Source: Flavobacterium sasangense DSM 21067 (GTDB taxonomy: Bacteria; Bacteroidota; Bacteroidia; Flavobacteriales; Flavobacteriaceae). Taken from it: DNA of 64,000 bases. The stretch covers positions 1-64,000 of the forward strand of contig NZ_JMLU01000021.1 of assembly GCF_000686885.1 (NCBI RefSeq), read 5' to 3'. The notes under the pieces were generated by a model, which saw only the letters and a program-made list of their open reading frames with translations, was not told the origin of the DNA and searched no databases. Made by a program: the position numbers and the translations under genes. Positions 1 through 64,000 of the stretch are shown here, piece by piece (position 1 is the first letter of the stretch; each line of letters opens with the position of its first letter).

Positions 1-57
1 ACAAGCGTCAATTTTTTTACTTGATACATCAAGTCCTACAGCATACTTTAAATTCAT
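1..57 (-). mobile_element. IS110-family transposase, N-terminal fragment (runs off window)
   Basis: The minus strand from 57 down to the window edge reads 19 residues beginning MNLKYAVGLDVSSKKIDAC. This matches the start of the RuvC-like (DEDD) domain of IS110-family transposases, where the Asp of the GLDVS motif is the first catalytic acidic residue. Only the first 19 codons are in the window, so intactness cannot be judged. The start is the ATG at 55-57. The roughly 240 bp upstream carry no gene and hold a structured region described separately. The family call rests on a short motif and could in principle be another RuvC-fold transposase of the same superfamily. Confidence 0.72.
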
Positions 58-164
58 AACTCTTTGATTTTTAGATAAACAAAAAATTACAGTAGACTTT
101 GCTCATTTTTTATACAGCATCTTTCTATTAAAGCAAGTGCTTAAGTACTATTGTGACTATAATG

Positions 165-264
165 TAATTAAAACCAAGTAGATTACCCTAGTGTATGCAA
201 TATCATCTATGATGTATTTCGCCCCGATAGTATTTTGCAACTTGGTTTTGTTTATCAATTATTA
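165..264 (-). ncRNA. Candidate IS110 bridge (guide) RNA in the leading end of the element
   Basis: Seen: a perfect 10-bp inverted repeat (AAAACCAAGT at 170-179, ACTTGGTTTT at 240-249) encloses a second pair (TGCAA 196-200 with TTGCA 235-239) and an inner hairpin near 201-214. On the minus strand this gives nested stems with a one-sided 16-nt internal loop (180-195). A promoter-like TATCTTTG lies just upstream at 271-278. Known: elements of the IS110 group transcribe a bridge RNA with internal guide loops from the non-coding end upstream of the transposase. Inferred: this is that RNA. Its exact ends are unknown, and a second near-palindrome at 136-149 may belong to it. Confidence 0.45.
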
Positions 265-270
265 CTATTT

Positions 271-278
271 CAAAGATA
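271..278 (-). promoter_or_regulatory. Bacteroidetes -7 box upstream of the candidate IS110 RNA
   Basis: The minus strand reads TATCTTTG, an exact match to the Bacteroidetes TAnnTTTG consensus. A TTTG at 304-307 could be the -33 element, but the 25-bp spacing is longer than usual. A start of transcription near 264 would place the 10-bp stem at the very beginning of the RNA. Confidence 0.45.
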
Positions 279-310
279 AATAATTCATATTTTTAAATCT
301 TAACAAAGAT

Positions 311-432
311 ATGAGCCCCGATGGGAGTGAAAATCTTTTTTCTTTTTTGTTGCCTTCGAGTGCCTCAGGCAACAAAAAAGAAAACCTCGAGCAACAAAAA
401 AGAAAAAATTGTAGCGGACAGCGGGACTAAAA
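311..432. repeat. Intergenic repeat with long inverted and direct repeats
   Basis: The stretch begins AGCCCCGATGGGAGTG and ends near GTAGCGGACAGCGGGA, with a core in which TTTTCTTTTTTGTTGCC (338-354) faces GGCAACAAAAAAGAAAA (368-384). A second CGAGCAACAAAAAAGAAAA copy follows at 388-406. From memory, intergenic elements with such AGCCCCGAT and GCGGACAGCGGGA ends are common in Flavobacterium, but this was not checked. The core can form a strong hairpin. The element lies between the IS110 end and the permease gene. Confidence 0.55.
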
Positions 433-469
433 GTCTTTATGGAATGTGGGATATATGCTTCTAAAAAAA

Positions 470-1702
470 TTAATCGAAACGTATTGCTTTTACTGGTGAA
501 ATCTTGGTGATGATATAAGATGGAATTAATAATACCAGCAAACAAACAATCACGGTTCCGATATTTAATAATGCGATGTGAAGTAAATTGATACTTACTG
601 GCGCTTCGTTTACGTAATAGTTTTCGGGATTGAGTTGGATTACGCCGAAGAATTTTTGAATTACTAATAAAGAAATAGCGATTAGATTTCCCCAAAATAA
701 TCCGCGAGCGATTAAATAGAAAGCGTTGTACAAAAATATTTTTCGGACATTCCAGTTGTTGGCGCCCATAGCTTTTAGAATTCCGATCATTTGGGTGCGC
801 TCTAAAATTAGGACTAATAATGCGACTACCATATTAATAGTAGCTACGACAATCATTACGATTAGAATAACCAGAATGTTGAAATCGAACAATTTTAGCC
901 ATTCGAAAATACTATAATATTTTTCTTCGATGGTGATGCTATTATAAGTAGGCGGAATTTCTTTGTAGACTTCCTCGCCTTTTTCTTTGATTTTGGAGAA
1001 ATCGTCTACAAAAACTTCGAATGCTCCAACTTCTGTTGGCTGCCATTTGTTGATGAGTTGCACGTGGCGAATATCACCTATTATATAAGTAGCATCGAAT
1101 TCTTGAAAACCTGAGTTGAAAATTCCAGTGATTAGGAAGTTTCTTTTATTAGGAAGTTTTCCGTTTTCTTTCATGAAAAAGGTTAGAAACTTATCGCCTA
1201 CTTTTAAATGCAGCCGTTTAGCTAAATATTCCGAAATCAGAACTTCGGTATTGAGTTCGGATTTTAGATTTGGGATTTTACCATCGACTAGATATTCTTC
1301 TAGATTGGTAAAATTATAATCTTTCCCAACACCTTTATATATGATGCCTTCGAACGCTTTTTCTGTACGAATGATTCCGGCTTTGCTTGCAACCGCTTGC
1401 ACATGACTGATGCCTTCTACATTTTTGAATTTAGGATAGAAACTTTGATTGATAGAAATAGGCTCGGTAGTGACTTGCGATTGATTATCATCGAAATTAG
1501 AAATAATAATGTGTCCGTTGAAAGCTGAAACTTTCTCGCGAATTTTATCTTGAAGTCCAACACCTGTAGCCACCGCCATAATCATCATAATAATTCCGAT
1601 GGCAATTGCCGTAATCGCAATTTTTATAATTGGCGAAGAAATACTACTTTTATAACTTTTAGCAGCAATTAGTCTTTTGGCTATGAAATATTCTAAATTC
1701 AA
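470..1702 (-). CDS. FtsX/LolC-like ABC transporter permease
   Basis: This protein of about 410 residues has the layout of MacB/LolC/FtsX permeases. A first membrane helix (ITAIAIGIIMMIMAVATGVG, residues about 25-45) is followed by a periplasmic domain of about 200 residues and three C-terminal helices with the FtsX signature (VALLVLILERTQMIGILKAMGA). It probably works with a separate ATPase in lipoprotein or envelope traffic. No ATPase gene is adjacent. The best start is TTG at 1700-1702, giving LNLEYFIAKR, which aligns with the usual start of such proteins. The ATG 150 bp further upstream would bury the start inside the divergent gene. Only 7 bp separate the two start codons. Confidence 0.85.
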   Translation of the reverse strand: MNLEYFIAKRLIAAKSYKSSISSPIIKIAITAIAIGIIMMIMAVATGVGLQDKIREKVSAFNGHIIISNFDDNQSQVTTEPISINQSFYPKFKNVEGISHVQAVASKAGIIRTEKAFEGIIYKGVGKDYNFTNLEEYLVDGKIPNLKSELNTEVLISEYLAKRLHLKVGDKFLTFFMKENGKLPNKRNFLITGIFNSGFQEFDATYIIGDIRHVQLINKWQPTEVGAFEVFVDDFSKIKEKGEEVYKEIPPTYNSITIEEKYYSIFEWLKLFDFNILVILIVMIVVATINMVVALLVLILERTQMIGILKAMGANNWNVRKIFLYNAFYLIARGLFWGNLIAISLLVIQKFFGVIQLNPENYYVNEAPVSINLLHIALLNIGTVIVCLLVLLIPSYIITKISPVKAIRFD

Positions 1703-1709
1703 GGTTTTT

Positions 1710-2942
1710 ATGACATCTAAATTATTTTTCAAAAGTACATTATTATTTTTTTCTTTACTAATCGTTTCGTGTGGAAGTAGTAAAAAGGCTATTCCGCAGA
1801 AAAAATCGAGTAGTGATAATGTGACTTTGACTTCCACTTCAACTGATGTCACTTTTAAAACCGGAGCCGAAAACTTTGAAAGTTATTTGCCACTATTGAA
1901 GGATAAACGTGTTGGAATAGTTACGAATCAGACAGGAATTCTTTCAAAAGAGAAGCATTTGGTTGATTTTTTAATCGAACAAAACATCAATCTTCAGAAA
2001 ATTTATGCACCTGAACACGGTTTTAGAGGAACCGCTGATGCTGGCGAATTAATCGTGGATGGAAAAGACACCAAAACAAATTTGCCGATTATTTCCCTTT
2101 ACGGAAACAACAAAAAGCCAAAACCAGAGCAATTGGAAGGAATTGATATCTTGGTTTTTGATTTACAAGATGTGGGCGCGCGATTTTACACTTATATATC
2201 TTCGTTACATTATGTGATGGAAGCTTGTGCTGAAAACAATATTCCGCTTTTGGTTTTAGACCGACCAAATCCGAATGGAACTATTATTGATGGTCCAATT
2301 TTAGAAAAGGAACACACAAGTTTTGTTGGGATGCATGAAATTCCAGTTTTGCATGGAATGACGATTGGCGAATATGCAAAAATGATTAATGGCGAAAAAT
2401 GGCTAAAAGATAGCTTGCAATGTGATTTAAAAGTAGCGCCTTGTTTGAACTATTCGCACGATATGAAATATAGCTTACCTGTGAAGCCTTCGCCTAATTT
2501 ACCAAATGATCAATCGATTAATTTATATGCGAGTTTGTGCTTTTTTGAAGGCACGAATGTAAGCTTAGGTCGCGGAACGGAGAAACAATTCCAAATTTAC
2601 GGTTCGCCCTTGTTACCTGAAAGTGAATTTGATTTTAGCTTTACTCCGCAACCTAATTTTGGAGCAAAAGACCCCGTTCATAATGGAAAATTATGCTTTG
2701 GAGAAGATTTAACCGAGATTAGAAAAATACACCGATTGGAATTAAAATGGTTATTGAAAGCTTACGAAAACACAGCAGATAAAACCGTTTTCTTCAATGA
2801 TTTCTTCACCAAATTAGCTGGAACCAAAAAACTCCGTGAACAAATTGAAGCCGGAATGACCGAAAAAGAAATTAGAAAAACTTGGCATGAAGGTTTGGAA
2901 CAGTTTAAGGAAGTTAGAAAGAAGTATTTGATTTATGAGTGA
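1710..2942 (+). CDS. namZ: NamZ-type exo-beta-N-acetylmuramidase lipoprotein (DUF1343)
   Basis: The start at 1710 gives a lipoprotein signal (MTSKLFFKSTLLFFSLLIVSC) with a lipobox ending at Cys21, so the mature protein is probably membrane-anchored. The rest matches the DUF1343/NamZ family, with VGIVTNQTGI, IYAPEHGFRG, VFDLQDVGARFYTY and FFEGTNVSLGRGTE in order. Family members release terminal MurNAc from peptidoglycan fragments and serve cell-wall recycling. An alternative ATG at 1683 would add nine residues and overlap the divergent permease gene. The gene stands head to head with that gene, so their promoters must overlap the opposite coding sequence. Confidence 0.9.
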   Translation: MTSKLFFKSTLLFFSLLIVSCGSSKKAIPQKKSSSDNVTLTSTSTDVTFKTGAENFESYLPLLKDKRVGIVTNQTGILSKEKHLVDFLIEQNINLQKIYAPEHGFRGTADAGELIVDGKDTKTNLPIISLYGNNKKPKPEQLEGIDILVFDLQDVGARFYTYISSLHYVMEACAENNIPLLVLDRPNPNGTIIDGPILEKEHTSFVGMHEIPVLHGMTIGEYAKMINGEKWLKDSLQCDLKVAPCLNYSHDMKYSLPVKPSPNLPNDQSINLYASLCFFEGTNVSLGRGTEKQFQIYGSPLLPESEFDFSFTPQPNFGAKDPVHNGKLCFGEDLTEIRKIHRLELKWLLKAYENTADKTVFFNDFFTKLAGTKKLREQIEAGMTEKEIRKTWHEGLEQFKEVRKKYLIYE

Positions 2943-2977
2943 TGTTAGGTGATGGAAGATTTTAAAATTATATTATT

Positions 2978-3244
2978 ATGAAATTAGTGATTTTGATTAC
3001 AGAAGAAATACTTTTAGGGAAATTTATTTTTACCTTTTTACTTGGTTTATTATTTATCAGTTTTGGATATTTTTTTCTAAAAAAAGACAACAAAAATTCT
3101 ATGAGGAAAACGGACATAGACGAAAATAAATATAATTCATATTACAACAAAGTGAATCATCATAAAAACTTAATTGCAATATTTTTAGGATTTTTTATAA
3201 TTATGCTTTCAATGATTTTCTTATATCAGTATTTAACTTTTTAA
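2978..3244 (+). CDS. Small two-helix membrane protein, unknown function
   Basis: This 88-residue protein has a hydrophobic helix at about residues 13-33 (KFIFTFLLGLLFISFGYFFL), a charged middle containing a KTDIDENKYNSYYN stretch, and a second helix at about 65-85. No family was recognised. It follows the NamZ gene by 35 bp on the same strand and may be cotranscribed. The hydrophobic pattern and clean ATG support a real gene, but its role is open. Confidence 0.6.
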   Translation: MKLVILITEEILLGKFIFTFLLGLLFISFGYFFLKKDNKNSMRKTDIDENKYNSYYNKVNHHKNLIAIFLGFFIIMLSMIFLYQYLTF

Positions 3245-3432
3245 AATTTAGAAATACAAATAAATCCTTAAGTGACAACTTTCCTCCATTTCATTCAAAT
3301 ATTAAAAGCACTGATGATTTATTATGAATAATGGAAGATGGAAAAATGGAACACAAATTTACAAATTATCACAAATTATATAAAGAGATTCCTAACGGAA
3401 TGACAAGATTGCGGATAAAACTGAACATTAAT

Positions 3433-3448
3433 CCCGATAGCTATCGGG
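3433..3448. repeat. 16-bp perfect palindrome, CCCGATAGCTATCGGG
   Basis: A perfect palindrome in the 220-bp gap between the small membrane protein gene and the YkgJ-like gene. From memory, CCCGATAGC/GCTATCGGG palindromes recur between genes in Flavobacteriaceae. It could act as a terminator stem or be a small dispersed repeat. The rest of the gap (3245-3465) shows no convincing gene. Confidence 0.5.
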
Positions 3449-3465
3449 AGAACACTGACCACTTA

Positions 3466-3963
3466 CTAAAGAGGCAACTTCTCCTTCATTTTCTCCACAA
3501 TATTAAATGCAGCTGGACAAATCGCAACATTTAGCAAAGTTAAATCGGTGATTTGTTGGAATTTTTTTCTATCTGTGTGTGGGAATTCTCGACAGGCTTT
3601 TGGGCGCACATCGTAGATGAAACATTTGTTGTCGCTATCTAAAAACGTACATGGAACACTTTTTAACACATAATCTTGGTCTTCATCTATACGAAGATAT
3701 TGGTCAATAAACTGTTGTGGTTTTTGACGCAAACTTTTAGAAATTCGTTCAATATCTGCCGAAGTAAATAACGGCCCCGTTGTTTTGCAACAATTGGCAC
3801 ACTCTAAACAATCCGTTTTTTTGAATTCGGCATCGTGTAAATCTTGCATTACATAATCCAAATTCTTGGGTGTTTTCTTTTTTAGCTTGTCAAAATACTT
3901 TTTGGTTTCGATATGTGTATCTTTGGCAAGTTTTCCGAGTTCGTTTAAATTTGGCTTTAGCAT
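3466..3963 (-). CDS. YkgJ-family zinc/iron cysteine-cluster protein
   Basis: The 165-residue protein carries the cysteine-cluster pattern of the YkgJ (CxxCxxCC) family: C52, C55, C58 and C59 in DCLECANCCK, then VPCTFLDSDNKCFIYDVRPKAC and AICP. Such clusters are thought to bind zinc or an Fe-S centre; the biochemical role is not established. The ATG at 3961-3963 (MLKPNLNELGK) is preferred over a TTG seven codons upstream because it sits at the usual family start. The gene is divergent from the methyltransferase gene, with an octamer repeat between them. Confidence 0.82.
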   Translation of the reverse strand: MLKPNLNELGKLAKDTHIETKKYFDKLKKKTPKNLDYVMQDLHDAEFKKTDCLECANCCKTTGPLFTSADIERISKSLRQKPQQFIDQYLRIDEDQDYVLKSVPCTFLDSDNKCFIYDVRPKACREFPHTDRKKFQQITDLTLLNVAICPAAFNIVEKMKEKLPL

Positions 3964-3994
3964 TTTATGAATTTTCTTCTGCAAAGTTAAACAA

Positions 3995-4033
3995 CTTTTA
4001 AACTCCTAAACCTTTAAACTTTTAAACTTTTTT
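3995..4033. repeat. Octamer tandem repeat, CTTTTAAA type, just before a start codon
   Basis: Five units of 8 bp begin with C at 3995, 4003, 4011, 4019 and 4027: CTTTTAAA, CTCCTAAA, CCTTTAAA, CTTTTAAA and CTTTTTTA. The array touches the ATG of the methyltransferase at 4034. The same octamer in opposite orientation precedes queA at 20380-20419. Changes in copy number would alter the 5' leader length. Confidence 0.7.
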
Positions 4034-4741
4034 ATGAAAGACCTTTTCGGAAAAGCCATTTTAGATTACCAAACGAATAATTCTCCCGAAGATTTAATCA
4101 CAGAAACTTCTATTTCAGAAGCGGATGAAATGAGCGTTACTTATTTGTTTCGTGATTTTAAAGACATGCCAAAATTGGAACAAAAAGCGTTACAATTGGC
4201 CAAAGGAAAAGTATTAGACGTAGGTTGCGGTGCTGGAAGTCATGCTTTGTATTTACAAGAAAAAGGTTTTGAGGTTACGGCAATTGATATTTCAGAAAAC
4301 GCGATTAAAGCTTGTGAATTAAGAGGTTTGAAAAACTGTAAAGTTTCGGATGTATTGAATTTAGATACTTCAGAGAAATTTGACACTATATTACTTTTAA
4401 TGAACGGAACTGGAATTTTTGGAAAAATGAATCAGATTTCGAAGTTCTTGCAAAAACTAAAATCACTTTTAAACGAAGGCGGACAAATTTTAATTGATAG
4501 TTCGGACTTAATTTATATGTACGACCAAGACGAAGATGGCGCTTACGAAGTTCCTGCTAATGGATATTATGGTGAATTAACCTTCAGTATTCAATATAAA
4601 GGAGAAACCGAAGACACTTTTGATTGGCTATATTTGGATTACAACACGCTACAAAATGCCGCGATTTCTAATGGTTTAGAATGCGAATTGATTTTGGAAG
4701 GAAAGCATTTTGATTATTTGGCGAAGCTGACTAATCTTTAA
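4034..4741 (+). CDS. Class I SAM-dependent methyltransferase
   Basis: The 235-residue protein has the Rossmann methyltransferase core. Motif I is VLDVGCGAGSHALYL at about residues 61-75, followed by the acidic end of strand beta2 (VTAIDIS) and a later LLLMNGTGIFG segment. Substrate cannot be told from the sequence. The start is the ATG directly after the octamer array. The protein is complete and soluble, and the downstream gene is convergent. Confidence 0.85.
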   Translation: MKDLFGKAILDYQTNNSPEDLITETSISEADEMSVTYLFRDFKDMPKLEQKALQLAKGKVLDVGCGAGSHALYLQEKGFEVTAIDISENAIKACELRGLKNCKVSDVLNLDTSEKFDTILLLMNGTGIFGKMNQISKFLQKLKSLLNEGGQILIDSSDLIYMYDQDEDGAYEVPANGYYGELTFSIQYKGETEDTFDWLYLDYNTLQNAAISNGLECELILEGKHFDYLAKLTNL

Positions 4742-4828
4742 TCGGAAACACATAGCCACAATAGTTTTCTTTTTGAGCGAAAAGGCATTTCACTTTACAT
4801 AGAAATCAATAGAGAAACTTAAAACAGA

Positions 4829-4884
4829 AACACAGATTAAAGAAATTAGATGAATTTTTAAAATTTCTTAAATCTGTGTTCCAA
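4829..4884. repeat. Imperfect inverted repeat, AACACAGATT / AATCTGTGTT type
   Basis: AAACACAGATTAAAGAAATT at the left faces AATTTCTTAAATCTGTGTT at the right, so the element can fold on itself. It lies between the convergent methyltransferase and queE genes and may serve as a transcription end. A related copy (GGAACACAGATTTGAGAAAT) occurs at 10269-10310, which suggests a dispersed repeat family. Confidence 0.55.
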
Positions 4885-4907
4885 AAAAATTGAATTTGAA
4901 ATTTCCG

Positions 4908-5540
4908 TTATGGAATATTCAAATATTTATGCGTTTGCAACGAAACTCTCCATTTCGGATTATTCATTACATATTCTACAATTAAAGGTGTCATTTCTTC
5001 TTTTTTGCTCCACTCGGGTTGTAAAAACAAAATGGCGTTTGGATTTACTTTAGCCGCTTGTTCTTCTGCAAAAATGAAATCATGTTTGTTGTAGATGATT
5101 ACTTTTAATTCGTTGGCAATATCATAAGCACTTTGAACAGGTAATTTATTTTTCTTTGGCGACAAACAAAACCAATCCCAAGTTCCAGAAACTTCATACG
5201 CTCCAGAAGTTTCAATATGTACTTTTAAATTTTGTGCTTTTAATTTAGAAGTCAATAACGTCATATCCCAAGTCAAAGGTTCTCCACCAGTCACAACAAC
5301 CGTGTCAGCGTACTTTTTAGCATTGGCAACAATAATATCGGTATTCGTTGGTGGATGCAATGCTGCATTCCAACTTTCTTTCACATCGCACCAATGGCAA
5401 CCTACATCGCAACCGCCAATTCTTATAAAATAAGCTGCTGTTCCTGTGTGATAACCTTCACCTTGAATCGTGTAAAACTCCTCCATTAAAGGCAACATTT
5501 CGCCTTTTTCAACCGCTAATTGTACTTCTTTCTGTAACAT
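4908..5540 (-). CDS. queE: 7-carboxy-7-deazaguanine synthase QueE
   Basis: QueE is a radical SAM enzyme that turns 6-carboxytetrahydropterin into 7-carboxy-7-deazaguanine for queuosine. The 210-residue protein shows EEFYTIQGEGYHTGTAAYFIR and then the Fe-S cysteines C44, C48 and C51 in GGCDVGCHWC. VVVTGGEPL and HIETSGAYEV follow, all as in the family. The start at 5540 (MLQKEVQLAV) is preferred because the ten residues upstream are not family-like. QueA of the same pathway is encoded at 19320-20369, not in an operon with it. Confidence 0.93.
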   Translation of the reverse strand: MLQKEVQLAVEKGEMLPLMEEFYTIQGEGYHTGTAAYFIRIGGCDVGCHWCDVKESWNAALHPPTNTDIIVANAKKYADTVVVTGGEPLTWDMTLLTSKLKAQNLKVHIETSGAYEVSGTWDWFCLSPKKNKLPVQSAYDIANELKVIIYNKHDFIFAEEQAAKVNPNAILFLQPEWSKKEEMTPLIVEYVMNNPKWRVSLQTHKYLNIP

Positions 5541-5570
5541 TTCAAATAAAAATAGTGGGCAAAGATACAA

Positions 5571-5605
5571 CTTGGAAGTTAGAATTTAGAAATAAGAAGT
5601 TAGAA
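5571..5605. repeat. Degenerate heptamer array (GTTAGAA type)
   Basis: Five consecutive 7-bp units read CTTGGAA, GTTAGAA, TTTAGAA, ATAAGAA and GTTAGAA. The array lies between the divergent queE and HerA-like genes. The unit resembles the one inserted into the metH coding region at 41107-41134 (AGTTGGA/AGTTAGA). Confidence 0.6.
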
Positions 5606-5629
5606 ATTGATTTTACACTTGAACTTGTT

Positions 5630-5661
5630 CTTGAAATTTCCTTCGATTTTAACTACATTTG
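5630..5661 (+). promoter_or_regulatory. Promoter of the HerA-like ATPase operon
   Basis: TACATTTG at 5654-5661 matches TAnnTTTG exactly, and CTTG at 5630-5633 sits 20 bp upstream in the -33 position. The predicted start of transcription is near 5668, about 13 bp before the ATG at 5681. Confidence 0.6.
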
Positions 5662-5680
5662 AAATTCAAAATACATCAAA

Positions 5681-7198
5681 ATGAGCAAGACAGAAGATTT
5701 TAGCAAACATATAAACGAGGGCTACGCTTGTAAAGGCGAATTCATTACATTAGGTGGTGGAATTTTAGATGGCGAAGCGGTTCCAAATACCCACGTAAAC
5801 ATTCCACTAAAAACCTTAAACCGTCACGGATTAATTGCAGGTGCAACTGGAACTGGAAAAACCAAAACCATTCAAGTATTATCGGAACAATTATCTTTAA
5901 ATGGAGTTCCTGTTTTGATGATGGATATTAAAGGAGATTTCTCTGGAATTGCAATGCCAGGTGAAGAAAAATCATTCATTACAGAACGTCATGCTAAAAT
6001 TTCAATTCCATACGAAACAAAAGCTTTTCCTGTGGAATTAATGACCATTTCAGAACAAAACGGAGTTCGATTAAGAGCTACTGTTTCTGAATTTGGACCT
6101 GTTTTATTCTCTCGAATTTTAGATTTGAACGACACGCAATCTGGCGTAGTTTCCATCATTTTTAAATATTGCGATGATAATAGTTTGCCTTTATTAGATT
6201 TAAAAGATTTCAAAAAAGTACTTAATTACGCAACCGAAGAAGGAAAAGCAGAGTTTGAAGCCGAATACGGAAGAATTTCAACCAGTTCAACCGGTTCCAT
6301 TTTGAGAAAAGTTATCGAATTAGAACAACAAGGTGCGGAATTATTCTTTGGCGAAAAATCATTCGACATCCAAGATTTAATGCGAGTTGACGAAAACGGA
6401 AATGGCTACGTGAACATCATGCGTTTGACAGATATTCAAGACAAGCCGAAATTATTCTCGACTTTCATGTTGAGTTTGTTAGCCGAAATTTACAACACCA
6501 TGCCAGAACAAGGCGATGCTGGACGACCAGAATTAGTAATTTTCATTGATGAAGCCCATTTGATTTTTGACGAAGCCAGCAAAGCATTATTAAATCAAAT
6601 TGAAACGATTGTGAAATTAATTCGTTCGAAAGGAATTGGAGTTTATTTCATTACGCAAAATCCAATGGATGTTCCAACAGGCGTTTTGGCGCAATTAGGT
6701 TTAAAAATTCAACATGCGTTGAGAGCTTTCACGGCAAACGACAGAAAAGCAATTAAAATGACAGCTGAAAATTATCCCGATACTGATTTTTATGAAACCG
6801 ATGAAGTGCTAACTTCGTTAGGAATTGGAGAAGCTTTTGTAACCGCATTAAGCGAAAAAGGAACGCCAACGCCATTAGTAGCCACCATGATGCGAGCGCC
6901 TATGAGTAGAATGGATGTTTTAACAGAAAGTGAAATTGAAGCAAGTATCACAAAATCGAAATTAGCAAAAAAATATAACGAAGTTGTTGACCGAGATAGC
7001 GCTTACGAAATGCTAAACAAAAAAATTGCTGAAGCACAAGAAGTCGCAGCCGAACAAGAAGCCGAAAAACCAACCAGAAAAGCAAAAGAAGAACCAAGTA
7101 CAACAGAAGTTATTGGAAAATCGATTACCAAAGTAGTAACAAGCGCTAGTTTTATTCGAGGCGCTTTTGGTCTATTAATGAAAATGTTCAAGAAATAA
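5681..7198 (+). CDS. HerA/FtsK-like ATPase, DUF853 (YjgR) family
   Basis: This 505-residue P-loop ATPase has the Walker A GATGTGKT at residues 54-61 and a Walker B LVIFIDEAH near 283-291. It also contains ILRKVIELEQQGAELFFGEKSFD and FITQNPMDVP, typical of the DUF853 (YjgR) branch of the HerA/VirB4-like superfamily. Its cellular role is unclear; related ATPases pump or translocate DNA. The C-terminal 70 residues are a charged linker (EVAAEQEAEKPTRKAKEE) and a final basic helix. The stop codon overlaps the next ATG (TAATG), so the two genes are probably translationally coupled. Confidence 0.85.
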   Translation: MSKTEDFSKHINEGYACKGEFITLGGGILDGEAVPNTHVNIPLKTLNRHGLIAGATGTGKTKTIQVLSEQLSLNGVPVLMMDIKGDFSGIAMPGEEKSFITERHAKISIPYETKAFPVELMTISEQNGVRLRATVSEFGPVLFSRILDLNDTQSGVVSIIFKYCDDNSLPLLDLKDFKKVLNYATEEGKAEFEAEYGRISTSSTGSILRKVIELEQQGAELFFGEKSFDIQDLMRVDENGNGYVNIMRLTDIQDKPKLFSTFMLSLLAEIYNTMPEQGDAGRPELVIFIDEAHLIFDEASKALLNQIETIVKLIRSKGIGVYFITQNPMDVPTGVLAQLGLKIQHALRAFTANDRKAIKMTAENYPDTDFYETDEVLTSLGIGEAFVTALSEKGTPTPLVATMMRAPMSRMDVLTESEIEASITKSKLAKKYNEVVDRDSAYEMLNKKIAEAQEVAAEQEAEKPTRKAKEEPSTTEVIGKSITKVVTSASFIRGAFGLLMKMFKK

Positions 7199-7566
7199 TG
7201 AAAGGATTTATTACAATTGGATTACTTATACTTTCTAATGTTTTTATGACATTAGCTTGGTATGGTCATCTAAAATTCAAAGAATTAAAGTGGTTCGAAA
7301 ACGCTGGATTAATAACAATTGTATTAATCAGTTGGGGATTGGCTTTATTTGAATATTTCTTTCAAGTTCCTGCGAATAAAATTGGTTATGAAGGCAACGG
7401 CGGTCCGTTTTCATTAATGCAACTGAAAGTGATACAAGAAGTAATTACTTTGGTAATTTTTGTGATTTTCTCAATGGTTTTCTTTAAGAACGAAACTTTT
7501 AGATGGAATCACGCAGTAGGATTCTGTTTTTTAGTATTGGCAGTTTATTTTATATTTAAGAAGTAA
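7198..7566 (+). CDS. DMT-family small membrane protein (DUF486)
   Basis: The 122-residue protein has four hydrophobic helices (about 3-22, 35-53, 78-97 and 103-120). It matches the DUF486 family in the motifs NVFMTLAWYGHLKF, SWGLALFEYFFQVPANKIGY and LMQLKVIQEVITL. DUF486 proteins resemble half-size drug/metabolite transporters; no substrate is known. The gene overlaps the ATPase gene by one base and is followed after 4 bp by a cupin gene on the same strand. Confidence 0.85.
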   Translation: MKGFITIGLLILSNVFMTLAWYGHLKFKELKWFENAGLITIVLISWGLALFEYFFQVPANKIGYEGNGGPFSLMQLKVIQEVITLVIFVIFSMVFFKNETFRWNHAVGFCFLVLAVYFIFKK

Positions 7567-7570
7567 TAAA

Positions 7571-7933
7571 ATGAAAAAATATTTTATCCAAAAATCACCA
7601 TTTGTAGTTCCAACAACAGACGGGAAATTGATTGAAGAACATCACGGATTAGCAACTACAAATAATTCAGCGATTTCAATTGCACATATGATTGCACCAC
7701 CAGGTTGGAGCGAACCTTTTCAAACTCCAGAATTTGATGAATACACTTATATTATCAAAGGGAAAAAGCAATTCATTATTGAAGATGAAATATTAATTTT
7801 AGAAACAGGTCAATCGATAAAAATTGAGAAAAACACTCGCGTTCAATATTCAAATCCGTTTGATGAACCGTGTGAATATTTAGCAATTTGTACGCCTGCG
7901 TTTAGTATGGATTCCGTTAACAGAGAAGAATAA
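7571..7933 (+). CDS. Cupin-domain protein
   Basis: A 120-residue single cupin barrel. Cupin motif 1 is weak (PPGWSEPFQTPEFDEYTYIIKGKKQFIIE), and motif 2 is replaced by a hydrophobic strand around KIEKNTRVQYSNPFDEPCEYLAICTPAF. Few of the usual metal-binding His residues are kept, so it may be a binding protein and not an enzyme. It is the last gene of the 5681-7933 group and ends at a shared terminator. Confidence 0.8.
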   Translation: MKKYFIQKSPFVVPTTDGKLIEEHHGLATTNNSAISIAHMIAPPGWSEPFQTPEFDEYTYIIKGKKQFIIEDEILILETGQSIKIEKNTRVQYSNPFDEPCEYLAICTPAFSMDSVNREE

Positions 7934-7934
7934 A

Positions 7935-7958
7935 AAAAAGAGGCGATTGCCTCTTTTT
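7935..7958. terminator. Bidirectional terminator between cupin gene and kmo
   Basis: AAAAAGAGGC, loop GATT, GCCTCTTTTT: a 10-bp perfect stem with A and T runs on both sides. It can end both convergent transcripts. Confidence 0.88.
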
Positions 7959-7960
7959 AT

Positions 7961-9301
7961 TTATTTTAATAATTCTAAAATTTTATTTTCTACTTCTTCT
8001 GAATTCCAATTTTTTTGAATATTATCCATTTTCAAAACTTCTTGCATAATTTCATTTTGAAAATCGCCAATTGCCATGGCTTCTGAATAAGGTTGTAAAC
8101 TAAAAGTCACACGGCTATATAACGGCAACCATTTTTCTGGATGTTTGTCCGAAAACCATTTTTCGATTTTCTTTTGTAGTAAGAAATTAGCATCCGCAGT
8201 TTTTGCACTCATTTCTTCAAAATTTCTTCTCGAAAGTTCGGCAATAGCATCGGCGTTTGGTTTTCTTGAAATTTCGTAGGCTTTAAAAATTCGATCCCAA
8301 TCGTCTCCATATTGTTGCATTAATTCATTCAGAATCGTAATATCTTCAAAACCCGCATTCATTCCGTGACCATAAAAAGGCACAATCGCGTGCGCAGAAT
8401 CACCAATTAAAGCAATTTTATCGTTAAAAGTCCAAGGGAAACATTTCATAATCGCCAAATAACTGTTCGGATTTCTGAAAAAATCACGCACTAAATCTGG
8501 AATTACGTCTTTTGTATCAGGAAAATAAGTCGCGAAAAACGAAACTAACTTTTCTTCATTAGTTAACGATTCAAACGAATTTTCGCCTTCAATCGGCATG
8601 AACAAAGTACAAGTAAAAGAGTTGTCTAAATTAGCCAATCCCATCAACATGAAATTACCTCTTGGCCAAATATGTAAGGAATGAATATCAATTTTTGGAG
8701 AACCATCAGCATTAGCAGGAATATGTAATTCTTTGTAACCTATTTTCATGAACTCTTGCGAATAATCAAACATCGATTGACGTTGCATTCTGTGTCTAAT
8801 TCTCGAGAAAGCGCCATCGGCTCCAAAAACTTTATCATATTTTAACTCGGTCCAATCACCTTGTTCGGTTTCGCCTTCCCACAAAGTTGCTGTGGCTAAG
8901 GTTACATCCCAAATTTTACGTTCGAAGAAAAATTCTACACCTTCAGCTTCCGCCAAATCGACCATTTTTCTATTCAAAACGCCTCTTGATAAAGAAAAAA
9001 TAGCTTCGCCTTCTTTTCCGTAATATTGATAATTCAGTTTTCCATCTTGTAAGTGAATCGCTCTTTTATCTACTGGAATTCCGATTTTTCTAATTTCTTC
9101 ATCTAAACCTACATCTTCCAATGCTTTCCAACCGCGATTTGACATCACCAAATTAATAGAACGACCTGAAAACTCAACCGTTCTAATATCGGGACTTCTG
9201 TCGAAAACATGTACTGTATGTCCAGCTCTTTTTAAATAGATTGCCAATAAAGTTCCTACTAATCCAGAACCTACTACAGCAATTTTTTGTGGCGTTTGCA
9301 T
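7961..9301 (-). CDS. kmo: Kynurenine 3-monooxygenase
   Basis: This FAD-dependent monooxygenase hydroxylates L-kynurenine to 3-hydroxykynurenine with NADPH. The 446-residue protein starts MQTPQKIAVVGSGLVG, with the GxGxxG FAD motif at residues 11-16. It keeps SGRSINLVMSNRGWKAL, LSRGVLNRKMVDLAE and the second FAD motif ALIGDSAHAIVPFYGHGMN, all typical of KMO. The start at 9301 is chosen because the 26 residues upstream (a basic, hydrophobic stretch) precede the Rossmann fold without family support. Kynureninase, the next enzyme, is encoded at 17929-19212. Confidence 0.93.
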   Translation of the reverse strand: MQTPQKIAVVGSGLVGTLLAIYLKRAGHTVHVFDRSPDIRTVEFSGRSINLVMSNRGWKALEDVGLDEEIRKIGIPVDKRAIHLQDGKLNYQYYGKEGEAIFSLSRGVLNRKMVDLAEAEGVEFFFERKIWDVTLATATLWEGETEQGDWTELKYDKVFGADGAFSRIRHRMQRQSMFDYSQEFMKIGYKELHIPANADGSPKIDIHSLHIWPRGNFMLMGLANLDNSFTCTLFMPIEGENSFESLTNEEKLVSFFATYFPDTKDVIPDLVRDFFRNPNSYLAIMKCFPWTFNDKIALIGDSAHAIVPFYGHGMNAGFEDITILNELMQQYGDDWDRIFKAYEISRKPNADAIAELSRRNFEEMSAKTADANFLLQKKIEKWFSDKHPEKWLPLYSRVTFSLQPYSEAMAIGDFQNEIMQEVLKMDNIQKNWNSEEVENKILELLK

Positions 9302-9429
9302 GAAGATTTTTGTAAAAATTTGGACTGCAAAAATACGGAATAATAAATTTCTAAGCCCGACTTTTATCAGATTTTTCATTTTGAGTTCAAATTTTGTTTA
9401 ATTATTTTTAATATTAGTTAAACAAAATG

Positions 9430-9437
9430 TATCTTTG
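9430..9437 (+). promoter_or_regulatory. -7 box of the flavin reductase/photolyase operon
   Basis: TATCTTTG matches TAnnTTTG exactly and lies 13 bp before the ATG at 9451. No TTTG is seen at the proper -33 distance, so the promoter may need an activator or be weak. Confidence 0.5.
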
Positions 9438-9450
9438 AATAAAAATTGCT

Positions 9451-10086
9451 ATGAGAAAGATTACGAAAGACGAATTGTTCTATATGTCAAAAGTGCCGCG
9501 ACTGAACTTAGTCAATTGCGTTACCGGTTACAAATCCGCTAATTTAATTGGAACAGTTTCAACTGAAGGCGTATTAAATGTTGCTGTTTTCAGCAGCGTT
9601 ACGCATTTGGGAAGCGAACCACCATTGTTAGGATTTATAGTTAGACCCACAACGGTTCCAAGAGACACTTATAAAAACATAAAAGAAACTGGATTCTTTA
9701 CTATAAATCATATTACCGAAGAAATGATTGCCGATGCACATCATACATCCTCAAGTTATGACGAACACATTTCAGAATTCGACAAAACTAATTTAGAACC
9801 CGAATTTATAGACCATCACAAAGTCCCTTTTGTAAAAGGAAGTCCTATTCAATTACTTTGTAAATATGTAAACGAATACAAAATTGAAGAAAACGACTGT
9901 ATTCACATCATCGCTTCGATTGAAACTATTTATGCAGATGAAAATTTGTTTCATGATGACAATTGGATGCAATTAGACAAAGGAAATGTAGTAGCTATTA
10001 ATGGTTTAGATGGTTATGCTGTTCCGAAACTATCAGACAGATTTCATTATGCACGACCAGATAAACCTTCAACTTCGATGTTATAA
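9451..10086 (+). CDS. Flavin reductase-like, FMN-binding split-barrel protein
   Basis: The 211-residue protein belongs to the flavin reductase-like FMN-binding family. The cofactor-contacting strand reads [25 protein letters not shown], followed by [11 protein letters not shown]. Members bind FMN and reduce free flavin or serve as oxidoreductases. Its neighbours are flavoproteins: its stop codon overlaps the DUF2256 ATG (TAATG), and two photolyase-family genes follow. This suggests a role in supplying or handling flavin for them, but that is inferred from position only. Confidence 0.85.
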
Positions 10087-10253
10087 TGGCGCATAAAAAA
10101 GTAAATCTTCCCGAAAAAATATGTAAAACCTGTCAACGCCCTTTTTCATGGCGCAAAAAATGGGAGAAAAATTGGGAAGAAGTTGTGTATTGTAGTGATA
10201 AATGTAGAATGAATAAAAATTTCAAAAATCAAGTTCAAGGGCAAGATGAATAA
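10086..10253 (+). CDS. DUF2256 small zinc-finger protein
   Basis: This 55-residue protein ([16 protein letters not shown]...) has the cysteine pairs CKTC (C13, C16) and CSDKC (C36, C40), enough for one zinc site. The intervening [15 protein letters not shown] is the DUF2256 signature. Genes of this family are often found beside photolyase/cryptochrome genes, as here. The function is not established. The ATG overlaps the stop of the flavin reductase gene by one base. Confidence 0.88.
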
Positions 10254-10268
10254 TCAAACACAAAAAAA

Positions 10269-10310
10269 AGGAACACAGATTTGAGAAATAAGAGAAATCT
10301 TTAAAATCTT
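10269..10310. repeat. Second copy of the AACACAGATT repeat
   Basis: GGAACACAGATTTGAGAAAT and the following AAGAGAAATCTTTAAAATC resemble the arms of the element at 4829-4884. It occupies most of the 120-bp gap between DUF2256 and the cryptochrome gene. Confidence 0.45.
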
Positions 10311-10373
10311 TTATGAACTTTTTCACAAAGTTATTCTGTAAAGAAAACTTATGTGACTTATATGTTTAAAATT

Positions 10374-11678
10374 ATGAACGGATTAGTATGGTTTAGAAAC
10401 GATTTGCGCACGATTGACAATCATTCGTTGTACAATGCTTGTAGGGAAAATGAAAAAGTAATTGGCATTTATTGTCTAGATCCAAGACAATTCGAAACAA
10501 CTCAATACGGTTTCAAAAAAACAGAAAAATTTAGAACGCAATTTCTTTTAGAGACTTTAGCCGAATTACAACAAAATTTAGCGGAGAAGAATATCTCCTT
10601 ATTAGTTTATTACGGTTATCCCGAACAATTGATTCCAGAAGTAGCTGCAAAATATCAAATTGACACGATTTATAGCCAAAACGAATGGACGCAAGAAGAA
10701 GTGGATATTGAATCTGAAGTGCGAAATTTAATTCCTGCGGTGAATTGGAAAAAGTATTACGATCAATTCTTATTTCATCCTGATGATGTTCCGTATGAAG
10801 ATTGGGAGAAAATTCCAGAAGTGTTTACGGAATTTAGAAAACAATTAGAAAAGAAAGTTCGAGTACGACCAACAGTGGCTATTACAATAAAACTTATTTC
10901 TAATGTAATTGAAGAAAAAATTACAATTCCTACGTTGGAAGATTTGGGATTTGACTCCGAAGCTTCGGAGTTCAAACAACCGAATAAAACCGCTTTTCCT
11001 TTTAAAGGTGGCGAAAATCATGCTAAAAAAAGAATCAAAGACTATTTTTGGGACACCAAAAAGCTAGCTGTTTACAAGAAAACTCGTAATGGTTTGGTTG
11101 GAAAAGATTATAGTTCGAAACTTTCAGCTTGGTTAGCGAATGGTAGTATTTCGGCAAGAACAATTTACTGGGAAGTGCAACAATTTGAGAAAAAAGTAGT
11201 CAAAAACGAAGATACGTATTGGTTGATTTTCGAATTGATTTGGCGTGATTATTTCAAATACATTTCGCTAAAACACGGCAACAAAATTTTCCAATTGAAC
11301 GGCATTTTGCAAAAAGAATACCATTGGAATCAAAACACAAAAGCTTTTAATCAATGGACGAACGGCACCACACCAGAACATTTTGTGAACGCCAACATGA
11401 TTGAATTGCAAAGAACAGGTTGGATGAGCAATCGCGGCCGTCAAAATGTGGCGAGTTATTGGGCAAAAGAATGGGAACAAGATTGGCGCATTGGGGCGGC
11501 TTATTTTGAGAGCATGTTGATTGATTACGATGTGCATAGCAATTATGGCAATTGGATGTACAATGCTGGTGTTGGCAACGATCCAAGAGATAGAAAATTC
11601 AACATCAAACGTCAAGCAGAAATGTACGATTGCGATGGAAAATTTCAGAAAATGTGGTTAATTCCTGAATTATTTTAG
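10374..11678 (+). CDS. DASH-family cryptochrome/photolyase
   Basis: Cry-DASH proteins bind FAD and an antenna and repair cyclobutane dimers, mainly in single-stranded DNA, or act in signalling. The 434-residue protein starts MNGLVWFRNDLRTIDNHSL, the standard DNA-photolyase domain start. The FAD-binding half has ISARTIYWEVQQFE, LIFELIWRDYFKYISLKHG, ELQRTGWMSNRGRQNVASYWAKE and DYDVHSNYGNWMYNAGVGNDPR, all DASH-type. The start at 10374 fits the family better than the ATG seven codons upstream. The next gene starts at the base after the stop codon. Confidence 0.92.
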   Translation: MNGLVWFRNDLRTIDNHSLYNACRENEKVIGIYCLDPRQFETTQYGFKKTEKFRTQFLLETLAELQQNLAEKNISLLVYYGYPEQLIPEVAAKYQIDTIYSQNEWTQEEVDIESEVRNLIPAVNWKKYYDQFLFHPDDVPYEDWEKIPEVFTEFRKQLEKKVRVRPTVAITIKLISNVIEEKITIPTLEDLGFDSEASEFKQPNKTAFPFKGGENHAKKRIKDYFWDTKKLAVYKKTRNGLVGKDYSSKLSAWLANGSISARTIYWEVQQFEKKVVKNEDTYWLIFELIWRDYFKYISLKHGNKIFQLNGILQKEYHWNQNTKAFNQWTNGTTPEHFVNANMIELQRTGWMSNRGRQNVASYWAKEWEQDWRIGAAYFESMLIDYDVHSNYGNWMYNAGVGNDPRDRKFNIKRQAEMYDCDGKFQKMWLIPELF

Positions 11679-13211
11679 ATGAAAACACTTCGATTACTTT
11701 TGGGCGACCAACTCAATTCGGAACATTCTTGGTTTGATGAAGTCAATTCCGAAGTGGTTTATGTAATGGCAGAAATGCGACAGGAAACGGATTATGTGAA
11801 ACATCACATTCAAAAAGTGGTGGCGTTTTTTCTTTCGATGCGCAATTTTTCAGAGGAATTGAAGCATAAAGGTCATCAAGTGGTTTATTATAAAATTTCG
11901 GATGCCAATAATCCTCATAATTTAGAACAATTGATTCTGGATTTGGTTGAAAAGAATACAATCGAGCAATTTGAATACCAACTTCCGGATGAATATCGAT
12001 TGGACGAGCAATTAAAATCCATTTGTGAAAAACTTTCTATTCCCACAAAAGCCGTTGATTCTGAACATTTTTATACTTCTAGAAATGAGTTGGCTGATTT
12101 TTTCAAAGGAAAAAAGCAACTTTTAATGGAAAGTTTCTATCGCATGATGCGAAAAAAACACGATGTTTTAATGGTCGGCGATCAACCGTTAGATGGAAAA
12201 TGGAACTTTGACCAAAACAACCGCAATCAATATAAAAATGAAGTTCCGATTCCGTTTCCTTTGGAATTTCCTAAAAATGTGAAGGAACTTGTTGCCGAAA
12301 TTGAAGCGCAAAACATCACGACTTTTGGAAGTATTGATATGGAAAATTTCAATTGGCCGACTTCCAGAAACGAAAGTTTACAATTGATTGACTATTTCTG
12401 TGAGCATTTGTTGGAACATTTTGGAACGTATCAAGATTCGTTATTTTCTGGACATAAATTTCTATTTCACTCGCGTTTGTCTTTTTCGATGAATTCTAAA
12501 ATGATTAGTCCGAAAGAAGTTGTGGATGCTGTGATTTCATATTATTACCAAAATCAAGAAACCATTGAATTGGCACAAGTAGAAGGCTTTGTACGACAAA
12601 TTATTGGTTGGCGCGAATATGTCAGAGGAATTTATTGGAAAAAAATGCCGAATTATGCCCAAATGAACGCCTTAGAAAACTACAATCCACTACCTGAATT
12701 CTTTTGGACCGGAAAAACCAAAATGAAATGCATGCAACATTCGATTTCTCAAAGTTTATCGGAAGCATATGCACATCATATTCAGCGTTTGATGGTTATT
12801 GGCAATTTTTCGTTATTAGCACAATTACATCCTGATGAAGTTGACGCTTGGTATTTAGGCGTTTACATCGATGCGATTGAATGGGTAGAAATACCTAATA
12901 CACGCGGTATGAGTCAATATGCGGATGGTGGAATTGTAGCCACGAAACCTTATGTTTCTTCTGGAAGTTACATTAATAAAATGAGCAATTATTGTGGCAG
13001 TTGTCATTACAACGTAAAAGAGAAATTGGGCGATAAAGCCTGTCCGTTTAATAGTTTGTATTGGCATTTTTTAGATGAGAAAAAACAGCATTTTGCAAAC
13101 AATCAAAGAATGAGCATGATGTTAGCTTTACTAAGAAAAATGAAACCTGAAGAATTAGCCGCTACGAAAGAAAAAGCGATATCGATTTTGGAGGATATCA
13201 ATAATTTATAA
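11679..13211 (+). CDS. FeS-BCP family (6-4) photolyase-related protein
   Basis: The 510-residue protein belongs to the photolyase-related family (DPRP) that holds a 4Fe-4S cluster, FAD and a lumazine antenna; characterised members repair (6-4) photoproducts. It begins MKTLRLLLGDQLNSEHSWFD, as the family does. Four cysteines at about residues 350, 439, 442 and 455 (KMKCMQHS, NYCGSCHY, KACPF) match the spacing of the cluster ligands in characterised members. It directly abuts the Cry-DASH gene, so both enzymes are probably made together and may have different substrates. Confidence 0.92.
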   Translation: MKTLRLLLGDQLNSEHSWFDEVNSEVVYVMAEMRQETDYVKHHIQKVVAFFLSMRNFSEELKHKGHQVVYYKISDANNPHNLEQLILDLVEKNTIEQFEYQLPDEYRLDEQLKSICEKLSIPTKAVDSEHFYTSRNELADFFKGKKQLLMESFYRMMRKKHDVLMVGDQPLDGKWNFDQNNRNQYKNEVPIPFPLEFPKNVKELVAEIEAQNITTFGSIDMENFNWPTSRNESLQLIDYFCEHLLEHFGTYQDSLFSGHKFLFHSRLSFSMNSKMISPKEVVDAVISYYYQNQETIELAQVEGFVRQIIGWREYVRGIYWKKMPNYAQMNALENYNPLPEFFWTGKTKMKCMQHSISQSLSEAYAHHIQRLMVIGNFSLLAQLHPDEVDAWYLGVYIDAIEWVEIPNTRGMSQYADGGIVATKPYVSSGSYINKMSNYCGSCHYNVKEKLGDKACPFNSLYWHFLDEKKQHFANNQRMSMMLALLRKMKPEELAATKEKAISILEDINNL

Positions 13212-13213
13212 AA

Positions 13214-13240
13214 AAACCGAAGCTTTTAAAACTTCGGTTT
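13214..13240. terminator. Terminator after the photolyase operon
   Basis: AAACCGAAG and CTTCGGTTT form a 9-bp stem around a 9-nt loop, with A-rich and T-rich flanks. It can serve the photolyase operon and the convergent lipoprotein gene. Confidence 0.85.
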
Positions 13241-13265
13241 GGTTATTTATTTATTAAAATTAATC

Positions 13266-13874
13266 CTATTCCCATTTGTCAGTTCTTTTTTGTTGATCAT
13301 TTAGAGTTAAATAGTGAATAGCAATTAACAACTGAATATTAGGATCTTCTAAATCGAATTCTTTCGGATTTTTATAAATACTTTGTTGTAACCAGCCTAC
13401 TGATTCAAAATCTCCAGCTTCAATAAGTCTATCCGCATAATTTTTAACTTCTGGATTATTTTTTCCAAATTCAGTCAAAAATTTTTGATATTTCCCATTA
13501 TATTTTGAACCTAAATTTTTTAATTCCAAACCAGTATCTGGATAAGTCGCTTTTCCAAACTCCCATATTTCATCAAACGTAGATTTCGAAATAGAATTGT
13601 AAAGTTCTTTTTGTTTTTCAAAATCCACTTTCTCTAAAATCGGGTGCCAACCATTTTCTAATAATCCCGGTAATATTTTAGAAAAACAGACTTTAAAATC
13701 AGATTTTTTATTTTCAGATATTTGGTTTTTAAAAAAGTCTCTTATTTTATTCAAGTCAGAGATTTGATCAGTGGAAAAGTTATTCTCTAGTTCAACTGTT
13801 GAATATTGAGATTTACAAGAGAAACTCAGTTGCAAAATTATTATTCCAAATATCAATATTAATACTTTTCTCAT
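13266..13874 (-). CDS. Hypothetical lipoprotein
   Basis: The start at 13874 gives MRKVLILIFGIIILQLSFSC, a lipoprotein signal peptide with its lipobox Cys at 20. The mature part, about 180 residues, is charged and mostly helical with no recognised family. It contains KATYPDTGLELKNLGSKYNGKYQKF and a C-terminal PNIQLLIAIHYLTLND helix. The protein is probably anchored in the periplasm or outer membrane. The function is unknown. Confidence 0.75.
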   Translation of the reverse strand: MRKVLILIFGIIILQLSFSCKSQYSTVELENNFSTDQISDLNKIRDFFKNQISENKKSDFKVCFSKILPGLLENGWHPILEKVDFEKQKELYNSISKSTFDEIWEFGKATYPDTGLELKNLGSKYNGKYQKFLTEFGKNNPEVKNYADRLIEAGDFESVGWLQQSIYKNPKEFDLEDPNIQLLIAIHYLTLNDQQKRTDKWE

Positions 13875-13931
13875 ATTACAAAACAAAAAACTTTAAGAAA
13901 CTGAAACAAGTTCAGTTTGACAAAAAAATTA

Positions 13932-14507
13932 TTAAACTTGTATATGTCCCCAATTTTGACCCCATTTAATACGGTAAATTTGCATTTCGGAAACATTAAA
14001 TTCTTTTGCGGTTTTTCTAACGCTGAACTTTTCACCTTGTCGCTTCATTTTTAACTTAATCCGAATGACTTGTGTAGAAGTTAGCTTTTTACCATCTCTT
14101 TTAATATTATTTTCTTGAAACTTTTTAAAAGCTTCTTTTACAGCTGGACTTTTGTGTCCGTGAGCGCGCATCTCATTGTAAGTTGCCCATTTTAAATTGT
14201 ACAACTGATTATTCATTTTATCATAATCAAGATGTAAAACATATTCTTGGTCTTCACTTACTCTTGGAATAAAAAGCTCCGCTACCATTTTATGAATGGC
14301 ATGAGAATAATAACTTTTCTTTCCGTTAACCGATCTAACATAACGTAAAAATAGAAAACCTTCAGTTGGAGCACCTTTTAGAATTTTCCCGTTTTCAATT
14401 TTATCAGTAAAACTTTTAAGTCTACCATAATTAGAAACAGCATATCTAACCTTACCTGGAACTTCAATTGGATATTCTCTCCATTGTTCAATTACAAAAT
14501 GACTCAT
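13932..14507 (-). CDS. NUMOD4/HNH-like DNA-binding protein
   Basis: The 191-residue protein begins MSHFVIEQWREYPIEVPGKV and continues with RYAVSNYGRLKSF, the NUMOD4 motif of homing endonucleases. It then has an HNH-like segment (VLHLDYDKMNNQLYNLKWAT, residues about 95-115) with the first His, the NN and the NL pair kept. The end (SVRKTAKEFNVSEMQIYRIKWGQNW) is a helix-turn-helix of the NUMOD1/DUF type. The family pattern suggests a free-standing endonuclease or a domesticated derivative. The start at 14507 is preferred, since the 34 residues upstream run into the agmatinase gene's end. Confidence 0.75.
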   Translation of the reverse strand: MSHFVIEQWREYPIEVPGKVRYAVSNYGRLKSFTDKIENGKILKGAPTEGFLFLRYVRSVNGKKSYYSHAIHKMVAELFIPRVSEDQEYVLHLDYDKMNNQLYNLKWATYNEMRAHGHKSPAVKEAFKKFQENNIKRDGKKLTSTQVIRIKLKMKRQGEKFSVRKTAKEFNVSEMQIYRIKWGQNWGHIQV

Positions 14508-14577
14508 ATTTTTGTCTTTAAATAAATTAAGGGGCGTATTATTTAAGACTTTCGTCTGATTTAATGCAAGATATAAA

Positions 14578-15654
14578 TTATTTGTTAAACTTGATTTTGT
14601 TCCCAACATTCATTTTTTGAGATTTTGCAAAAGCACCACACATATGGAATAACATTCTTGCTCCAACATTCCCATCCCAATCATCATCGCCTGGTGCTAC
14701 TTCAACTAAATCAAATCCGATAATTTCTTTATTTGTTTCAGCTAAGCGACTGAACAAGTAAGCGGCTTGCTCAAATGAAAATCCTCCTGGAACTGGAGTT
14801 CCTGTATTTGGACAATACCAAGGATACATTCCATCAATATCAAAAGAAATACAAACTTTTTCTGGTAATGAAGCGATGATATGGTCGCATTGTTGTTGCC
14901 ACGTTTTACCTTCGAAAGCTTCCTGTTTTAAATCCATATCAGTATGTACTAAAACTCTATCTTTTAAAGCTACTTCGACTTCTTGTTCACAAAAATCGCG
15001 AATTCCTACTTGTACAATTTTTGAAACTTGAGGAATTTGTAACGTATTGTACATAATAGAAGCGTGCGAATAGGTAAATCCTTCATAAGCAATACGTAAA
15101 TCCATATGCGCATCTAAATGCAAGATTCCGAAGTTGTCATATTTGGTTGCTAAAGCTTGGTAATACCCTAGTGGTGTAGAATGATCTCCACCTAAAAGCA
15201 CCACTTTTTTACCTTTGTTCATCCAACTTAGCGTTTGCTCGCGAACAGCTTCCACCATATCAGAACACGCATAATTGATTTCTTCTAAATCTTTCATTAA
15301 TGAAGGATGATGGTCTAAAATCATTCCGCTTTCTAAAGCTTTGATGATTGGAGCCGCTTGTTTTTTGAACTTTTTAGATTTCTTTTTTAACTCTTTAGCG
15401 GGTTTATCTATATAAATTCCTAATTTCCATAATTCTGGAAATTCTTGATGATTCAAATCTACCTGAAAAGAAGCGTCTAAAACCGCATCTGGACCTTTAG
15501 AAGCTCCAGAACCATAACTCACTGTAACTTCCCAAGGCACTGGAATTACAATAATTTCACTTTGCTCTGCCGAAAATGGCAAACCAAAAATAGTAGCATC
15601 TGCCAACCCTGGTTGGGATGGATCAAAATTTTCTAAAATTTGTTCTTTAGTCAT
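14578..15654 (-). CDS. Agmatinase/arginase-family ureohydrolase
   Basis: Ureohydrolases use two Mn ions to release urea from guanidino substrates. The 358-residue protein keeps the metal motifs VVLLGGDHSTPLG, ILHLDAHMDLR and CISFDIDGMYPWYCP in order. In the last motif MYP replaces the usual LDP. An unusual lysine-rich insert (AKELKKKSKKFKKQAAP) lies near residues 86-102. Sequence alone does not say whether the substrate is agmatine, arginine or another guanidino compound. No arginine decarboxylase gene is adjacent. Confidence 0.87.
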   Translation of the reverse strand: MTKEQILENFDPSQPGLADATIFGLPFSAEQSEIIVIPVPWEVTVSYGSGASKGPDAVLDASFQVDLNHQEFPELWKLGIYIDKPAKELKKKSKKFKKQAAPIIKALESGMILDHHPSLMKDLEEINYACSDMVEAVREQTLSWMNKGKKVVLLGGDHSTPLGYYQALATKYDNFGILHLDAHMDLRIAYEGFTYSHASIMYNTLQIPQVSKIVQVGIRDFCEQEVEVALKDRVLVHTDMDLKQEAFEGKTWQQQCDHIIASLPEKVCISFDIDGMYPWYCPNTGTPVPGGFSFEQAAYLFSRLAETNKEIIGFDLVEVAPGDDDWDGNVGARMLFHMCGAFAKSQKMNVGNKIKFNK

Positions 15655-15701
15655 GATTTCATGTAATTCGGTTATACACTACAAAGATAATTCATTTTAA
15701 C

Positions 15702-15733
15702 AAAAAAAGCCGAACAAGAATGTCCGGCTTTTA
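15702..15733. terminator. Terminator after the secreted metalloprotease gene
   Basis: AAAAGCCGAACA and TGTCCGGCTTTT pair with one mismatch around a short AGAA loop. On the minus strand the stem is followed by a run of T, as expected for the end of the 15752-17851 transcript. Confidence 0.8.
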
Positions 15734-15751
15734 CTATTTCTTTGAAATTTG

Positions 15752-17851
15752 TTATTGTTTTACAAATTTGTGAGATGCTTTTGAATTCATAAAATAAACG
15801 ATGTAAACACCATTCGCTAAATTTGAAATATCAATTGTTGATTCATTTGTAATTAGATTTTTACCTATCACTTTCTGTCCTAACATATTATATACTTCAA
15901 TTTCTTCATTTTCGAAATTATCTCCTTTGATAGTAATAGTTGTTGATGCTGGATTTGGATAAATACTGAATGTGTTTTTCACTACATCCTCAACACCTAA
16001 ACTTGCTTGAACCACTAAGTTAAAATTACAATTTACAGAAGTTCCGCTTGTCGCCGTCATTGTAATAACGTGAGTTCCAACCGTAACAACAGTTCCTGCT
16101 GCAGGACTTTGAGTTACCACAGCATCGCAATTTGAATTAATTGCATTCGCCAAACTTGCAAAACTTGGAACCGTATAATTTCCTAAACCATCTGCAGTTA
16201 CTGTTTGAGTCCCTGGGCAATTGATTCTTAAAGCAATTGCTGGCATTACATAACCTGCTGCTGTATATTTTTCAGTCATTACTTTAATATCTGCACAACT
16301 GTAATTCATATCAATAGCAGCTTGTCTTACAGCAATTGCAGCATTTTGTTGATTTGTTGAACTGTTCGTTAAAGCTAATCCTTCTAAGAAAGCTTTATCT
16401 GTTTTTGTTCTTCCTAAAACATCCCAAATTTTCATATTAACAGTTGACCAAATTTGACCATCTGTATGTATCTGTCCAACTAAACCACCAGGGTATAAAG
16501 CTGCATAATTAGTAGTTCTACCTCCCCAACACGCATTATGTCCATCCCAGTTAAACATCCAATGATAAGCTGCATCAGCAGAAGTCCATTGCCCTGACAA
16601 GGCTCTACTATTAGATTGTGCCCAATAATCTCCACTTCCTTCACTTAGCCCGTTTACTTGAGATAAAGAACCACCTGTTAACCAATCGTGTAATCCATGT
16701 CCAAGTTCATGCCAAATAACGTCACCATCTTCAGCATCATCTACACATCCTTCACCAAAAACCAATTCCCCATTTGTATAATGCGAATTATCAGCTCCAT
16801 TCTCTCCAGAAGGATCAAACCACAAAACACCAGTATGAGTGCCATTTACATTTTGCAAACAATTAACCCCTAATGTTTCATTGATATATCGTAAATTATT
16901 ATCGGTGTGATAAAAGACATTTGCTGCTTCAAAACCATCAGCATTTCTAGTAAATGAAAAATTCGCATTTGCTTGAGTGAACAATCCTTTATTAGGATTT
17001 TCTAAATTTTTAATTTCAACATAAGAACTTTTTAATTTATAAGTTCCTGCTGTATTATCTACTTCTGGTAAATTCACCAAAACTCTTTGTGCATTTAACT
17101 CTGCAGTATCAGTATCACCAGAACCACCTCCGTCAGAGTAATTTCCACCATAAGCCACTCTTGCAGAAGACAAAGGATCTGATAAAAATACCATAGCGGT
17201 ACCAGGTTGAAATGCTAAAGTTGAAGTAGCTTCTTTTGGCATAAAATATTTTGCAGCTCCAGAAGTATTAGTAGCATTATGATGATTTGAAGTACATTCT
17301 GCTCCACAATAAATAGCAATATCTTTTACACTTAAAATGGTTCCATTTATAGCATCCATAATAACTTCCCATGATCCTGACTTTTCTTCAAAGCTAGTTA
17401 CTGTTCTGTAAACTAATTTTGTATTCTCTAATTTATTATAAACAAACAATTTAGATTCCTGAAAAGTCACCATTCCTGAAACCCCAATTTCTTTATCGGA
17501 AATTTCAATTGCACGTTCTTTGGAAATTTGAGGTGTCGTATTAATTTGAACTACCTCTTTTATAATGTTGTGATCTGCATAAGAAACTTGATCATTAAGA
17601 TCGAAATGCACCACAATTTCCGTATCAAAAACAGGAATGTTATTCACCATTTGTTGAAAACGCAATGTTTCACCCGATATACTTTTACGAACAAAACGTA
17701 AATTAATATCGGAATCCGAGTTGATTTTTAATTCTTTTAAATTGGATTTAATCCATTGTCTTGCAACAGCTTCTTTTTCAGAAACTTGCGCAACCAACAA
17801 CTGTAGGGTTCCAATCAGACAGAACGCCAAAGCAAGTAATGTTTTCTTCAT
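15752..17851 (-). CDS. Secreted zinc metalloprotease with T9SS sorting domain
   Basis: The 699-residue protein has a signal peptide (MKKTLLALAFCLIGTLQLLVAQ) and a fungalysin/thermolysin-type propeptide at about 25-180. The metalloprotease domain has the HELGH zinc site in GDVIWHELGHGLHDW (near residue 375) and an EGSGDYW glutamate motif about 20 residues on. A HYR-like beta domain follows at about 545-615. The last 75 residues (YPNPASTTITIKG ... NGVYIVYF) are a type A sorting domain for type IX secretion. It is therefore probably exported to the surface or medium as a degradative enzyme. It is monocistronic, ending in a strong terminator. Confidence 0.88.
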   Translation of the reverse strand: MKKTLLALAFCLIGTLQLLVAQVSEKEAVARQWIKSNLKELKINSDSDINLRFVRKSISGETLRFQQMVNNIPVFDTEIVVHFDLNDQVSYADHNIIKEVVQINTTPQISKERAIEISDKEIGVSGMVTFQESKLFVYNKLENTKLVYRTVTSFEEKSGSWEVIMDAINGTILSVKDIAIYCGAECTSNHHNATNTSGAAKYFMPKEATSTLAFQPGTAMVFLSDPLSSARVAYGGNYSDGGGSGDTDTAELNAQRVLVNLPEVDNTAGTYKLKSSYVEIKNLENPNKGLFTQANANFSFTRNADGFEAANVFYHTDNNLRYINETLGVNCLQNVNGTHTGVLWFDPSGENGADNSHYTNGELVFGEGCVDDAEDGDVIWHELGHGLHDWLTGGSLSQVNGLSEGSGDYWAQSNSRALSGQWTSADAAYHWMFNWDGHNACWGGRTTNYAALYPGGLVGQIHTDGQIWSTVNMKIWDVLGRTKTDKAFLEGLALTNSSTNQQNAAIAVRQAAIDMNYSCADIKVMTEKYTAAGYVMPAIALRINCPGTQTVTADGLGNYTVPSFASLANAINSNCDAVVTQSPAAGTVVTVGTHVITMTATSGTSVNCNFNLVVQASLGVEDVVKNTFSIYPNPASTTITIKGDNFENEEIEVYNMLGQKVIGKNLITNESTIDISNLANGVYIVYFMNSKASHKFVKQ

Positions 17852-17928
17852 TTTTTATGAGTTTGATTTTAAGGTTGTTACAAATAAACCGAAAAAATAT
17901 AACAAAACACAAAAAAATGTTAAAAAAA

Positions 17929-19212
17929 TTACTCTTTATTTAAAATCAATTGTTTTAAGATTTGACCAAATTCATACATTTCTTCAAAAGAACAATAAAA
18001 TGGTGCTGGTGCTAAACGAATTACGTTTGGCTCTCTCCAATCGGTGATTACGCCGTTTTTCATTAATCTATCAAATAACTCTCTTCCTTGTCCGTGAAGG
18101 TAAACTGATAATTGACAACCGCGTTCTTCTTGATTTGATGGTGTTAAAATTTCGAAATCAGCTCCCTCTAATTCTTTGTCGATTTCGTGAAGAATAAATT
18201 CTAAATAAGATGTAATTAAATTTCGCTTTGTGATTAGTTTATCCATCCCAACTTCAGCAAACATTTCTACAGATGCTAAATATGGAGCTAATGATAAAAT
18301 TGGAAGATTACTAATTTGCCAACCATCTGCTCCATGAACAGGGTCAAAATCGGGTTCCATTTTAAAACGACGCTCTTTATTGTGTCCGTACCAACCTGCA
18401 AAACGTTTTAATTCTTTATCGTTATGATGTTTTTCATGCACAAAGAATCCAGATGCATTTCCTGGTCCTGAATTCATATATTTATAACTACACCAAGCAG
18501 CGAAATCTACATTCCAATCGTGCAAATCTAATTTGATATTTCCAGCAGCGTGCGCTAAATCCCAACCCACATAAGCACCGTATTTTTGACCCGCTGCCGT
18601 AATGGTTTTCATATCAAACACTTGTCCTGTATAATAATTAACTCCACCAATTAAGACTAGAGCTAATTCACTACCAACTTCGTCAATTTTAGCCAAAACA
18701 TCTTCTAAACGAATATTTGCCTCTCCTTCTCTTCGTTTGATTTCAACGATAGCATCCTTTGGGTCATAACCGTGAAATTTTACCTGACTTTGGAACATGT
18801 ATTGGTCGCTTGGAAACGCTTTTTCCTCACAAATAATTTTATATTTCTGTGGTGTTGGATTATAAAAAGACACCATTAATAAGTGAAGATTTACTGTTAA
18901 CGTATTCATTACCCCTACTTCAGCTGGCTTAGCCCCAACAATATCACTCAATGGAACTGCAAAACGCTCCTGATAATCCCACCAAGGTTTATCAGAATAA
19001 AAATGACCTTCTACTGCCAAATTAGCCCAATCATTCATTACTTCGTCAACGTAAGTTTTGGTTCTTTTTGGTTGAAGTCCGAGAGAATTTCCTGTAAAAT
19101 AAATTACTTGTTTTCCGTTTACGTGTGGAAAATGAAATTCATCTCTGTATTTTCTCAATTCGTCTTGAGCATCTAAACTTTGTGCGAATTCGCGCGTATT
19201 TTGAAAAGTCAT
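17929..19212 (-). CDS. kynU: Kynureninase
   Basis: This PLP enzyme cleaves 3-hydroxykynurenine to 3-hydroxyanthranilate and alanine. The 427-residue protein shows VIYFTGNSLGLQPKRTK, NTLTVNLHLLMVSFYNPT, VGWDLAHAAGN and the PLP-lysine region AAWCSYKYMNSGPGNASGFFVHE. VIRLAPAPFY is near the C-terminus. With kmo at 7961-9301 it gives two consecutive steps of tryptophan breakdown. The tryptophan dioxygenase and later NAD-branch genes are not in the window. Confidence 0.95.
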   Translation of the reverse strand: MTFQNTREFAQSLDAQDELRKYRDEFHFPHVNGKQVIYFTGNSLGLQPKRTKTYVDEVMNDWANLAVEGHFYSDKPWWDYQERFAVPLSDIVGAKPAEVGVMNTLTVNLHLLMVSFYNPTPQKYKIICEEKAFPSDQYMFQSQVKFHGYDPKDAIVEIKRREGEANIRLEDVLAKIDEVGSELALVLIGGVNYYTGQVFDMKTITAAGQKYGAYVGWDLAHAAGNIKLDLHDWNVDFAAWCSYKYMNSGPGNASGFFVHEKHHNDKELKRFAGWYGHNKERRFKMEPDFDPVHGADGWQISNLPILSLAPYLASVEMFAEVGMDKLITKRNLITSYLEFILHEIDKELEGADFEILTPSNQEERGCQLSVYLHGQGRELFDRLMKNGVITDWREPNVIRLAPAPFYCSFEEMYEFGQILKQLILNKE

Positions 19213-19284
19213 TAGGTAGTTTTGTTTGAAGGGTAAAATTAGGTAAAAGTTTCAAAGCAACAAAAAGCGAAACCAGTTAAAATA

Positions 19285-19314
19285 AAAAATCCCAACCTTT
19301 CGATTGAGATTTTT
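19285..19314 (-). terminator. Probable terminator of queA
   Basis: AAAAATC and GATTTTT pair at the base, with a weaker inner CAA/TTG pair and one mismatch between. It sits a few bases after the queA stop on the minus strand and is followed by T-rich sequence. The stem is imperfect, so it is a modest call. Confidence 0.55.
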
Positions 19315-19319
19315 AAAAA

Positions 19320-20369
19320 TTATATGATTAACATCGCGTCTCCGTATGAGTAAAAACGATATTTTTCTTTAATTGCTTCTTCGTAAGCTTTTTTCATTAA
19401 ATCGTGACCACAAAAAGCAGAAATCATCATTAATAAAGTTGATTTTGGTGTGTGGAAATTAGTAATCATACAATCTGCAATACTAAAATCGTATGGAGGA
19501 TAAATAAATTTATTTGTCCAACCTGTGTAAGGATTTAACGTTCTTTGAGAAGAAACCGAACTTTCCATGGCTCTCATCGAAGTTGTTCCTACACAACATA
19601 CTTTTTTCTTTTTGGCTTTTGCATTATTAACGATATCACAAGCTTCTTGCGTAATAATCATTTCTTCCGAATCCATTTTGTGTTTCGATAAATCTTCTAC
19701 TTCAACTGGATTAAAAGTTCCTAAACCTACGTGTAATGTTACTTCTGCAAAATCAACACCTTTGATTTCTAAACGTTTTAATAAATGTTTAGAAAAGTGT
19801 AGACCAGCAGTTGGAGCTGCAACAGCACCTTCTTCTTTTGCATAAATAGTCTGGTAACGCTCCGCATCTTCTGGAGTTACTTCACGATTGATGTATTTAG
19901 GAATTGGAGTTTCACCAAGTTCTACTAATTTTTCTCTGAATTCTTCGTAAGAACCATCGTATAAAAAACGTAATGTTCTACCACGAGATGTAGTATTATC
20001 AATCACTTCAGCCACTAACGAATCGTCATCACCAAAGTATAATTTATTTCCGATACGAATTTTACGCGCTGGATCTACTAAAACATCCCACAAACGTTGC
20101 TCTGCATTTAATTCTCTTAATAAGAAAACTTCAATACGAGCACCAGTTTTTTCTTTATTTCCATACAAACGTGCTGGAAAAACTTTGGTATTATTCAAAA
20201 CCATTACATCTCCGTCATCAAAATAGTCAATAACGTCTTTGAATAATTTGTGCTCGATAGTATTTGTTTTTCTGTTAACCACCATTAAGCGAGATTCATC
20301 TCTGTTTTCGGTAGGAAATTCAGCTAATAATTCTTCTGGTAAATTGAAATTGAAATGAGATAATTTCAT
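19320..20369 (-). CDS. queA: S-adenosylmethionine:tRNA ribosyltransferase-isomerase QueA
   Basis: QueA moves the ribosyl part of SAM onto preQ1 in tRNA to give epoxyqueuosine. The 349-residue protein carries the family motifs [50 protein letters not shown] and [15 protein letters not shown]. It is full length. The start ATG is preceded on the minus strand by an octamer array of the same type found upstream of the methyltransferase at 4034. QueE (4908-5540) provides an earlier step of the same pathway. Confidence 0.96.
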
Positions 20370-20379
20370 TTAAAAATAT

Positions 20380-20419
20380 TTAAGAGTTTAAAAGTTTATG
20401 TGTTTCTTAGTTTTCTAAC
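20380..20419. repeat. Octamer tandem repeat upstream of queA
   Basis: Five 8-bp units on the plus strand read TTTAAGAG, TTTAAAAG, TTTATGTG, TTTCTTAG and TTTTCTAA. On the minus strand these are CTTTTAAA-type units, the same as at 3995-4033, and again they end about 10 bp before a start codon. Confidence 0.6.
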
Positions 20420-20463
20420 TCAAAACACTAAAATTCAGTTGGCAAATATACGATTATGAAATA

Positions 20464-20522
20464 GGCGTTGTCAAGTAAAATGCGGTTTATTTTACAAAAC
20501 CCTTGTTTTACTTGACAACGCC
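20464..20522. terminator. Long hairpin downstream of the LamG protein gene
   Basis: A perfect 17-bp inverted repeat (20464-20480 with 20506-20522, core GTTGTCAAGTAAAA) encloses a 25-nt loop, which itself contains GGTTT/AAACC. The whole 59 nt can fold as one long hairpin. It lies just after the stop of the minus-strand gene at 20547 and could be its terminator. It is longer than the other terminators in the window and may be a small mobile or dispersed repeat. Confidence 0.6.
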
Positions 20523-20546
20523 CAAATTTTAAAACCTAAAAACTAA

Positions 20547-22478
20547 CTATTTAATTGAGATTTTCTTAGTTGCGATATTGTTATCGATGTCTTGAATTCT
20601 TACCAAATACATTCCAGAAGCTAAATCGGAAACATTGATTTGCTTTTGATTAGATGAAATCACTTTTTGACCTTGAATGTTGTAAATTTCTACAGATTGA
20701 ATATCGTTTTCGCTTTCAATGTTTAAAATATCGCGAACTGGATTTGGATACAAAGAAACTTCTAAATTGTTTTGGTTAAAATCTGAAGATGACAATACGT
20801 TGTAATTATACAAATTTGAAATTTCTGTTGGAGATAATTCGTAATTGTAAATTTTTAAATCGTCTACAGTTCCTTCAAATGAGCCTGAAGACAAATTAAA
20901 CGTTGTGTTATTTGCGGTATTCCATGCAGACTTAACTGCACTTGTAATTAATACACCATCAAGATATATTGATGCTACATCAGTTACACTATTAAAAGTT
21001 ACCACTAAATGTTTCCATGTATTTAATAGAATACTTGTAGCACTAGTTAAATCATTAGCCCATGCATAATTATTAATTTGACTAGAAGTTAACGAAAAAC
21101 CATAATATTGATTAGCTGATTGAGTCCCATAACCAAATAAATAATTATCACCCCAATAAGATTGCATTTTTAACCAAATAGAAATAGAACGAGAGGAATT
21201 TCCAACAGGTAAATTTTCTAAATTTACAGTTGCACCTGTATTTGTAAACCTTAAAGCATTATTTGGATTTCCATTTCTGTCTAAAGTAAAAACACCTGCT
21301 GTCGTAAAATTTTTGTTTCCTGTTATATCAAAGTAGCTATTGTCAAAATTAAATTGATACACTAGAGAATTGCCCATTAAAGCATTATTAGCATATAAAC
21401 TTGAAATTTGGCTATCATTTAATGCATAATTATAAATCTTTAAATCATCTATCGCCCCAACAAAATTTAATTCACCACCTACTCCAACACCAAGTTTAAA
21501 TAAATCATTATTATTCAAAGTATTCCAAGATTTTGCTTGAGAACTTAAAAGTACTCCGTTTTTGTATATTTTAGCTGTAGTACCATCATAAACATAAGCA
21601 AAATGATACCATGTAGAAGCATTACTGCTACTGCTTGCACTTAAATTATTAGCATAGCCAAAATAATCAACTGTAGTTGAATTGAAAGACCCTCCTATTG
21701 CATTATTCATACTACCTTGCCCATATGAAAAAGTCATATTGTAAGGTGTTTGAATCATGTTCAATTTAGCCCAAAATGAAATTGTTCTTGCTGAATTTCC
21801 ATAAGGTAAACCTGGAATGGTTGCAGAAACTCCAGAATTGCTGGTAATATTTAATGCTCGGTTTGCATTTCCATTTCTATCTGTTGTAAAAGACGTATAA
21901 ACTGTTGGTATAAAAGGATTAGAACCCGCTGTATTTACATAAGTTCCGTCGAAATTATATTCTGTAGAAGAGTTTGCAGAAATCGCTTGAGTTGCTTGAA
22001 GATTATCAATATAAACAACTCCACCACTCACAATAAAATTTATTTGTGCTCTAAAACGAATTGGAGTACCAGCTGGTACAACACCTGCAGCCAAAGTTGC
22101 AGATAGAGTTTGACAATTTGTAGAAAAAACATCACTTGTATTTACTTGAGTCCAAGTATTTGTATTGTTAACTTCATAGTATAGCCTTGCAATTAAATAA
22201 CCAGTACTTGAACTTTGTGCTTTATAACCATAAGAAAATGTGATTGCATTTCCATTCGAAATGTAACTTGTTGTTTGAAGATTAGCATTACTACCACTTG
22301 TAAATAAAGAAGCAGTCAATGATTGGGAACCAGAACAACTAGCTGCAGTTGTTACCGAATAATTAGAATTACTCCAACCGGCTGGCAAACCTGATTCAAA
22401 ACTTTCATTTAAAGTAATTTGCGAAAAAGTAAAGGCACAAGTTAAAAAGAATAAAAAAGAAAATAATTTTGTTTTCAT
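20547..22478 (-). CDS. Secreted protein with two LamG-type domains and T9SS sorting domain
   Basis: The start at 22478 gives the signal peptide MKTKLFSFLFFLTCAFTFSQ. After an N-terminal beta domain (about 25-165, FESGLPAGWSNSNYS), two concanavalin-like LamG domains follow at about 170-370 and 375-560. Each has an RSISIW/RTISFW strand, a WYHFAYVYDG or WKHLVVTFNS strand and an IDDLKIYNYAL end. A type A sorting domain (LYPNPVRDILNIES ... SGMYLVRI) closes the protein. It is probably a T9SS-exported binding or adhesion protein. No catalytic domain was seen. Confidence 0.85.
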   Translation of the reverse strand: MKTKLFSFLFFLTCAFTFSQITLNESFESGLPAGWSNSNYSVTTAASCSGSQSLTASLFTSGSNANLQTTSYISNGNAITFSYGYKAQSSSTGYLIARLYYEVNNTNTWTQVNTSDVFSTNCQTLSATLAAGVVPAGTPIRFRAQINFIVSGGVVYIDNLQATQAISANSSTEYNFDGTYVNTAGSNPFIPTVYTSFTTDRNGNANRALNITSNSGVSATIPGLPYGNSARTISFWAKLNMIQTPYNMTFSYGQGSMNNAIGGSFNSTTVDYFGYANNLSASSSSNASTWYHFAYVYDGTTAKIYKNGVLLSSQAKSWNTLNNNDLFKLGVGVGGELNFVGAIDDLKIYNYALNDSQISSLYANNALMGNSLVYQFNFDNSYFDITGNKNFTTAGVFTLDRNGNPNNALRFTNTGATVNLENLPVGNSSRSISIWLKMQSYWGDNYLFGYGTQSANQYYGFSLTSSQINNYAWANDLTSATSILLNTWKHLVVTFNSVTDVASIYLDGVLITSAVKSAWNTANNTTFNLSSGSFEGTVDDLKIYNYELSPTEISNLYNYNVLSSSDFNQNNLEVSLYPNPVRDILNIESENDIQSVEIYNIQGQKVISSNQKQINVSDLASGMYLVRIQDIDNNIATKKISIK

Positions 22479-22522
22479 AAATATCGATTTAGAATTTCGA
22501 TGTAAAATTATTTTTATCAAGT

Positions 22523-22663
22523 CGTTAATTTTTAACGAGTTTACCAAATACTATTTTCAGTTAACGAAAAAAGGACAGAAACAGATTTCGTTAATTAAAA
22601 AGCAGGTTTCACAAACTGAACTATTTCAAACACCTTAATAATTGTTTATATTTGTTAACAAAT
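22523..22663. promoter_or_regulatory. Cluster of CGTTAA boxes before the LytS-like kinase gene
   Basis: CGTTAA/TTAACG occurs at 22523-22528, 22532-22537 (an inverted pair), 22561-22566 and 22589-22594. A perfect 14-bp palindrome ATTTGTTAACAAAT (22650-22663) overlaps the -7 box. LytTR regulators bind direct repeats with a GTT core, and TTCGTTAAT at 22587-22595 fits their consensus at most positions. Binding by the regulator at 25532-26278 is inferred. Confidence 0.4.
22647..22654 (+). promoter_or_regulatory. -7 box of the propeller sensor kinase gene
   Basis: TATATTTG matches TAnnTTTG exactly. The predicted start of transcription is near 22661, only about 11 bases before the TTG start at 22672. 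A clear -33 TTTG is missing, as in activator-dependent promoters. Confidence 0.5.
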
Positions 22664-22671
22664 CGCTCTAA

Positions 22672-25530
22672 TTGAAACTATTTCAAGTCATATTATTTTA
22701 TTTTCTCACCCAAATAGTATTTGGACAAAACCCTTATTATTATAATATCGATCGAACAAACGGTTTACCATCTAATAGTGTTTATGATATTTTTCAAGAC
22801 AGTAAAGGTTTTATGTGGTTTGCAACTGGCAAAGGGTTATGTCGTTATGATGGTAATGTTTTTAAAACTTATACATCAGATAGCCAAACCTCAAAATCAG
22901 GCTCATGCATTAGGGAAGATAGTTTTGGAAGAATTTGGTATTGCAATTTTGATGGTTATTTATATTATGTTGAAAATGGTGAATTAAAAAGTTTATCTCA
23001 AAAAGAATCTAGAGGATATATCAAATACAGCATTATTAAGAACAAACTATTTTTAATGCAACTCAACGGAGTAATAGTTTATGATTTAAAAAGTTTAAAA
23101 CCTATTTATTTCTATCCTTTAACGGATATAAACATTCGCTCAACATATTCCGTTGGATCAAAATTTTATATCGTTGGTGAATACATTTATGAAATTGATT
23201 ATCCTAAAAAAATAAAAAAACGTGAGCTTTCGGATGATTTTAAAAAAAATCTAGAAGTTCCTATTGTTCAAGTAATAAAAGACGAACTTTTCATCGTTTC
23301 AAAATATTCAAATTATTATTACACTTATAAAGAAAATAAACTTACAAGAAAAGAATTTAGTAACTCATTTGATTTTATACAAAACGTTGCTTTAACAGAT
23401 AATGCGCCATGGCTTTGCACCCCAAATGGGATAATTAAATATGAAAACAACAAAGCAACGTATTACTTTTCTGAATACAACGTGTCTTATATCTTTAAAG
23501 ATAAACAACAAAACTATTGGATTTCTACGTTAAATAACGGATTGCTTTTTATTCAAGATTTCAAAAACAATTTCATTCCACTAGATCCAAAACCTACTAT
23601 TTTTTCTCCTTATAACAATCAACTCTTAATAGGAACAGAAAACGATTTAATATATGGTCTTCAATTAAATGATTTATCAATAAAAACGGTTTACAAAAAC
23701 AATAGCAACCACCCTATTAACCAAATTATTGGAAACGAAAAAAGTCAAAACATCTACTTTACCTCATCAAAATTTAAAATCTTAGACCAAAAAAACACAA
23801 TTACAAAAGAGTGGTCAACAGCTGTAAAAGATATAAAAAAAATCGACGACACTTATTACGCTGTTGCTGCAAGTGGTGTTTGTGGGTTATTTAAAGTGGG
23901 GAACCAAAAAAGTAAATGGGATAATATTTTTAAAAAATATTACAATGTTCCAAACGGATTTAACGAAAGTTCAATTTTTAGGTTAAATGGGAAATCAACT
24001 GCGTTTAACTCTGAAAATAATTGCATTTATTATGCTACCAACATGGGATTGAAATTCGTTAATTTAAACGACGTTAATGAATTAAAATTTCAAAATAAAC
24101 CGCTATTCATTACCAATTTACAATCTTACAAAAATGTAGTTTATGCTTTATCCACAAGCGAAGAATTATATAAAATTGATGTTAATAACAAGGTAACTAA
24201 AGTTTCTATTTTTGAAGAACATTTAAAAGAACGTTTTACCAAGTTTAAAATTCAAGAGAACTCCATTTTTATTTTTACCACAAACGGTATAATTGAATAC
24301 AATTTAATTAAAAACTACTATCGTAAAATTTTACCTTTAACCAGCGATCTAGAAGTTACCGACGTTGCTGTAATTGGGAATAAAATTTATTTTGCTACCT
24401 CAAAAGGGATTATTGTAAAAAATAAATTCAAGAACAAAGAATTTGCCAAACCTGAATTAATCATCAACGAAATAAAAGTTAATGGTACTCTACAAAAAGA
24501 GAATAACTTAAATGAATTAGAATACAATCAAAACAATATTACAGTTAATTTTTCTGTACTCTCTTTTAATCCAAATGAAAAAAATAGTGTTTTATACAAA
24601 ATAAACAATGGGAACTGGAATCGCTTGGATATTGATAACAAGAATCTGATTTTATCTTCTATTTCTCCTGGAGATTATAACGTATATTTAAAAATAGATG
24701 CTAATTATGAAACGCCTATTCAACAAATCCATTTTAAAATCAATAATCCCTTTTGGTTAAATCCTTTTTTCTTAATTTATTTAGGACTGATTATCATTGC
24801 TTTAGCTTATACTTTTTACAAATATCAAATTCAAAAAATCGAAAAGAAAAACCAACTTTTATTAGATAAAGTCAATTTAGAAAAGAATTTAAATCAATCG
24901 AAGCTCAAAGCGATTAAATCCCAAATGAATCCGCATTTCTTTTACAATGCTTTAAATACAATTCAATCTTTTATTTTGTCGAACGATAAAAAACAAGCGG
25001 TTTCCTATTTATCAAAATTCTCTACACTAACGCGAACCATTTTAGAGATGAGTGAAAAGGAAAACATAACACTTTCGGAAGAAATTAAAACTTTAGGATT
25101 GTATTTAGACATTGAAAAAGCTCGTTTTGATGAAGATTTTAGTTACGAAATCAATATTGGTTATGGTATTGACATTGAAAACATTAAAATTCCATCAATG
25201 CTGTTACAACCTTATGTTGAAAACGCGGTAAAACATGGTTTGCTGCACAAAAAAGGAGAGAAAAAAGTAACTATAGATTTCGAAAGAATTTTTGATTCTT
25301 TAAAAATAACTATTGATGATAATGGAATTGGACGACAAAAAAGCGCCGAACTAAAAGCTATTAAAAACAAAGATCATTTATCATTTGCTACCGAAGCCAT
25401 GCAGAATCGTATCGAATTACTCAATCAATATAAACAGCAAAATATTACCATTAATTTTGAAGACAAAATAAACAAAAATGGTCAATCTTCCGGAACAAAA
25501 GTTATTATAGAAATTCCAATTACCTACTAA
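22672..25530 (+). CDS. Propeller-type sensor histidine kinase (Reg_prop, Y_Y_Y, LytS-like)
   Basis: The 952-residue protein has a signal peptide ending VFGQ and beta-propeller repeats at about 20-590. The first contains GLPSNSVYDIFQDSKGFMWFATGKGLCRYDG. A Y_Y_Y domain (about 600-700) and one membrane helix (FFLIYLGLIIIALAYTFYKY, about 705) follow. The kinase is of the LytS type, with QMNPHFFYNALNTIQSFIL as the His site and MLLQPYVENAVKHGL as the ATP-lid region. It therefore senses outside the cytoplasm and signals to the regulator encoded 1 bp downstream. The start is TTG at 22672; no ATG gives the signal peptide. Confidence 0.88.
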   Translation: MKLFQVILFYFLTQIVFGQNPYYYNIDRTNGLPSNSVYDIFQDSKGFMWFATGKGLCRYDGNVFKTYTSDSQTSKSGSCIREDSFGRIWYCNFDGYLYYVENGELKSLSQKESRGYIKYSIIKNKLFLMQLNGVIVYDLKSLKPIYFYPLTDINIRSTYSVGSKFYIVGEYIYEIDYPKKIKKRELSDDFKKNLEVPIVQVIKDELFIVSKYSNYYYTYKENKLTRKEFSNSFDFIQNVALTDNAPWLCTPNGIIKYENNKATYYFSEYNVSYIFKDKQQNYWISTLNNGLLFIQDFKNNFIPLDPKPTIFSPYNNQLLIGTENDLIYGLQLNDLSIKTVYKNNSNHPINQIIGNEKSQNIYFTSSKFKILDQKNTITKEWSTAVKDIKKIDDTYYAVAASGVCGLFKVGNQKSKWDNIFKKYYNVPNGFNESSIFRLNGKSTAFNSENNCIYYATNMGLKFVNLNDVNELKFQNKPLFITNLQSYKNVVYALSTSEELYKIDVNNKVTKVSIFEEHLKERFTKFKIQENSIFIFTTNGIIEYNLIKNYYRKILPLTSDLEVTDVAVIGNKIYFATSKGIIVKNKFKNKEFAKPELIINEIKVNGTLQKENNLNELEYNQNNITVNFSVLSFNPNEKNSVLYKINNGNWNRLDIDNKNLILSSISPGDYNVYLKIDANYETPIQQIHFKINNPFWLNPFFLIYLGLIIIALAYTFYKYQIQKIEKKNQLLLDKVNLEKNLNQSKLKAIKSQMNPHFFYNALNTIQSFILSNDKKQAVSYLSKFSTLTRTILEMSEKENITLSEEIKTLGLYLDIEKARFDEDFSYEINIGYGIDIENIKIPSMLLQPYVENAVKHGLLHKKGEKKVTIDFERIFDSLKITIDDNGIGRQKSAELKAIKNKDHLSFATEAMQNRIELLNQYKQQNITINFEDKINKNGQSSGTKVIIEIPITY

Positions 25531-25531
25531 A

Positions 25532-26278
25532 ATGAAAGCCATTATTATAGACGACGAAAAGAGAGCACGAATTTCGCTTGCCTTACTTTTACAAGAATAT
25601 TGTCCAGAAGTTACCGTAGTAGCCGAATGTGAAAACTTACCAGAAGGCATAAAAGCCATCAGAAAGCAACAACCTGATATTGTTTTATTAGACATTGAAA
25701 TGCCAGGTCATAGCGGCTTGGAGTTATTGGACTTTTTTGATGAAAACGAAATTAATTTCTCCATTATTTTTACTACTGCTTATAATGAATATGCCTTAAA
25801 AGCATTCAAATTTTCGGCAGTCGATTACTTATTGAAACCAATCATTCCAGAAGAATTAGCAGAAGCCATTCAACGTGTTGCCAAACAAAAACAACGTTTT
25901 GAAAATTTTATAACCTTTAAAGAAAACTTACAACAAGAAAGCTTAACTAAAATAGCGGTTCCTTCTGGGAATACATTGTTATTTTTAGACACCAATAAAA
26001 TCATCTACATCAAAGGTGAAGGAGCTTATTCAGAAGTTTTTTGTAGCGATGGTAGCAGACAATTAGTGAGTCGAAACTTAAAGAACTTCGAAGATATATT
26101 ATGTTCTGATTCTCGCTTTTTACGAATTCATAAATCGTATATCGTGAACTTCAACTTTGTAACGGCTTTCAACAAATCAGATGGCGGAAGTATTGAATTG
26201 GAAAATAAAACACAAATTCCTGTTTCACCTGATAAATCGCAAACTATTTTAGATCAAATTCAGATAATAAAACGTTAG
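25532..26278 (+). CDS. LytTR-family response regulator
   Basis: The 248-residue protein has a receiver domain with Asp54 (VLLDIEMPG) as the phosphate acceptor, Thr in IIFTTAY and Lys102 in YLLKPI. The DNA-binding LytTR domain lies at about 140-248 (IIYIKGEGAYSEVFC, RIHKSYIVNFNFV). It is the partner of the kinase encoded directly upstream. The 3' end overlaps the convergent aroA gene by 4 bp. Its target may include its own operon through the CGTTAA boxes at 22523-22663. Confidence 0.93.
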   Translation: MKAIIIDDEKRARISLALLLQEYCPEVTVVAECENLPEGIKAIRKQQPDIVLLDIEMPGHSGLELLDFFDENEINFSIIFTTAYNEYALKAFKFSAVDYLLKPIIPEELAEAIQRVAKQKQRFENFITFKENLQQESLTKIAVPSGNTLLFLDTNKIIYIKGEGAYSEVFCSDGSRQLVSRNLKNFEDILCSDSRFLRIHKSYIVNFNFVTAFNKSDGGSIELENKTQIPVSPDKSQTILDQIQIIKR

Positions 26279-27525
26279 TTTATTTCAGAGTTTTCAATTC
26301 CAACTAGCTTCAAATCTTTCCAAAAATCTGGATAGGATTTAGAAACTACTTCTGCTTGATTAATTATAATTGGAACTTTCAAAGCTAAAGGAGCAAAAGC
26401 CATAGCCATTCTGTGGTCTTGATAAGTTGAGATTGAAATATTTTTCTTAATTTCAGAAGAAGATTTCAAATGTAAAGAATCATTAGTTACTGAAATTTCA
26501 GCTCCTAATTTTGTTAGTTCTATTTTTAAAGCTTCTAATCGGTCGGTTTCTTTGATTTTTAGCGTATGCAATCCCGTTAAATTACAAGCTATTCCTAATC
26601 CAAAGCAAGTAACTGCTATGGTTTGAGCAATATCAGGACAATTATTTAATTGGTAATTGACAATTGACAATTGACAATTTTTTGTTTTAGAAATCGTAAT
26701 TGAATTATCACTATTAAAAGTAGTTTCAACACCAAAATCCTTGTAAATATCAATCAAAGCACTATCGCCTTGCAAACTATCCTTTTTATAACTTGAAAGT
26801 GTGACTTGAAAACCTATTTCAGATAATGCAACAATGGAATACCAGTAGGATGCTGAACTCCAATCTGACTCAATTGTAAATTGAGATGCTGAAACGAGTT
26901 CAGCATGACAAACTGTGATTTTATTTCCAACAAATGTAGTCATCACTCCAATTTCATTCAATAACGCTAAGGTCATTTTAATATAAGGAACTGAAGTAAT
27001 TTCTCCTTCAAGTGTTAACACTAGACCATTTTCTAATTTAGGCGCAATTAACAACAAGGCTGAAATATACTGGCTACTCACATTGGCTGGAAGCGAAACT
27101 TTATTCTTTGTTATTTTTTTTCCTTTAATACGGATTGGCGGGAAACCTTCATTTTCTTCATAAGTAATTTCGGCTCCTAATTCATTTAAAGCGTCAACTA
27201 AAATTTTTATCGGACGCTCTTTCATTCTTGACGAACCTGTTAAAACCACTTCTTTTCCTTCTTGAATAGAAAAATAAGCGGTAAGAAATCGCATAGCTGT
27301 TCCTGCGTGGTGAACGTCTATGAGTTGTGAGTTGTGAGTTGTGAGTTGTGAATTTAAGGCTCTAGACATCACTTCCGAATCATCTGAATTGGAAGTGTTT
27401 TCCAATATTAAATTTGGATACAAAGCTTGCAATAACAACAGTCTGTTAGTCTCTGATTTACTACCAGTGATTTTCACTTTTGCCTTTTGCCTTTTGCCTT
27501 TTGCCTTTTCTAAGAATAAATCCAT
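26275..27525 (-). CDS. aroA: 3-phosphoshikimate 1-carboxyvinyltransferase (EPSP synthase) with heptamer inserts
   Basis: EPSP synthase joins shikimate-3-phosphate and PEP in chorismate synthesis. The 416-residue protein keeps ITGSKSETNRLLLLQ, HAGTAMRFLTAYF, LTGSSRMKERPIKIL, SSQYISALLLIAP and KETDRLEALKIELTKLGA. It also contains three low-complexity inserts made of translated 7-bp repeats: KAKGKRQKAKVK near residue 7, NSQLTTHNSQL near 60 and NCQLSIVNYQLN near 286. Its start overlaps the SMR gene stop by one base (TAATG). The inserts sit between conserved motifs, so the enzyme is probably still active. Confidence 0.92.
   Translation of the reverse strand: MDLFLEKAKGKRQKAKVKITGSKSETNRLLLLQALYPNLILENTSNSDDSEVMSRALNSQLTTHNSQLIDVHHAGTAMRFLTAYFSIQEGKEVVLTGSSRMKERPIKILVDALNELGAEITYEENEGFPPIRIKGKKITKNKVSLPANVSSQYISALLLIAPKLENGLVLTLEGEITSVPYIKMTLALLNEIGVMTTFVGNKITVCHAELVSASQFTIESDWSSASYWYSIVALSEIGFQVTLSSYKKDSLQGDSALIDIYKDFGVETTFNSDNSITISKTKNCQLSIVNYQLNNCPDIAQTIAVTCFGLGIACNLTGLHTLKIKETDRLEALKIELTKLGAEISVTNDSLHLKSSSEIKKNISISTYQDHRMAMAFAPLALKVPIIINQAEVVSKSYPDFWKDLKLVGIENSEIN
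26655..26679. repeat. Heptamer array AATTGAC x3.6 inside aroA
   Basis: Three perfect AATTGAC units (26655, 26662, 26669) are followed by AATT. Read on the coding strand they give NCQLSIVNYQLN. Confidence 0.9.
27322..27349. repeat. Heptamer array GAGTTGT x4 inside aroA
   Basis: Four perfect GAGTTGT units start at 27322, 27329, 27336 and 27343. The coding strand reads NSQLTTHNSQL between the ALNS and DVHHAGTAMRF segments of EPSP synthase. Confidence 0.92.
27477..27504. repeat. Heptamer array CTTTTGC x4 inside aroA
   Basis: Four perfect CTTTTGC units start at 27477, 27484, 27491 and 27498. The coding strand reads KAKGKRQKAK near the N-terminus of the enzyme. Confidence 0.92.
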
Positions 27526-27851
27526 TATTTCGTAACCATTTTTAATCCGACAATGGATAAAATTAATGTGCTAATAAAAAACACGCGCCAAAAAGTTGCA
27601 GGTTCTTTAAAAACAATAATTCCTACTAAAACACTTCCTACTGCGCCAATTCCAGTCCAAACGGCATAAGCAGTTCCAATTGGTAATTCTTTGGTTGCTC
27701 TAACTAATAATATCATACTGATGGAAAGACATACTAAAAAACCTCCGTACCAAAGTAAAGAAGTGTTTCCAGTTGATTCCTTTGCTTTTCCTAAACAGGT
27801 TGCAAAACCTACTTCGAATAATCCTGCTATTATTAGTAAAATCCAGTTCAT
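27525..27851 (-). CDS. SMR-family transporter, SugE/Gdx-like
   Basis: The 108-residue protein has four helices and the SMR signature. The conserved Glu lies in LLIIAGLFEVGFATCLG (residue 13), and GTAYAVWTGIGAVGSVLVG is close to the Gdx/SugE subgroup. Members of that subgroup export guanidinium; others export quaternary amines. No guanidine riboswitch was recognised upstream. The gene overlaps aroA by one base and is probably cotranscribed with it. Confidence 0.85.
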   Translation of the reverse strand: MNWILLIIAGLFEVGFATCLGKAKESTGNTSLLWYGGFLVCLSISMILLVRATKELPIGTAYAVWTGIGAVGSVLVGIIVFKEPATFWRVFFISTLILSIVGLKMVTK

Positions 27852-27861
27852 GTTTTTATTA

Positions 27862-27896
27862 GGGTGAAAGGAAAAGGGTAAAATGTGAAAGGAAAC
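27862..27896. repeat. Degenerate heptamer array upstream of the SMR gene
   Basis: Five 7-bp units read GGGTGAA, AGGAAAA, GGGTAAA, ATGTGAA and AGGAAAC. The units are diverged, so this looks like an old expansion of the same kind as those in aroA. Confidence 0.45.
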
Positions 27897-27943
27897 TAAA
27901 CATCAACAAGTGATTTTTTTACCTTAAACTCTTTACCATTACC

Positions 27944-28270
27944 TTATTTTAGTTTTTCGTTATTATGATGTCTATCGTGATCGCGTTTGGTTTTTAAATC
28001 CATTTTTTTATCAAAAGCGGCCTGTAAATCAACTCCGGTTTGATTCGCCAAACACAAAACTACAAAAACTACATCAGCAAGCTCTTCACCTAAGTCTTTG
28101 TTTTTATCTGATTCTTTTTCGGATTGTTCGCCATAACGACGAGCTATAATTCGGGCTACTTCACCTACTTCTTCAGTAAGTTGAGCCATATTAGTTAATT
28201 CATTGAAATAACGAACACCATGTTCTTTAATCCAATTATCTACTTCTTGTTGGGAATTTTTTAGGTTCAT
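27944..28270 (-). CDS. MazG-like nucleotide pyrophosphohydrolase
   Basis: The 108-residue protein has the all-alpha NTP pyrophosphohydrolase motifs: QLTEEVGEVARIIARRYGE with the EExxE metal site, and GEELADVVFVVLCLANQTGVD with the EExxD site. Such enzymes hydrolyse NTPs or modified nucleotides to monophosphates. Its start is 3 bp from the stop of the DUF3857 gene upstream in the same orientation order, suggesting one transcript. The exact substrate is unknown. Confidence 0.9.
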   Translation of the reverse strand: MNLKNSQQEVDNWIKEHGVRYFNELTNMAQLTEEVGEVARIIARRYGEQSEKESDKNKDLGEELADVVFVVLCLANQTGVDLQAAFDKKMDLKTKRDHDRHHNNEKLK

Positions 28271-28273
28271 AAA

Positions 28274-30271
28274 TTATTTTTTTAACAAAATTACTTTTTC
28301 ATTTTGTTTTTGAATCATTCTATCAAAAAATTCTTTTAACATTACATAATCTTCCGCTGGAACAATGGACACATTTATTTCAAAATTTACAACAAGTTGA
28401 ATTTGATTTGCACTTGAATTGATAATATAGCTAAAAACGCCATAATTATTATCCATTGATAAAGTGATTGTTTCTGGTAAAAAAGCAACTTCATAACCAT
28501 CAGGAACAGCAATCGAAATTGAATATTTATCTTTAAATGGAAATGAAAAATCAATAGGATATTCTCTTTTCTCGACTAAGAATGGATTTTTATCAGCTTT
28601 AAAATGCATTAATGGCGAAAATAATATCTTGTTACCAATTTTTTCAATTTCATTCTTATTCACAAAAGCGTATTTTTCAATTACTGGTTCATTTAATGAC
28701 TCTACATTTGTTACCTCGTAATCATTAATTTCTAATCCATCAAACTTTTTTTCAACATTTTCAACTATTGATTCTTTGTTTAATTTTCTATATTTATTTC
28801 TATAATTATAAGCATTATATGCAAAATATTGTTCTCTAGTTTGTCCAGAAATTTCTGATTCATTTTCTATTTTAGCTAATACCGTTACAACATCATTTGA
28901 TATAAACTGTGGCATTAAATCTAACATCTCTGAATAACCATCGTTCTTCACTAATCTTCCATTCCAATTCAAATCTCTTAAAGGCAAGATATTAATCATT
29001 GCATTTTTATCTGTTGCGTCTAAAAAGTAACTTTTTTCATTATTGTTAACTCTGACGATTACATAATTAAAGGCTGTTCTACTAGGGAAAAGTGGAATAC
29101 CATTAGATCTCGTACTTATCAAAACTGGATCAGCATCAACATTGGCATATTTTAGCATTGCTACTAACATTAAGTTAATATCTGCAACATTTCCAGTTTT
29201 GTTTTGATAAGCTTTTTTAACTCCTTCATCGCAGTTATATCCATACAGCCCATTCCAATTCATTCTTGTTTTTACGAATTCGAAAATTTTATTGACTTTA
29301 TCTTGATCATTTATAAATCCTTTTATATCGTTTTCAAAATAATTTGTAATATTTAATTGTTCTCCGAAATTATCGTTTTTATAAATATTTTTAACCACAT
29401 CTTCCCAAGTTAATGAAAAAGATTCAAACATGCTATTTGGCATTTTCTTTCCTGACAATTCATGTTGCAATCCCGCAGTATAATTTTCTATGTTATTTAC
29501 AAAAGACTCATCATTTAATGCTTTTAAATTTTCTAATGTATAAACTACTTTTTCTACAGTATAATTAATACTTTCATTAGTTCTCTCATATTTTATTGCT
29601 GCCCCACTTCTTACCAAGTCTTTATTAGTAATTGAAATCGTTTTTCCTTCTTTTGATTTACTTTCAACAGGAATTAAACTTCCTTTTCTGTATACATTAT
29701 AGGTAAAATATTCTGGAATATTAGTTTCATATTGAGAAAACTTCACTGGAATCGATTTTTGAAACTTCCACTCTGGGAATACAGAATAGTAAGGAGACTT
29801 TATTTCATATTTATATTCAATAATTGAACCCTCTCTTACATTTGGCATGGTAATCTTTTTCACAGACCAAAATTTATTTACATTTTCAATAAATTCATTT
29901 TCGCCTTTCAACTTAGTTTTTTCAACTTTATCACCAACTAAATTATAAGTAAAAGCTTTTGAAAAATCAACACTCTCCTTTTCATTCCCACCTACATAGA
30001 ACTGTATCGCTTCATTTGCAAATTCATAACCTTCCTTTGTGTATATCTTTATTTTAACTTCAACTTCTGTAACAAGATAAAATCCTTCTTCCTGAGAATA
30101 TTGAAAAGTAGTTTTTCCTGTTTGAAATAAAATAGCCGCAGGAGCAAGACTATCAATTGGATGATATTTTTCTTTCAATTCTTCGATTGTTACTTTACCT
30201 AATTCTCTTTTTTGAGAAAATAATAAGTTCGTAGTTAAAAATAAAACTACTAAAAGAGGATACTTCATCAT
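28274..30271 (-). CDS. DUF3857 protein with degenerate transglutaminase domain
   Basis: The 665-residue exported protein (signal ending LLFSQ) has an N-terminal DUF3857 domain at about 55-250 (NVREGSIIEYKYEIKSPYYSVFPEWKFQ). A transglutaminase-like domain follows at about 300-420. There the expected catalytic Cys region reads TGNVADINLMLVAML and the expected His region reads TAFNYVIVRV, so both residues appear lost. Only the Asp region (YFLDATDK) remains. It is probably structural or regulatory and not an enzyme. The neighbouring paralogue at 30282-32180 keeps the Cys. Confidence 0.85.
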   Translation of the reverse strand: MMKYPLLVVLFLTTNLLFSQKRELGKVTIEELKEKYHPIDSLAPAAILFQTGKTTFQYSQEEGFYLVTEVEVKIKIYTKEGYEFANEAIQFYVGGNEKESVDFSKAFTYNLVGDKVEKTKLKGENEFIENVNKFWSVKKITMPNVREGSIIEYKYEIKSPYYSVFPEWKFQKSIPVKFSQYETNIPEYFTYNVYRKGSLIPVESKSKEGKTISITNKDLVRSGAAIKYERTNESINYTVEKVVYTLENLKALNDESFVNNIENYTAGLQHELSGKKMPNSMFESFSLTWEDVVKNIYKNDNFGEQLNITNYFENDIKGFINDQDKVNKIFEFVKTRMNWNGLYGYNCDEGVKKAYQNKTGNVADINLMLVAMLKYANVDADPVLISTRSNGIPLFPSRTAFNYVIVRVNNNEKSYFLDATDKNAMINILPLRDLNWNGRLVKNDGYSEMLDLMPQFISNDVVTVLAKIENESEISGQTREQYFAYNAYNYRNKYRKLNKESIVENVEKKFDGLEINDYEVTNVESLNEPVIEKYAFVNKNEIEKIGNKILFSPLMHFKADKNPFLVEKREYPIDFSFPFKDKYSISIAVPDGYEVAFLPETITLSMDNNYGVFSYIINSSANQIQLVVNFEINVSIVPAEDYVMLKEFFDRMIQKQNEKVILLKK

Positions 30272-30281
30272 GATTATTAAT

Positions 30282-32180
30282 TTAAGCTTTTTTTAAAATA
30301 ATTTTTGAATTGTCAGATTTTGCTATTTGTTCCATGAATTTTCTATAATTTTCGTACTCTGACTTATCATAAACACCATTGTTTAATATAAATTCTCTTT
30401 TAAGAACAAAATTTTCATTTTCTTTATCTAACATGAGTTTATACTTCCCGAACGTACTTTCAATTATTACATTATCAAATTTCCCATCAATTACATAACC
30501 ATTAGGAAAATTAATTTGTGTTATATCATTATCATGAAAACCTCTCGAAACTTCAAAAGAATTTTTTCTCTCTTTATATCTTTGAGGGATATTTACATAT
30601 CTATTAAACACATTAAGTGGCACAATCATTAAATCATTACTAATTGTTGCATAAGACTGTGCCATCATCTCAACATCTTCAGTAAATTCGATTTTTTCTT
30701 TATCATTCAATTGATTGATTTTCTTTATTTTTAAATTTTTAATCCAAGAAAATCTATTTTTATAATACGATTCTTTATCCTCATTTGATTTTTTCTCTAT
30801 TGGATAAACAACATCATATTGAATTCCCGAAGACTTAATTTGTATAAATCCAGATAAATTGCCAGTTGCATCAATAGTATATGTTCCAGAAATAATTTGT
30901 TTATTTTTAGAATCATTATAATTGGTGGTCTTTACAATTTCACCTCCTTCGGGCTTTACAATTAATGCATAACGATCATCTGTGAAATTTCCATTAAATC
31001 CAAATGGACTTGTTTGACTTGTACACTCTAAAAATATATAACCTGTTGCTACTGGTAAAGCTAAAATTATATGATTTCCCTGCATTGAAACGAAATCAGT
31101 CTCAAAACTTATCTTTTCTTCCCCTCCATATACAACAGTATAATAGGAATTTACACCAACCGTTTTTAATAAAACGCGAGTGTAATTTGTTAGAGCTTTG
31201 CAATCCCCGTAACCCAATCTATCTACATCTGATACCAACATAGGTTTCCACCCTCCAATTCCGACTTGAATGCTAACATATCGCGTTTTATTTTGAACAT
31301 ATTCATATATTCTTTTCGCTTTTTCAATTGGCGAATCAGCGTCTTTAACCAACTCTCTTATAGCATTTTGAGTTTGAATAGAAACTTCTTCGTTATCAGA
31401 TAATAAACTTTTGTATCTCCATTTTCCAAATTCCTCCCATGTTGTTGCATTTCCTTCAACTCCTTCTAAACTAAAAAAATCTAGTCCGAATAGAACCGAA
31501 GGATAAATATTTTTAAAAGATGGTGATAATTCTTCTCGTTTTTGCGCAACAATATTAACTGCTCGATAAGTAATTTGATTCAAATCTTGTTGTTTAGAAA
31601 TATTATAATTGTTGAAATTTTTCTCTTTATACTTAAATCCTAATCCAGACATATATTTTATAGTGATTGAAGAATTTTCAATACTTTCATAAAAATCATC
31701 AAGAGGAAGCCATTTTGGTAAAAATGCAGTATTAGAAGTTTCTAATTCACTGGTATAAACAATTGTAAAAGGATATTCAATTGGTATATAGTCTAAAAAT
31801 AGTTTTCTGTCATCGCTATAAACAGAAAAACCATCTGCTACACTTTGATCGATAAAGTCTTTTCTTTTAATTTTTTTTATTTCTTTCCCAAAAGAATTAT
31901 AAATTATGGCTTCAATTGATTTTACACTGGTTGATTTGTCATAATACTCTATCGCATCAATATTTCCCAATCCTTTACTATTTAAAACTGTGACAACTTT
32001 ATATTTCTTAATTGTCATGTTTTTTTTAGAAAAGATTTCAACATCAATCTTTTGATTACGAACAACACTATTAGCGTTTTCTGTCAACTCTTTTGGAATT
32101 AGTATCGTAGTAAAAATATTTTCTTGAGAAAAAATAGAAATTGATAATAAAAAAATAAATAGGAAAAATATTTTTTTCAT
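30282..32180 (-). CDS. DUF3857 protein with intact transglutaminase-like core
   Basis: The 632-residue exported protein (signal ending SIFSQ) has a DUF3857 domain at about 50-230 and a transglutaminase-like domain at about 265-385. The latter contains RLGYGDCKALTNYTRVLLKTVGV with the catalytic Cys and MQGNHIILALP with the His. A Glu (FLECTSQ) stands where Asp is usual. The substrate is unknown. It is transcribed toward its degenerate paralogue, 10 bp away, and the pair may act together in the periplasm. Confidence 0.87.
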   Translation of the reverse strand: MKKIFFLFIFLLSISIFSQENIFTTILIPKELTENANSVVRNQKIDVEIFSKKNMTIKKYKVVTVLNSKGLGNIDAIEYYDKSTSVKSIEAIIYNSFGKEIKKIKRKDFIDQSVADGFSVYSDDRKLFLDYIPIEYPFTIVYTSELETSNTAFLPKWLPLDDFYESIENSSITIKYMSGLGFKYKEKNFNNYNISKQQDLNQITYRAVNIVAQKREELSPSFKNIYPSVLFGLDFFSLEGVEGNATTWEEFGKWRYKSLLSDNEEVSIQTQNAIRELVKDADSPIEKAKRIYEYVQNKTRYVSIQVGIGGWKPMLVSDVDRLGYGDCKALTNYTRVLLKTVGVNSYYTVVYGGEEKISFETDFVSMQGNHIILALPVATGYIFLECTSQTSPFGFNGNFTDDRYALIVKPEGGEIVKTTNYNDSKNKQIISGTYTIDATGNLSGFIQIKSSGIQYDVVYPIEKKSNEDKESYYKNRFSWIKNLKIKKINQLNDKEKIEFTEDVEMMAQSYATISNDLMIVPLNVFNRYVNIPQRYKERKNSFEVSRGFHDNDITQINFPNGYVIDGKFDNVIIESTFGKYKLMLDKENENFVLKREFILNNGVYDKSEYENYRKFMEQIAKSDNSKIILKKA

Positions 32181-32185
32181 TGTGT

Positions 32186-32638
32186 TTACTCTTTATTTTT
32201 TGTGTCAATAATTATAGTTACTGGTCCGTCATTAATCAAACTCACTTTCATATCGGCTCCAAATTGACCTGTTTGTATTTTTTTACCCAATTCAATTTCC
32301 ATTTGTTGCACAAAAGATTCATAAAGAGGAATAGCAACTTCGGGTTTAGAGGCTTTGATATAACTAGGACGATTACCTTTTTTTGTGGCAGCATGTAATG
32401 TGAATTGCGAAACTACAATCATTTCGCCATTAATATCTTTTAGTGACAAATTCATTACTTCATTTTCGTCTCCAAAAATTCTAAGATTTGCTATTTTAGA
32501 GGCTAACCAATTGATATCTTCTTGATTATCTGCATCTTCAATGCCTACTAAAACTAATAAACCTTGTTGAATTTGAGCTACAATTTCTTTACTTATTGTA
32601 ACTGATGACTCGGAAACTCGTTGAATTACTGCTTTCAT
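32186..32638 (-). CDS. dtd: D-aminoacyl-tRNA deacylase
   Basis: Dtd removes D-amino acids wrongly attached to tRNA. The 150-residue protein has the two catalytic motifs, VVSQFTLHAATKKGNRPSY and LINDGPVTIII, plus the family start MKAVIQRVSESSVTI. It is full length. The gene ends 5 bp before the DUF3857 gene, so the run rsgA-dtd-DUF3857-DUF3857-mazG may be one transcript. Confidence 0.95.
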   Translation of the reverse strand: MKAVIQRVSESSVTISKEIVAQIQQGLLVLVGIEDADNQEDINWLASKIANLRIFGDENEVMNLSLKDINGEMIVVSQFTLHAATKKGNRPSYIKASKPEVAIPLYESFVQQMEIELGKKIQTGQFGADMKVSLINDGPVTIIIDTKNKE

Positions 32639-32705
32639 TTTAATGTATAAACATCAAAAATATGAAAAATATCAGAAAAAATTTACGGAAATCCGTAAAA
32701 ACAAA

Positions 32706-33683
32706 TTATTTTCTGGTTTCGTCACTTGCCCTTCTTTCGGCATCGTAAATATCGGCGCGATATTGTTCTTCGTCGCCTTCTAAAATTTGGGTATAACTTT
32801 TATAGCGCGACCAAGAAATCTCGTCATTTTCCAATGCTTTTTTAATGGCGCAATGTGGTTCGTCTTTATGCAAACAATTATTGAATTTACATTGATCTTT
32901 CAAAGCAAAAAATTCAGGAAAATAATCACCAATTTCTTGTTTTTCCATGTCGACAATACCAAAACCACGAATTCCTGGTGTATCTATAATTTTGGCTCCG
33001 AAAGACAAATCGAACATTTCAGCAAACGTTGTGGTGTGCTTACCTTGTGCGTGCGATTCGGAAATTTGTTTGGTTTTTAAATTCAATCCTGGTTCTAAAG
33101 TGTTTACCAAAGTTGATTTTCCAACACCAGAATGCCCTGAAAACATCGAAACTCTGTCTTTCATTAACGCTTTTAGTTCATCAATTCCTTTACCATCTTT
33201 TGCAGAAACGCGTAAACATTTATAGCCTATTGAAGAATACACATGTTGTAAATATAATTGTTCGTCTAATGTAGGGTCATCAAACGTATCTATTTTATTG
33301 AAGACAATTACGGCTTCAATTCCATAAGCTTCGGCGGTAACTAAAAATCGGTCGATAAAACTGGTAGTTGTTGGCGGATTATTAATCGTAACCAATAAAA
33401 AAACCACATCAATATTAGCCGCAATAATGTGCATTTGATGCGATAAATTTACCGATTTTCTTACGATATAATTTTTTCTATCATGAATTGCCGTGATAAC
33501 TCCGGTAGTTTCGTCAGTGGTATTTTCAATATCATAATCTACAACATCGCCCACCGCAATAGGATTGGTACTTTTGATGCCTTTCATTCTAAATTTACCT
33601 TTTATACGGCACTCTAAAAAAGCACCATTTTCTGTTTTAATGGTGTACCAGCTTCCAGTAGATTTATAAACGATTCCTGTCAT
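32706..33683 (-). CDS. rsgA: Ribosome small subunit-dependent GTPase A
   Basis: RsgA is a circularly permuted GTPase that helps 30S maturation. The 325-residue protein has an N-terminal OB fold (about 1-70) and a GTPase domain with the permuted order: FNKID (G4), then SGHSGVGKSTLVN (G1, near residue 181), then DTPGIRGFG (G3). The C-terminal zinc site is CKFNNCLHKDEPHCAIKKAL. It is complete and standard. Confidence 0.96.
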   Translation of the reverse strand: MTGIVYKSTGSWYTIKTENGAFLECRIKGKFRMKGIKSTNPIAVGDVVDYDIENTTDETTGVITAIHDRKNYIVRKSVNLSHQMHIIAANIDVVFLLVTINNPPTTTSFIDRFLVTAEAYGIEAVIVFNKIDTFDDPTLDEQLYLQHVYSSIGYKCLRVSAKDGKGIDELKALMKDRVSMFSGHSGVGKSTLVNTLEPGLNLKTKQISESHAQGKHTTTFAEMFDLSFGAKIIDTPGIRGFGIVDMEKQEIGDYFPEFFALKDQCKFNNCLHKDEPHCAIKKALENDEISWSRYKSYTQILEGDEEQYRADIYDAERRASDETRK

Positions 33684-33775
33684 TAAAAGGTAAAAATTAG
33701 AAGTTTGAAAAACCGATTCAACTTCGTTATATCTTGCAAAGATAATGTTTCTATTGAAAATTAAGGCAATAAAAA

Positions 33776-33794
33776 AGGCTACTCTTGGTAGCCT
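33776..33794 (-). terminator. Terminator after the 33801-35456 gene
   Basis: AGGCTAC, loop TCTTG, GTAGCCT: a 7-bp stem that on the minus strand is followed by a T run. It ends the transcript of the secreted-protein gene. Confidence 0.85.
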
Positions 33795-33800
33795 CTTTTA

Positions 33801-35456
33801 TTAATCCTCTAAAATCATTCTTCCTAACTTATCTTTACTTTTTCTTGAAGAGTAAACAATAAATTCTTTGTCTGATTTTCTATAATATACTCCAGGACGC
33901 AATACCAATTCATTTTTAATTACTTCTTCTGGATCTTTTCTTGTCATATTTCCATTAGAATCGAAAATGAATAATGCTGGAACTGCATTGTTATAATTAC
34001 CTAAGGATTTAATATCATCAATGTTAGTAATTCCTTTGTTTTTAACGTTATCGTTAAAAAGTAAATTAAGTACCCCATCTTTGTAAATTGGAATTGCTCC
34101 TAAATATTCAGGACCTTTCCCTAATTGTGTTAATGGAATTTGAATTGAACCACCAACTGCAAAACTTCCGTTACCTCCTGCCATTCCAAATCCAATTGAC
34201 AATGTAGTTACAGTTGCAGATTGCTCTTTTGGTAAAACATTACCCCATTCAAATGTACCATCAGCTTTTAAACTTGTGATAATAATTTCGTTTTTTGTAT
34301 ATGTTACAGGTGTTGCAGCTAATGGCCCAATACCAGAACTTTGACCTACATAAACATACTGAAATTCAGATAATACGATTAAACCACCATCATTTTTTTC
34401 AATAATAGTTGTTATATTATAGAAAGGCTTAACGTCTTTTCCTTTTTTAGCTCTTCTTTCACCTAATAGTTTAACTTTTGTTGCATAATCAAACTCATTA
34501 AACTTTACTGCATTAGTTGCATTCGTATTTAAATCAACCGTTGCGTTATAAACTCCTTTAAGTTCTTTATTTGCTTTTCCGTTTTCTCTTACACTTGAAT
34601 AAAAACCAACAATTTTTAAAGTGTTTTTATTTGTAGAAATCATTTTACAATTGATAATTTCTTTCCCTTTAATATCAATATTTACGATTTCCTTTTTGTA
34701 TCCGTTACTTCTTTTGAAAGTATGGATTTCAAATTTTTCAATTTGTTCTTTCTTTTTTGAATCTCTATAACTTTCATTAACTACTAAGAAAACATCATCT
34801 TGAAAATTAACTTCAAAATCAGAAATTGTAAATTCATAATCTTTTTTACTGTCATCAAACTTAACTTTTTCAGTATTTGAGAACAACGTTCCCATTTTGT
34901 CATCAAACAATTTTACTTCATATTTTACCGCATCTTCTTTTGAAAACAATGAAGTATGCATTACTAACAAAGCACCCTCATCTGGAGATAACTTGAAATA
35001 AAAATCGCCTCTGCTTGATTTTTTTGCAACTTCAGCATCAAACAATACCACTGGAGATTTACTTAAAACACCTTTATCAGAAACCTGTGTGGCAACTAAA
35101 TTAAAAATTTTATCTTTTTTATTGTAAACACTACCAATTACATAAAGATTGTCATTTAAAAGAAAAATTTCTTCAAAATCAACTTCTTTGTCACTAATTT
35201 GAGGAATTACAATTGGATTAGATGAAATAAGTTTCATTGAACCCGATTCAAATATTTTTATAAAATAATCATCTTTTCCTTTTATAGCTAAAGCAAAGAT
35301 TTTGTTATTAGATTCTCCAACGATTTTAACGATTTTTTGTTTATCGTCTGCTAACTCTTCTCCATAAGTTAAAGACACTTTGTCTATTTTGTTTTGAGCA
35401 ACTAAGAATTGAATCCCAAGCACAAAAGCAAACAAAAACAGATTAATTTTTTTCAT
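33801..35456 (-). CDS. Secreted protein of unknown function, probably beta-rich
   Basis: The 551-residue protein has a signal peptide (MKKINLFLFAFVLGIQFLVAQ). Repeated strand-like stretches follow, such as DNLYVIGSVYNKKDKIFNLVATQV and NTLKIVGFYSSV. The spacing suggests a beta-propeller, but no family was recognised. There is no T9SS sorting domain and no lipobox, so it is probably periplasmic. It is flanked by a terminator on one side and by the aromatic operon on the other. Confidence 0.75.
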   Translation of the reverse strand: MKKINLFLFAFVLGIQFLVAQNKIDKVSLTYGEELADDKQKIVKIVGESNNKIFALAIKGKDDYFIKIFESGSMKLISSNPIVIPQISDKEVDFEEIFLLNDNLYVIGSVYNKKDKIFNLVATQVSDKGVLSKSPVVLFDAEVAKKSSRGDFYFKLSPDEGALLVMHTSLFSKEDAVKYEVKLFDDKMGTLFSNTEKVKFDDSKKDYEFTISDFEVNFQDDVFLVVNESYRDSKKKEQIEKFEIHTFKRSNGYKKEIVNIDIKGKEIINCKMISTNKNTLKIVGFYSSVRENGKANKELKGVYNATVDLNTNATNAVKFNEFDYATKVKLLGERRAKKGKDVKPFYNITTIIEKNDGGLIVLSEFQYVYVGQSSGIGPLAATPVTYTKNEIIITSLKADGTFEWGNVLPKEQSATVTTLSIGFGMAGGNGSFAVGGSIQIPLTQLGKGPEYLGAIPIYKDGVLNLLFNDNVKNKGITNIDDIKSLGNYNNAVPALFIFDSNGNMTRKDPEEVIKNELVLRPGVYYRKSDKEFIVYSSRKSKDKLGRMILED

Positions 35457-35521
35457 TATTTATTATTAAAAGATTTGTGGCGCGATATTACAAAAAATGT
35501 AAGAATATTTTCTAAAAAAAT

Positions 35522-36604
35522 CTATTTATTAATTACTTTTTCTTGATGTGTAATACTTTCTTGGTGAATTGCTTTAAACAATTGCATTACAAATTCGTTA
35601 CTCAAACCTTTTTCTTCGCCCTCTAAAATCATTTTTCCTAAGATTTCGTTCCAGCGTTGGTTTTGTAAAATAGCCACATTTTTTTCTTTCTTTAACAATC
35701 CGATTTTATCGGCAACTTTCATTCGGTTACCCAAAATTTCTAACAGTTTACCATCAAACTCATCAATTTGCATGCGCAGTTTTGCCATTTTTTGGTTGTA
35801 TTCGCTTTCATCATCCGACACTTTTCTAACACGTAAATTGATGAACATTTGTTTCAATGTTGCTGGCGTTACTTGTTGGGCAGCATCACTCCAAGCGTTA
35901 TCTGGGTCAATGTGGGTTTCAATAATTAATCCGTCGTAATTCAAATCTAAAGCTTGTTGCGACACTTCTTGAATCATATCGCGCTTTCCTGTAATGTGCG
36001 AAGGATCGCAAATCAAAGGCAAATCGGGAAAACGATTTTGCATATCGATAGCAATTTGCCACTCCGGATTATTACGGTATTTTGTTTTTTCGTAAGTAGA
36101 AAATCCTCTGTGAATTACACCTAATTTTTTGATATTCGCATTATACAATCGTTCTAAACCACCAATCCATAAAGATAAATCAGGATTTACTGGATTTTTT
36201 AACAAAACGATTTTATCTGTTCCTTGCAAAGCATCTGCAATTTCTTGAACAGCGAAAGGATTTACGGTAGTTCTAGCTCCAATCCACAACACATCGATAT
36301 CGTGTTCCAATGCTAATTTTACGTGAGCTGCCGTAGCGACTTCCGTTGCCATTAACAAACCGGTTTCAGCTTTGGCTTTTTGTAACCATTTTAATCCAAT
36401 TTCGCCCACACCTTCAAATCCACCTGGACGTGTGCGAGGTTTCCAAATTCCCGCACGGAAAATAGAAACATCAGAATTCTTCAATTCGTGTGCTATTTTT
36501 AAAACTTGTTCTTCGGTTTCAGCACTACAAGGTCCTGCAATTACCAATGGATGATTCAAATGAAAATCATCTAACCAAGTGCGTAATTCTTTTTTATTTT
36601 CCAT
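35522..36604 (-). CDS. Bifunctional DAHP synthase / chorismate mutase
   Basis: This enzyme opens the shikimate pathway and also turns chorismate to prephenate. The DAHP synthase part (about 1-260) is of the KDO8PS-like type with VIAGPCSAETEEQV, FRAGIWKPRTRPGGFEGVG, VLWIGARTTVNPF and ICDPSHITGKR. A type II chorismate mutase domain (about 270-360, LRMQIDEFDGKLLEILGNRMKVADKIG) follows. The start may be 36604 or an ATG two codons upstream. It lies 37 bp after pheA in the same direction and so falls under the leader attenuator at 37487-37626. Confidence 0.93.
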   Translation of the reverse strand: MENKKELRTWLDDFHLNHPLVIAGPCSAETEEQVLKIAHELKNSDVSIFRAGIWKPRTRPGGFEGVGEIGLKWLQKAKAETGLLMATEVATAAHVKLALEHDIDVLWIGARTTVNPFAVQEIADALQGTDKIVLLKNPVNPDLSLWIGGLERLYNANIKKLGVIHRGFSTYEKTKYRNNPEWQIAIDMQNRFPDLPLICDPSHITGKRDMIQEVSQQALDLNYDGLIIETHIDPDNAWSDAAQQVTPATLKQMFINLRVRKVSDDESEYNQKMAKLRMQIDEFDGKLLEILGNRMKVADKIGLLKKEKNVAILQNQRWNEILGKMILEGEEKGLSNEFVMQLFKAIHQESITHQEKVINK

Positions 36605-36647
36605 AACCATATTTTCACTGTAAAATTACTATTTATTCTTAAATTAT

Positions 36648-37475
36648 TTATTGTTTACTCTTTTCATATTCGCCCAACACCTTGAAATGCGTTGTCATGA
36701 TTTCCATTATTTTTTTCGCTTTTTCAAAATGTTTGTATTTTTCAAAAATCACATCTACAAAGAAAGCATAAGTAAAAGGTGTTTCGATAATAGGAAGCGA
36801 TTGAATTTTCGTTAGATTTAATTTACAATTATTCAACACATTTAAAACAGTTGCTAAGGAACCTGGCGTATCATCTAATTCAAATTTTATTGATGCTTTA
36901 TTGATGAGTTCTTTTGGAATTTCTTTATTGGATGCTTTTAAAACTACAAAACGCGTTTTATTGCTTTTTACAGTGTGAATTCCGTTTGCAATAATTTCCA
37001 AATTGTAAATTTCGGAAGCCACCGGTCCAGCTAGAGCACCGATTCCTTTCAATTGATTTTCCTGAATTCGTTTAGCCGTAATTGCAGTATCCGAACTTTC
37101 TACCAACTTAATATGCGGATATTGACTGAAGAAATTCGCACATTGTAGCAAAGCAATTGGATGCGAATGCACTTCTTTGATATCTTGAATTTTTTGACCA
37201 GGCAACACCATCAAATTCATGTGAATATCTAAAAAATATTCGCCAATAATATGCAAATCGTATGAATCGATTAAGGCATAATTTGGTAAAATAGCGCCTG
37301 CAATTGAATTTTCTATCGCCATGATAGCTTTGTCGGATTGATTGGTTTTCAAACTATTGACCACGTCTCGAAACGAACTGCATTCATCCAAACCAATTGC
37401 ATCACCAAAATAACGATGTGCTACTTGATGATGAAACGATCCTTGAATTCCTTGAATTGCGATTTTAATTTCCAT
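36648..37475 (-). CDS. pheA: Prephenate dehydratase
   Basis: It converts prephenate to phenylpyruvate for phenylalanine. The 275-residue protein starts MEIKIAIQGIQGSFHHQVA, has the catalytic NKTRFVVL (TRF motif) near residue 180 and a C-terminal ACT domain (TPGSLATVL-type). In the ACT domain the usual ESRP motif reads QSLP (LTKIQSLPI), so allosteric Phe binding may differ from the classic enzyme. The ATG at 37475 is chosen. The longer reading frame upstream runs through a terminator hairpin and is not protein-like. Confidence 0.93.
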   Translation of the reverse strand: MEIKIAIQGIQGSFHHQVAHRYFGDAIGLDECSSFRDVVNSLKTNQSDKAIMAIENSIAGAILPNYALIDSYDLHIIGEYFLDIHMNLMVLPGQKIQDIKEVHSHPIALLQCANFFSQYPHIKLVESSDTAITAKRIQENQLKGIGALAGPVASEIYNLEIIANGIHTVKSNKTRFVVLKASNKEIPKELINKASIKFELDDTPGSLATVLNVLNNCKLNLTKIQSLPIIETPFTYAFFVDVIFEKYKHFEKAKKIMEIMTTHFKVLGEYEKSKQ

Positions 37476-37486
37476 AATATATGAGC

Positions 37487-37515
37487 AAAAAAAAATCCCG
37501 ATTTGCATCGGGATT
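37487..37515 (-). terminator. Attenuator terminator before pheA
   Basis: On the minus strand AATCCCGAT (37507-37515), loop GCAA, ATCGGGATT (37494-37502) is followed by nine T (37487-37495). It lies 11 bp before the pheA ATG. No other minus-strand gene precedes it, so it can only stop transcription of the pheA operon itself. Confidence 0.88.
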
Positions 37516-37542
37516 GTATGTTTATAAAATAAATTTCTTTCT

Positions 37543-37626
37543 TTATATAATAGCACAACAATCCCTCATCTGTCTCCAGAAGAAATAAAAAGAATTGTTA
37601 TAAAAAAATGTGCTATTCGTAAGCAT
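37543..37626 (-). CDS. Phe/Tyr-rich leader peptide of the pheA operon
   Basis: The 27-codon frame from ATG 37624-37626 to TAA 37543-37545 begins MLTNSTFFYNNSFYFFW. It has five Phe, two Tyr and one Trp among codons 7-17, and ends MRDCCAII. Such a run just before a terminator and an aromatic amino acid gene is the hallmark of ribosome-mediated attenuation. Codons 4-12 overlap segment 1 of the RNA switch, and the last codons overlap segment 2. The product need have no function beyond its translation. Confidence 0.85.
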   Translation of the reverse strand: MLTNSTFFYNNSFYFFWRQMRDCCAII

Positions 37627-37693
37627 TGCGACTTTGTTATTATATTTGGCTAAAGTAATAAAAAAATGTAAACGAAATACTTTTTTAAATAAA

Positions 37694-37723
37694 TTTGAGT
37701 TCTTTTAAAAAAAGTTACTTTTG
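37694..37723 (+). promoter_or_regulatory. Promoter of gldA
   Basis: TTTG at 37694-37697, 18-bp spacer, TACTTTTG at 37716-37723: both elements match the Bacteroidetes consensus exactly. The predicted start of transcription is near 37730, about 10 bases before the ATG. Confidence 0.8.
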
Positions 37724-37739
37724 CTAAAATTTACAAGCT

Positions 37740-38645
37740 ATGTCAATAGAAGTTCAAAATATTTCAAAAAATTACGGAGACCAAAAAGCATTGGATAACG
37801 TTAGTTTTTCAGTAAAAAAAGGAGAAATCGTAGGTTTTTTAGGTCCAAATGGAGCTGGAAAATCAACTTTAATGAAAATTTTGACTACTTATTTAACGGC
37901 TGATAGTGGAACAGCTGTTGTGAACGAACACGATGTAACTTCGGCACAAAAAGAAGTGCAAAAATCGGTTGGGTATTTACCAGAACACAATCCGTTGTAT
38001 TTGGATTTATATGTGAGAGAATATTTGGCTTTTAATGCTGATTTACATAAAGTTGCTAAATCTAGAATTGACGAAGTAATTGCTTTAACAGGATTAACGC
38101 CTGAAAGTCACAAGAAAATTGGAGAATTATCTAAAGGTTACCGTCAACGTGTAGGATTAGCAACGGCTTTATTACACAATCCGGATGTGATGATTTTGGA
38201 CGAACCAACAACTGGTTTAGACCCAAATCAATTAGTCGAGATTCGTGATTTGATTAAAAACATTGGAAAAGATAAAACCGTTTTTCTTTCCACGCACATC
38301 ATGCAAGAAGTGGAAGCGATTTGCGATAGAATTATCATTATCGATAAAGGGAAAATTGTTACTGATAAAAAACTAAACAATTTAGTAGCTGAAGAAGCCG
38401 AACAAATTATTGAAGTTGAATTTGACAAAAAAGTTTCTGAATCTGATTTTACGGCTTTATCAAATTTGAAATCAGCAAAAAATACGCATGATTTAGTTTG
38501 GGAATTGACTTTTACCTCAACTACCGACATGCGCCCAGCATTATTTGATTTTGCTCAAGCTAATAATTTGAGAACCTTGCAAATTGTATTGAAAAGTAAA
38601 AACTTAGAGCAGATTTTTAGAGAAAAAACAGCAAAAAAGAAATAA
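37740..38645 (+). CDS. gldA: Gliding-motility ABC transporter ATPase GldA
   Basis: The 301-residue ABC ATPase has Walker A GPNGAGKST (near 35-43), signature LSKGYRQRVGLA, Walker B VMILDEPTTGLDP and an H-loop THIMQEVE. The overall sequence, including the VSFSVKKGEIVGFLGPNGAGKST start and the LQIVLKSKNLEQIFREKT end, matches GldA. GldA works with GldF and GldG in gliding motility of Flavobacteria; those permease genes are not in the window. It has its own promoter and a strong terminator, so it is monocistronic. Confidence 0.88.
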   Translation: MSIEVQNISKNYGDQKALDNVSFSVKKGEIVGFLGPNGAGKSTLMKILTTYLTADSGTAVVNEHDVTSAQKEVQKSVGYLPEHNPLYLDLYVREYLAFNADLHKVAKSRIDEVIALTGLTPESHKKIGELSKGYRQRVGLATALLHNPDVMILDEPTTGLDPNQLVEIRDLIKNIGKDKTVFLSTHIMQEVEAICDRIIIIDKGKIVTDKKLNNLVAEEAEQIIEVEFDKKVSESDFTALSNLKSAKNTHDLVWELTFTSTTDMRPALFDFAQANNLRTLQIVLKSKNLEQIFREKTAKKK

Positions 38646-38646
38646 A

Positions 38647-38682
38647 AAAATCTCCTTACAACTAAAACTGTAAGGAGATTTT
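38647..38682. terminator. Bidirectional terminator after gldA
   Basis: AAAATCTCCTTACA and TGTAAGGAGATTTT form a 14-bp perfect stem with an 8-nt loop. It serves gldA and the convergent small TPR gene. Confidence 0.92.
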
Positions 38683-38701
38683 AAAAGTATTGTGACCTTT
38701 A

Positions 38702-39091
38702 TTACTTAACTGTCACTAAATACTTTTGTCTGAGTTTGTCGTAATCATCGTAAACCACAGAAAGTGCGTAACTCGACAAATTTTCATTCAACAACGAATT
38801 GTAAATGAAATCTTCTTCCGTAAAACCATATTTGGTAATGGCCTCTTTGATGTATTTTACGGCAACCTCTTTTTTATTCTGATAAAAGTAACAGTTTGCC
38901 ACTTCTATATACACGTCTTTTAAATTTTCACCTTTCGACAATTTAATGTAATTTTCATACTCTTTAATTGCTTCAGTATAATTTTTCTTCTCGGTAAGTG
39001 ATCTAGCCTTTGTTAAGATAGAATCCAATTCATTTGCGAAGGTTAACTGGGAAATGAATAAAATTACGAATGAACAGATAATTTTTTTCAT
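38702..39091 (-). CDS. Small secreted TPR-like protein
   Basis: The 129-residue protein has a signal peptide (MKKIICSFVILFISQLTFA) and about two TPR-like helix pairs: KARSLTEKKNYTEAIKEYENYI and VYIEVANCYFYQNKKEVAVKYIKEAI. It is probably periplasmic and binds a protein partner. No specific role was recognised. Confidence 0.8.
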   Translation of the reverse strand: MKKIICSFVILFISQLTFANELDSILTKARSLTEKKNYTEAIKEYENYIKLSKGENLKDVYIEVANCYFYQNKKEVAVKYIKEAITKYGFTEEDFIYNSLLNENLSSYALSVVYDDYDKLRQKYLVTVK

Positions 39092-39493
39092 GGGTTTAGT
39101 TTTTTGTTAGTATAAATTTACAATTATTTTTCTAATAAAAAATATATTTTTTTTAATCACAATCATTTTAAAGGAAATTTAAAACAAATATTTAACATTT
39201 TTATTGTATTATTTTTAAATAAAAACTCATAAAAGCGCATAAACATAAATTAAACCTCTCAAAACAATCAAAAAATAGAAAAATTCGAAAAAATTCACTT
39301 TTAAAAAACAATAAAATGTCATTAATCGAATTTATGTGCTTTTCGTCGACAAATTTATTACTAAATAGGTAATCAAAAACCATCTTTCATTTAAAATAAC
39401 AATTTGTTAATTTAAAATCTGAATGATTACAATTTAATAAACAACGTCCTTGAAACACTAACTTCACCTACGAATAAAAGTCTAACTTGGTTT
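39092..39493. other. 400-bp AT-rich region without a recognised gene
   Basis: The gap between the TPR gene start and the metF terminator is very AT-rich, with several poly-A and poly-T runs. The only open frame (60 codons near 39201-39383) has no protein-like features. The first part must hold the promoter of the TPR gene, but no clear TAnnTTTG was assigned. Confidence 0.5.
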
Positions 39494-39529
39494 AAAAAAA
39501 AATCTCCTAAGCACAAAATACTTAGGAGA
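39494..39529 (-). terminator. Terminator of the metH-metF operon
   Basis: TCTCCTAAG (39503-39511), loop CACAAAATA, CTTAGGAGA (39521-39529): a 9-bp stem followed on the minus strand by nine T (39494-39502). It ends the transcript that begins at the SAM-I riboswitch. Confidence 0.92.
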
Positions 39530-39554
39530 CCTAACTTTAAAAAGAGCTAATAAT

Positions 39555-40511
39555 TTAAAAAATCTCTCTTGCAATTGCTTTAACATTCTCCGCTTTTCCC
39601 ATAGAATAATAATGCAAAACTGGGATTCCAGCTGCTATCAGTTCTTTACTTTGTTGGGTACACCATTCAATACCTATTTGCTTTACAGCATCATTATCTT
39701 TTGCTTTAACTACTTCCATGATTAAATCATCAGGTAACTCTAAACTGAATCTGTGTGGAATTAAGTTCAATTGCTTTTTAGTTGCGATAGGTTTTAATCC
39801 TGGAATAATAGGAACTGTAATTCCAGCCGCTCTGCATTTGGCCACAAAATCGAAGAATTTTTTATTATCAAAAAACATTTGGGTAATGATATAATCCGCT
39901 CCGTTTTTGATTTTTTGCTTTACGAAATGAATATCACTATCTAAACTTGGTGCTTCCATGTGTTTTTCGGGATAACCTGCAACTCCGATGCAAAAATCGG
40001 TTTTAGTGGAATTTTGCAAATCTTCGTCCAAATAAATTCCTTTATTCAAATTACTAATTTGCGTTACTAATTCCGAAGCATAGGCATGACCTTCTTTTTC
40101 AGGTTTGAAGTAAATTTCACTTTTTACCGCATCGCCACGAAGTGCTACGACATTGTCAATTCCTAAGAAATCCAAATCAATCAATAGATTTTCTGTATCT
40201 TCCTTGGTAAAACCACCGCATAAAATATGCGGAATGGCATCGACTTCGTATTTATTCTGAATTCCAGCACAAATCCCAACCGTTCCCGGACGTTTTTTTA
40301 CTACTTTTTTCTGAAGCAAGCCGTTTTCTAACTCTTTAAATTCGTATTCCTCACGATGATACGTTACATCAATAAATGGCGGATTGAATTCCATCAACGG
40401 ATCGATACTATCAAAAATAGATTGAATGTTTTGACCTTTTAATGGTGGTAAAATTTCGAAGGAGAACAAAGGTTTTCCGTTTGCGTTTTGAATATGTTCC
40501 GTTACTTTCAT
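39555..40511 (-). CDS. metF: Methylenetetrahydrofolate reductase
   Basis: MetF makes 5-methyl-THF, the methyl donor for MetH. The 318-residue TIM barrel keeps SFEILPPLKGQN, PPFIDVTYHREEY, NVVALRGDAVKSE, KIKNGADYIITQMFFDN and VPIIPGLKPIATKKQL, the normal family order. It uses FAD and NAD(P)H. The ATG lies one base beyond the metH2 stop, so the two genes are tightly linked. Confidence 0.96.
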   Translation of the reverse strand: MKVTEHIQNANGKPLFSFEILPPLKGQNIQSIFDSIDPLMEFNPPFIDVTYHREEYEFKELENGLLQKKVVKKRPGTVGICAGIQNKYEVDAIPHILCGGFTKEDTENLLIDLDFLGIDNVVALRGDAVKSEIYFKPEKEGHAYASELVTQISNLNKGIYLDEDLQNSTKTDFCIGVAGYPEKHMEAPSLDSDIHFVKQKIKNGADYIITQMFFDNKKFFDFVAKCRAAGITVPIIPGLKPIATKKQLNLIPHRFSLELPDDLIMEVVKAKDNDAVKQIGIEWCTQQSKELIAAGIPVLHYYSMGKAENVKAIAREIF

Positions 40512-40512
40512 T

Positions 40513-43185
40513 TTAATCTGCTAAATTGGGTGATAGCCATTTTTCGGCTAATTCTACACTTATATTTTTTCTTTTGGCGTAATCTTCTAATTGGTCTTTT
40601 TTAATTTTTCCTAAACCAAAATATTTACTTTCTGGATTGGCAAAATAATAGCCCGAAACCGAAGCCGCTGGCCACATCGCCATACTTTCGGTTAACTGTA
40701 CTCCTATTTCTTGTTCCACATTTAATAATTTCCAAATTGTTGGTTTTTCTAAATGGTCAGGACAAGCGGGATAACCAGGAGCGGGACGAATTCCTTTGTA
40801 TTGTTCTTTGATTAATTCGTCATTTGATAACACCTCATCCGAAGCGTAGCCCCAAATTTCTTTTCGGACTTTTAAATGCAAATATTCTGCAAAAGCTTCT
40901 GCTAATCTATCACCTAACGCTTTTACCAAAATGGAATTATAATCGTCTAATTGCTTTTCGAATTCCGAAGCTTTTTCGTCAACTCCAAAACCTGTGGTAA
41001 CACAAAAACATCCTACGTAATCTTGTTTACCAATTTCTTTAGGAGCAATAAAATCTGCTAAAGCAATATTTGGAGCTCCCACTGTTTTTTGAGATTGTTG
41101 TCTTAAAGTTAGAAGTTGGAAGCTGGAAGTTGGAAGATTTACTTCGATGTCATCATCATTAACAGTATTAGCTGGGAAAATTCCTAAAATTCCTTTTGCT
41201 GTGAACCATTTTTCTGAAACAATTTGAGAAAGCATTTTTTGGGCATCTTTATATAAATCAGAAGCTTGTTCGCCTACAATTTCATCCGTTAAAATCGCTG
41301 GAAATTTCCCATACAATTCCCATGATTGAAAAAACGGTGTCCAATCGATAAAATCTACTAATTCCGAAAGTTCAACTTCAATGGTTTTTGTTCCAATGAA
41401 GTTTGGTTTTATTGGTTCGAACGTATTCCAATCGATTTTGAATTTATTTTTGCGAGCTTCTTCAATAGATAAGAAATTTTTCTCTCGACTTCTGTTCAAA
41501 TAACCATCACGAAGTGAATCGTATTCTTCACGAAGCGATTTTGCATAAGTAACTTTAGTATCGGGTTGTAATAAATGGGTTGCTACAGTTACTGCTCGCG
41601 ATGCATCATTCACATGAACCACGGTTTCTTTATATTCTGGCGCAATTTTTACAGCCGTGTGCGCACGAGAAGTGGTTGCGCCGCCAATCATTACTGGAAT
41701 TTTGATGTTCAATTTATCCATTTCTTTAGCCAAATACACCATTTCGTCCAACGAAGGCGTAATCAAACCACTCAAACCTATAATATCTACATTTTCTTTA
41801 ACCGCAGTTTCTATGATTTTTTCGGGCGGAACCATCACACCTAAATCGATGATTTCAAAATTATTACACGCTAAAACTACAGATACAATGTTTTTTCCAA
41901 TATCATGTACATCACCTTTTACAGTTGCCATCAACACTTTTCCGGCCGAAGACGATTTTCCATCTTTTGAAGCTTCAATGTAAGGAAGTAAATAAGCCAC
42001 CGCTTTTTTCATAACACGTGCCGATTTCACCACTTGTGGCAAGAACATTTTTCCACTTCCGAATAAATCACCAACCACATTCATTCCAGCCATCAAATTG
42101 ATTTCGATAACTTCTATAGGTTTTTCAACTAACTGACGTGCTTCTTCTACATCAATCTCAATAAACTCGTCAATTCCTTTTACTAAAGAATGAGTTAATC
42201 GATCTTGAACCGAACTATTTCGCCATTCTGCCACAGCTTTTTCATTTGATTTTATATCGCCTTTGAAACTTTCCGCTAATTCCAACAAACTTTCGGTAGC
42301 ATCGTCTTTTCTGTTTAAAAGAACATCTTCAACATGTTCAAGCAAAACCTTGTCAATTTCATCATAAATCTCTAACATTTCTGGATTTACGATTCCCATT
42401 GTCATTCCATTTTGAATGGCATGATATAAGAAGGCCGAATGCATCGCTTCACGAACTTTATCGTTGCCACGGAAAGAAAATGATACATTACTAACTCCGC
42501 CCGAAATATTCGCATACGGAAGATTTTCGCGAATCCATTTGGTTGCTCGGAAGAAATCTAAAGCATTTAATTTATGCTCTTCCATTCCGGTTGCGACTGG
42601 AAAAATATTAGGATCAAAAATGATGTCTTCAGCTGGAAAACCAACTTTTTCAACTAATATATCGTAACTTCTTTTACAGATTTCAATACGTCTTTCGTAA
42701 GTATCGGCTTGACCATTTTCGTCAAAAGCCATTACGATTACAGCGGCTCCGTATCGTTTGATTAATTTGGCATGATGAATAAAAGTAGCTTCTCCTTCTT
42801 TTAAAGAAATCGAATTCACCACACCTTTTCCTTGAATGACTTTCAACCCAGCTTCGATGATTTCCCATTTTGAAGAATCAATCATCACAGGAACTCGGGC
42901 AATATCGGGTTCGGCCGCGATTAGATTTAGGAATTTGGTCATAGCATAAACACCATCTAACATTCCTTCATCCATATTAACATCGATGATTTGCGCGCCA
43001 CCTTCTACTTGAGCACGTGCAATTTCTAAAGCTTCATCGTATTTTTCTTCTTTAATTAAGCGAAGAAATTTTCTAGAACCGGTTACGTTTGTTCGTTCTC
43101 CAACGTTTACAAAATTGGTTTCTGGAGTTACAATCAAAGGTTCTAAACCTGATAATTTTAAATATTTATCGGAATTATAACTCAT
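40513..43185 (-). CDS. metH: Methionine synthase, pterin/cobalamin/activation part (MetH2)
   Basis: The 890-residue protein holds three of the four MetH modules: the methyl-THF (pterin) domain at about 10-270 ([17 protein letters not shown]), the cobalamin domain at about 330-570 with the [11 protein letters not shown]12-ligand motif, and the SAM activation domain at about 590-890 ([13 protein letters not shown]). The homocysteine-binding domain is encoded separately at 43350-44348, a split typical for the group. A heptamer repeat adds [11 protein letters not shown] near residue 690. Start: [13 protein letters not shown] at 43185. Confidence 0.95.
41107..41134. repeat. Heptamer array AGTTGGA x4 inside metH2
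   Basis: Four 7-bp units read AGTTAGA, AGTTGGA, AGCTGGA and AGTTGGA. On the coding strand they give [11 protein letters not shown], in the loop between the conserved end of the cobalamin part and the activation domain. Confidence 0.85.
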
Positions 43186-43315
43186 TACTTATTCTTTTAT
43201 AATGTTTCGCAACATCTTTCCAAAAGGATTTACTGTTGCTGACGTATTGGCAAACCCAACATCGTTGCGACTGTAAAAATGTTTCGAATTGTATTTTTAT
43301 GGTACTGTTTTTCAT
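43175..43315 (-). CDS. Small CxxC protein between the metH halves (46 residues)
   Basis: A 46-codon frame runs from ATG 43313-43315 to TAA 43175-43177 and overlaps the metH2 start by 11 bp. The sequence includes [17 protein letters not shown] (a CxxC pair at 19 and 22) and [10 protein letters not shown]. The composition is protein-like and the overlap implies translational coupling inside the metH operon. It fills nearly all of the gap between metH1 and metH2. No family was recognised; a role in cobalamin or zinc handling is only a guess. Confidence 0.5.
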
Positions 43316-43349
43316 TGTTTAATTTTTCAAATAATTGATAAATCAATTA

Positions 43350-44348
43350 TTAAGACAACGTATACGTTGTCTCTACGGTGCGTGGTTTGAATTCTTTTGC
43401 TACCTCCGCAATTAATTTGATGTGTTCTGGGGTTGTTCCACAACATCCGCCGATGATATTTACTAAATTTTCCTGTAAATACTCCCTAATCAATTGTTGC
43501 ATTTCTTCTGGTGATTGATCGTATTGTCCGAAGGCATTTGGCAAACCTGCATTGGGATGTGCCGAAATATTTAACGAGGTATTATTTCCTAATCGTTTCA
43601 AATACGGTTTTAATTGGTCCGCTCCTAAAGCGCAATTAAACCCTACACTCAACAAAGGAATATGCGAAATCGAAATCAAAAAAGCTTCCACCGTTTGTCC
43701 CGATAATGTTCTTCCAGAAGCATCGGTAATTGTTCCGGAAACCATTACTGGAATATCGATATTTCGTTCTTCTTTTACTTCTTCAATAGCAAACAAAGCG
43801 GCTTTCGCATTCAACGTATCAAAAATCGTTTCTACCAAAAGTAAATCGCAACCGCCATCAACTAAAGCTTCGACTTGTTGTTTGTAGGCAATTTTTAAAT
43901 CGTCAAAATTCACTGCTCTGAAACCTGGGTCATTAACATCAGGACTCATAGAAGCGGTTCTATTTGTTGGACCGATGGAACCCGCCACAAATCTTGGCTT
44001 ATCGGTAAATTCACCCGCTACTTCACGAGCGATTTTAGCCGATTGAAAATTCAATTCGTAGACTAAATCTTCCAAATAATAATCGGCCATTCCAATAGTC
44101 GTTCCCGAAAAAGTATTGGTTTCTACAATATCAGCACCTGCTTCAAAATAAGCGCGATGTACTGATTTTACAGCTTCTGGTTGGGTAATGGAAAGCAAAT
44201 CGTTGTTTCCTTTTAAAGGATATGGAAAATCTTTGAAACGTTCGCCTCTAAAATCTTCTTCTTCAAATTTATAACGTTGTAACATCGTTCCCATGGCTCC
44301 ATCGAGCACGAGAATTCGTTTTTTGATTTCTTCTTGAATTTTTGACAT
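43350..44348 (-). CDS. metH: Homocysteine S-methyltransferase domain of split methionine synthase (MetH1)
   Basis: The 332-residue protein is the homocysteine-binding barrel of MetH. It has VLDGAMGTMLQRYKFEE at the start and the zinc cysteines in VGFNCALGAD and IIGGCCGTTPEHI. It must act with MetH2 (40513-43185). The start at 44348 (MSKIQEEIKK) is chosen over a start five codons upstream. It is the first gene after the SAM-I riboswitch. Confidence 0.95.
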   Translation of the reverse strand: MSKIQEEIKKRILVLDGAMGTMLQRYKFEEEDFRGERFKDFPYPLKGNNDLLSITQPEAVKSVHRAYFEAGADIVETNTFSGTTIGMADYYLEDLVYELNFQSAKIAREVAGEFTDKPRFVAGSIGPTNRTASMSPDVNDPGFRAVNFDDLKIAYKQQVEALVDGGCDLLLVETIFDTLNAKAALFAIEEVKEERNIDIPVMVSGTITDASGRTLSGQTVEAFLISISHIPLLSVGFNCALGADQLKPYLKRLGNNTSLNISAHPNAGLPNAFGQYDQSPEEMQQLIREYLQENLVNIIGGCCGTTPEHIKLIAEVAKEFKPRTVETTYTLS

Positions 44349-44431
44349 TGTATTCTCTCGCAAAGGCTAATTACCTAATTTTCTTGATTAACTTAATTTG
44401 TTACCGCAGAAAGTTGGAGAGCAATTCTAAC

Positions 44432-44535
44432 GTTATCTGCTTCCGATAAATCGGAATAGAATGTAGCACCTTTCCACTAGCGCGGGAGGTTGCTAAGCTT
44501 TCACAGGGTCTATTCCCTCCAGCTTTCGTGATAAC
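44432..44535 (-). promoter_or_regulatory. SAM-I (S-box) riboswitch before metH
   Basis: On the minus strand the aptamer begins GTTATCACGAAAGCTGGAGG (P1 and P2), has the conserved GACCCTGTGAAAGCTTAGCAA and AAGGTGCTACATTC core, and closes with GCAGATAAC. GTTATC (44530-44535) and GATAAC (44432-44437) form P1. SAM-I riboswitches turn down methionine genes when SAM is high. No clear intrinsic terminator follows. CTCTC just downstream can pair with GAGAG near the metH1 start, so control may be on translation. Confidence 0.93.
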
Positions 44536-44558
44536 AAACACTATAATTATGAACACTG

Positions 44559-44566
44559 CAAATGTA
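44559..44566 (-). promoter_or_regulatory. -7 box of the metH operon
   Basis: The minus strand reads TACATTTG, an exact TAnnTTTG. Transcription would start near 44552, about 17 bases before the aptamer. No good -33 TTTG is seen. Confidence 0.55.
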
Positions 44567-44689
44567 GTGACAAAATTGAAATAATGAAATATTTTCTAAA
44601 ATTTCATTAATAAAATAATTTTAATAGATTTATATTCTAAATTAATCGTCTTAAAAAGAATACAAATCTATAAAATAGTTTGAAAACTT

Positions 44690-45862
44690 TTATTCTAACG
44701 CTTGTTTTAAGTCGTTAATTACGTCTTGAACGGTTTCCAAACCAACAGAAACGCGCACCAAACCATCCGTAATACTAACTGCCAAACGTTCTTCTTCTGT
44801 TAATTTACTATGCGTTGTAGAAGCTGGATGTGTTACAATAGAACGCGTATCACCTAAATTCGCAGACAACGAACACAGTTTGATTTTATCTAAAAACTTT
44901 CTCCCGGATTCAATTCCGCCTTTGATTTCAAACGCTACAATATTTCCGCCTAATTTCATTTGCTTTTTAGCGACTTCATATTGGGGATGCGATTTCAAAA
45001 AAGGATATTTTACTGAAGCGACATTTGGATGATTTTCTAAAAATTCAGCAACTTTTAAAGCATTTTCACAATGTTTTTCGATACGAACCGGCAACGTTTC
45101 TAAACTTTTAGACAACACCCAAGCATTGAATGGCGATAACGCTGGACCAGTATTTCGGGAAAACAAATAAATTTCACGAATTAAATCGGAGCGACCAACG
45201 GTTACTCCACCTAAAACACGACCTTGACCATCAATTAATTTGGTTGCGGAATGAATCACTAAATCGGCACCAAATTGAATTGGATTTTGAATGTAAGGAG
45301 TCGCAAAACAATTATCTACAATTAAAATCAAATTGTGTTTTTTGGCAATTTTCCCCAACAACTCCAAATCTAAAATATCAACCGCTGGATTGGTTGGTGA
45401 TTCTGCGTAAAGAATTTTGGTATTCGGTTGGATGTAATTTTCAATCGTTTCCGGTTGGTTCACATCGAAATAACTCGTCGTAATATTCCATCTCGGAAAA
45501 TATTTGGCAAACAACGTATGTGTCGAACCAAAAACACTACTCGCAGAAACAATATGTTCACCAGAATTCAATAAAGCAGCAAAAGTTGAATACACAGCCG
45601 CCATTCCGGTTGCGAAAGCGTAGCCGTCTTCTGCTCCTTCCATTTGACAAATTTTTTCAACAAATTCAGATGTGTTGGGATTGGAAAATCGGCTGTAAAT
45701 ATTGCGTTCTTTCTCTTCAGCAAACGAAGCGCGCATATCTTCGGCATCTTCAAAAATAAAACTCGAAGTTAAATATAGCGGAACGGAATGTTCTAAATAC
45801 TGTGTACGTTCTAATTGCGTTCTGATGGCTTGGGTTTCTAACCCTAAATTTTGATTGCTCAT
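44690..45862 (-). CDS. Trans-sulfuration family enzyme, O-succinylhomoserine sulfhydrylase-like
   Basis: The 390-residue PLP enzyme belongs to the Cys/Met metabolism family. It has RFSNPNTSEFVEKI, the GYAFATGMAAVYSTF region, the Asp motif LILIVDNCFATPYIQ, and the PLP-Lys in IHSATKLIDGQGRVLGG. The sequence is closest to MetZ-type sulfhydrylases, which attach sulfide to activated homoserine; a cystathionine synthase or lyase role cannot be ruled out. It follows thrA after 127 bp containing two hairpins, so it may have partly separate expression. Confidence 0.85.
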   Translation of the reverse strand: MSNQNLGLETQAIRTQLERTQYLEHSVPLYLTSSFIFEDAEDMRASFAEEKERNIYSRFSNPNTSEFVEKICQMEGAEDGYAFATGMAAVYSTFAALLNSGEHIVSASSVFGSTHTLFAKYFPRWNITTSYFDVNQPETIENYIQPNTKILYAESPTNPAVDILDLELLGKIAKKHNLILIVDNCFATPYIQNPIQFGADLVIHSATKLIDGQGRVLGGVTVGRSDLIREIYLFSRNTGPALSPFNAWVLSKSLETLPVRIEKHCENALKVAEFLENHPNVASVKYPFLKSHPQYEVAKKQMKLGGNIVAFEIKGGIESGRKFLDKIKLCSLSANLGDTRSIVTHPASTTHSKLTEEERLAVSITDGLVRVSVGLETVQDVINDLKQALE

Positions 45863-45885
45863 GGTTTTGTTTTGTTTTTAAAACA

Positions 45886-45916
45886 TATAAGTCATAGAAG
45901 TTTTACTTGACTTATA
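45886..45916. repeat. Inverted repeat before the MetZ-like gene
   Basis: TATAAGTCA (45886-45894) and TGACTTATA (45908-45916) are perfect 9-bp arms around a 13-nt loop. It could be an operator or an mRNA hairpin 20 bp upstream of the start codon. Confidence 0.5.
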
Positions 45917-45943
45917 AAGAATAGTTTAAGTTTATTTAAGTGT

Positions 45944-45977
45944 AAAACCCACAAGACTTTTACATCTTGCAGGTTTT
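45944..45977 (-). terminator. Imperfect hairpin after thrA, possible partial terminator
   Basis: AAAACC/GGTTTT and CAAGA/TCTTG pair in one stem with a 2-nt internal mismatch. On the minus strand a short TTTT follows. It may reduce transcription from thrA into the sulfhydrylase gene. Confidence 0.5.
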
Positions 45978-45989
45978 GAGCTTGGGTGG

Positions 45990-48404
45990 TTATAATTTTT
46001 TTTCGGATAAACGTAAAATATCTCCAAAAACACCTCTTGCGGTAACAGATGCTCCTGCTCCTGCTCCTTGAATTACAATAGGTTGTTCACCGTACGATTC
46101 TGTATAAATTTCAAAAATAGAATCCGAACCTTTTAACGAGCCTAAAGCAGAATTGGCTGGAACCGAAATTAGTTTTACTTCTAATTTTCCTTTGTCTTGT
46201 TGTAAATCGCCGGATAATTCGCCGATGTATCGCAACACTTCGTTTGGTCCTTGAGCGTCTTTGATGTTTTGGTAAATTCCATCTAATTCAGATAAGCGTT
46301 TTAGAAAATCTGAAGCGCTTCCTTCGCGTAAAGCTTCTGGAATTAAGTTTTGGATTTGGATTTCTTCAAATTCGTTTTGTAAATCTAATTCACGTGCTAA
46401 GATTAATAATTTTCGTCCCACATCGTTTCCATTTAAATCTTCTCTTGGGTCAGGTTCAGTAAAACCTTTTTCGATAGCTTCTTGCAATACTTCGCTGAAT
46501 TTCTTTTCTTCAACTGAAAAATTATTGAATAAATAACTCAAAGTTCCAGAGAAAACACCTTTTATCTTGGTGATATTTTCACCTGATAAATGCAGTAATT
46601 TTATCGTATCTATTAAAGGTAAACCTGCGCCAACATTCGTTTCATACAAATATTCTTTTTGGTTATCTTTTAGCACTTTTCGTAGTTTTTTGTAAAAATC
46701 AAAGCTTACCGTATTCGCGACTTTATTTGACGAAATCAAATCGAAACTATTTTCAGCTAAGGAAATGTAATTTTCAATGAAAGTCGCACTCGCGGTGTTG
46801 TCAATTGCGATTAAATTTTCCAAATGGTGCTCTTTAGCGTAAGCGATAATATCTTCTACTTTATATTCCTGACCTTTGTCTTCTAATGTAGCTTTCCAAT
46901 TTTCGCTAATTCCAAATTTATTCAACAAGACCTTCTTTGAATTCGCAATCGCAAATACATTCAACTTGATTCCTTTTCGCTTTTCGATGTTTTTTGCGGA
47001 TTCTAAAATTTGAGAAATCAAAGTTCCGCCAACCGTTCCATGACCGAAAATTGCGATGTTGATTTTTTTCGCTACACCAAAAATTTCGCCATGAATCACA
47101 TTTAAAGCTCGTTTGAATTCATCTTGACTAATTACCAAACTGATATTTCTTCCTGTAACCGTATTATTCAATAAAATTGGCGTGATTTTATTTCGGATTA
47201 AAGCCGTGTATGGTTTATGGAAATTCGTTAAATCTTGACCAATAATCGAAATCACAGCAATGTTATCGTTTACCGAAATTTTGTTGACATCTTTCATGTA
47301 AAAATCGGTTTCAAATTCTTTTTCCAAGCCCACTAACGCTTTCGAAGCCTTATCAGAACTGACGACTAAACCAATTCCTCTCTCTGAAGAACCTTGCGAA
47401 ATAATGCTTACGCTAATGTCGTTTTCAGCCATCACACGGAAAATTCTTGCATCAACCCCTGTTTTTCCTAACAAACCTCTTCCTTCTAAATTTATCAACG
47501 ACACATTCGTTAAAACCGAAAGCGATTTGATGCCTTCATTGGTTTGTTCAGAAGTGATTAATGTTCCATCATTTTCAGGATTGAAAGTGTTTAAAATGCG
47601 CAACGGAATATTTTTTTCTACCAAAGGAATGATGGTTTTGGCATGTAAAATTTGTGCTCCAAAATTTGCCAATTCATTCGCTTCATTAAATGACAAGCGC
47701 TCAATTTTTTTGGCATCGGCAACTAAATCAGGGTTTGCAGTGAAAATTCCGTCAACGTGAGTGTAATTTTGAAATTCTTCGGCGTTCAGATAATTAGCTA
47801 ATAAAGAAGCCGTGTAATTACTTCCGTTTCTTCCTAAAGTAGTGGTTTCGTTATGTAAAGTTGAACCAATAAAACCCGTAACAATATTCACTTTATCCGA
47901 ATTTTTCTCGAAATAATCTAAAACATTTCGCTTCGAAACAGCTTCAATTGGCTGGGCATTTCCGAAGTTAATATCGGTTTTTATTAATTGACGCGAATCG
48001 GTGAATTGTGCTTTGATGCTGTTTTCGTTTAAGACATAAGCGACATATTTTGCCGATAGAATCTCGCCATACGCTATAACTTGATCTTTAATTTTTTCGC
48101 TGTAATCTCCTAAAAGCGAGACACCTTCTAGTAATTTCTGTAAAACCGAAAATTCTTCTTCGAAGATGTTTTCTTTCAAACCTTCTAATTGGTATTTTTT
48201 GAATTGCTCAAAATCCGCTTGAAAATTGATGTTGGCTTGTGCTTTTTTTAATAGAATTACCAATTCGTCAGTAGCATTTCCTCTTGCCGAAACTACGACT
48301 GCAATGGGTTCGTTATTGAAATATTTTTGAGCAATCGTTTGAATTACTTTTTGCAATCCTTCTCCGTTTGCTAATGATTTTCCTCCAAATTTTAATATTT
48401 TCAT
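45990..48404 (-). CDS. thrA: Bifunctional aspartate kinase / homoserine dehydrogenase
   Basis: The 804-residue protein joins two steps that lead from aspartate to homoserine. The kinase part (about 1-280) has KFGGKSLANGEGL and FIGSTLHNETTTLGRNGSNYTA. Two ACT-like regulatory domains follow (about 300-440, including GRGLLGKTGVDARIF). The homoserine dehydrogenase part (about 450-804) has NIAIFGHGTVGGTLISQ, the NAD(P) site, and GVFSGTLSYLFNNF. It is two bases upstream in order from metX (stop/start gap at 48405), placing homoserine supply within the methionine operon. Confidence 0.95.
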   Translation of the reverse strand: MKILKFGGKSLANGEGLQKVIQTIAQKYFNNEPIAVVVSARGNATDELVILLKKAQANINFQADFEQFKKYQLEGLKENIFEEEFSVLQKLLEGVSLLGDYSEKIKDQVIAYGEILSAKYVAYVLNENSIKAQFTDSRQLIKTDINFGNAQPIEAVSKRNVLDYFEKNSDKVNIVTGFIGSTLHNETTTLGRNGSNYTASLLANYLNAEEFQNYTHVDGIFTANPDLVADAKKIERLSFNEANELANFGAQILHAKTIIPLVEKNIPLRILNTFNPENDGTLITSEQTNEGIKSLSVLTNVSLINLEGRGLLGKTGVDARIFRVMAENDISVSIISQGSSERGIGLVVSSDKASKALVGLEKEFETDFYMKDVNKISVNDNIAVISIIGQDLTNFHKPYTALIRNKITPILLNNTVTGRNISLVISQDEFKRALNVIHGEIFGVAKKINIAIFGHGTVGGTLISQILESAKNIEKRKGIKLNVFAIANSKKVLLNKFGISENWKATLEDKGQEYKVEDIIAYAKEHHLENLIAIDNTASATFIENYISLAENSFDLISSNKVANTVSFDFYKKLRKVLKDNQKEYLYETNVGAGLPLIDTIKLLHLSGENITKIKGVFSGTLSYLFNNFSVEEKKFSEVLQEAIEKGFTEPDPREDLNGNDVGRKLLILARELDLQNEFEEIQIQNLIPEALREGSASDFLKRLSELDGIYQNIKDAQGPNEVLRYIGELSGDLQQDKGKLEVKLISVPANSALGSLKGSDSIFEIYTESYGEQPIVIQGAGAGASVTARGVFGDILRLSEKKL

Positions 48405-48405
48405 T

Positions 48406-49371
48406 TTAATTAAATATAGGTTTAAGTATGTTGTTTAGTTGTTCAAATTCTATCAAGAAAGCATCGTGTCCGTGAATGGATTTGATTTCGTGATAAAATG
48501 CATTGTTTTTGTAGTTTTTGACTTCCTGAAAAGCAGTTTTAATTTCGTTTGCCGTAAAAAAGTAATCAGTATCCACGCTAATTAGATGAATGTTTGATGT
48601 AATGTTTGTAATAACTTCTGACTTACTTTTGTTTTTAAAAATATCTGTAGTTTTCAATAAATGATTCATGAGTTTGTAAGCCGAAAGCTGAAATCGATTT
48701 TGCAATTTTTCTCCGTGATGCAATAGCCAACTTTCCACTTGAAACAATCCTTCTGAGTTTTGCAATTTAGTATTGAATTTTTCTTGTAGTGATTCAGGTG
48801 TTCGATATAATAACATGGCGTGAATTCGGGCATCGTGAATTGGATTTTTGGAATTATTCAAAATAAAATCTTGAATTAATACATTTCCAATCAACCAATC
48901 AGAAGCTTTCCAATTTGTAGCAACCGGAATTAAATTCGCAATCGCTTTTGGTCGAATTGCCGCCATTTCCCAAGCAATTGCTCCACCTAAACTTCCACCA
49001 ATCACTGCAAAAACTTGATTGACTTTAAATGAATCGATTCCTTTCCAAAATAAATTGGCGATATCATAAGTGGTGAAATCTTTATAGTTTTGAATCAAAT
49101 TTTCCGCATCTTGGTAACCGTTTCCAGGAATATTGAAAGCTAAAACCGCATATTTTTTGGTATCGATAATTTTATCATCGCCAATTAACGATTGCCACCA
49201 ACCATTTTCGCCAATAACTTGCGAATTTCCAGTTAAAGCATGATTCACTACCACCAAAGGCGCTGAACCAACTGGTTGTCCAAACAACTGATAGGACAAA
49301 ATCACTTTGGATTGCACTACTCCATTTTGCAATGGAACATTTTGGAACACTATTTTTTGAATTGTACTCAT
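48406..49371 (-). CDS. metX: Homoserine O-acetyltransferase-like alpha/beta hydrolase
   Basis: MetX activates homoserine for sulfhydrylation. The 321-residue alpha/beta hydrolase has the nucleophile motif VIGGSLGGAIAWE, an oxyanion-side VVNHALTGNS and the catalytic His near IHGHDAFLIEF. This fits homoserine O-acetyltransferases, though it is somewhat shorter than many. Acetyl versus succinyl use cannot be read directly; the neighbouring MetY suggests acetyl. A terminator-like hairpin separates it from metY. Confidence 0.88.
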   Translation of the reverse strand: MSTIQKIVFQNVPLQNGVVQSKVILSYQLFGQPVGSAPLVVVNHALTGNSQVIGENGWWQSLIGDDKIIDTKKYAVLAFNIPGNGYQDAENLIQNYKDFTTYDIANLFWKGIDSFKVNQVFAVIGGSLGGAIAWEMAAIRPKAIANLIPVATNWKASDWLIGNVLIQDFILNNSKNPIHDARIHAMLLYRTPESLQEKFNTKLQNSEGLFQVESWLLHHGEKLQNRFQLSAYKLMNHLLKTTDIFKNKSKSEVITNITSNIHLISVDTDYFFTANEIKTAFQEVKNYKNNAFYHEIKSIHGHDAFLIEFEQLNNILKPIFN

Positions 49372-49379
49372 CTTTCTTT

Positions 49380-49420
49380 TTAAAAAAAGGCTACCTTTAG
49401 GTAGGTCTATCGGTAGCCTT
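49380..49420 (-). terminator. Internal terminator-like hairpin between metY and metX
   Basis: AAGGCTACC (49387-49395) and GGTAGCCTT (49412-49420) form a 9-bp stem, followed on the minus strand by seven T. A second CTACC in the loop can make an alternative short hairpin. It lies within the operon, so it may lower expression of metX and thrA relative to metY. Confidence 0.7.
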
Positions 49421-49435
49421 CAAACAAACAAAAAC

Positions 49436-50728
49436 CTAAACTAAATTTTGAACTGGCAATTTTTCGAAAACACTTTGCAAATCGGCTTTCAAATCTTCAA
49501 TATCTTCTAATCCAACTGATAAACGAATTAAATCTTTCGTTACTCCAGTTGTGATTTGTTGTTTTTCTGACAATTGTTGGTGCGTAGTACTTGCTGGATG
49601 AATAATTAATGATTTCGTATCACCAATATTCGCTAACAATGAGAAAAACTGGGTTTCATCCGCAACTTTTTTTGCGGCTTCATAACCACCTTTTAATCCA
49701 AAAGTTACGATACCACTTTGTCCTTCTGGCAAATATTCTTGAGCTAAATCATAATATTTTGATGAAATCAATCCTGGATAATTTACCCAAGCTACTTCTG
49801 GACGTTTTTGTAACCATTTAGCTAATTCCAAAGCGTTTTCACTGTGCTTTTTGATTCGGATAGCCAATGTCTCCAAACCTTGAATAATTTGAAACGCATT
49901 AAATGGACTTAACGAAGCGCCCAAATCGCGTAATCCTTCAATTCTAACTTTTGCCATGAACGAAGCTGCCCCTAACACTTCATAATATTTTAATCCGTGA
50001 TAACCAGCTGAAGGCTCTGTGAATTCTGGGAATTTTCCGTTGCTCCAATCGAAATTTCCCGCATCAATGATAACCCCTCCAAGAGAAGTTCCGTTTCCAC
50101 CGATGTATTTGGTTAACGAATGAATTACGATGTTAGCTCCGTGTTCGATTGGGTTTAGCAAAAAGGGTGTTGCCACTGTGTTATCCACAATAAAAGGCAC
50201 TTTGTAGGTTTGTGCTGCTTTTGAAATGGCTTTTAAATCGAGTACATCTAATTTTGGATTTCCTAAACTTTCTGCGAAGAAAACTCTAGTATTTTCTTGT
50301 GCTGCGCTTAAGAAATTTTCTGGATTTGATGGATCTACGAATGTTGTGGTGATACCTAATCTTGGCAAAGTCACGTTTAATAAATTATACGTTCCGCCAT
50401 ATAAACTATTTGAAGCTACGATATGGTCGCCAGCTTTTAACAACGTTAACAAAGCAGTTGAGATTGCTGCGGTTCCTGAAGCGGTTACGACAGCTCCAAT
50501 TCCGCCTTCTAATTTGGCTAAACGTTGTTCTAAGATGTCGTTTGTCGGGTTATTTAATCTTGTATAAATAAAACCGGCTTCAGCTAAACCAAAAAGATTG
50601 GCTGCGTGGTCTGAATTATTGAAAACGTAAGATGTAGTTTGGTAAATTGGAACCGCTCTTGTTCCTGCGTTTTTAGTTGTATCGTGTCCTGCGTGTAAAG
50701 CGTTTGTTGCAAATTTATTTGTGCTCAT
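49436..50728 (-). CDS. metY: O-acetylhomoserine aminocarboxypropyltransferase (sulfhydrylase)
   Basis: MetY makes homocysteine from O-acetylhomoserine and sulfide. The 430-residue PLP enzyme has FATNALHAGHD, YTRLNNPTNDILEQRLAKLEGG, VPFIVDNTVATPFLLNP and the PLP-Lys in IHSLTKYIGGNGTSLGG. The insert FPEFTEPSAGYHGLKYYE is typical for MetY and absent from MetZ. It is the first structural gene after the Met-rich leader and its terminator. Confidence 0.95.
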   Translation of the reverse strand: MSTNKFATNALHAGHDTTKNAGTRAVPIYQTTSYVFNNSDHAANLFGLAEAGFIYTRLNNPTNDILEQRLAKLEGGIGAVVTASGTAAISTALLTLLKAGDHIVASNSLYGGTYNLLNVTLPRLGITTTFVDPSNPENFLSAAQENTRVFFAESLGNPKLDVLDLKAISKAAQTYKVPFIVDNTVATPFLLNPIEHGANIVIHSLTKYIGGNGTSLGGVIIDAGNFDWSNGKFPEFTEPSAGYHGLKYYEVLGAASFMAKVRIEGLRDLGASLSPFNAFQIIQGLETLAIRIKKHSENALELAKWLQKRPEVAWVNYPGLISSKYYDLAQEYLPEGQSGIVTFGLKGGYEAAKKVADETQFFSLLANIGDTKSLIIHPASTTHQQLSEKQQITTGVTKDLIRLSVGLEDIEDLKADLQSVFEKLPVQNLV

Positions 50729-50788
50729 GATATTTTTATTTTTGATGTTATTATATTTTTAAATGTTTTTAATTGTACTGAGTTTGAT

Positions 50789-50839
50789 TCAGCTACACAT
50801 TCGACAACATCGTCTTGGATTGTAAATGGCTATTTTCAT
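50789..50839 (-). CDS. Candidate Cys-rich mini-ORF between the attenuator and metY
   Basis: A 16-codon frame from ATG 50837-50839 reads MKIAIYNPRRCCRMCS and stops with TGA at 50789-50791. It has three Cys and one further Met in the last six codons. It lies after the attenuator terminator, so it is only transcribed on read-through. It may be a second leader that senses cysteine or arginine-cysteine charging, or it may be chance. No terminator follows it. Confidence 0.4.
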   Translation of the reverse strand: MKIAIYNPRRCCRMCS

Positions 50840-50860
50840 GTTCTGTTGTGTTTTTTAGAA

Positions 50861-50890
50861 ATAAAAAAACCTCTGCTTTCGACAGAGGTT
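50861..50890 (-). terminator. Attenuator terminator before metY
   Basis: AACCTCTG and CAGAGGTT form an 8-bp stem around a 7-nt loop, followed on the minus strand by a run of T (from 50869 down). It stands 25 bp after the stop codon of the Met-rich leader and about 135 bp before metY, so it stops the metY transcript itself. Confidence 0.88.
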
Positions 50891-50915
50891 ATATTGAATT
50901 AATTTACTTTTAAAA

Positions 50916-50984
50916 TTATGCAATAGTCTTCCTCTGCGGATTGTTCCACATCATCATACACATATTGCACATTGTAAAGTTCAT
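50916..50984 (-). CDS. Met-rich leader peptide of the metY-metX-thrA operon
   Basis: The 22-codon frame from ATG 50982-50984 to TAA 50916-50918 reads MNFTMCNMCMMMWNNPQR and four more residues. It has six Met, three of them in a row at codons 10-12, and two Cys. It is followed by a terminator and the methionine genes. Codons CAG AGG (50931-50936) are complementary to the 5' arm of the terminator, giving an antiterminator. TGCAATA (50963-50969) can pair with TATTGCA (50919-50925), giving a protector stem. This is the layout of ribosome-mediated attenuation sensing Met. Confidence 0.85.
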   Translation of the reverse strand: MNFTMCNMCMMMWNNPQRKTIA

Positions 50985-51010
50985 CTTCTATTTCTTTTAG
51001 TTTGACAGGG

Positions 51011-51018
51011 CAAAATTA
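51011..51018 (-). promoter_or_regulatory. -7 box of the met leader transcript
   Basis: The minus strand reads TAATTTTG, an exact TAnnTTTG. Transcription would start near 51004, about 20 bases before the leader ATG. The -33 region is T-rich without an exact TTTG. Confidence 0.6.
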
Positions 51019-51189
51019 GATTTATTTTCTACAATAAAAAAATAAATAGATTATTTTTCTGAATTTTGTTATTTTAAAATCTATATTTAGAATAATTTTC
51101 ACTAAAACAATTTTTAAACCGAAAATTATTCTAAAAAACCTTCTAATTGTAATTTCGAAATGAATAAAATAAAAAAAAGTTAACAATCA

Positions 51190-51219
51190 TTTGGAATTCA
51201 ATTTCATTTCATACATTTG
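51190..51219 (+). promoter_or_regulatory. Promoter of metK
   Basis: TTTG at 51190-51193, 18-bp spacer, TACATTTG at 51212-51219: both match exactly. The predicted start near 51226 is just before the SAM-II riboswitch. Confidence 0.82.
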
Positions 51220-51231
51220 CATCCGAAAACT

Positions 51232-51284
51232 AAGAGGAAAAATTTGAACTGATTGCAACCTCATTAAAAAATGCTAAAGCAGTA
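51232..51284 (+). promoter_or_regulatory. SAM-II riboswitch before metK
   Basis: The sequence has the SAM-II order. P1 is GAGG (51234-51237) with CCTC (51259-51262), the loop has ATTTGAACTGATTGCAA, the 3' part is AAAAATGCTAAAGCAGT, and P2 is ACTG (51248-51251) with CAGT (51280-51283). This follows the H-type pseudoknot of the class. An alternative 10-bp helix, GAGGAAAAAT (51234-51243) with ATTTTTCCTC (51316-51325), and a TGCTAAAG/CTTTAGGCA pair would break the aptamer. They are the likely off/on partners before the ATG at 51351. Confidence 0.85.
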
Positions 51285-51350
51285 ATTACTACTCCTTTAG
51301 GCACTACCTGCAATTATTTTTCCTCGCTTAAAATTTAAAAATAATTTATT

Positions 51351-52601
51351 ATGGCTTATTTATTTACGTCAGAATCAGTGAGTGAAGGACATCCTGACAA
51401 AGTTGCGGATCAAATTTCAGACGCATTAATTGATAACTTTTTAGCATTTGACCCTGAGTCAAAAGTAGCTTGTGAAACTTTAGTTACTACAGGTCAAGTA
51501 ATTTTAGCTGGAGAAGTAAAATCAAATACTTATTTAGATGTACAAACTATCGCAAGAGATGTAATCAAGAAAATTGGTTACACGAAAAGCGAATATATGT
51601 TCGAAGCAAATTCTTGTGGAGTTTTATCTGCTATTCACGAACAATCTGCCGATATTAATCAAGGAGTTGATAGAGCAAGCAAAGAAGAGCAAGGTGCAGG
51701 TGACCAAGGAATGATGTTTGGTTACGCTACAAATGAAACAGCTGAGTTCATGCCGTTAGCTTTGAAATTATCTCATCAAATTCTTCAAGAATTAGCGGAT
51801 TTAAGAAGAGAGAATAAAGAAATCTCTTACTTACGTCCAGATGCGAAATCTCAGGTTACTTTAGAATATTCTGATGATAACAAACCGGTTCGTATTGATG
51901 CTATTGTAGTTTCTACACAACACGATGATTTTGCTGATGAACCAACGATGTTAGCGAAAATCAAAAAAGATATTATTGAGATTTTGATTCCAAGAGTGAT
52001 TGCTAAAAATCCACAATATGCTCATTTATTTAATGATGCAATTAAATACCACATCAACCCAACAGGAAAATTCGTAATTGGAGGACCTCACGGAGATACT
52101 GGTTTAACTGGAAGAAAAATTATCGTAGATACTTACGGAGGAAAAGGAGCTCACGGTGGTGGAGCATTCTCTGGAAAAGACCCATCTAAAGTAGACCGTT
52201 CTGCTGCTTATGCAACACGTCACATCGCTAAAAACTTAGTTGCTGCTGGTGTTGCTGACGAAATTTTAGTACAAGTTTCTTATGCTATTGGAGTTGCCGA
52301 ACCAACATCAATCAACGTAAATACTTACGGAACAGCAAAAGTAAATTTAACTGATGGAGAAATCAGCAAAGTTGTTGAAAGCATTTTTGATATGCGTCCT
52401 TACTTTATTGAACAACGTTTAAAATTAAGAAATCCAATCTATAGCGAAACAGCAGCTTACGGTCACATGGGAAGAACTCCTGAAACCGTAACTAAAACGT
52501 TTACTGCTCCAGGTGGTTTAACAAAAACGGTTACAGTTGAGTTATTTACTTGGGAAAAATTAGATTTCGTAGATAAAGTAAAAGCAGCTTTTAACATCTA
52601 A
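51351..52601 (+). CDS. metK: S-adenosylmethionine synthetase
   Basis: MetK makes SAM from methionine and ATP. The 416-residue protein keeps [33 protein letters not shown], the P-loop-like [37 protein letters not shown] and the end GHMGR. It is full length and complete. It stands divergent from the metY operon, and both share a 620-bp region filled with regulatory RNA. Confidence 0.98.
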
Positions 52602-52625
52602 TAATCTACTGAATACAAAATAGTT

Positions 52626-52658
52626 AAACCCATTTATTTTAAAATAAGTGGGTTTTTT
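52626..52658 (+). terminator. Terminator of metK
   Basis: AAACCCA and TGGGTTT, with TTATTTT/AAAATAA inside, make a stem of about 14 bp with one mismatch, ending in six T. Confidence 0.9.
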
Positions 52659-52697
52659 ATTTTCAGATTTTATACTTTAGCAAAAAATTCATTTTTA

Positions 52698-54782
52698 ATG
52701 AAAACCATTATACAAATATTCTTTTTTGTGATTTTTTTAAATAGTTTCGCAATCTTTTCACAAATTGGAATAAACACAACAAATCCAAAATCTACATTAG
52801 ATATTGTAGCTACTGATAGTAACTCACCCTCAAATACGGATGGAATTCTAATTCCAAGAGTTAATAATTTTCCGGCCACTAATCCAACAAGTGATCAAAA
52901 TGGCTTATTAATTTACCTAGCAACAACAGTTGGCAATAACGCACCTGGTTTTTATTATTGGGACAACAATAGTGTTTCTTGGAATTCTGTAACAAACACA
53001 AAAAATGTTTGGTTGATAAATGGAAACACCAACACCAATCCAAACAACAACTATATTGGAACAAAAGACAATACGGACTTCATTTTTAGAAGAAACAACA
53101 ATCATTCAGGAATTATAGCTATCAATAATACTTCTTTTGGAAATAACTCTTATCGACCTGTTGGAAGTAGCTCTAATAATACTGCGTTTGGTAGTTTTTC
53201 GCTAAGTAGCACTACTAATGGAAACTCTAATACAGCCGTAGGATTTAATACTCTAAAAAACAATACTACAGGGTATTCCAACAGTGCAATTGGAGCCTTA
53301 TCTATGACCAATAATACCGTTGGAAATTCTAATACAGCTTTAGGAATATATTCATTAAACAACAATACTACTGGAAATTCAAATACATCAATTGGATCAA
53401 ATTCATTATTAATGAATATTTCAGGAAATGAAAATTCTTCTTTAGGAAACAACAGCCTATACAACAATACTAATGGAAACTACAATGTTGCAATAGGAAC
53501 TTACTCGCTATACACCAACACAAGTGGAAATAATAATACTGGGATTGGTTCTTATACACTAACTGCTAACTCAACAGGCAGTAATAATGTTGCTGTAGGA
53601 CTAGCCTCCTTAAGTTTCAATACAATTGGCTATCAAAACACCTCAATTGGTAATAATTCTTTAAACAATAATACTATTGGTTTTCAGAATACTGCCGTTG
53701 GAACTTTTTCTTTGTACAAGTCTAAAACTGGAAATCAGAATACCGGATTAGGCAGCAACTCCTTGTACAACAACGATTCTGGCTCAAATAACACAGCCAT
53801 TGGTTTTAATAGTTTATACAACAACCTATCAGGAAACAATAATAGTGCTTTTGGAAGCAATGCTTTGTTTAGTTCAACCATTGGAATAGGAAATTCCGCT
53901 TTTGGAAATCAATCATTATACGCAAATACTGGAAATTACAATTCTGGTTTTGGGGAATTCACTTTAAAAGCAAATACAACTGGAAATAATAATGTAGCTG
54001 TTGGATCAAATTCATTGGAAAACAATACAACAGGAAGTTTCAACACTAGTATTGGCAGAAATGCTTCAAAAAACAACAATACAGGAGAAAACAATATAAG
54101 TTTAGGCTACAATGCTTTAATGAATAATACTTCAGGAAATCATAATATTTCCTTGGGAAACAACTCTTTATCAAGCAACAATGGTTCTTTTAATACTAGT
54201 ATTGGAAACAACGGGTTGGTTTCAAATAATTCAGGAAATTACAATACAGCTATTGGTTATAATGCTTATAATTCAGGAGATTACAACAATTCAACCGCAA
54301 TTGGATATAATACATATGTTTCAGGTGACAATCAAATTAGATTTGGTAATTTTGACATTACCAGCATTGGCGGAGCTGTTGGATGGTCTAATTTATCAGA
54401 TGGACGTTTGAAAGAAAACATTCAAAATAATGTTGTAGGATTAGATTTTATTTTAAATTTAAAACCTGTTACTTATAATTATAATTTTAAAGCTATTGAC
54501 CCAAAAAGTCAAAACAACAACATTAGATATTCTGGATTTATAGCTCAAGAAGTCGAGCAAACTGCCAAGAAAGTCAACTATGATTTTAGTGGTGTTGATG
54601 TACCAAAAAACAAAAATGATTTTTACAGTTTACGTTATGCCGAATTTGTTGTTCCAATAGTAAAATCAATACAAGAACAACAAAAAACAATTGAAGCATT
54701 AAAACTAGAATTAGAACTCCAAAAACAAAAAAACGAAGCTTTGGAAAAAAGGCTAAAAGCGATTGAAGAGAAACTTAACTAA
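52698..54782 (+). CDS. Surface fibre-like repeat protein with S74 chaperone domain
   Basis: The 694-residue protein has a signal peptide (MKTIIQIFFFVIFLNSFAIFS) and an N-terminal domain of about 110 residues. About 23 tandem repeats of mostly 17 residues follow, e.g. NTAVGFNTLKNNTTGYS and NTALGIYSLNNNTTGNS. The end is a peptidase S74 (endosialidase chaperone) domain with the self-cleavage site LSDGRLKENI and a C-terminal coiled coil. The repeats resemble trimeric adhesin head or fibre repeats. It probably trimerises, cleaves off its chaperone and forms a surface fibre. No phage genes surround it. Confidence 0.85.
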   Translation: MKTIIQIFFFVIFLNSFAIFSQIGINTTNPKSTLDIVATDSNSPSNTDGILIPRVNNFPATNPTSDQNGLLIYLATTVGNNAPGFYYWDNNSVSWNSVTNTKNVWLINGNTNTNPNNNYIGTKDNTDFIFRRNNNHSGIIAINNTSFGNNSYRPVGSSSNNTAFGSFSLSSTTNGNSNTAVGFNTLKNNTTGYSNSAIGALSMTNNTVGNSNTALGIYSLNNNTTGNSNTSIGSNSLLMNISGNENSSLGNNSLYNNTNGNYNVAIGTYSLYTNTSGNNNTGIGSYTLTANSTGSNNVAVGLASLSFNTIGYQNTSIGNNSLNNNTIGFQNTAVGTFSLYKSKTGNQNTGLGSNSLYNNDSGSNNTAIGFNSLYNNLSGNNNSAFGSNALFSSTIGIGNSAFGNQSLYANTGNYNSGFGEFTLKANTTGNNNVAVGSNSLENNTTGSFNTSIGRNASKNNNTGENNISLGYNALMNNTSGNHNISLGNNSLSSNNGSFNTSIGNNGLVSNNSGNYNTAIGYNAYNSGDYNNSTAIGYNTYVSGDNQIRFGNFDITSIGGAVGWSNLSDGRLKENIQNNVVGLDFILNLKPVTYNYNFKAIDPKSQNNNIRYSGFIAQEVEQTAKKVNYDFSGVDVPKNKNDFYSLRYAEFVVPIVKSIQEQQKTIEALKLELELQKQKNEALEKRLKAIEEKLN

Positions 54783-54818
54783 ATAAAAAGTCCCGAAATA
54801 TTTCGGGACTTTTTATTT
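54781..54818. terminator. Bidirectional terminator after the fibre gene
   Basis: A perfect 18-bp inverted repeat (54781-54798 with 54801-54818) contains GTCCCGAAA/TTTCGGGAC with A and T runs outside. It serves the convergent fibre gene and outer-membrane barrel gene. Confidence 0.93.
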
Positions 54819-54821
54819 AGC

Positions 54822-57566
54822 TTATAATCTGTATTTTAAACTAAGAATTACAAATCTTGGTTGCACTCTATAACTTGAAAAAGTACTCGTTCCTCCTAGC
54901 TGACTAAAACTGTTAGTGTCTAACGATTTTGTATCTAGTAAATTGGTTCCTGAAAGTTTCCATTCCCATTTACTATCTTTCTTTTGATACATTAAACTTG
55001 CCGTTAAGAAATCGTATTCACTATCAATAGTATTTGACTTGTTTCGGTTGTGATAATAAGAGTATTCCGAAACGAATGAAAATGCATCAAGGAAAAAATA
55101 TTCTAAAGTAACTGTTGGGCTATCCACATAAATTACATCAGAAAAATTGTCGTTAATAGTAAAATTATAACCCAATGTTAAATTAGGCAATGTTTTGTAA
55201 TTAGTTGAAAAACTCAAACCATAGTTTTGTGAAACAGATTCTGTAGTTTGAATTTTAGTTGGATTATTATTTGGATCAGAATCCGAATCAGGAAAAACTC
55301 GAATATTATTAAATTTTGACCAATTTACTCCTGCTCTCGCATTTGCTTTATAATATTTAGCAAAAGAACGTCCGTAATTTCCAGTAGCCGATAAAGTTTC
55401 ATCAGGGAAAGAAGAGTTGATATTTACAGCTGATGAAATTTGATTTACTCCAACCAATAACGCTCTGGTTTTAATACCTTCTAATTGTCTTGTATACGAA
55501 ATATTAGCAAAAATATTTTCGAAGTTAAACATGTTATACTTAAAATAACGCAATGAGTGAACTTGAGAAGTCGAATTTTCTAAGAATCTATTTCCGCTAA
55601 ACAAACTATTATAATTTGAAAACACATAACCTTGAGCTAACTTGTTGATATCTGTAAAATTGTTTGTTAAAGAATAATTATAAGTCAGTGTTTCTGATTT
55701 TTTAATTTGCCATAACGCGTATACATCTGGTAAAATTCTATTGAAAGACTGCTTGTTTGATGTTCCAAGTTGTTGATCATTAGTATTAAACTGATGCACA
55801 CTAAATCCTGGATTAAAAGTAAACTTTCCGGTCATGAATTTATAATGCAATCCTAAAAACACATCGTTAAACGAATAATTAACATTATTCATTGTACTTG
55901 CATCTGTTAGATTGTTCTGAGTACCATTATTCAAAATCTGGAAAATAGACGAATCAAAGTTTTGGTACGAATAGGTGTTTCCTAAAGTTAAATTGATATT
56001 GCTTTTTGGAGTCAACATGTAATAATAATCAAACTTTGTATCCACTTTATTGGTTTGAACAAAACGTTTCTGAGTTACATCGTCTCTTACTCCTGCTCCT
56101 TCATTTATGTAACCTGTTAACAAAGGTGCAAAAGGTAAAGTTTCAAGGTTAGCATTATAAAATGGATCTTCATTTTGATACAAATGCTGCATTTCAAAAC
56201 CAAAAACATGCTTATCACTTAATGTGTAGTAGTAATTAAGATTTTGATTTATTGAAAAAGGATTTTGTTTTTTTGCTGTATAAATATCAGACAACAAGCT
56301 AGAAAAAACGCTTGTATTTTCTTTTTGGTCAGAAATCTTAATTAATGCATCGTAATCAAAATGTTTTTTTTCAGACGGCACATAACTCGAACTCAATTTA
56401 AACAAAACTTGATTACTTTTTTGTCTTGTAAAATCTTCACGAGTTTCTGTAATCGTTTGAGAAGTTCCATCTGGTAAATTATCTACACGATTAGAAACTG
56501 TTCTGTTTTCTATTTCGGTTTTATTTCCTAATAAAATTCCAAAACCACTTAATGTCCATGCTTTTGAAGGATTAAAACTAAAGTTGGCAGCACCAAACGT
56601 TGATTCGATATTAGCTGCTTGATTGTTACGAAGTCCCATAATTCCCAAATCATTAGACACAACATTAAAAGAAGAACCTCCTTTTCGCATCATATTTTTG
56701 AAACCTCCTGTAAATTTGAAATAATCTTGAGCTGTTAATGGTAATTCTCCAATATTATTCACATTACCAATAACATTTAAACTGTATTTGGGATTATAAT
56801 AAAACAATTTAGGATTCACGATATAACGCGCATCATCCATCCCAACACCAATTCCGGCCGTCATATCTCCAAACCAGAAGTTCTTTTTCCCTTCCTTAAG
56901 CTTGATATTTAATGCAATACTTTCCTCGTTATTTTCTAAACCTTTTAAGTTAGAAACTTCGTTATAATTTCGCAAAACTTGGATTTTATCTAAAGCATCT
57001 GCTGGAATATTTTTGGTAGCCAATTTTGTATCGCCGTCAAAGAAATCTTTCCCTTCCACCATTACTTTTTGGACTTTTTTCCCTTCTACTTCAATTTCTC
57101 CGTCTTTGTTTACCTCAACACCTGGAAGCTTTTTCAATACATCTTCCAACTTTCGCTCAGTACCATTGGTAAAAGAATCAGAGTTATAAATAATCGTATC
57201 ACCCGAAACACTTACTGGCATTTCTTGAACAATCTCAACTTCATTTAGCTGTGTTCCTTCTTTTAAAACTACTGGGTAATTCATTGTAGTTGTTCCAGTA
57301 GTAACCGATTTTTCGAAAGTTTGAAAACCTATATAACTCACTTTAAGAGTGTAAGTTGTATTAGATTTTAAAGTCAAGATAAATTTTCCGGCTTCATTAG
57401 TAATTGCATAAGCATCCATTGCTTTAGTTTGCTGATTTACAGCCATAATATTAGCCATTTCTAAACCAACTCCTGTGGTATCTTTAACAGTTCCTTCGAA
57501 ACGTATATTTTGAGAAAAACTAATTGAGCTAAATAATAAAAATAGAAATAATATATTTTTTTTCAT
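54822..57566 (-). CDS. TonB-receptor-like outer-membrane barrel with carboxypeptidase-like domain
   Basis: The 914-residue protein has a signal peptide ending SISFSQ, a carboxypeptidase-regulatory-like domain (about 22-108, FEGTVKDTTGVGLEMANIMA) and a plug-like domain at about 115-220. The plug-like part includes SFTNGTERKLEDVLKKLPGVEVNKDGEIEVEG and VMVEGKDFFDGDTKLATKNI. A long beta-barrel ends in SLKYRL. It looks like the outer-membrane transporter-like partner often placed beside GLPGLI genes. A classic TonB box was not found. The start is ATG 57564-57566. Confidence 0.87.
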   Translation of the reverse strand: MKKNILFLFLLFSSISFSQNIRFEGTVKDTTGVGLEMANIMAVNQQTKAMDAYAITNEAGKFILTLKSNTTYTLKVSYIGFQTFEKSVTTGTTTMNYPVVLKEGTQLNEVEIVQEMPVSVSGDTIIYNSDSFTNGTERKLEDVLKKLPGVEVNKDGEIEVEGKKVQKVMVEGKDFFDGDTKLATKNIPADALDKIQVLRNYNEVSNLKGLENNEESIALNIKLKEGKKNFWFGDMTAGIGVGMDDARYIVNPKLFYYNPKYSLNVIGNVNNIGELPLTAQDYFKFTGGFKNMMRKGGSSFNVVSNDLGIMGLRNNQAANIESTFGAANFSFNPSKAWTLSGFGILLGNKTEIENRTVSNRVDNLPDGTSQTITETREDFTRQKSNQVLFKLSSSYVPSEKKHFDYDALIKISDQKENTSVFSSLLSDIYTAKKQNPFSINQNLNYYYTLSDKHVFGFEMQHLYQNEDPFYNANLETLPFAPLLTGYINEGAGVRDDVTQKRFVQTNKVDTKFDYYYMLTPKSNINLTLGNTYSYQNFDSSIFQILNNGTQNNLTDASTMNNVNYSFNDVFLGLHYKFMTGKFTFNPGFSVHQFNTNDQQLGTSNKQSFNRILPDVYALWQIKKSETLTYNYSLTNNFTDINKLAQGYVFSNYNSLFSGNRFLENSTSQVHSLRYFKYNMFNFENIFANISYTRQLEGIKTRALLVGVNQISSAVNINSSFPDETLSATGNYGRSFAKYYKANARAGVNWSKFNNIRVFPDSDSDPNNNPTKIQTTESVSQNYGLSFSTNYKTLPNLTLGYNFTINDNFSDVIYVDSPTVTLEYFFLDAFSFVSEYSYYHNRNKSNTIDSEYDFLTASLMYQKKDSKWEWKLSGTNLLDTKSLDTNSFSQLGGTSTFSSYRVQPRFVILSLKYRL

Positions 57567-57634
57567 TTGTTAATAATATTAAGTAAGACTAATATTATGA
57601 TGTTTTGTTACAAATTTATTAATCAAAATTTTTG

Positions 57635-58462
57635 TTACATTTTAATTTCTATAACTCCATCTTCATTTTTCATACTATTTAATTTCTTTTCTTCAATTTC
57701 ATCAAATTCTTTTTGAGTTACTTTTTTTCCATTTTTAGGTGCTTTAATTTCTATTTTTTCTTTAGGATTTAAAACTATTTTTGAACATAAAAAAGTGGTT
57801 TCTCCTTCATGTAATTCTAAAATTAAACCTGGCAAACCCCAATATTTATTTGGACCGTTTGAAACTGGAATTTCAATAGCATACCATGCTTCAATTATTT
57901 TTTCTTTAGGTTCACTTGGTGTAAAAAAACTTGTTTTACCGCTTTCTAATTTTTTCTTATAATCTTCATACTCTTTTAATTCTTCTTCTGTAACTGGAAT
58001 AATAATTTGTGCTTTAATACAAGTGTAATTACCAATCTTCTTCTCTTCACCAGTTATAATCCAGTTAAATTTTGGCAAAGAATCTATGACTAAAAATTCT
58101 TTTCCAAAAATATCTAAATCGGTTGTGTATTGTTTTGTTTTAAAATTTTTATAATATTTAGAATCGCCTCCACCTGAAAAACTAACAGAAACTCCATTAC
58201 TAGAAGGTTTAGGTGCAGCTAATTTTTCTTCTTCTGAGTAAATTGACTCCACAGTATTAAATGATAAAATATAGGTTTTTTCAAAAGCCTTCTTCATTTT
58301 TTCCATCATTTTTTCTTTAACATCTGGTGTCATATCATTACTTGTAATATTAAAATTCTTCATGCTTGTTTGTGAAGAATAATAAGCTATTCCTTGAAAA
58401 TTTTGCGCAAACGAACTAAGGGTTAGCCATAAAAATGCACTTGAAAAAAATAATGTTTTCAT
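57635..58462 (-). CDS. GLPGLI family protein, copy 1
   Basis: The 275-residue exported protein (signal MKTLFFSSAFLWLTLSSFAQ) has the family motif in KYWGLPGLILELHEGETTFLCSKIVLNPKE. It also has RTYILSFN-type and FNWIITGEEKKIGNYTCIKAQ segments. The function of GLPGLI proteins is unknown; they are usually periplasmic and lie next to outer-membrane barrels, as here. It is 69 bp from the barrel gene. A near-identical arrangement of motifs occurs in copy 2 at 60731-61636. Its promoter shares the tandem operator at 58518-58550. Confidence 0.92.
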   Translation of the reverse strand: MKTLFFSSAFLWLTLSSFAQNFQGIAYYSSQTSMKNFNITSNDMTPDVKEKMMEKMKKAFEKTYILSFNTVESIYSEEEKLAAPKPSSNGVSVSFSGGGDSKYYKNFKTKQYTTDLDIFGKEFLVIDSLPKFNWIITGEEKKIGNYTCIKAQIIIPVTEEELKEYEDYKKKLESGKTSFFTPSEPKEKIIEAWYAIEIPVSNGPNKYWGLPGLILELHEGETTFLCSKIVLNPKEKIEIKAPKNGKKVTQKEFDEIEEKKLNSMKNEDGVIEIKM

Positions 58463-58517
58463 ATATATTAGTTTTTAATTAATTGAAGCAAATTAACAGC
58501 ATTAAAATCAAATAACA

Positions 58518-58550
58518 AGTTAATGAATGTTAACGTGTGTTAACGGTTAA
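58518..58550. promoter_or_regulatory. Tandem GTTAA operator between GLPGLI and kinase genes
   Basis: AGTTAATG, TGTTAACG and TGTTAACG repeat with GTTAA at 58519, 58529 and 58539, an exact 10-bp period; a fourth GTTAA follows at 58546. Direct repeats with one helical turn are what OmpR-type dimers bind. The array lies just upstream of both divergent promoters, so the regulator at 60054-60734 is the likely binder. Confidence 0.65.
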
Positions 58551-58570
58551 ATTTATATGCAAATAGTTTT

Positions 58571-58578
58571 TACTTTTG
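58571..58578 (+). promoter_or_regulatory. -7 box of the OmpR-type kinase gene
   Basis: TACTTTTG is an exact TAnnTTTG. It is so close to the ATG at 58583 that the RNA would be leaderless or nearly so. The -33 TTTG is missing, in keeping with an activator at 58518-58550. Confidence 0.5.
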
Positions 58579-58582
58579 ATGA

Positions 58583-60061
58583 ATGAAAATTAATCTAAAA
58601 AGAATTTTTGTACTAATTAGCCTTTTAGTTTTAGCAACTATTTGTTTACAAGTTTATTGGAATTACAAAAATTATTTGAGCAATAAAGAACGTTTAAAAA
58701 ACGAAGTACAAATTGCTTATGACAAGGCTATAGAGACATATTTTGATGAAGATTCAAAGGAAACTTTTATAAGTGTGATTAGCAAGGATTCTACCACGAA
58801 AGTTGAAGATTTAATTCGTGAAATAAAACTAGATTCAAAATTTGGAAAACAATTTAGCAAACCAAAAAAAGTTGATTCTATCGACACAAAAGTTTCTGTT
58901 AAGTTTATAGAAACAGATGAAAACCAAAGAAGCATACATCCTTTTGAAAATAAAGCAATAAAGGTTGAAGAAATTTCATCCATACAAATTCTTAAAGGTA
59001 AAAAAGCGATGGATTCAATTGAAGGATTAGAAAATTTTCCTAGTAAAATTACCATGTCATTTAAGAATGATTCTATAAAATACAAAATTTTAGATTCTAT
59101 TTTTAAAGCAGAACTAAATCGAAAAAATATTGCATTAAAATACGAAATAAAACATTTAAAAAACGACACTTTATTTTTTACATATTATAAAAACAAAATA
59201 AAGTTACCTTTTCAAATTATTCCGAATTCTGCCTATTTTAAAAACAAAGAAACTTTAAATTTAAATTATGATTATTCAAAGGGATTACTAGTCAAACGAA
59301 TGGGGGTTGAATTAATTTTATCATTATTTTTTTCATTAGCTGTTATAAGTTGTTTGTTTTTTTTACTTTTTATCATCAAAAAACAAAAAAAAGTTGACGA
59401 AATAAAAAATGATTTTATCAACAACATTACTCACGAATTCAAAACGCCAATAACAACAATAGCAACTGCTTTAGAAGGAATGAGCACATTTAATCCTGAA
59501 AATAATTTAGAAAAAAATAAAAAATATATTGCCATGTCATTCAATCAATTGTTTAAATTGGAAAACATGGTCGAAAAAATATTAGAAACAGCTACTTTAA
59601 ACGTTAAAGAACTTCAATTGAATTTAGAAACTATTAATTTAATAGTTTTTATTAAATCAATTATTGAAAAACATCAAGATATTTCTAAAAAACAAATCAC
59701 TTTTGAATTTGAAAAAGAAGAATTATATATTAGTGCAGATTCATTTTATTTAGAAAATGCAATTTCAAATTTAATTGATAATGCAATAAAATATGGTGGA
59801 AACAACATTGAAATCAATTGTTTTCAAACGGATAAAACCACTGTAATTAAAGTAAAAGACACCGGAAATTCGATTTTAAAATCGCAAGAAAAATTAATAT
59901 TTGAAAAGTTTTATAGAATTCCAAAAGGAAACATTCACGACATAAAAGGATATGGAATTGGCTTATATTTTGCAAAAACTATAGTTGAAAAACACTTAGG
60001 AACAATTGAATTAACCATAACAAACGAGACTATTTTTAAAATAACTTTACCAAATGACTAA
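58583..60061 (+). CDS. Membrane sensor histidine kinase
   Basis: The 492-residue kinase has an N-terminal helix (LISLLVLATICLQVYWNY), a periplasmic domain of about 220 residues, and a second helix (LILSLFFSLAVISCLFFLLFII). The HisKA box is FINNITHEFKTPITTIA. The ATPase domain has NAISNLIDNAIKYGG (N box), VKDTGNSI and GYGIGLYFAKTIVEKH. The 3' end overlaps the regulator gene by 8 bp. The periplasmic part has no recognised fold, and the signal sensed is unknown. Confidence 0.92.
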   Translation: MKINLKRIFVLISLLVLATICLQVYWNYKNYLSNKERLKNEVQIAYDKAIETYFDEDSKETFISVISKDSTTKVEDLIREIKLDSKFGKQFSKPKKVDSIDTKVSVKFIETDENQRSIHPFENKAIKVEEISSIQILKGKKAMDSIEGLENFPSKITMSFKNDSIKYKILDSIFKAELNRKNIALKYEIKHLKNDTLFFTYYKNKIKLPFQIIPNSAYFKNKETLNLNYDYSKGLLVKRMGVELILSLFFSLAVISCLFFLLFIIKKQKKVDEIKNDFINNITHEFKTPITTIATALEGMSTFNPENNLEKNKKYIAMSFNQLFKLENMVEKILETATLNVKELQLNLETINLIVFIKSIIEKHQDISKKQITFEFEKEELYISADSFYLENAISNLIDNAIKYGGNNIEINCFQTDKTTVIKVKDTGNSILKSQEKLIFEKFYRIPKGNIHDIKGYGIGLYFAKTIVEKHLGTIELTITNETIFKITLPND

Positions 60062-60734
60062 CAAAATTAATCTGCTTTTGGCTGAGGACGAAGCATCATT
60101 AGGAATAATTATTAAGGAAAGTTTAGAAAGTAGAAACTTTACTGTTACATTATGTGAAAATGGAGAATTAGCTTTTGAAGAATTTATAAAATCAAACTTT
60201 GACGCTTTGGTATTAGATATTATGATGCCCAAAAAAGACGGTTTTACATTAGCCGAAGAAATTAGACAAATTAACAAAACTATTCCTATTTTATTTTTAA
60301 CAGCAAAATCACAAACAGCCGATGTAGTTAAAGGATTTAAAATAGGTTGCAATGATTACATAAAAAAACCTTTTAGTATAGAAGAATTAATTGTAAGAAT
60401 CATATCATTAACTAATAACCCTCAAAATAAAACTGCAGCAACAAGATTTACAATTGGATCTTATGAATTTGAAACGGAATCACAATTATTAATTCATGGA
60501 GAAAAAACAGTTAAATTAACTAATAGAGAATCTATTTTACTAGAATTTTTAGTAAAAAATAAGGGAAAAACGATAGAAAGAACCTTGATATTAAATACCG
60601 TTTGGGGAAATGAAGATTTTTTTAGTGGGAGAAGTATGGATGTATTTATAACGAAGTTAAGAAAAAAATTAAACCTCGACCCATCTGTAGAAATTATTAA
60701 CAGTAGAGGACGAGGTTATAAATTAATATTTTAG
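60054..60734 (+). CDS. OmpR-family response regulator
   Basis: The 226-residue protein has a receiver with Asp55 (ALVLDIMMPKKDG), Thr in LFLTAKSQ and Lys in YIKKPF, then a winged helix at about 130-226 (LTNRESILLEFLVKNKGKTIERTLILNTVWG and RSMDVFITKLRKKL). It overlaps the kinase gene by 8 bp, and its stop overlaps the convergent GLPGLI copy 2. It is expected to bind the 10-bp tandem operator at 58518-58550. Confidence 0.94.
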   Translation: MTNKINLLLAEDEASLGIIIKESLESRNFTVTLCENGELAFEEFIKSNFDALVLDIMMPKKDGFTLAEEIRQINKTIPILFLTAKSQTADVVKGFKIGCNDYIKKPFSIEELIVRIISLTNNPQNKTAATRFTIGSYEFETESQLLIHGEKTVKLTNRESILLEFLVKNKGKTIERTLILNTVWGNEDFFSGRSMDVFITKLRKKLNLDPSVEIINSRGRGYKLIF

Positions 60735-61636
60735 ATTCTACCCATTCTAAATTGCATACGACTACCTCCGCCAGGTCCAGAATTCATTTCGCGCATTTCT
60801 TCCATTTTCTTTTTCACAATTTCATCATATTCTTTTTGCGTTACCTCTTTTCCTTTTGAAGCAGGTTTAATCTCAACTTTTTCTTTAGAATTTAAAACCA
60901 ACTTAGAACATAAAATTACCGTTTTACCATCGTTAACCTCTAAGATTAAACCTGGTAAACCCCAATAATTTTCTGGGCCTTGATTTACAGGAATTTCTGG
61001 GCAATACCATGCTATAATAACATTTTCTTTAGGCATTTCCCAATCATCTGTAAAATTAGTTTTTTTAGCTTTTGCAGTATCTTTTACCGTTTCCGCTTTT
61101 TTCTCACCTTCTTTAGTATTGTTATTTCTGAATCTGAAATTTCTAAAATCAGACTCACTCACTTTTACTACTGCAGTTGCTTTAAAACAAGTATAATTAC
61201 CAATCTGTTTCGATTCACCTTCTAATTTCCATTCATATTTTGGCAATGAATCTTTAATTAAAAACTCTTTCCCAAAAAACTCTTTATCCACCACATATTG
61301 CTTATCCTTAGCATTTTTATAGTGGGTTCCACCGCCTCCCATCATCGACATCATCATTCTACCTCCACCTTGTTGACCAGGCGCATCTAATTTTTCTTCT
61401 TCTTTATAAATTGAAGCTGTTTTATCGAAGTTTAAAATAAATGTTCTTTCAAACATTTTTTTCATACGCTCTTCTATTTGTTTTTGCATTTCTGGCGTCA
61501 TTTCTCTATTTCCACTCATACCTTTCATAAAATCAGCGGTACTTGTTTTAGACTCATAAACTGCCATTCCTTGAAAATTCTGAGCATTTACTAACCCAGA
61601 AATCATAAAAATCGAAGCAATAATAATTTTTTTCAT
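60731..61636 (-). CDS. GLPGLI family protein, copy 2
   Basis: The 301-residue exported protein (signal MKKIIIASIFMISGLVNAQ) has NYWGLPGLILEVNDGKTVILCSKLVLNSKE, closely parallel to copy 1. It differs by a Met/Gly-rich stretch (QQGGGRMMMSMMGGGGTH, about 85-102) and a Gly/Met-rich end. The Met-rich parts might bind metal, but no such role is known for the family. It is convergent with the regulator gene, with overlapping stop codons. Confidence 0.92.
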   Translation of the reverse strand: MKKIIIASIFMISGLVNAQNFQGMAVYESKTSTADFMKGMSGNREMTPEMQKQIEERMKKMFERTFILNFDKTASIYKEEEKLDAPGQQGGGRMMMSMMGGGGTHYKNAKDKQYVVDKEFFGKEFLIKDSLPKYEWKLEGESKQIGNYTCFKATAVVKVSESDFRNFRFRNNNTKEGEKKAETVKDTAKAKKTNFTDDWEMPKENVIIAWYCPEIPVNQGPENYWGLPGLILEVNDGKTVILCSKLVLNSKEKVEIKPASKGKEVTQKEYDEIVKKKMEEMREMNSGPGGGSRMQFRMGRI

Positions 61637-61759
61637 TCTTTTCAGATGTTTTAGCTACATATATAGACTACAAAAAGTGCATTTTGTTACACAATTTAAC
61701 TGCTATTTTTGTGTTAAAGTAGTATATTAGACCTTTAATTCTAAGAAATAGTTTAACGA

Positions 61760-62557
61760 ATGTCTTTAAAAAAAATACTCTTTATAACCTTTTTAAATTT
61801 TTATTGCTTGTACGTGAGCAGTCAAAATGAAATTCCTGCATTAAAATTAGAAACCATAAAACTAGAATGTGACATTTTTTTAGGTTTTGACAATCAACAA
61901 AACAGTTACTTCATAAAAGAAAACGTACTAATAAAAAAAAGCCCAACTAAACATTTCCAATATAACAACCTAAGTTTAGGAAAAATCACAAATGTAGACT
62001 TCCAAAATCCGTTAGAAATTGTAATTTTTTATAAAAATTTCAATACGGTTGTATTATTAGACAATCAATTGAACGAAATTAAGAAGATAGATTTCAATTT
62101 AAAATCAACTCCAATTAACTTAGAAGCAGTGGCTTTGTCTTCTCAAAATCAAATTTGGATTTACGATAGTATTTCATCAAAAATTGGATTATACAATGTA
62201 AACACAGATACTTTTAAGTGGATTTCTACCATGCTTGAAAATCCAATTTCTTATTACGAATCCGATTACACGCATTTTTATTGGACCGATGTGAATTTGA
62301 ATTTGTATCGCATTTCAATTTATGGTACGATTGAAAAATTAGGAATTCTTCCAAAGTTTGACACAATTCAGTTTACAAAAAATGGCAATTCCATTTATAA
62401 AACAGATGATAAATTATATTACTACGACTTAACTTCTAAGAGTAGCAGCAAAATAGCAATTGATGAAAAAATCATTTCAAAATTTTTCTTTAGAGATGGA
62501 ATTTTGTCTATTTTTACCCAAAATGAAATTACTAATTACAAAATAATTTTACCATAA
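61760..62557 (+). CDS. Exported beta-propeller-like protein, unknown function
   Basis: The 265-residue protein has a signal peptide (MSLKKILFITFLNFYCLYVSS) and repeated strands with Asp turns (LEAVALSSQNQIWIYDSISSKIGLYN and YTHFYWTDVNLNLYRIS), as in a propeller. No family was recognised. Its stop codon overlaps the dNK ATG (TAATG), so both are probably translated from one message, although one protein is exported and the other is cytoplasmic. Confidence 0.8.
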   Translation: MSLKKILFITFLNFYCLYVSSQNEIPALKLETIKLECDIFLGFDNQQNSYFIKENVLIKKSPTKHFQYNNLSLGKITNVDFQNPLEIVIFYKNFNTVVLLDNQLNEIKKIDFNLKSTPINLEAVALSSQNQIWIYDSISSKIGLYNVNTDTFKWISTMLENPISYYESDYTHFYWTDVNLNLYRISIYGTIEKLGILPKFDTIQFTKNGNSIYKTDDKLYYYDLTSKSSSKIAIDEKIISKFFFRDGILSIFTQNEITNYKIILP

Positions 62558-63171
62558 TGCACATAGCAGTAGCAGGAAATATTGGAGCAGGAAAAACAAC
62601 GTTAACAAAATTATTAGCGAAACATTTTAAATGGGAACCGCATTTTGAAGATGTGGTAGACAACCCGTATTTGGATGATTTTTATCACCAAATGGAACGA
62701 TGGAGTTTTAATCTTCAAATCTATTTCTTAAACAGTCGTTTTCGTCAAGTATTGCAAATTCGTGAAAGTGGTAAAAACATTATTCAAGACCGAACCATTT
62801 ATGAAGACGCGCACATTTTCGCACCCAATCTTCATGCTATGGGATTGATGTCCAACAGAGATTACAACAACTATACTTCACTTTTCGAATTGATGGAAAG
62901 TTTAGTAGGTTCGCCTGACTTATTGATTTATTTGAGAAGTTCGATTCCAAATTTAGTGAGTCAAATTCATAAAAGAGGAAGAGATTACGAAAATTCGATT
63001 TCGATTGATTATTTAAGCCGTTTGAACGAAAGATACGAAGCTTGGATTCAAACCTACAACAAAGGAAAACTAGTAATCATTGATGTAGACAACATTGATT
63101 TCGTTAACAATCCAGAAGATTTAGGAATGATTATCAATAGAATTGATGCCGAATTAAACGGATTATTTTAG
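62557..63171 (+). CDS. Deoxynucleoside kinase
   Basis: The 204-residue protein phosphorylates deoxynucleosides for salvage. It has the P-loop GNIGAGKTT at 7-15, the substrate-site WSFNLQIYFLNSRFRQ and the catalytic QDRTIYEDAHIFA. LIYLRSSIPNLVSQIHKRGRDYE (lid region) and SIDYLSRLNERYEAWI follow. The sequence is typical of the dCK/dGK-type family and does not fix the base preference. It ends at a strong terminator. Confidence 0.93.
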   Translation: MHIAVAGNIGAGKTTLTKLLAKHFKWEPHFEDVVDNPYLDDFYHQMERWSFNLQIYFLNSRFRQVLQIRESGKNIIQDRTIYEDAHIFAPNLHAMGLMSNRDYNNYTSLFELMESLVGSPDLLIYLRSSIPNLVSQIHKRGRDYENSISIDYLSRLNERYEAWIQTYNKGKLVIIDVDNIDFVNNPEDLGMIINRIDAELNGLF

Positions 63172-63177
63172 ATATAC

Positions 63178-63201
63178 AAAACGCCTCGTTTGAGGCGTTT
63201 T
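63178..63201. terminator. Bidirectional terminator after the dNK gene
   Basis: AAAACGCCTC, loop GTTT, GAGGCGTTTT: a 10-bp perfect stem followed by T on the plus strand. It also ends the beta-mannosidase transcript. Confidence 0.93.
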
Positions 63202-63202
63202 T

Positions 63203-64000
63203 TTATTTCATTGTGTCAAACAACGACTTCACTTTTATCTTTTTTGGAGCTTTGGACAATTTGATAACTCGTTTTTCATTCGGTAACAAATCAAAATAAT
63301 TATCTTCAAAAAACATTTCATTTTCCGAAGACAGAAAAACATCCTTAGCTAAAACATCTGAAGAAATTTCAATGGTTAACTCGTCAATAGTTCTGATTTG
63401 AATGCTTGGTTTTGTAAGTAGTAAGTCTTTTGGTTTATAAAAATAATGACGAGTGTAAATTTGTTCTAAAGGAGGAAATGAAACCGACAATACCGCTTGT
63501 TTTAAGTTAAAAGCTAAAAAATCCTTCTTTGAAATTTCAAAATGCATCTTACTTGAATTTTCCGAAGCAATGAAAATTATCTTTTCATTCCACAATTTAG
63601 TGCCTTTAAAATCGATTAAATCAATAACGAATTCACCTGAATACTGATTTAAATCATCGTTAACAATATAAATTCTATAACTATCATTTGCTTCTTCAAC
63701 GGAAAACAACAAATTTTCAAAACTTCGTTTCGCTTGATAATGAAACGCTTTCCAATTTCCGTAATAATCTAACGAGCTCCAAGATGTAACAGGCCAACAA
63801 TCATTGAATTGCCAATACAAAGTTCCCATACAATAGGGTTTGGCTCTTCGATGGGCTTCAATAGCGATTTTCATGCCACGAGCTTGCAGTAATTGAGAAA
63901 CATAAGCATAATCTTCAAAATCTTTTGGCACTACATAATCACGTTCCATGTATTCGTTAATGGTTTCATAACCTGTTGGTTGTTTTTGATGATTTTTAAA
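63203..64000 (-). CDS. GH2 beta-mannosidase, C-terminal part (runs off window)
   Basis: The minus-strand frame is open to the right edge, adding 17 codons (KNHQKQPTGYETINEY) to the visible ATG at 63949, so the true start is outside the window. The sequence PYCMGTLYWQFNDCWPVTSWSSLDYYGNWKAFHYQAKR is the conserved end of the GH2 catalytic barrel in beta-mannosidases. Immunoglobulin-like beta domains follow. Catalytic acids upstream are not all visible. It probably cleaves beta-mannosides from glycans. Confidence 0.85.
   Translation of the reverse strand, partial: FKNHQKQPTGYETINEYMERDYVVPKDFEDYAYVSQLLQARGMKIAIEAHRRAKPYCMGTLYWQFNDCWPVTSWSSLDYYGNWKAFHYQAKRSFENLLFSVEEANDSYRIYIVNDDLNQYSGEFVIDLIDFKGTKLWNEKIIFIASENSSKMHFEISKKDFLAFNLKQAVLSVSFPPLEQIYTRHYFYKPKDLLLTKPSIQIRTIDELTIEISSDVLAKDVFLSSENEMFFEDNYFDLLPNEKRVIKLSKAPKKIKVKSLFDTMK

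Follow-up and report, generated by a model that had tools for sequence, protein, structure and literature searches.

A putative ribosome-mediated attenuator upstream of metY that would read methionine and, probably, cysteine codons in Flavobacterium sasangense and its relatives

Classical leader-peptide attenuators are those of the trpL, hisL, pheL, thrL and ilvL type, and methionine synthesis is usually described as being sensed through SAM riboswitches, T-boxes or MetJ. Cysteine leaders of mycobacterial cys operons have reportedly been described by Canestrari in 2020. Passages of two papers touch on the classical attenuators (PMC1262725, PMC2965389), the former also placing Cys leaders before mycobacterial cys operons, and a passage of a third describes uORFC-8-2, which lies with an intrinsic terminator before cysS in Rhodobacterales (PMC8632094). 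A methionine leader, metL, has been proposed before metNIQ of S. lividans in the portion of that report cited here (PMC8079986). For F. psychrophilum, the main text of one study presents strong clues that leader peptides act as attenuators ahead of operons for amino-acid biosynthesis, names conserved elements at pheA and hisG, and prints the promoter consensus TAnnTTTG (PMC9723704).

The locus considered here lies on the minus strand upstream of metY in the window, by which we mean the whole 64,000-nucleotide stretch of F. sasangense DSM 21067 that was analysed (contig NZ_JMLU01000021.1, positions 1 to 64,000). Its leader ORF, MNFTMCNMCMMMWNNPQRKTIA, runs for 22 codons from ATG to TAA (50984-50916) and, as the preliminary description had stated, contains six Met including the start and three of them in a row; the internal Met are codons 5, 8, 10, 11 and 12, with MMM at codons 10-12, and Cys occupies codons 6 and 9. 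The stop is followed after 25 nt by an intrinsic terminator hairpin, AACCTCTGT-CGAAA-GCAGAGGTT (50890-50868), of 8 Watson-Crick pairs plus one G-U (9 bp) and then by a run of five U (50867-50863); the 8-bp terminator with U run described previously is correct if the G-U pair is left out of the count. Codons 17-18 (50936-50931) read CAGAGG, a copy of the terminator 3′ arm, and the complementarity of this strand to the terminator 5′ arm, on which the earlier proposal of pairing depended, is confirmed, the duplex having an energy of -11.6 kcal/mol, the same as that of the terminator hairpin by itself. Within the leader, TGCAATA (50969-50963) and TATTGCA (50925-50919) are complementary and form the 5′ and 3′ arms of a predicted protector helix, P1. 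A predicted promoter -7 box, TAATTTTG (51018-51011), fits the consensus printed for F. psychrophilum, and 139 nt separate the terminator from metY. The window contains 463 ORFs that start with ATG and are 12-50 aa long, and this leader is the only one with five internal Met; four of the 463 have a terminator within 60 nt, the other three with 0-1 internal Met. When the 420 nt upstream were shuffled 2000 times with dinucleotides preserved, five internal Met were reached once. A chance Met-rich ORF was rejected on the single such ORF among 463 and on the shuffles.

The leader precedes metY, encoding O-acetylhomoserine sulfhydrylase (50728-49436, minus; TIGR01326, 638.9 bits, cut-off 495.1), a metX-like homoserine O-acyltransferase gene (49371-48406, minus; best TIGR01392 at 175 bits, under the cut-off of 500), thrA for aspartate kinase/homoserine dehydrogenase (48404-45990, minus; NF006959, 765.8 bits, cut-off 726) and a metZ-like sulfhydrylase gene (45862-44690, minus; NF006003 at 512.1 bits, slightly under its cut-off of 522). 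By this typing, and at cysHDN and metX loci elsewhere, the genes 3′ of the leaders make the amino acid that would be sensed. A SAM-I riboswitch (44537-44430, minus; RF00162, 76.9 bits), the only RF00162 match of the genome at E<=0.001, lies before metH-metF and is a separate control of the methylation arm, and a SAM-II riboswitch (51228-51287, plus; RF01726, 66 bits) precedes the divergent metK (51351-52601, plus; TIGR01034). One 13-kb met region carries three sensors: the leader for metY-metX-thrA, SAM-I for metH-metF and SAM-II for metK. The metH of the window (44363-40513, minus) consists of two ORFs of 337 and 890 aa, the homocysteine-binding part being split from the rest. Elsewhere in the window, positions 310-432 (+) match Flavo-1 RNA (RF01705), a motif with function unknown.

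The interpretation in which we place strong confidence is transcription attenuation mediated by a ribosome on a leader that would read Met-tRNA and, probably, Cys-tRNA as well. The leaders are marked by Cys codons almost as strongly as by Met, such that both charged tRNAs may be read. The locus combines features of a classical attenuator, namely a codon-enriched short ORF, an intrinsic terminator, an alternative helix of type A and pathway genes downstream. Transcription would begin near 51004, just past the -7 box, and a ribosome would then enter the leader. A shortage of charged Met-tRNA (or Cys-tRNA) would make this ribosome stall on codons 5-12 and cover TGCAATA, blocking the protector helix and leaving CAGAGG free to pair with the terminator 5′ arm at CCTCTG, and RNA polymerase would continue into metY-metX-thrA. 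Adequate charging would allow the ribosome to reach the stop and cover CAGAGG, at which point the terminator would form and transcription would end. With no ribosome on the transcript, the predicted protector helix of the window species would hold the region and again favour termination. In many relatives a second unit, B, would operate by the same logic before the gene, apparently sharing the promoter that precedes the first unit, A. Leader translation and stalling are inferred, as are the direction in which the system would respond, the part played by Cys and the serial action of two stages.

Folding with a modelled ribosome masking 30 nt gave the expected switch in the window when the leader was treated as an unfinished transcript lacking the terminator 3′ arm. 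The antiterminator had a probability of at least 0.99 while the A site was at any of codons 3-13 and of about 0 from codon 14 to the stop, every internal Met and Cys codon lying within codons 5-12; with no ribosome, P1 had a probability of 0.96 and the antiterminator 0.04. In this energy model of an incomplete transcript, the position of the ribosome thus selects between helices. Once the transcript was complete, the terminator had a probability of about 1 at every ribosome position, which means that antitermination must be kinetic.

Conservation was assessed in 150 genomes of the genus, from which 84 loci with a full-length metY match of about 700 bits or more were kept, two of them with two metY copies, so that 86 upstream regions were compared. 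In 71/86 of these there is a short ORF with four or more internal Met (median 5), compared with a mean best internal Met count of 0.97 in shuffled regions. Of the 15 regions without such an ORF, five have one with three internal Met; the leader of the window itself occurs in a 3-Met version at locus L006. Among named genomes, 64 of 80 loci (the best 80 of 564, overlapping with the genus set) carry at least four internal Met, so that the Met run, whose conservation the preliminary description had made the test of its proposal, is kept in both samples. These 64 include species of Flavobacterium, Lutibacter, Christiangramia and Gramella as well as of Salegentibacter, Gillisia, Salinimicrobium and Kordia. 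The closest named relatives among the best 80 of 564 are F. proteolyticum and strain BAL38 (98%), and the leader of F. psychrophilum DSM 3660 has three internal Met and four Cys. More distant members, with metY 74-77% identical, have leaders that are rich in Met and contain little Cys or none, as in MTLLTNTMMMVMMMSMMMLPPPRCQKSKS.

The terminator finder located one or more Met/Cys ORFs with a terminator behind them in 78/86 genus regions, and the units fall into two types. Unit A has a leader like MNLTICNMCCMMWKFPQRTFIA and a terminator AAACCTCTGC...GCAGAGGTTT; unit B has a leader like MNVIAKNMMSCMMMHMMMCCIGICYYQKRKT and a terminator AAAAGTCCTTTTGG...CCAAAGGGACTTTT. Within 800 nt of the gene, 38 of the 86 regions have A and B in succession, 17 have A only, 23 have B only and eight have neither; the view that most regions are tandem was dropped after this recount. 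Sorting by terminator motif misfiled L012, L018, L019, L073, L083 and L102, and a wider motif was used later. Some B-only genomes have unit A approximately 3.5 kb upstream, behind a TonB receptor. Such a TonB-dependent receptor lies between unit A and unit B-metY at L149, L204 and L209 and is a candidate for sulfur-source uptake. The motif TTTG occurs at -40 to -16 of leader A in 54/58 units versus 182/779 control windows (L018 and L047 being left out of this count, and L115, a chance hairpin, out of the unit counts), and 16-40 nt before leader B in 8/62 units versus 283/1042; the strict TAnnTTTG lies within 75 nt before leader A in 22/60 units versus 36/584 control windows. The presence of TTTG before A and its rarity before B are consistent with a single transcript that crosses both terminators. 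The window is a one-terminator example of this Met/Cys attenuator family. Roughly where relatives have unit B, it has a second, Cys-rich uORF, MKIAIYNPRRCCRMCS (50839-50789, minus), with no terminator. The close relatives examined retain this uORF, and F. haoranii (L232, metY 84%) has a counterpart, MKMYLPRRCCRMCCLG, at a similar place; it could be what is left of unit B or could be functional in its own right.

Leader A ends in codons that include CCGCAGAG, a sequence shared for the most part with the 3′ arm of the terminator, and the tail can thus pair with the terminator 5′ arm and act as antiterminator. A one-base gap after the Met run changes the tail from Pro-Gln-Arg to Ser-Ala-Glu (PQR versus SAE) while the letters CCGCAGAG are retained, and where the terminator is GCCGCTGCC, at L090 and L094, the leader tail is GCAGCG. 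Pairing was counted in alignment A1, with 39 of 60 A units (near-duplicates, most GCCTCCC-type terminators and one misfiled unit excluded), and A2, with 35 of 61 B units, and recounted in wider sets of 59/60 A units (A4, without the misfiled L102) and 59/61 B units (A5, without L011 and L037, which have over-long ORFs); P1 of B was counted on A2 alone. Antiterminator pairing reaches 94.9% in the 39 chosen A units, in which 3/6 pairs are changed on both sides and the covariation score is equalled by 0/500 shuffles. In the 59 units, 89.3% of cells are paired, the covariation score is 0.265 versus 0.151 (0/500 shuffles) and both-side changes occur in 20 cells versus 5.7 in shuffles; the number of pairs changed on both sides, 4/6, is not above shuffles (121/500), whereas the cells and the score are. 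The terminator helix of A is 98.3% paired in 59 sequences, and P1 of type A has 72.0% of cells paired and both-side changes at 6/6 main-helix pairs in the same number. Taken together, P1 and terminator A are paired in 87.4% (39 units) and 87.1% (59 units), the latter with both-side changes at 12/15 pairs. For B, both-side changes occur at 16/20 pairs of P1 plus terminator in the 35 chosen units and at 8/11 pairs of the terminator by itself in 59; the antiterminator is paired at 90.2% and 93.7%, and its covariation is at or near that of shuffles (134/500 and 25/500). The leader-terminator pairs found in nature beat on average all 5000 re-pairings for both types, with relatedness uncontrolled, and for variant terminator arms the own pairing lies above both kinds of swap in 16/24 rows and not in 8/24, the 24 including two misfiled rows (L083, L102) and one chance row. 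Relatedness stays in all of these pairing and covariation controls, and identical units were entered once in the re-pairing, ribosome-stall and downstream-shuffle tests.

For all units we used a looser folding measure, which counts any upstream partner with which the terminator 5′ arm pairs. Its mean was 0.97 with the ribosome stalled at Met, 0.36 at the stop and 0.70 with no ribosome in 60 A units, and 0.93, 0.46 and 0.89 in 62 B units; the unit of the window gave 0.97, 0.63 and 0.18. A Met stall exceeded the stop codon in 59/60 A and 52/62 B units, and in the remaining 10 of 62 B units it did not, two of these being reversed. A stall at the last Met gave 0.95 versus 0.44 with a shuffled downstream leader in 58 A units, and 0.89 versus 0.53 in 62 B units. 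The Met stall exceeded the no-ribosome state in just 36/60 A and 9/62 B units. Because many units pair the 5′ arm upstream with no ribosome present, shut-off in the absence of translation, as predicted for the window, does not hold generally, and the idea that the protector helix is important everywhere was dropped. Of the earlier proposal that TGCAATA/TATTGCA can protect the terminator, the complementarity stands and is predicted to be relevant in the clade of the window, but a general role does not emerge from folding. The preliminary description was right on its facts, and the covariation of the type-A antiterminator and the switch obtained with a modelled ribosome argue that it was very likely right in reading the locus as a leader-peptide attenuator; it omitted the Cys codons, the adjacent SAM-I and SAM-II riboswitches and the second unit of relatives.

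At metY the leader alternates with SAM-I. We scanned with Rfam 60 family loci, one per genus, which are the best-scoring of 172 matching genera (237 searched). Upstream of metY in these best-scoring 60, SAM-I is present in 48, a leader with at least four internal Met in nine (L086, L087, L090, L094, L098, L102, L108, L125 and L142), neither in three (L099, L115 and L119) and both in none; a terminator was found in seven of the nine leader genera, not in L098 and L125. SAM-I was absent upstream of metY from all 20 scanned genus loci (of the 84), three of which carry one downstream of metY. The leaders of other genera resemble A or B by eye, suggesting one patchily distributed family. Sequence comparison supports the leader, the terminator, the conserved pairing, the association with genes and this alternation. 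The same gene is controlled in related genera by a SAM riboswitch or, very likely, by a peptide that reads charged tRNAs, and the exchange of signals (SAM versus Met/Cys-tRNA) at metY is consequently open to direct study.

Further candidate targets came from models R1 and R2, built from A1 (unit A) and A2 (unit B), which match 59/100 and 52/100 relatives at E<=0.01, the weak matches being partly chance; 20 opened regions plus further individual loci were inspected. Leaders lie before metX-thrA in genomes G291, G009 and G011, in which metY was not found (the metX of G291 is 57% identical to the metX-like gene of the window), and before a metZ-like gene and metX-thrA in G038. They also lie before an OsmC-like gene in G009 and G011, before an OsmC-like gene, a thrA-like fragment and metH in G033 and G055, and before a TonB receptor in G063 and G008, with G004 having just the model match before its receptor (Pfam-typed in G004, the other receptors being 86-88% identical to it). 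Proteins of the OsmC-like kind, approximately 148 aa long, are encoded beside attenuators or near metH at L191, L192, L194-L196 and L201-L203, as identified by Pfam in L192 and by 34-70% identity to the L192 protein in the others. Leaders precede cysHDN and further Cys genes in G038 (typed by Pfam), G032 (typed by similarity) and G566, the last of another family and with two Met/Cys leaders. The leader filter was negative at L193, L194, L197, L202, L203, L207, L208 and L210, R1 being strong in some of these (G003, G024), and L201 and L198 are unusual among the opened regions. Among cysH-like loci, taken as the best 30 of 79 matching genomes, Met/Cys leaders are present in 8/9 with at least 61% identity, and the other 21 have one distant leader candidate; the leaderless cysH genes among those 21 may lie inside operons. 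The median C/(C+M) is 0.57 in 15 cys-operon peptides versus 0.45 in 115 others (rank test p 0.0004, on related sequences).

In the genome of the window (G000), the A pattern occurs once, R1 matches at metY only (E<=0.01), R2 has one weak match (E 0.008) and a cysH-like gene was not found at E<=1e-60 with the query used, suggesting that the organism may not assimilate sulfate. A strict A pattern gave four matches in 397 family genomes and 0 in the backward control among the matches listed. At E<=1e-4, R1 matched 16/196 genomes sampled from the order, and each of the 16 belongs to the genus of the window; R1 was trained mostly on that genus and the filters were strict, so that this count is no proof of absence elsewhere. 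On balance we lean toward a Flavobacteriaceae sulfur amino-acid regulon controlled by leader-peptide attenuators that would read Met-tRNA and Cys-tRNA, often in series, with a Met/Cys ratio tuned to the operon and with the leader standing in for SAM-I at the entry to homocysteine. Its members would be metY, metX-thrA, the metZ-like gene, the metH cluster, cysHDN with cysE/K/J/I, the OsmC-like gene and the TonB receptor. Were this true, two serial stages would make expression dependent on a steep or combined shortage. The result is a readable candidate target-gene set in Bacteroidota, a phylum with few attenuation reports found. A separate leader in the window, the Phe-rich MLTNSTFFYNNSFYFFWRQMRDCCAII (37626-37543, minus), lies with a terminator (37515-37494) before pheA (ATG 37475), and its tail GGGATTG can pair with CAATCCC, repeating the design of the Met leader.

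The diversity of these peptides bears on whether the leader could instead be an arrest peptide whose signal, like Trp for TnaC, is a free metabolite (Met, SAM or Cys) detected inside the ribosome tunnel. Leader A does have a fairly conserved core, CNMCCMMW, as such a peptide would have it, but the Met and Cys residues of B differ in order and in number, one clade has nearly Met alone (MMMVMMMSMMM, L078), one cys-operon leader is mostly Cys (CCCAKCC, L199), and the C-terminal region, the expected site of an arrest motif, shifts reading frame among relatives, leaving us to regard arrest as very improbable.

Another explanation would have a folded RNA, such as an unrecognised riboswitch or protein site, control the terminator, with the Met and Cys codons a by-product of a UG-rich motif. 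It would account for the conserved pairing in tail and spacer and for the prediction that most B units pair the terminator 5′ arm with no ribosome present. However, gaps within the ORF preserve the frame: counted per sequence, they come in multiples of 3 in 77/77 cases in the 35 aligned B units and in 108/126 in the 39 A units, the remaining 18 being the one-base gap after the Met run, compared with 22/84 (B) and 30/78 (A) in the spacer. The Met/Cys part of the leader thus behaves, by its pattern of gaps, as coding sequence. Amino acid use also shifts with the operon, and together these observations led us to judge a non-coding UG-rich RNA motif unlikely. A known RNA element was rejected as well, since the Rfam scan of the leader found no family near its gathering score; the nearest match on the leader strand at a permissive threshold was Phe_leader (RF01859, 21.3 bits versus 55), a T-box was not among the ten Rfam matches up to E 5, and the SAM-I and SAM-II covariance models matched only at the two riboswitches beside metH and metK. 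Control by a folded RNA accordingly has, in our estimation, only a slim chance of being correct. Control at the level of translation or by a small RNA, in which the terminated leader would act in trans or a uORF would control metY translation, might draw on the second, terminator-less uORF near metY in the window but is extremely unlikely given a conserved design that is centred on terminator and antiterminator and a distance from the last terminator to the gene that varies from about 30 to 330 nt.

Relative to described systems, a ribosome-mediated attenuator at metY would be of a known kind, leader-peptide attenuation, and its Met/Cys specificity, serial build, targets and alternation with SAM-I appear to be undescribed in the literature searched, where no Met leader before metY in Bacteroidota was found among the papers listed (supplements and most subscription papers lay outside the search). 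SAM-I (RF00162) occupies the same place before metY in 48 of the best-scoring 60 of 172 genera but senses SAM. The clues from F. psychrophilum concern the same genus; the word "Methionine" is absent from the main text of that report, and its Table S7 could list the metY leader (PMC9723704). Small ORFs in long 5′-UTRs of Bacteroides thetaiotaomicron, also of the Bacteroidota, have been called reminiscent of leader peptides, and, unlike the metY leader, come with no mention of amino-acid specificity or Met genes in the passages cited (PMC7366714). The Cys leaders of mycobacteria and Rhodobacterales resemble the present leaders in being Cys-codon uORFs before Cys genes and, so far as those passages go, are confined to Cys, to other phyla, to a single stage and to other genes (PMC1262725, PMC8632094). 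The metL of S. lividans is likewise a proposed Met leader, and its sequence also holds CMCRRMC; it differs, in the text cited, in having a transporter downstream, in being reported from one genome and with no typical intrinsic terminator, and the likeness drawn here implies no relation by sequence (PMC8079986). With the classical attenuators, the metY leader shares a short ORF rich in codons for the end product, a competing antiterminator and intrinsic terminator, and a biosynthetic operon 3′ of these elements. Unlike them, it combines Met with Cys, carries its antiterminator strand at or near the last codons of the ORF, is often built of two units in series and is found in Bacteroidota.
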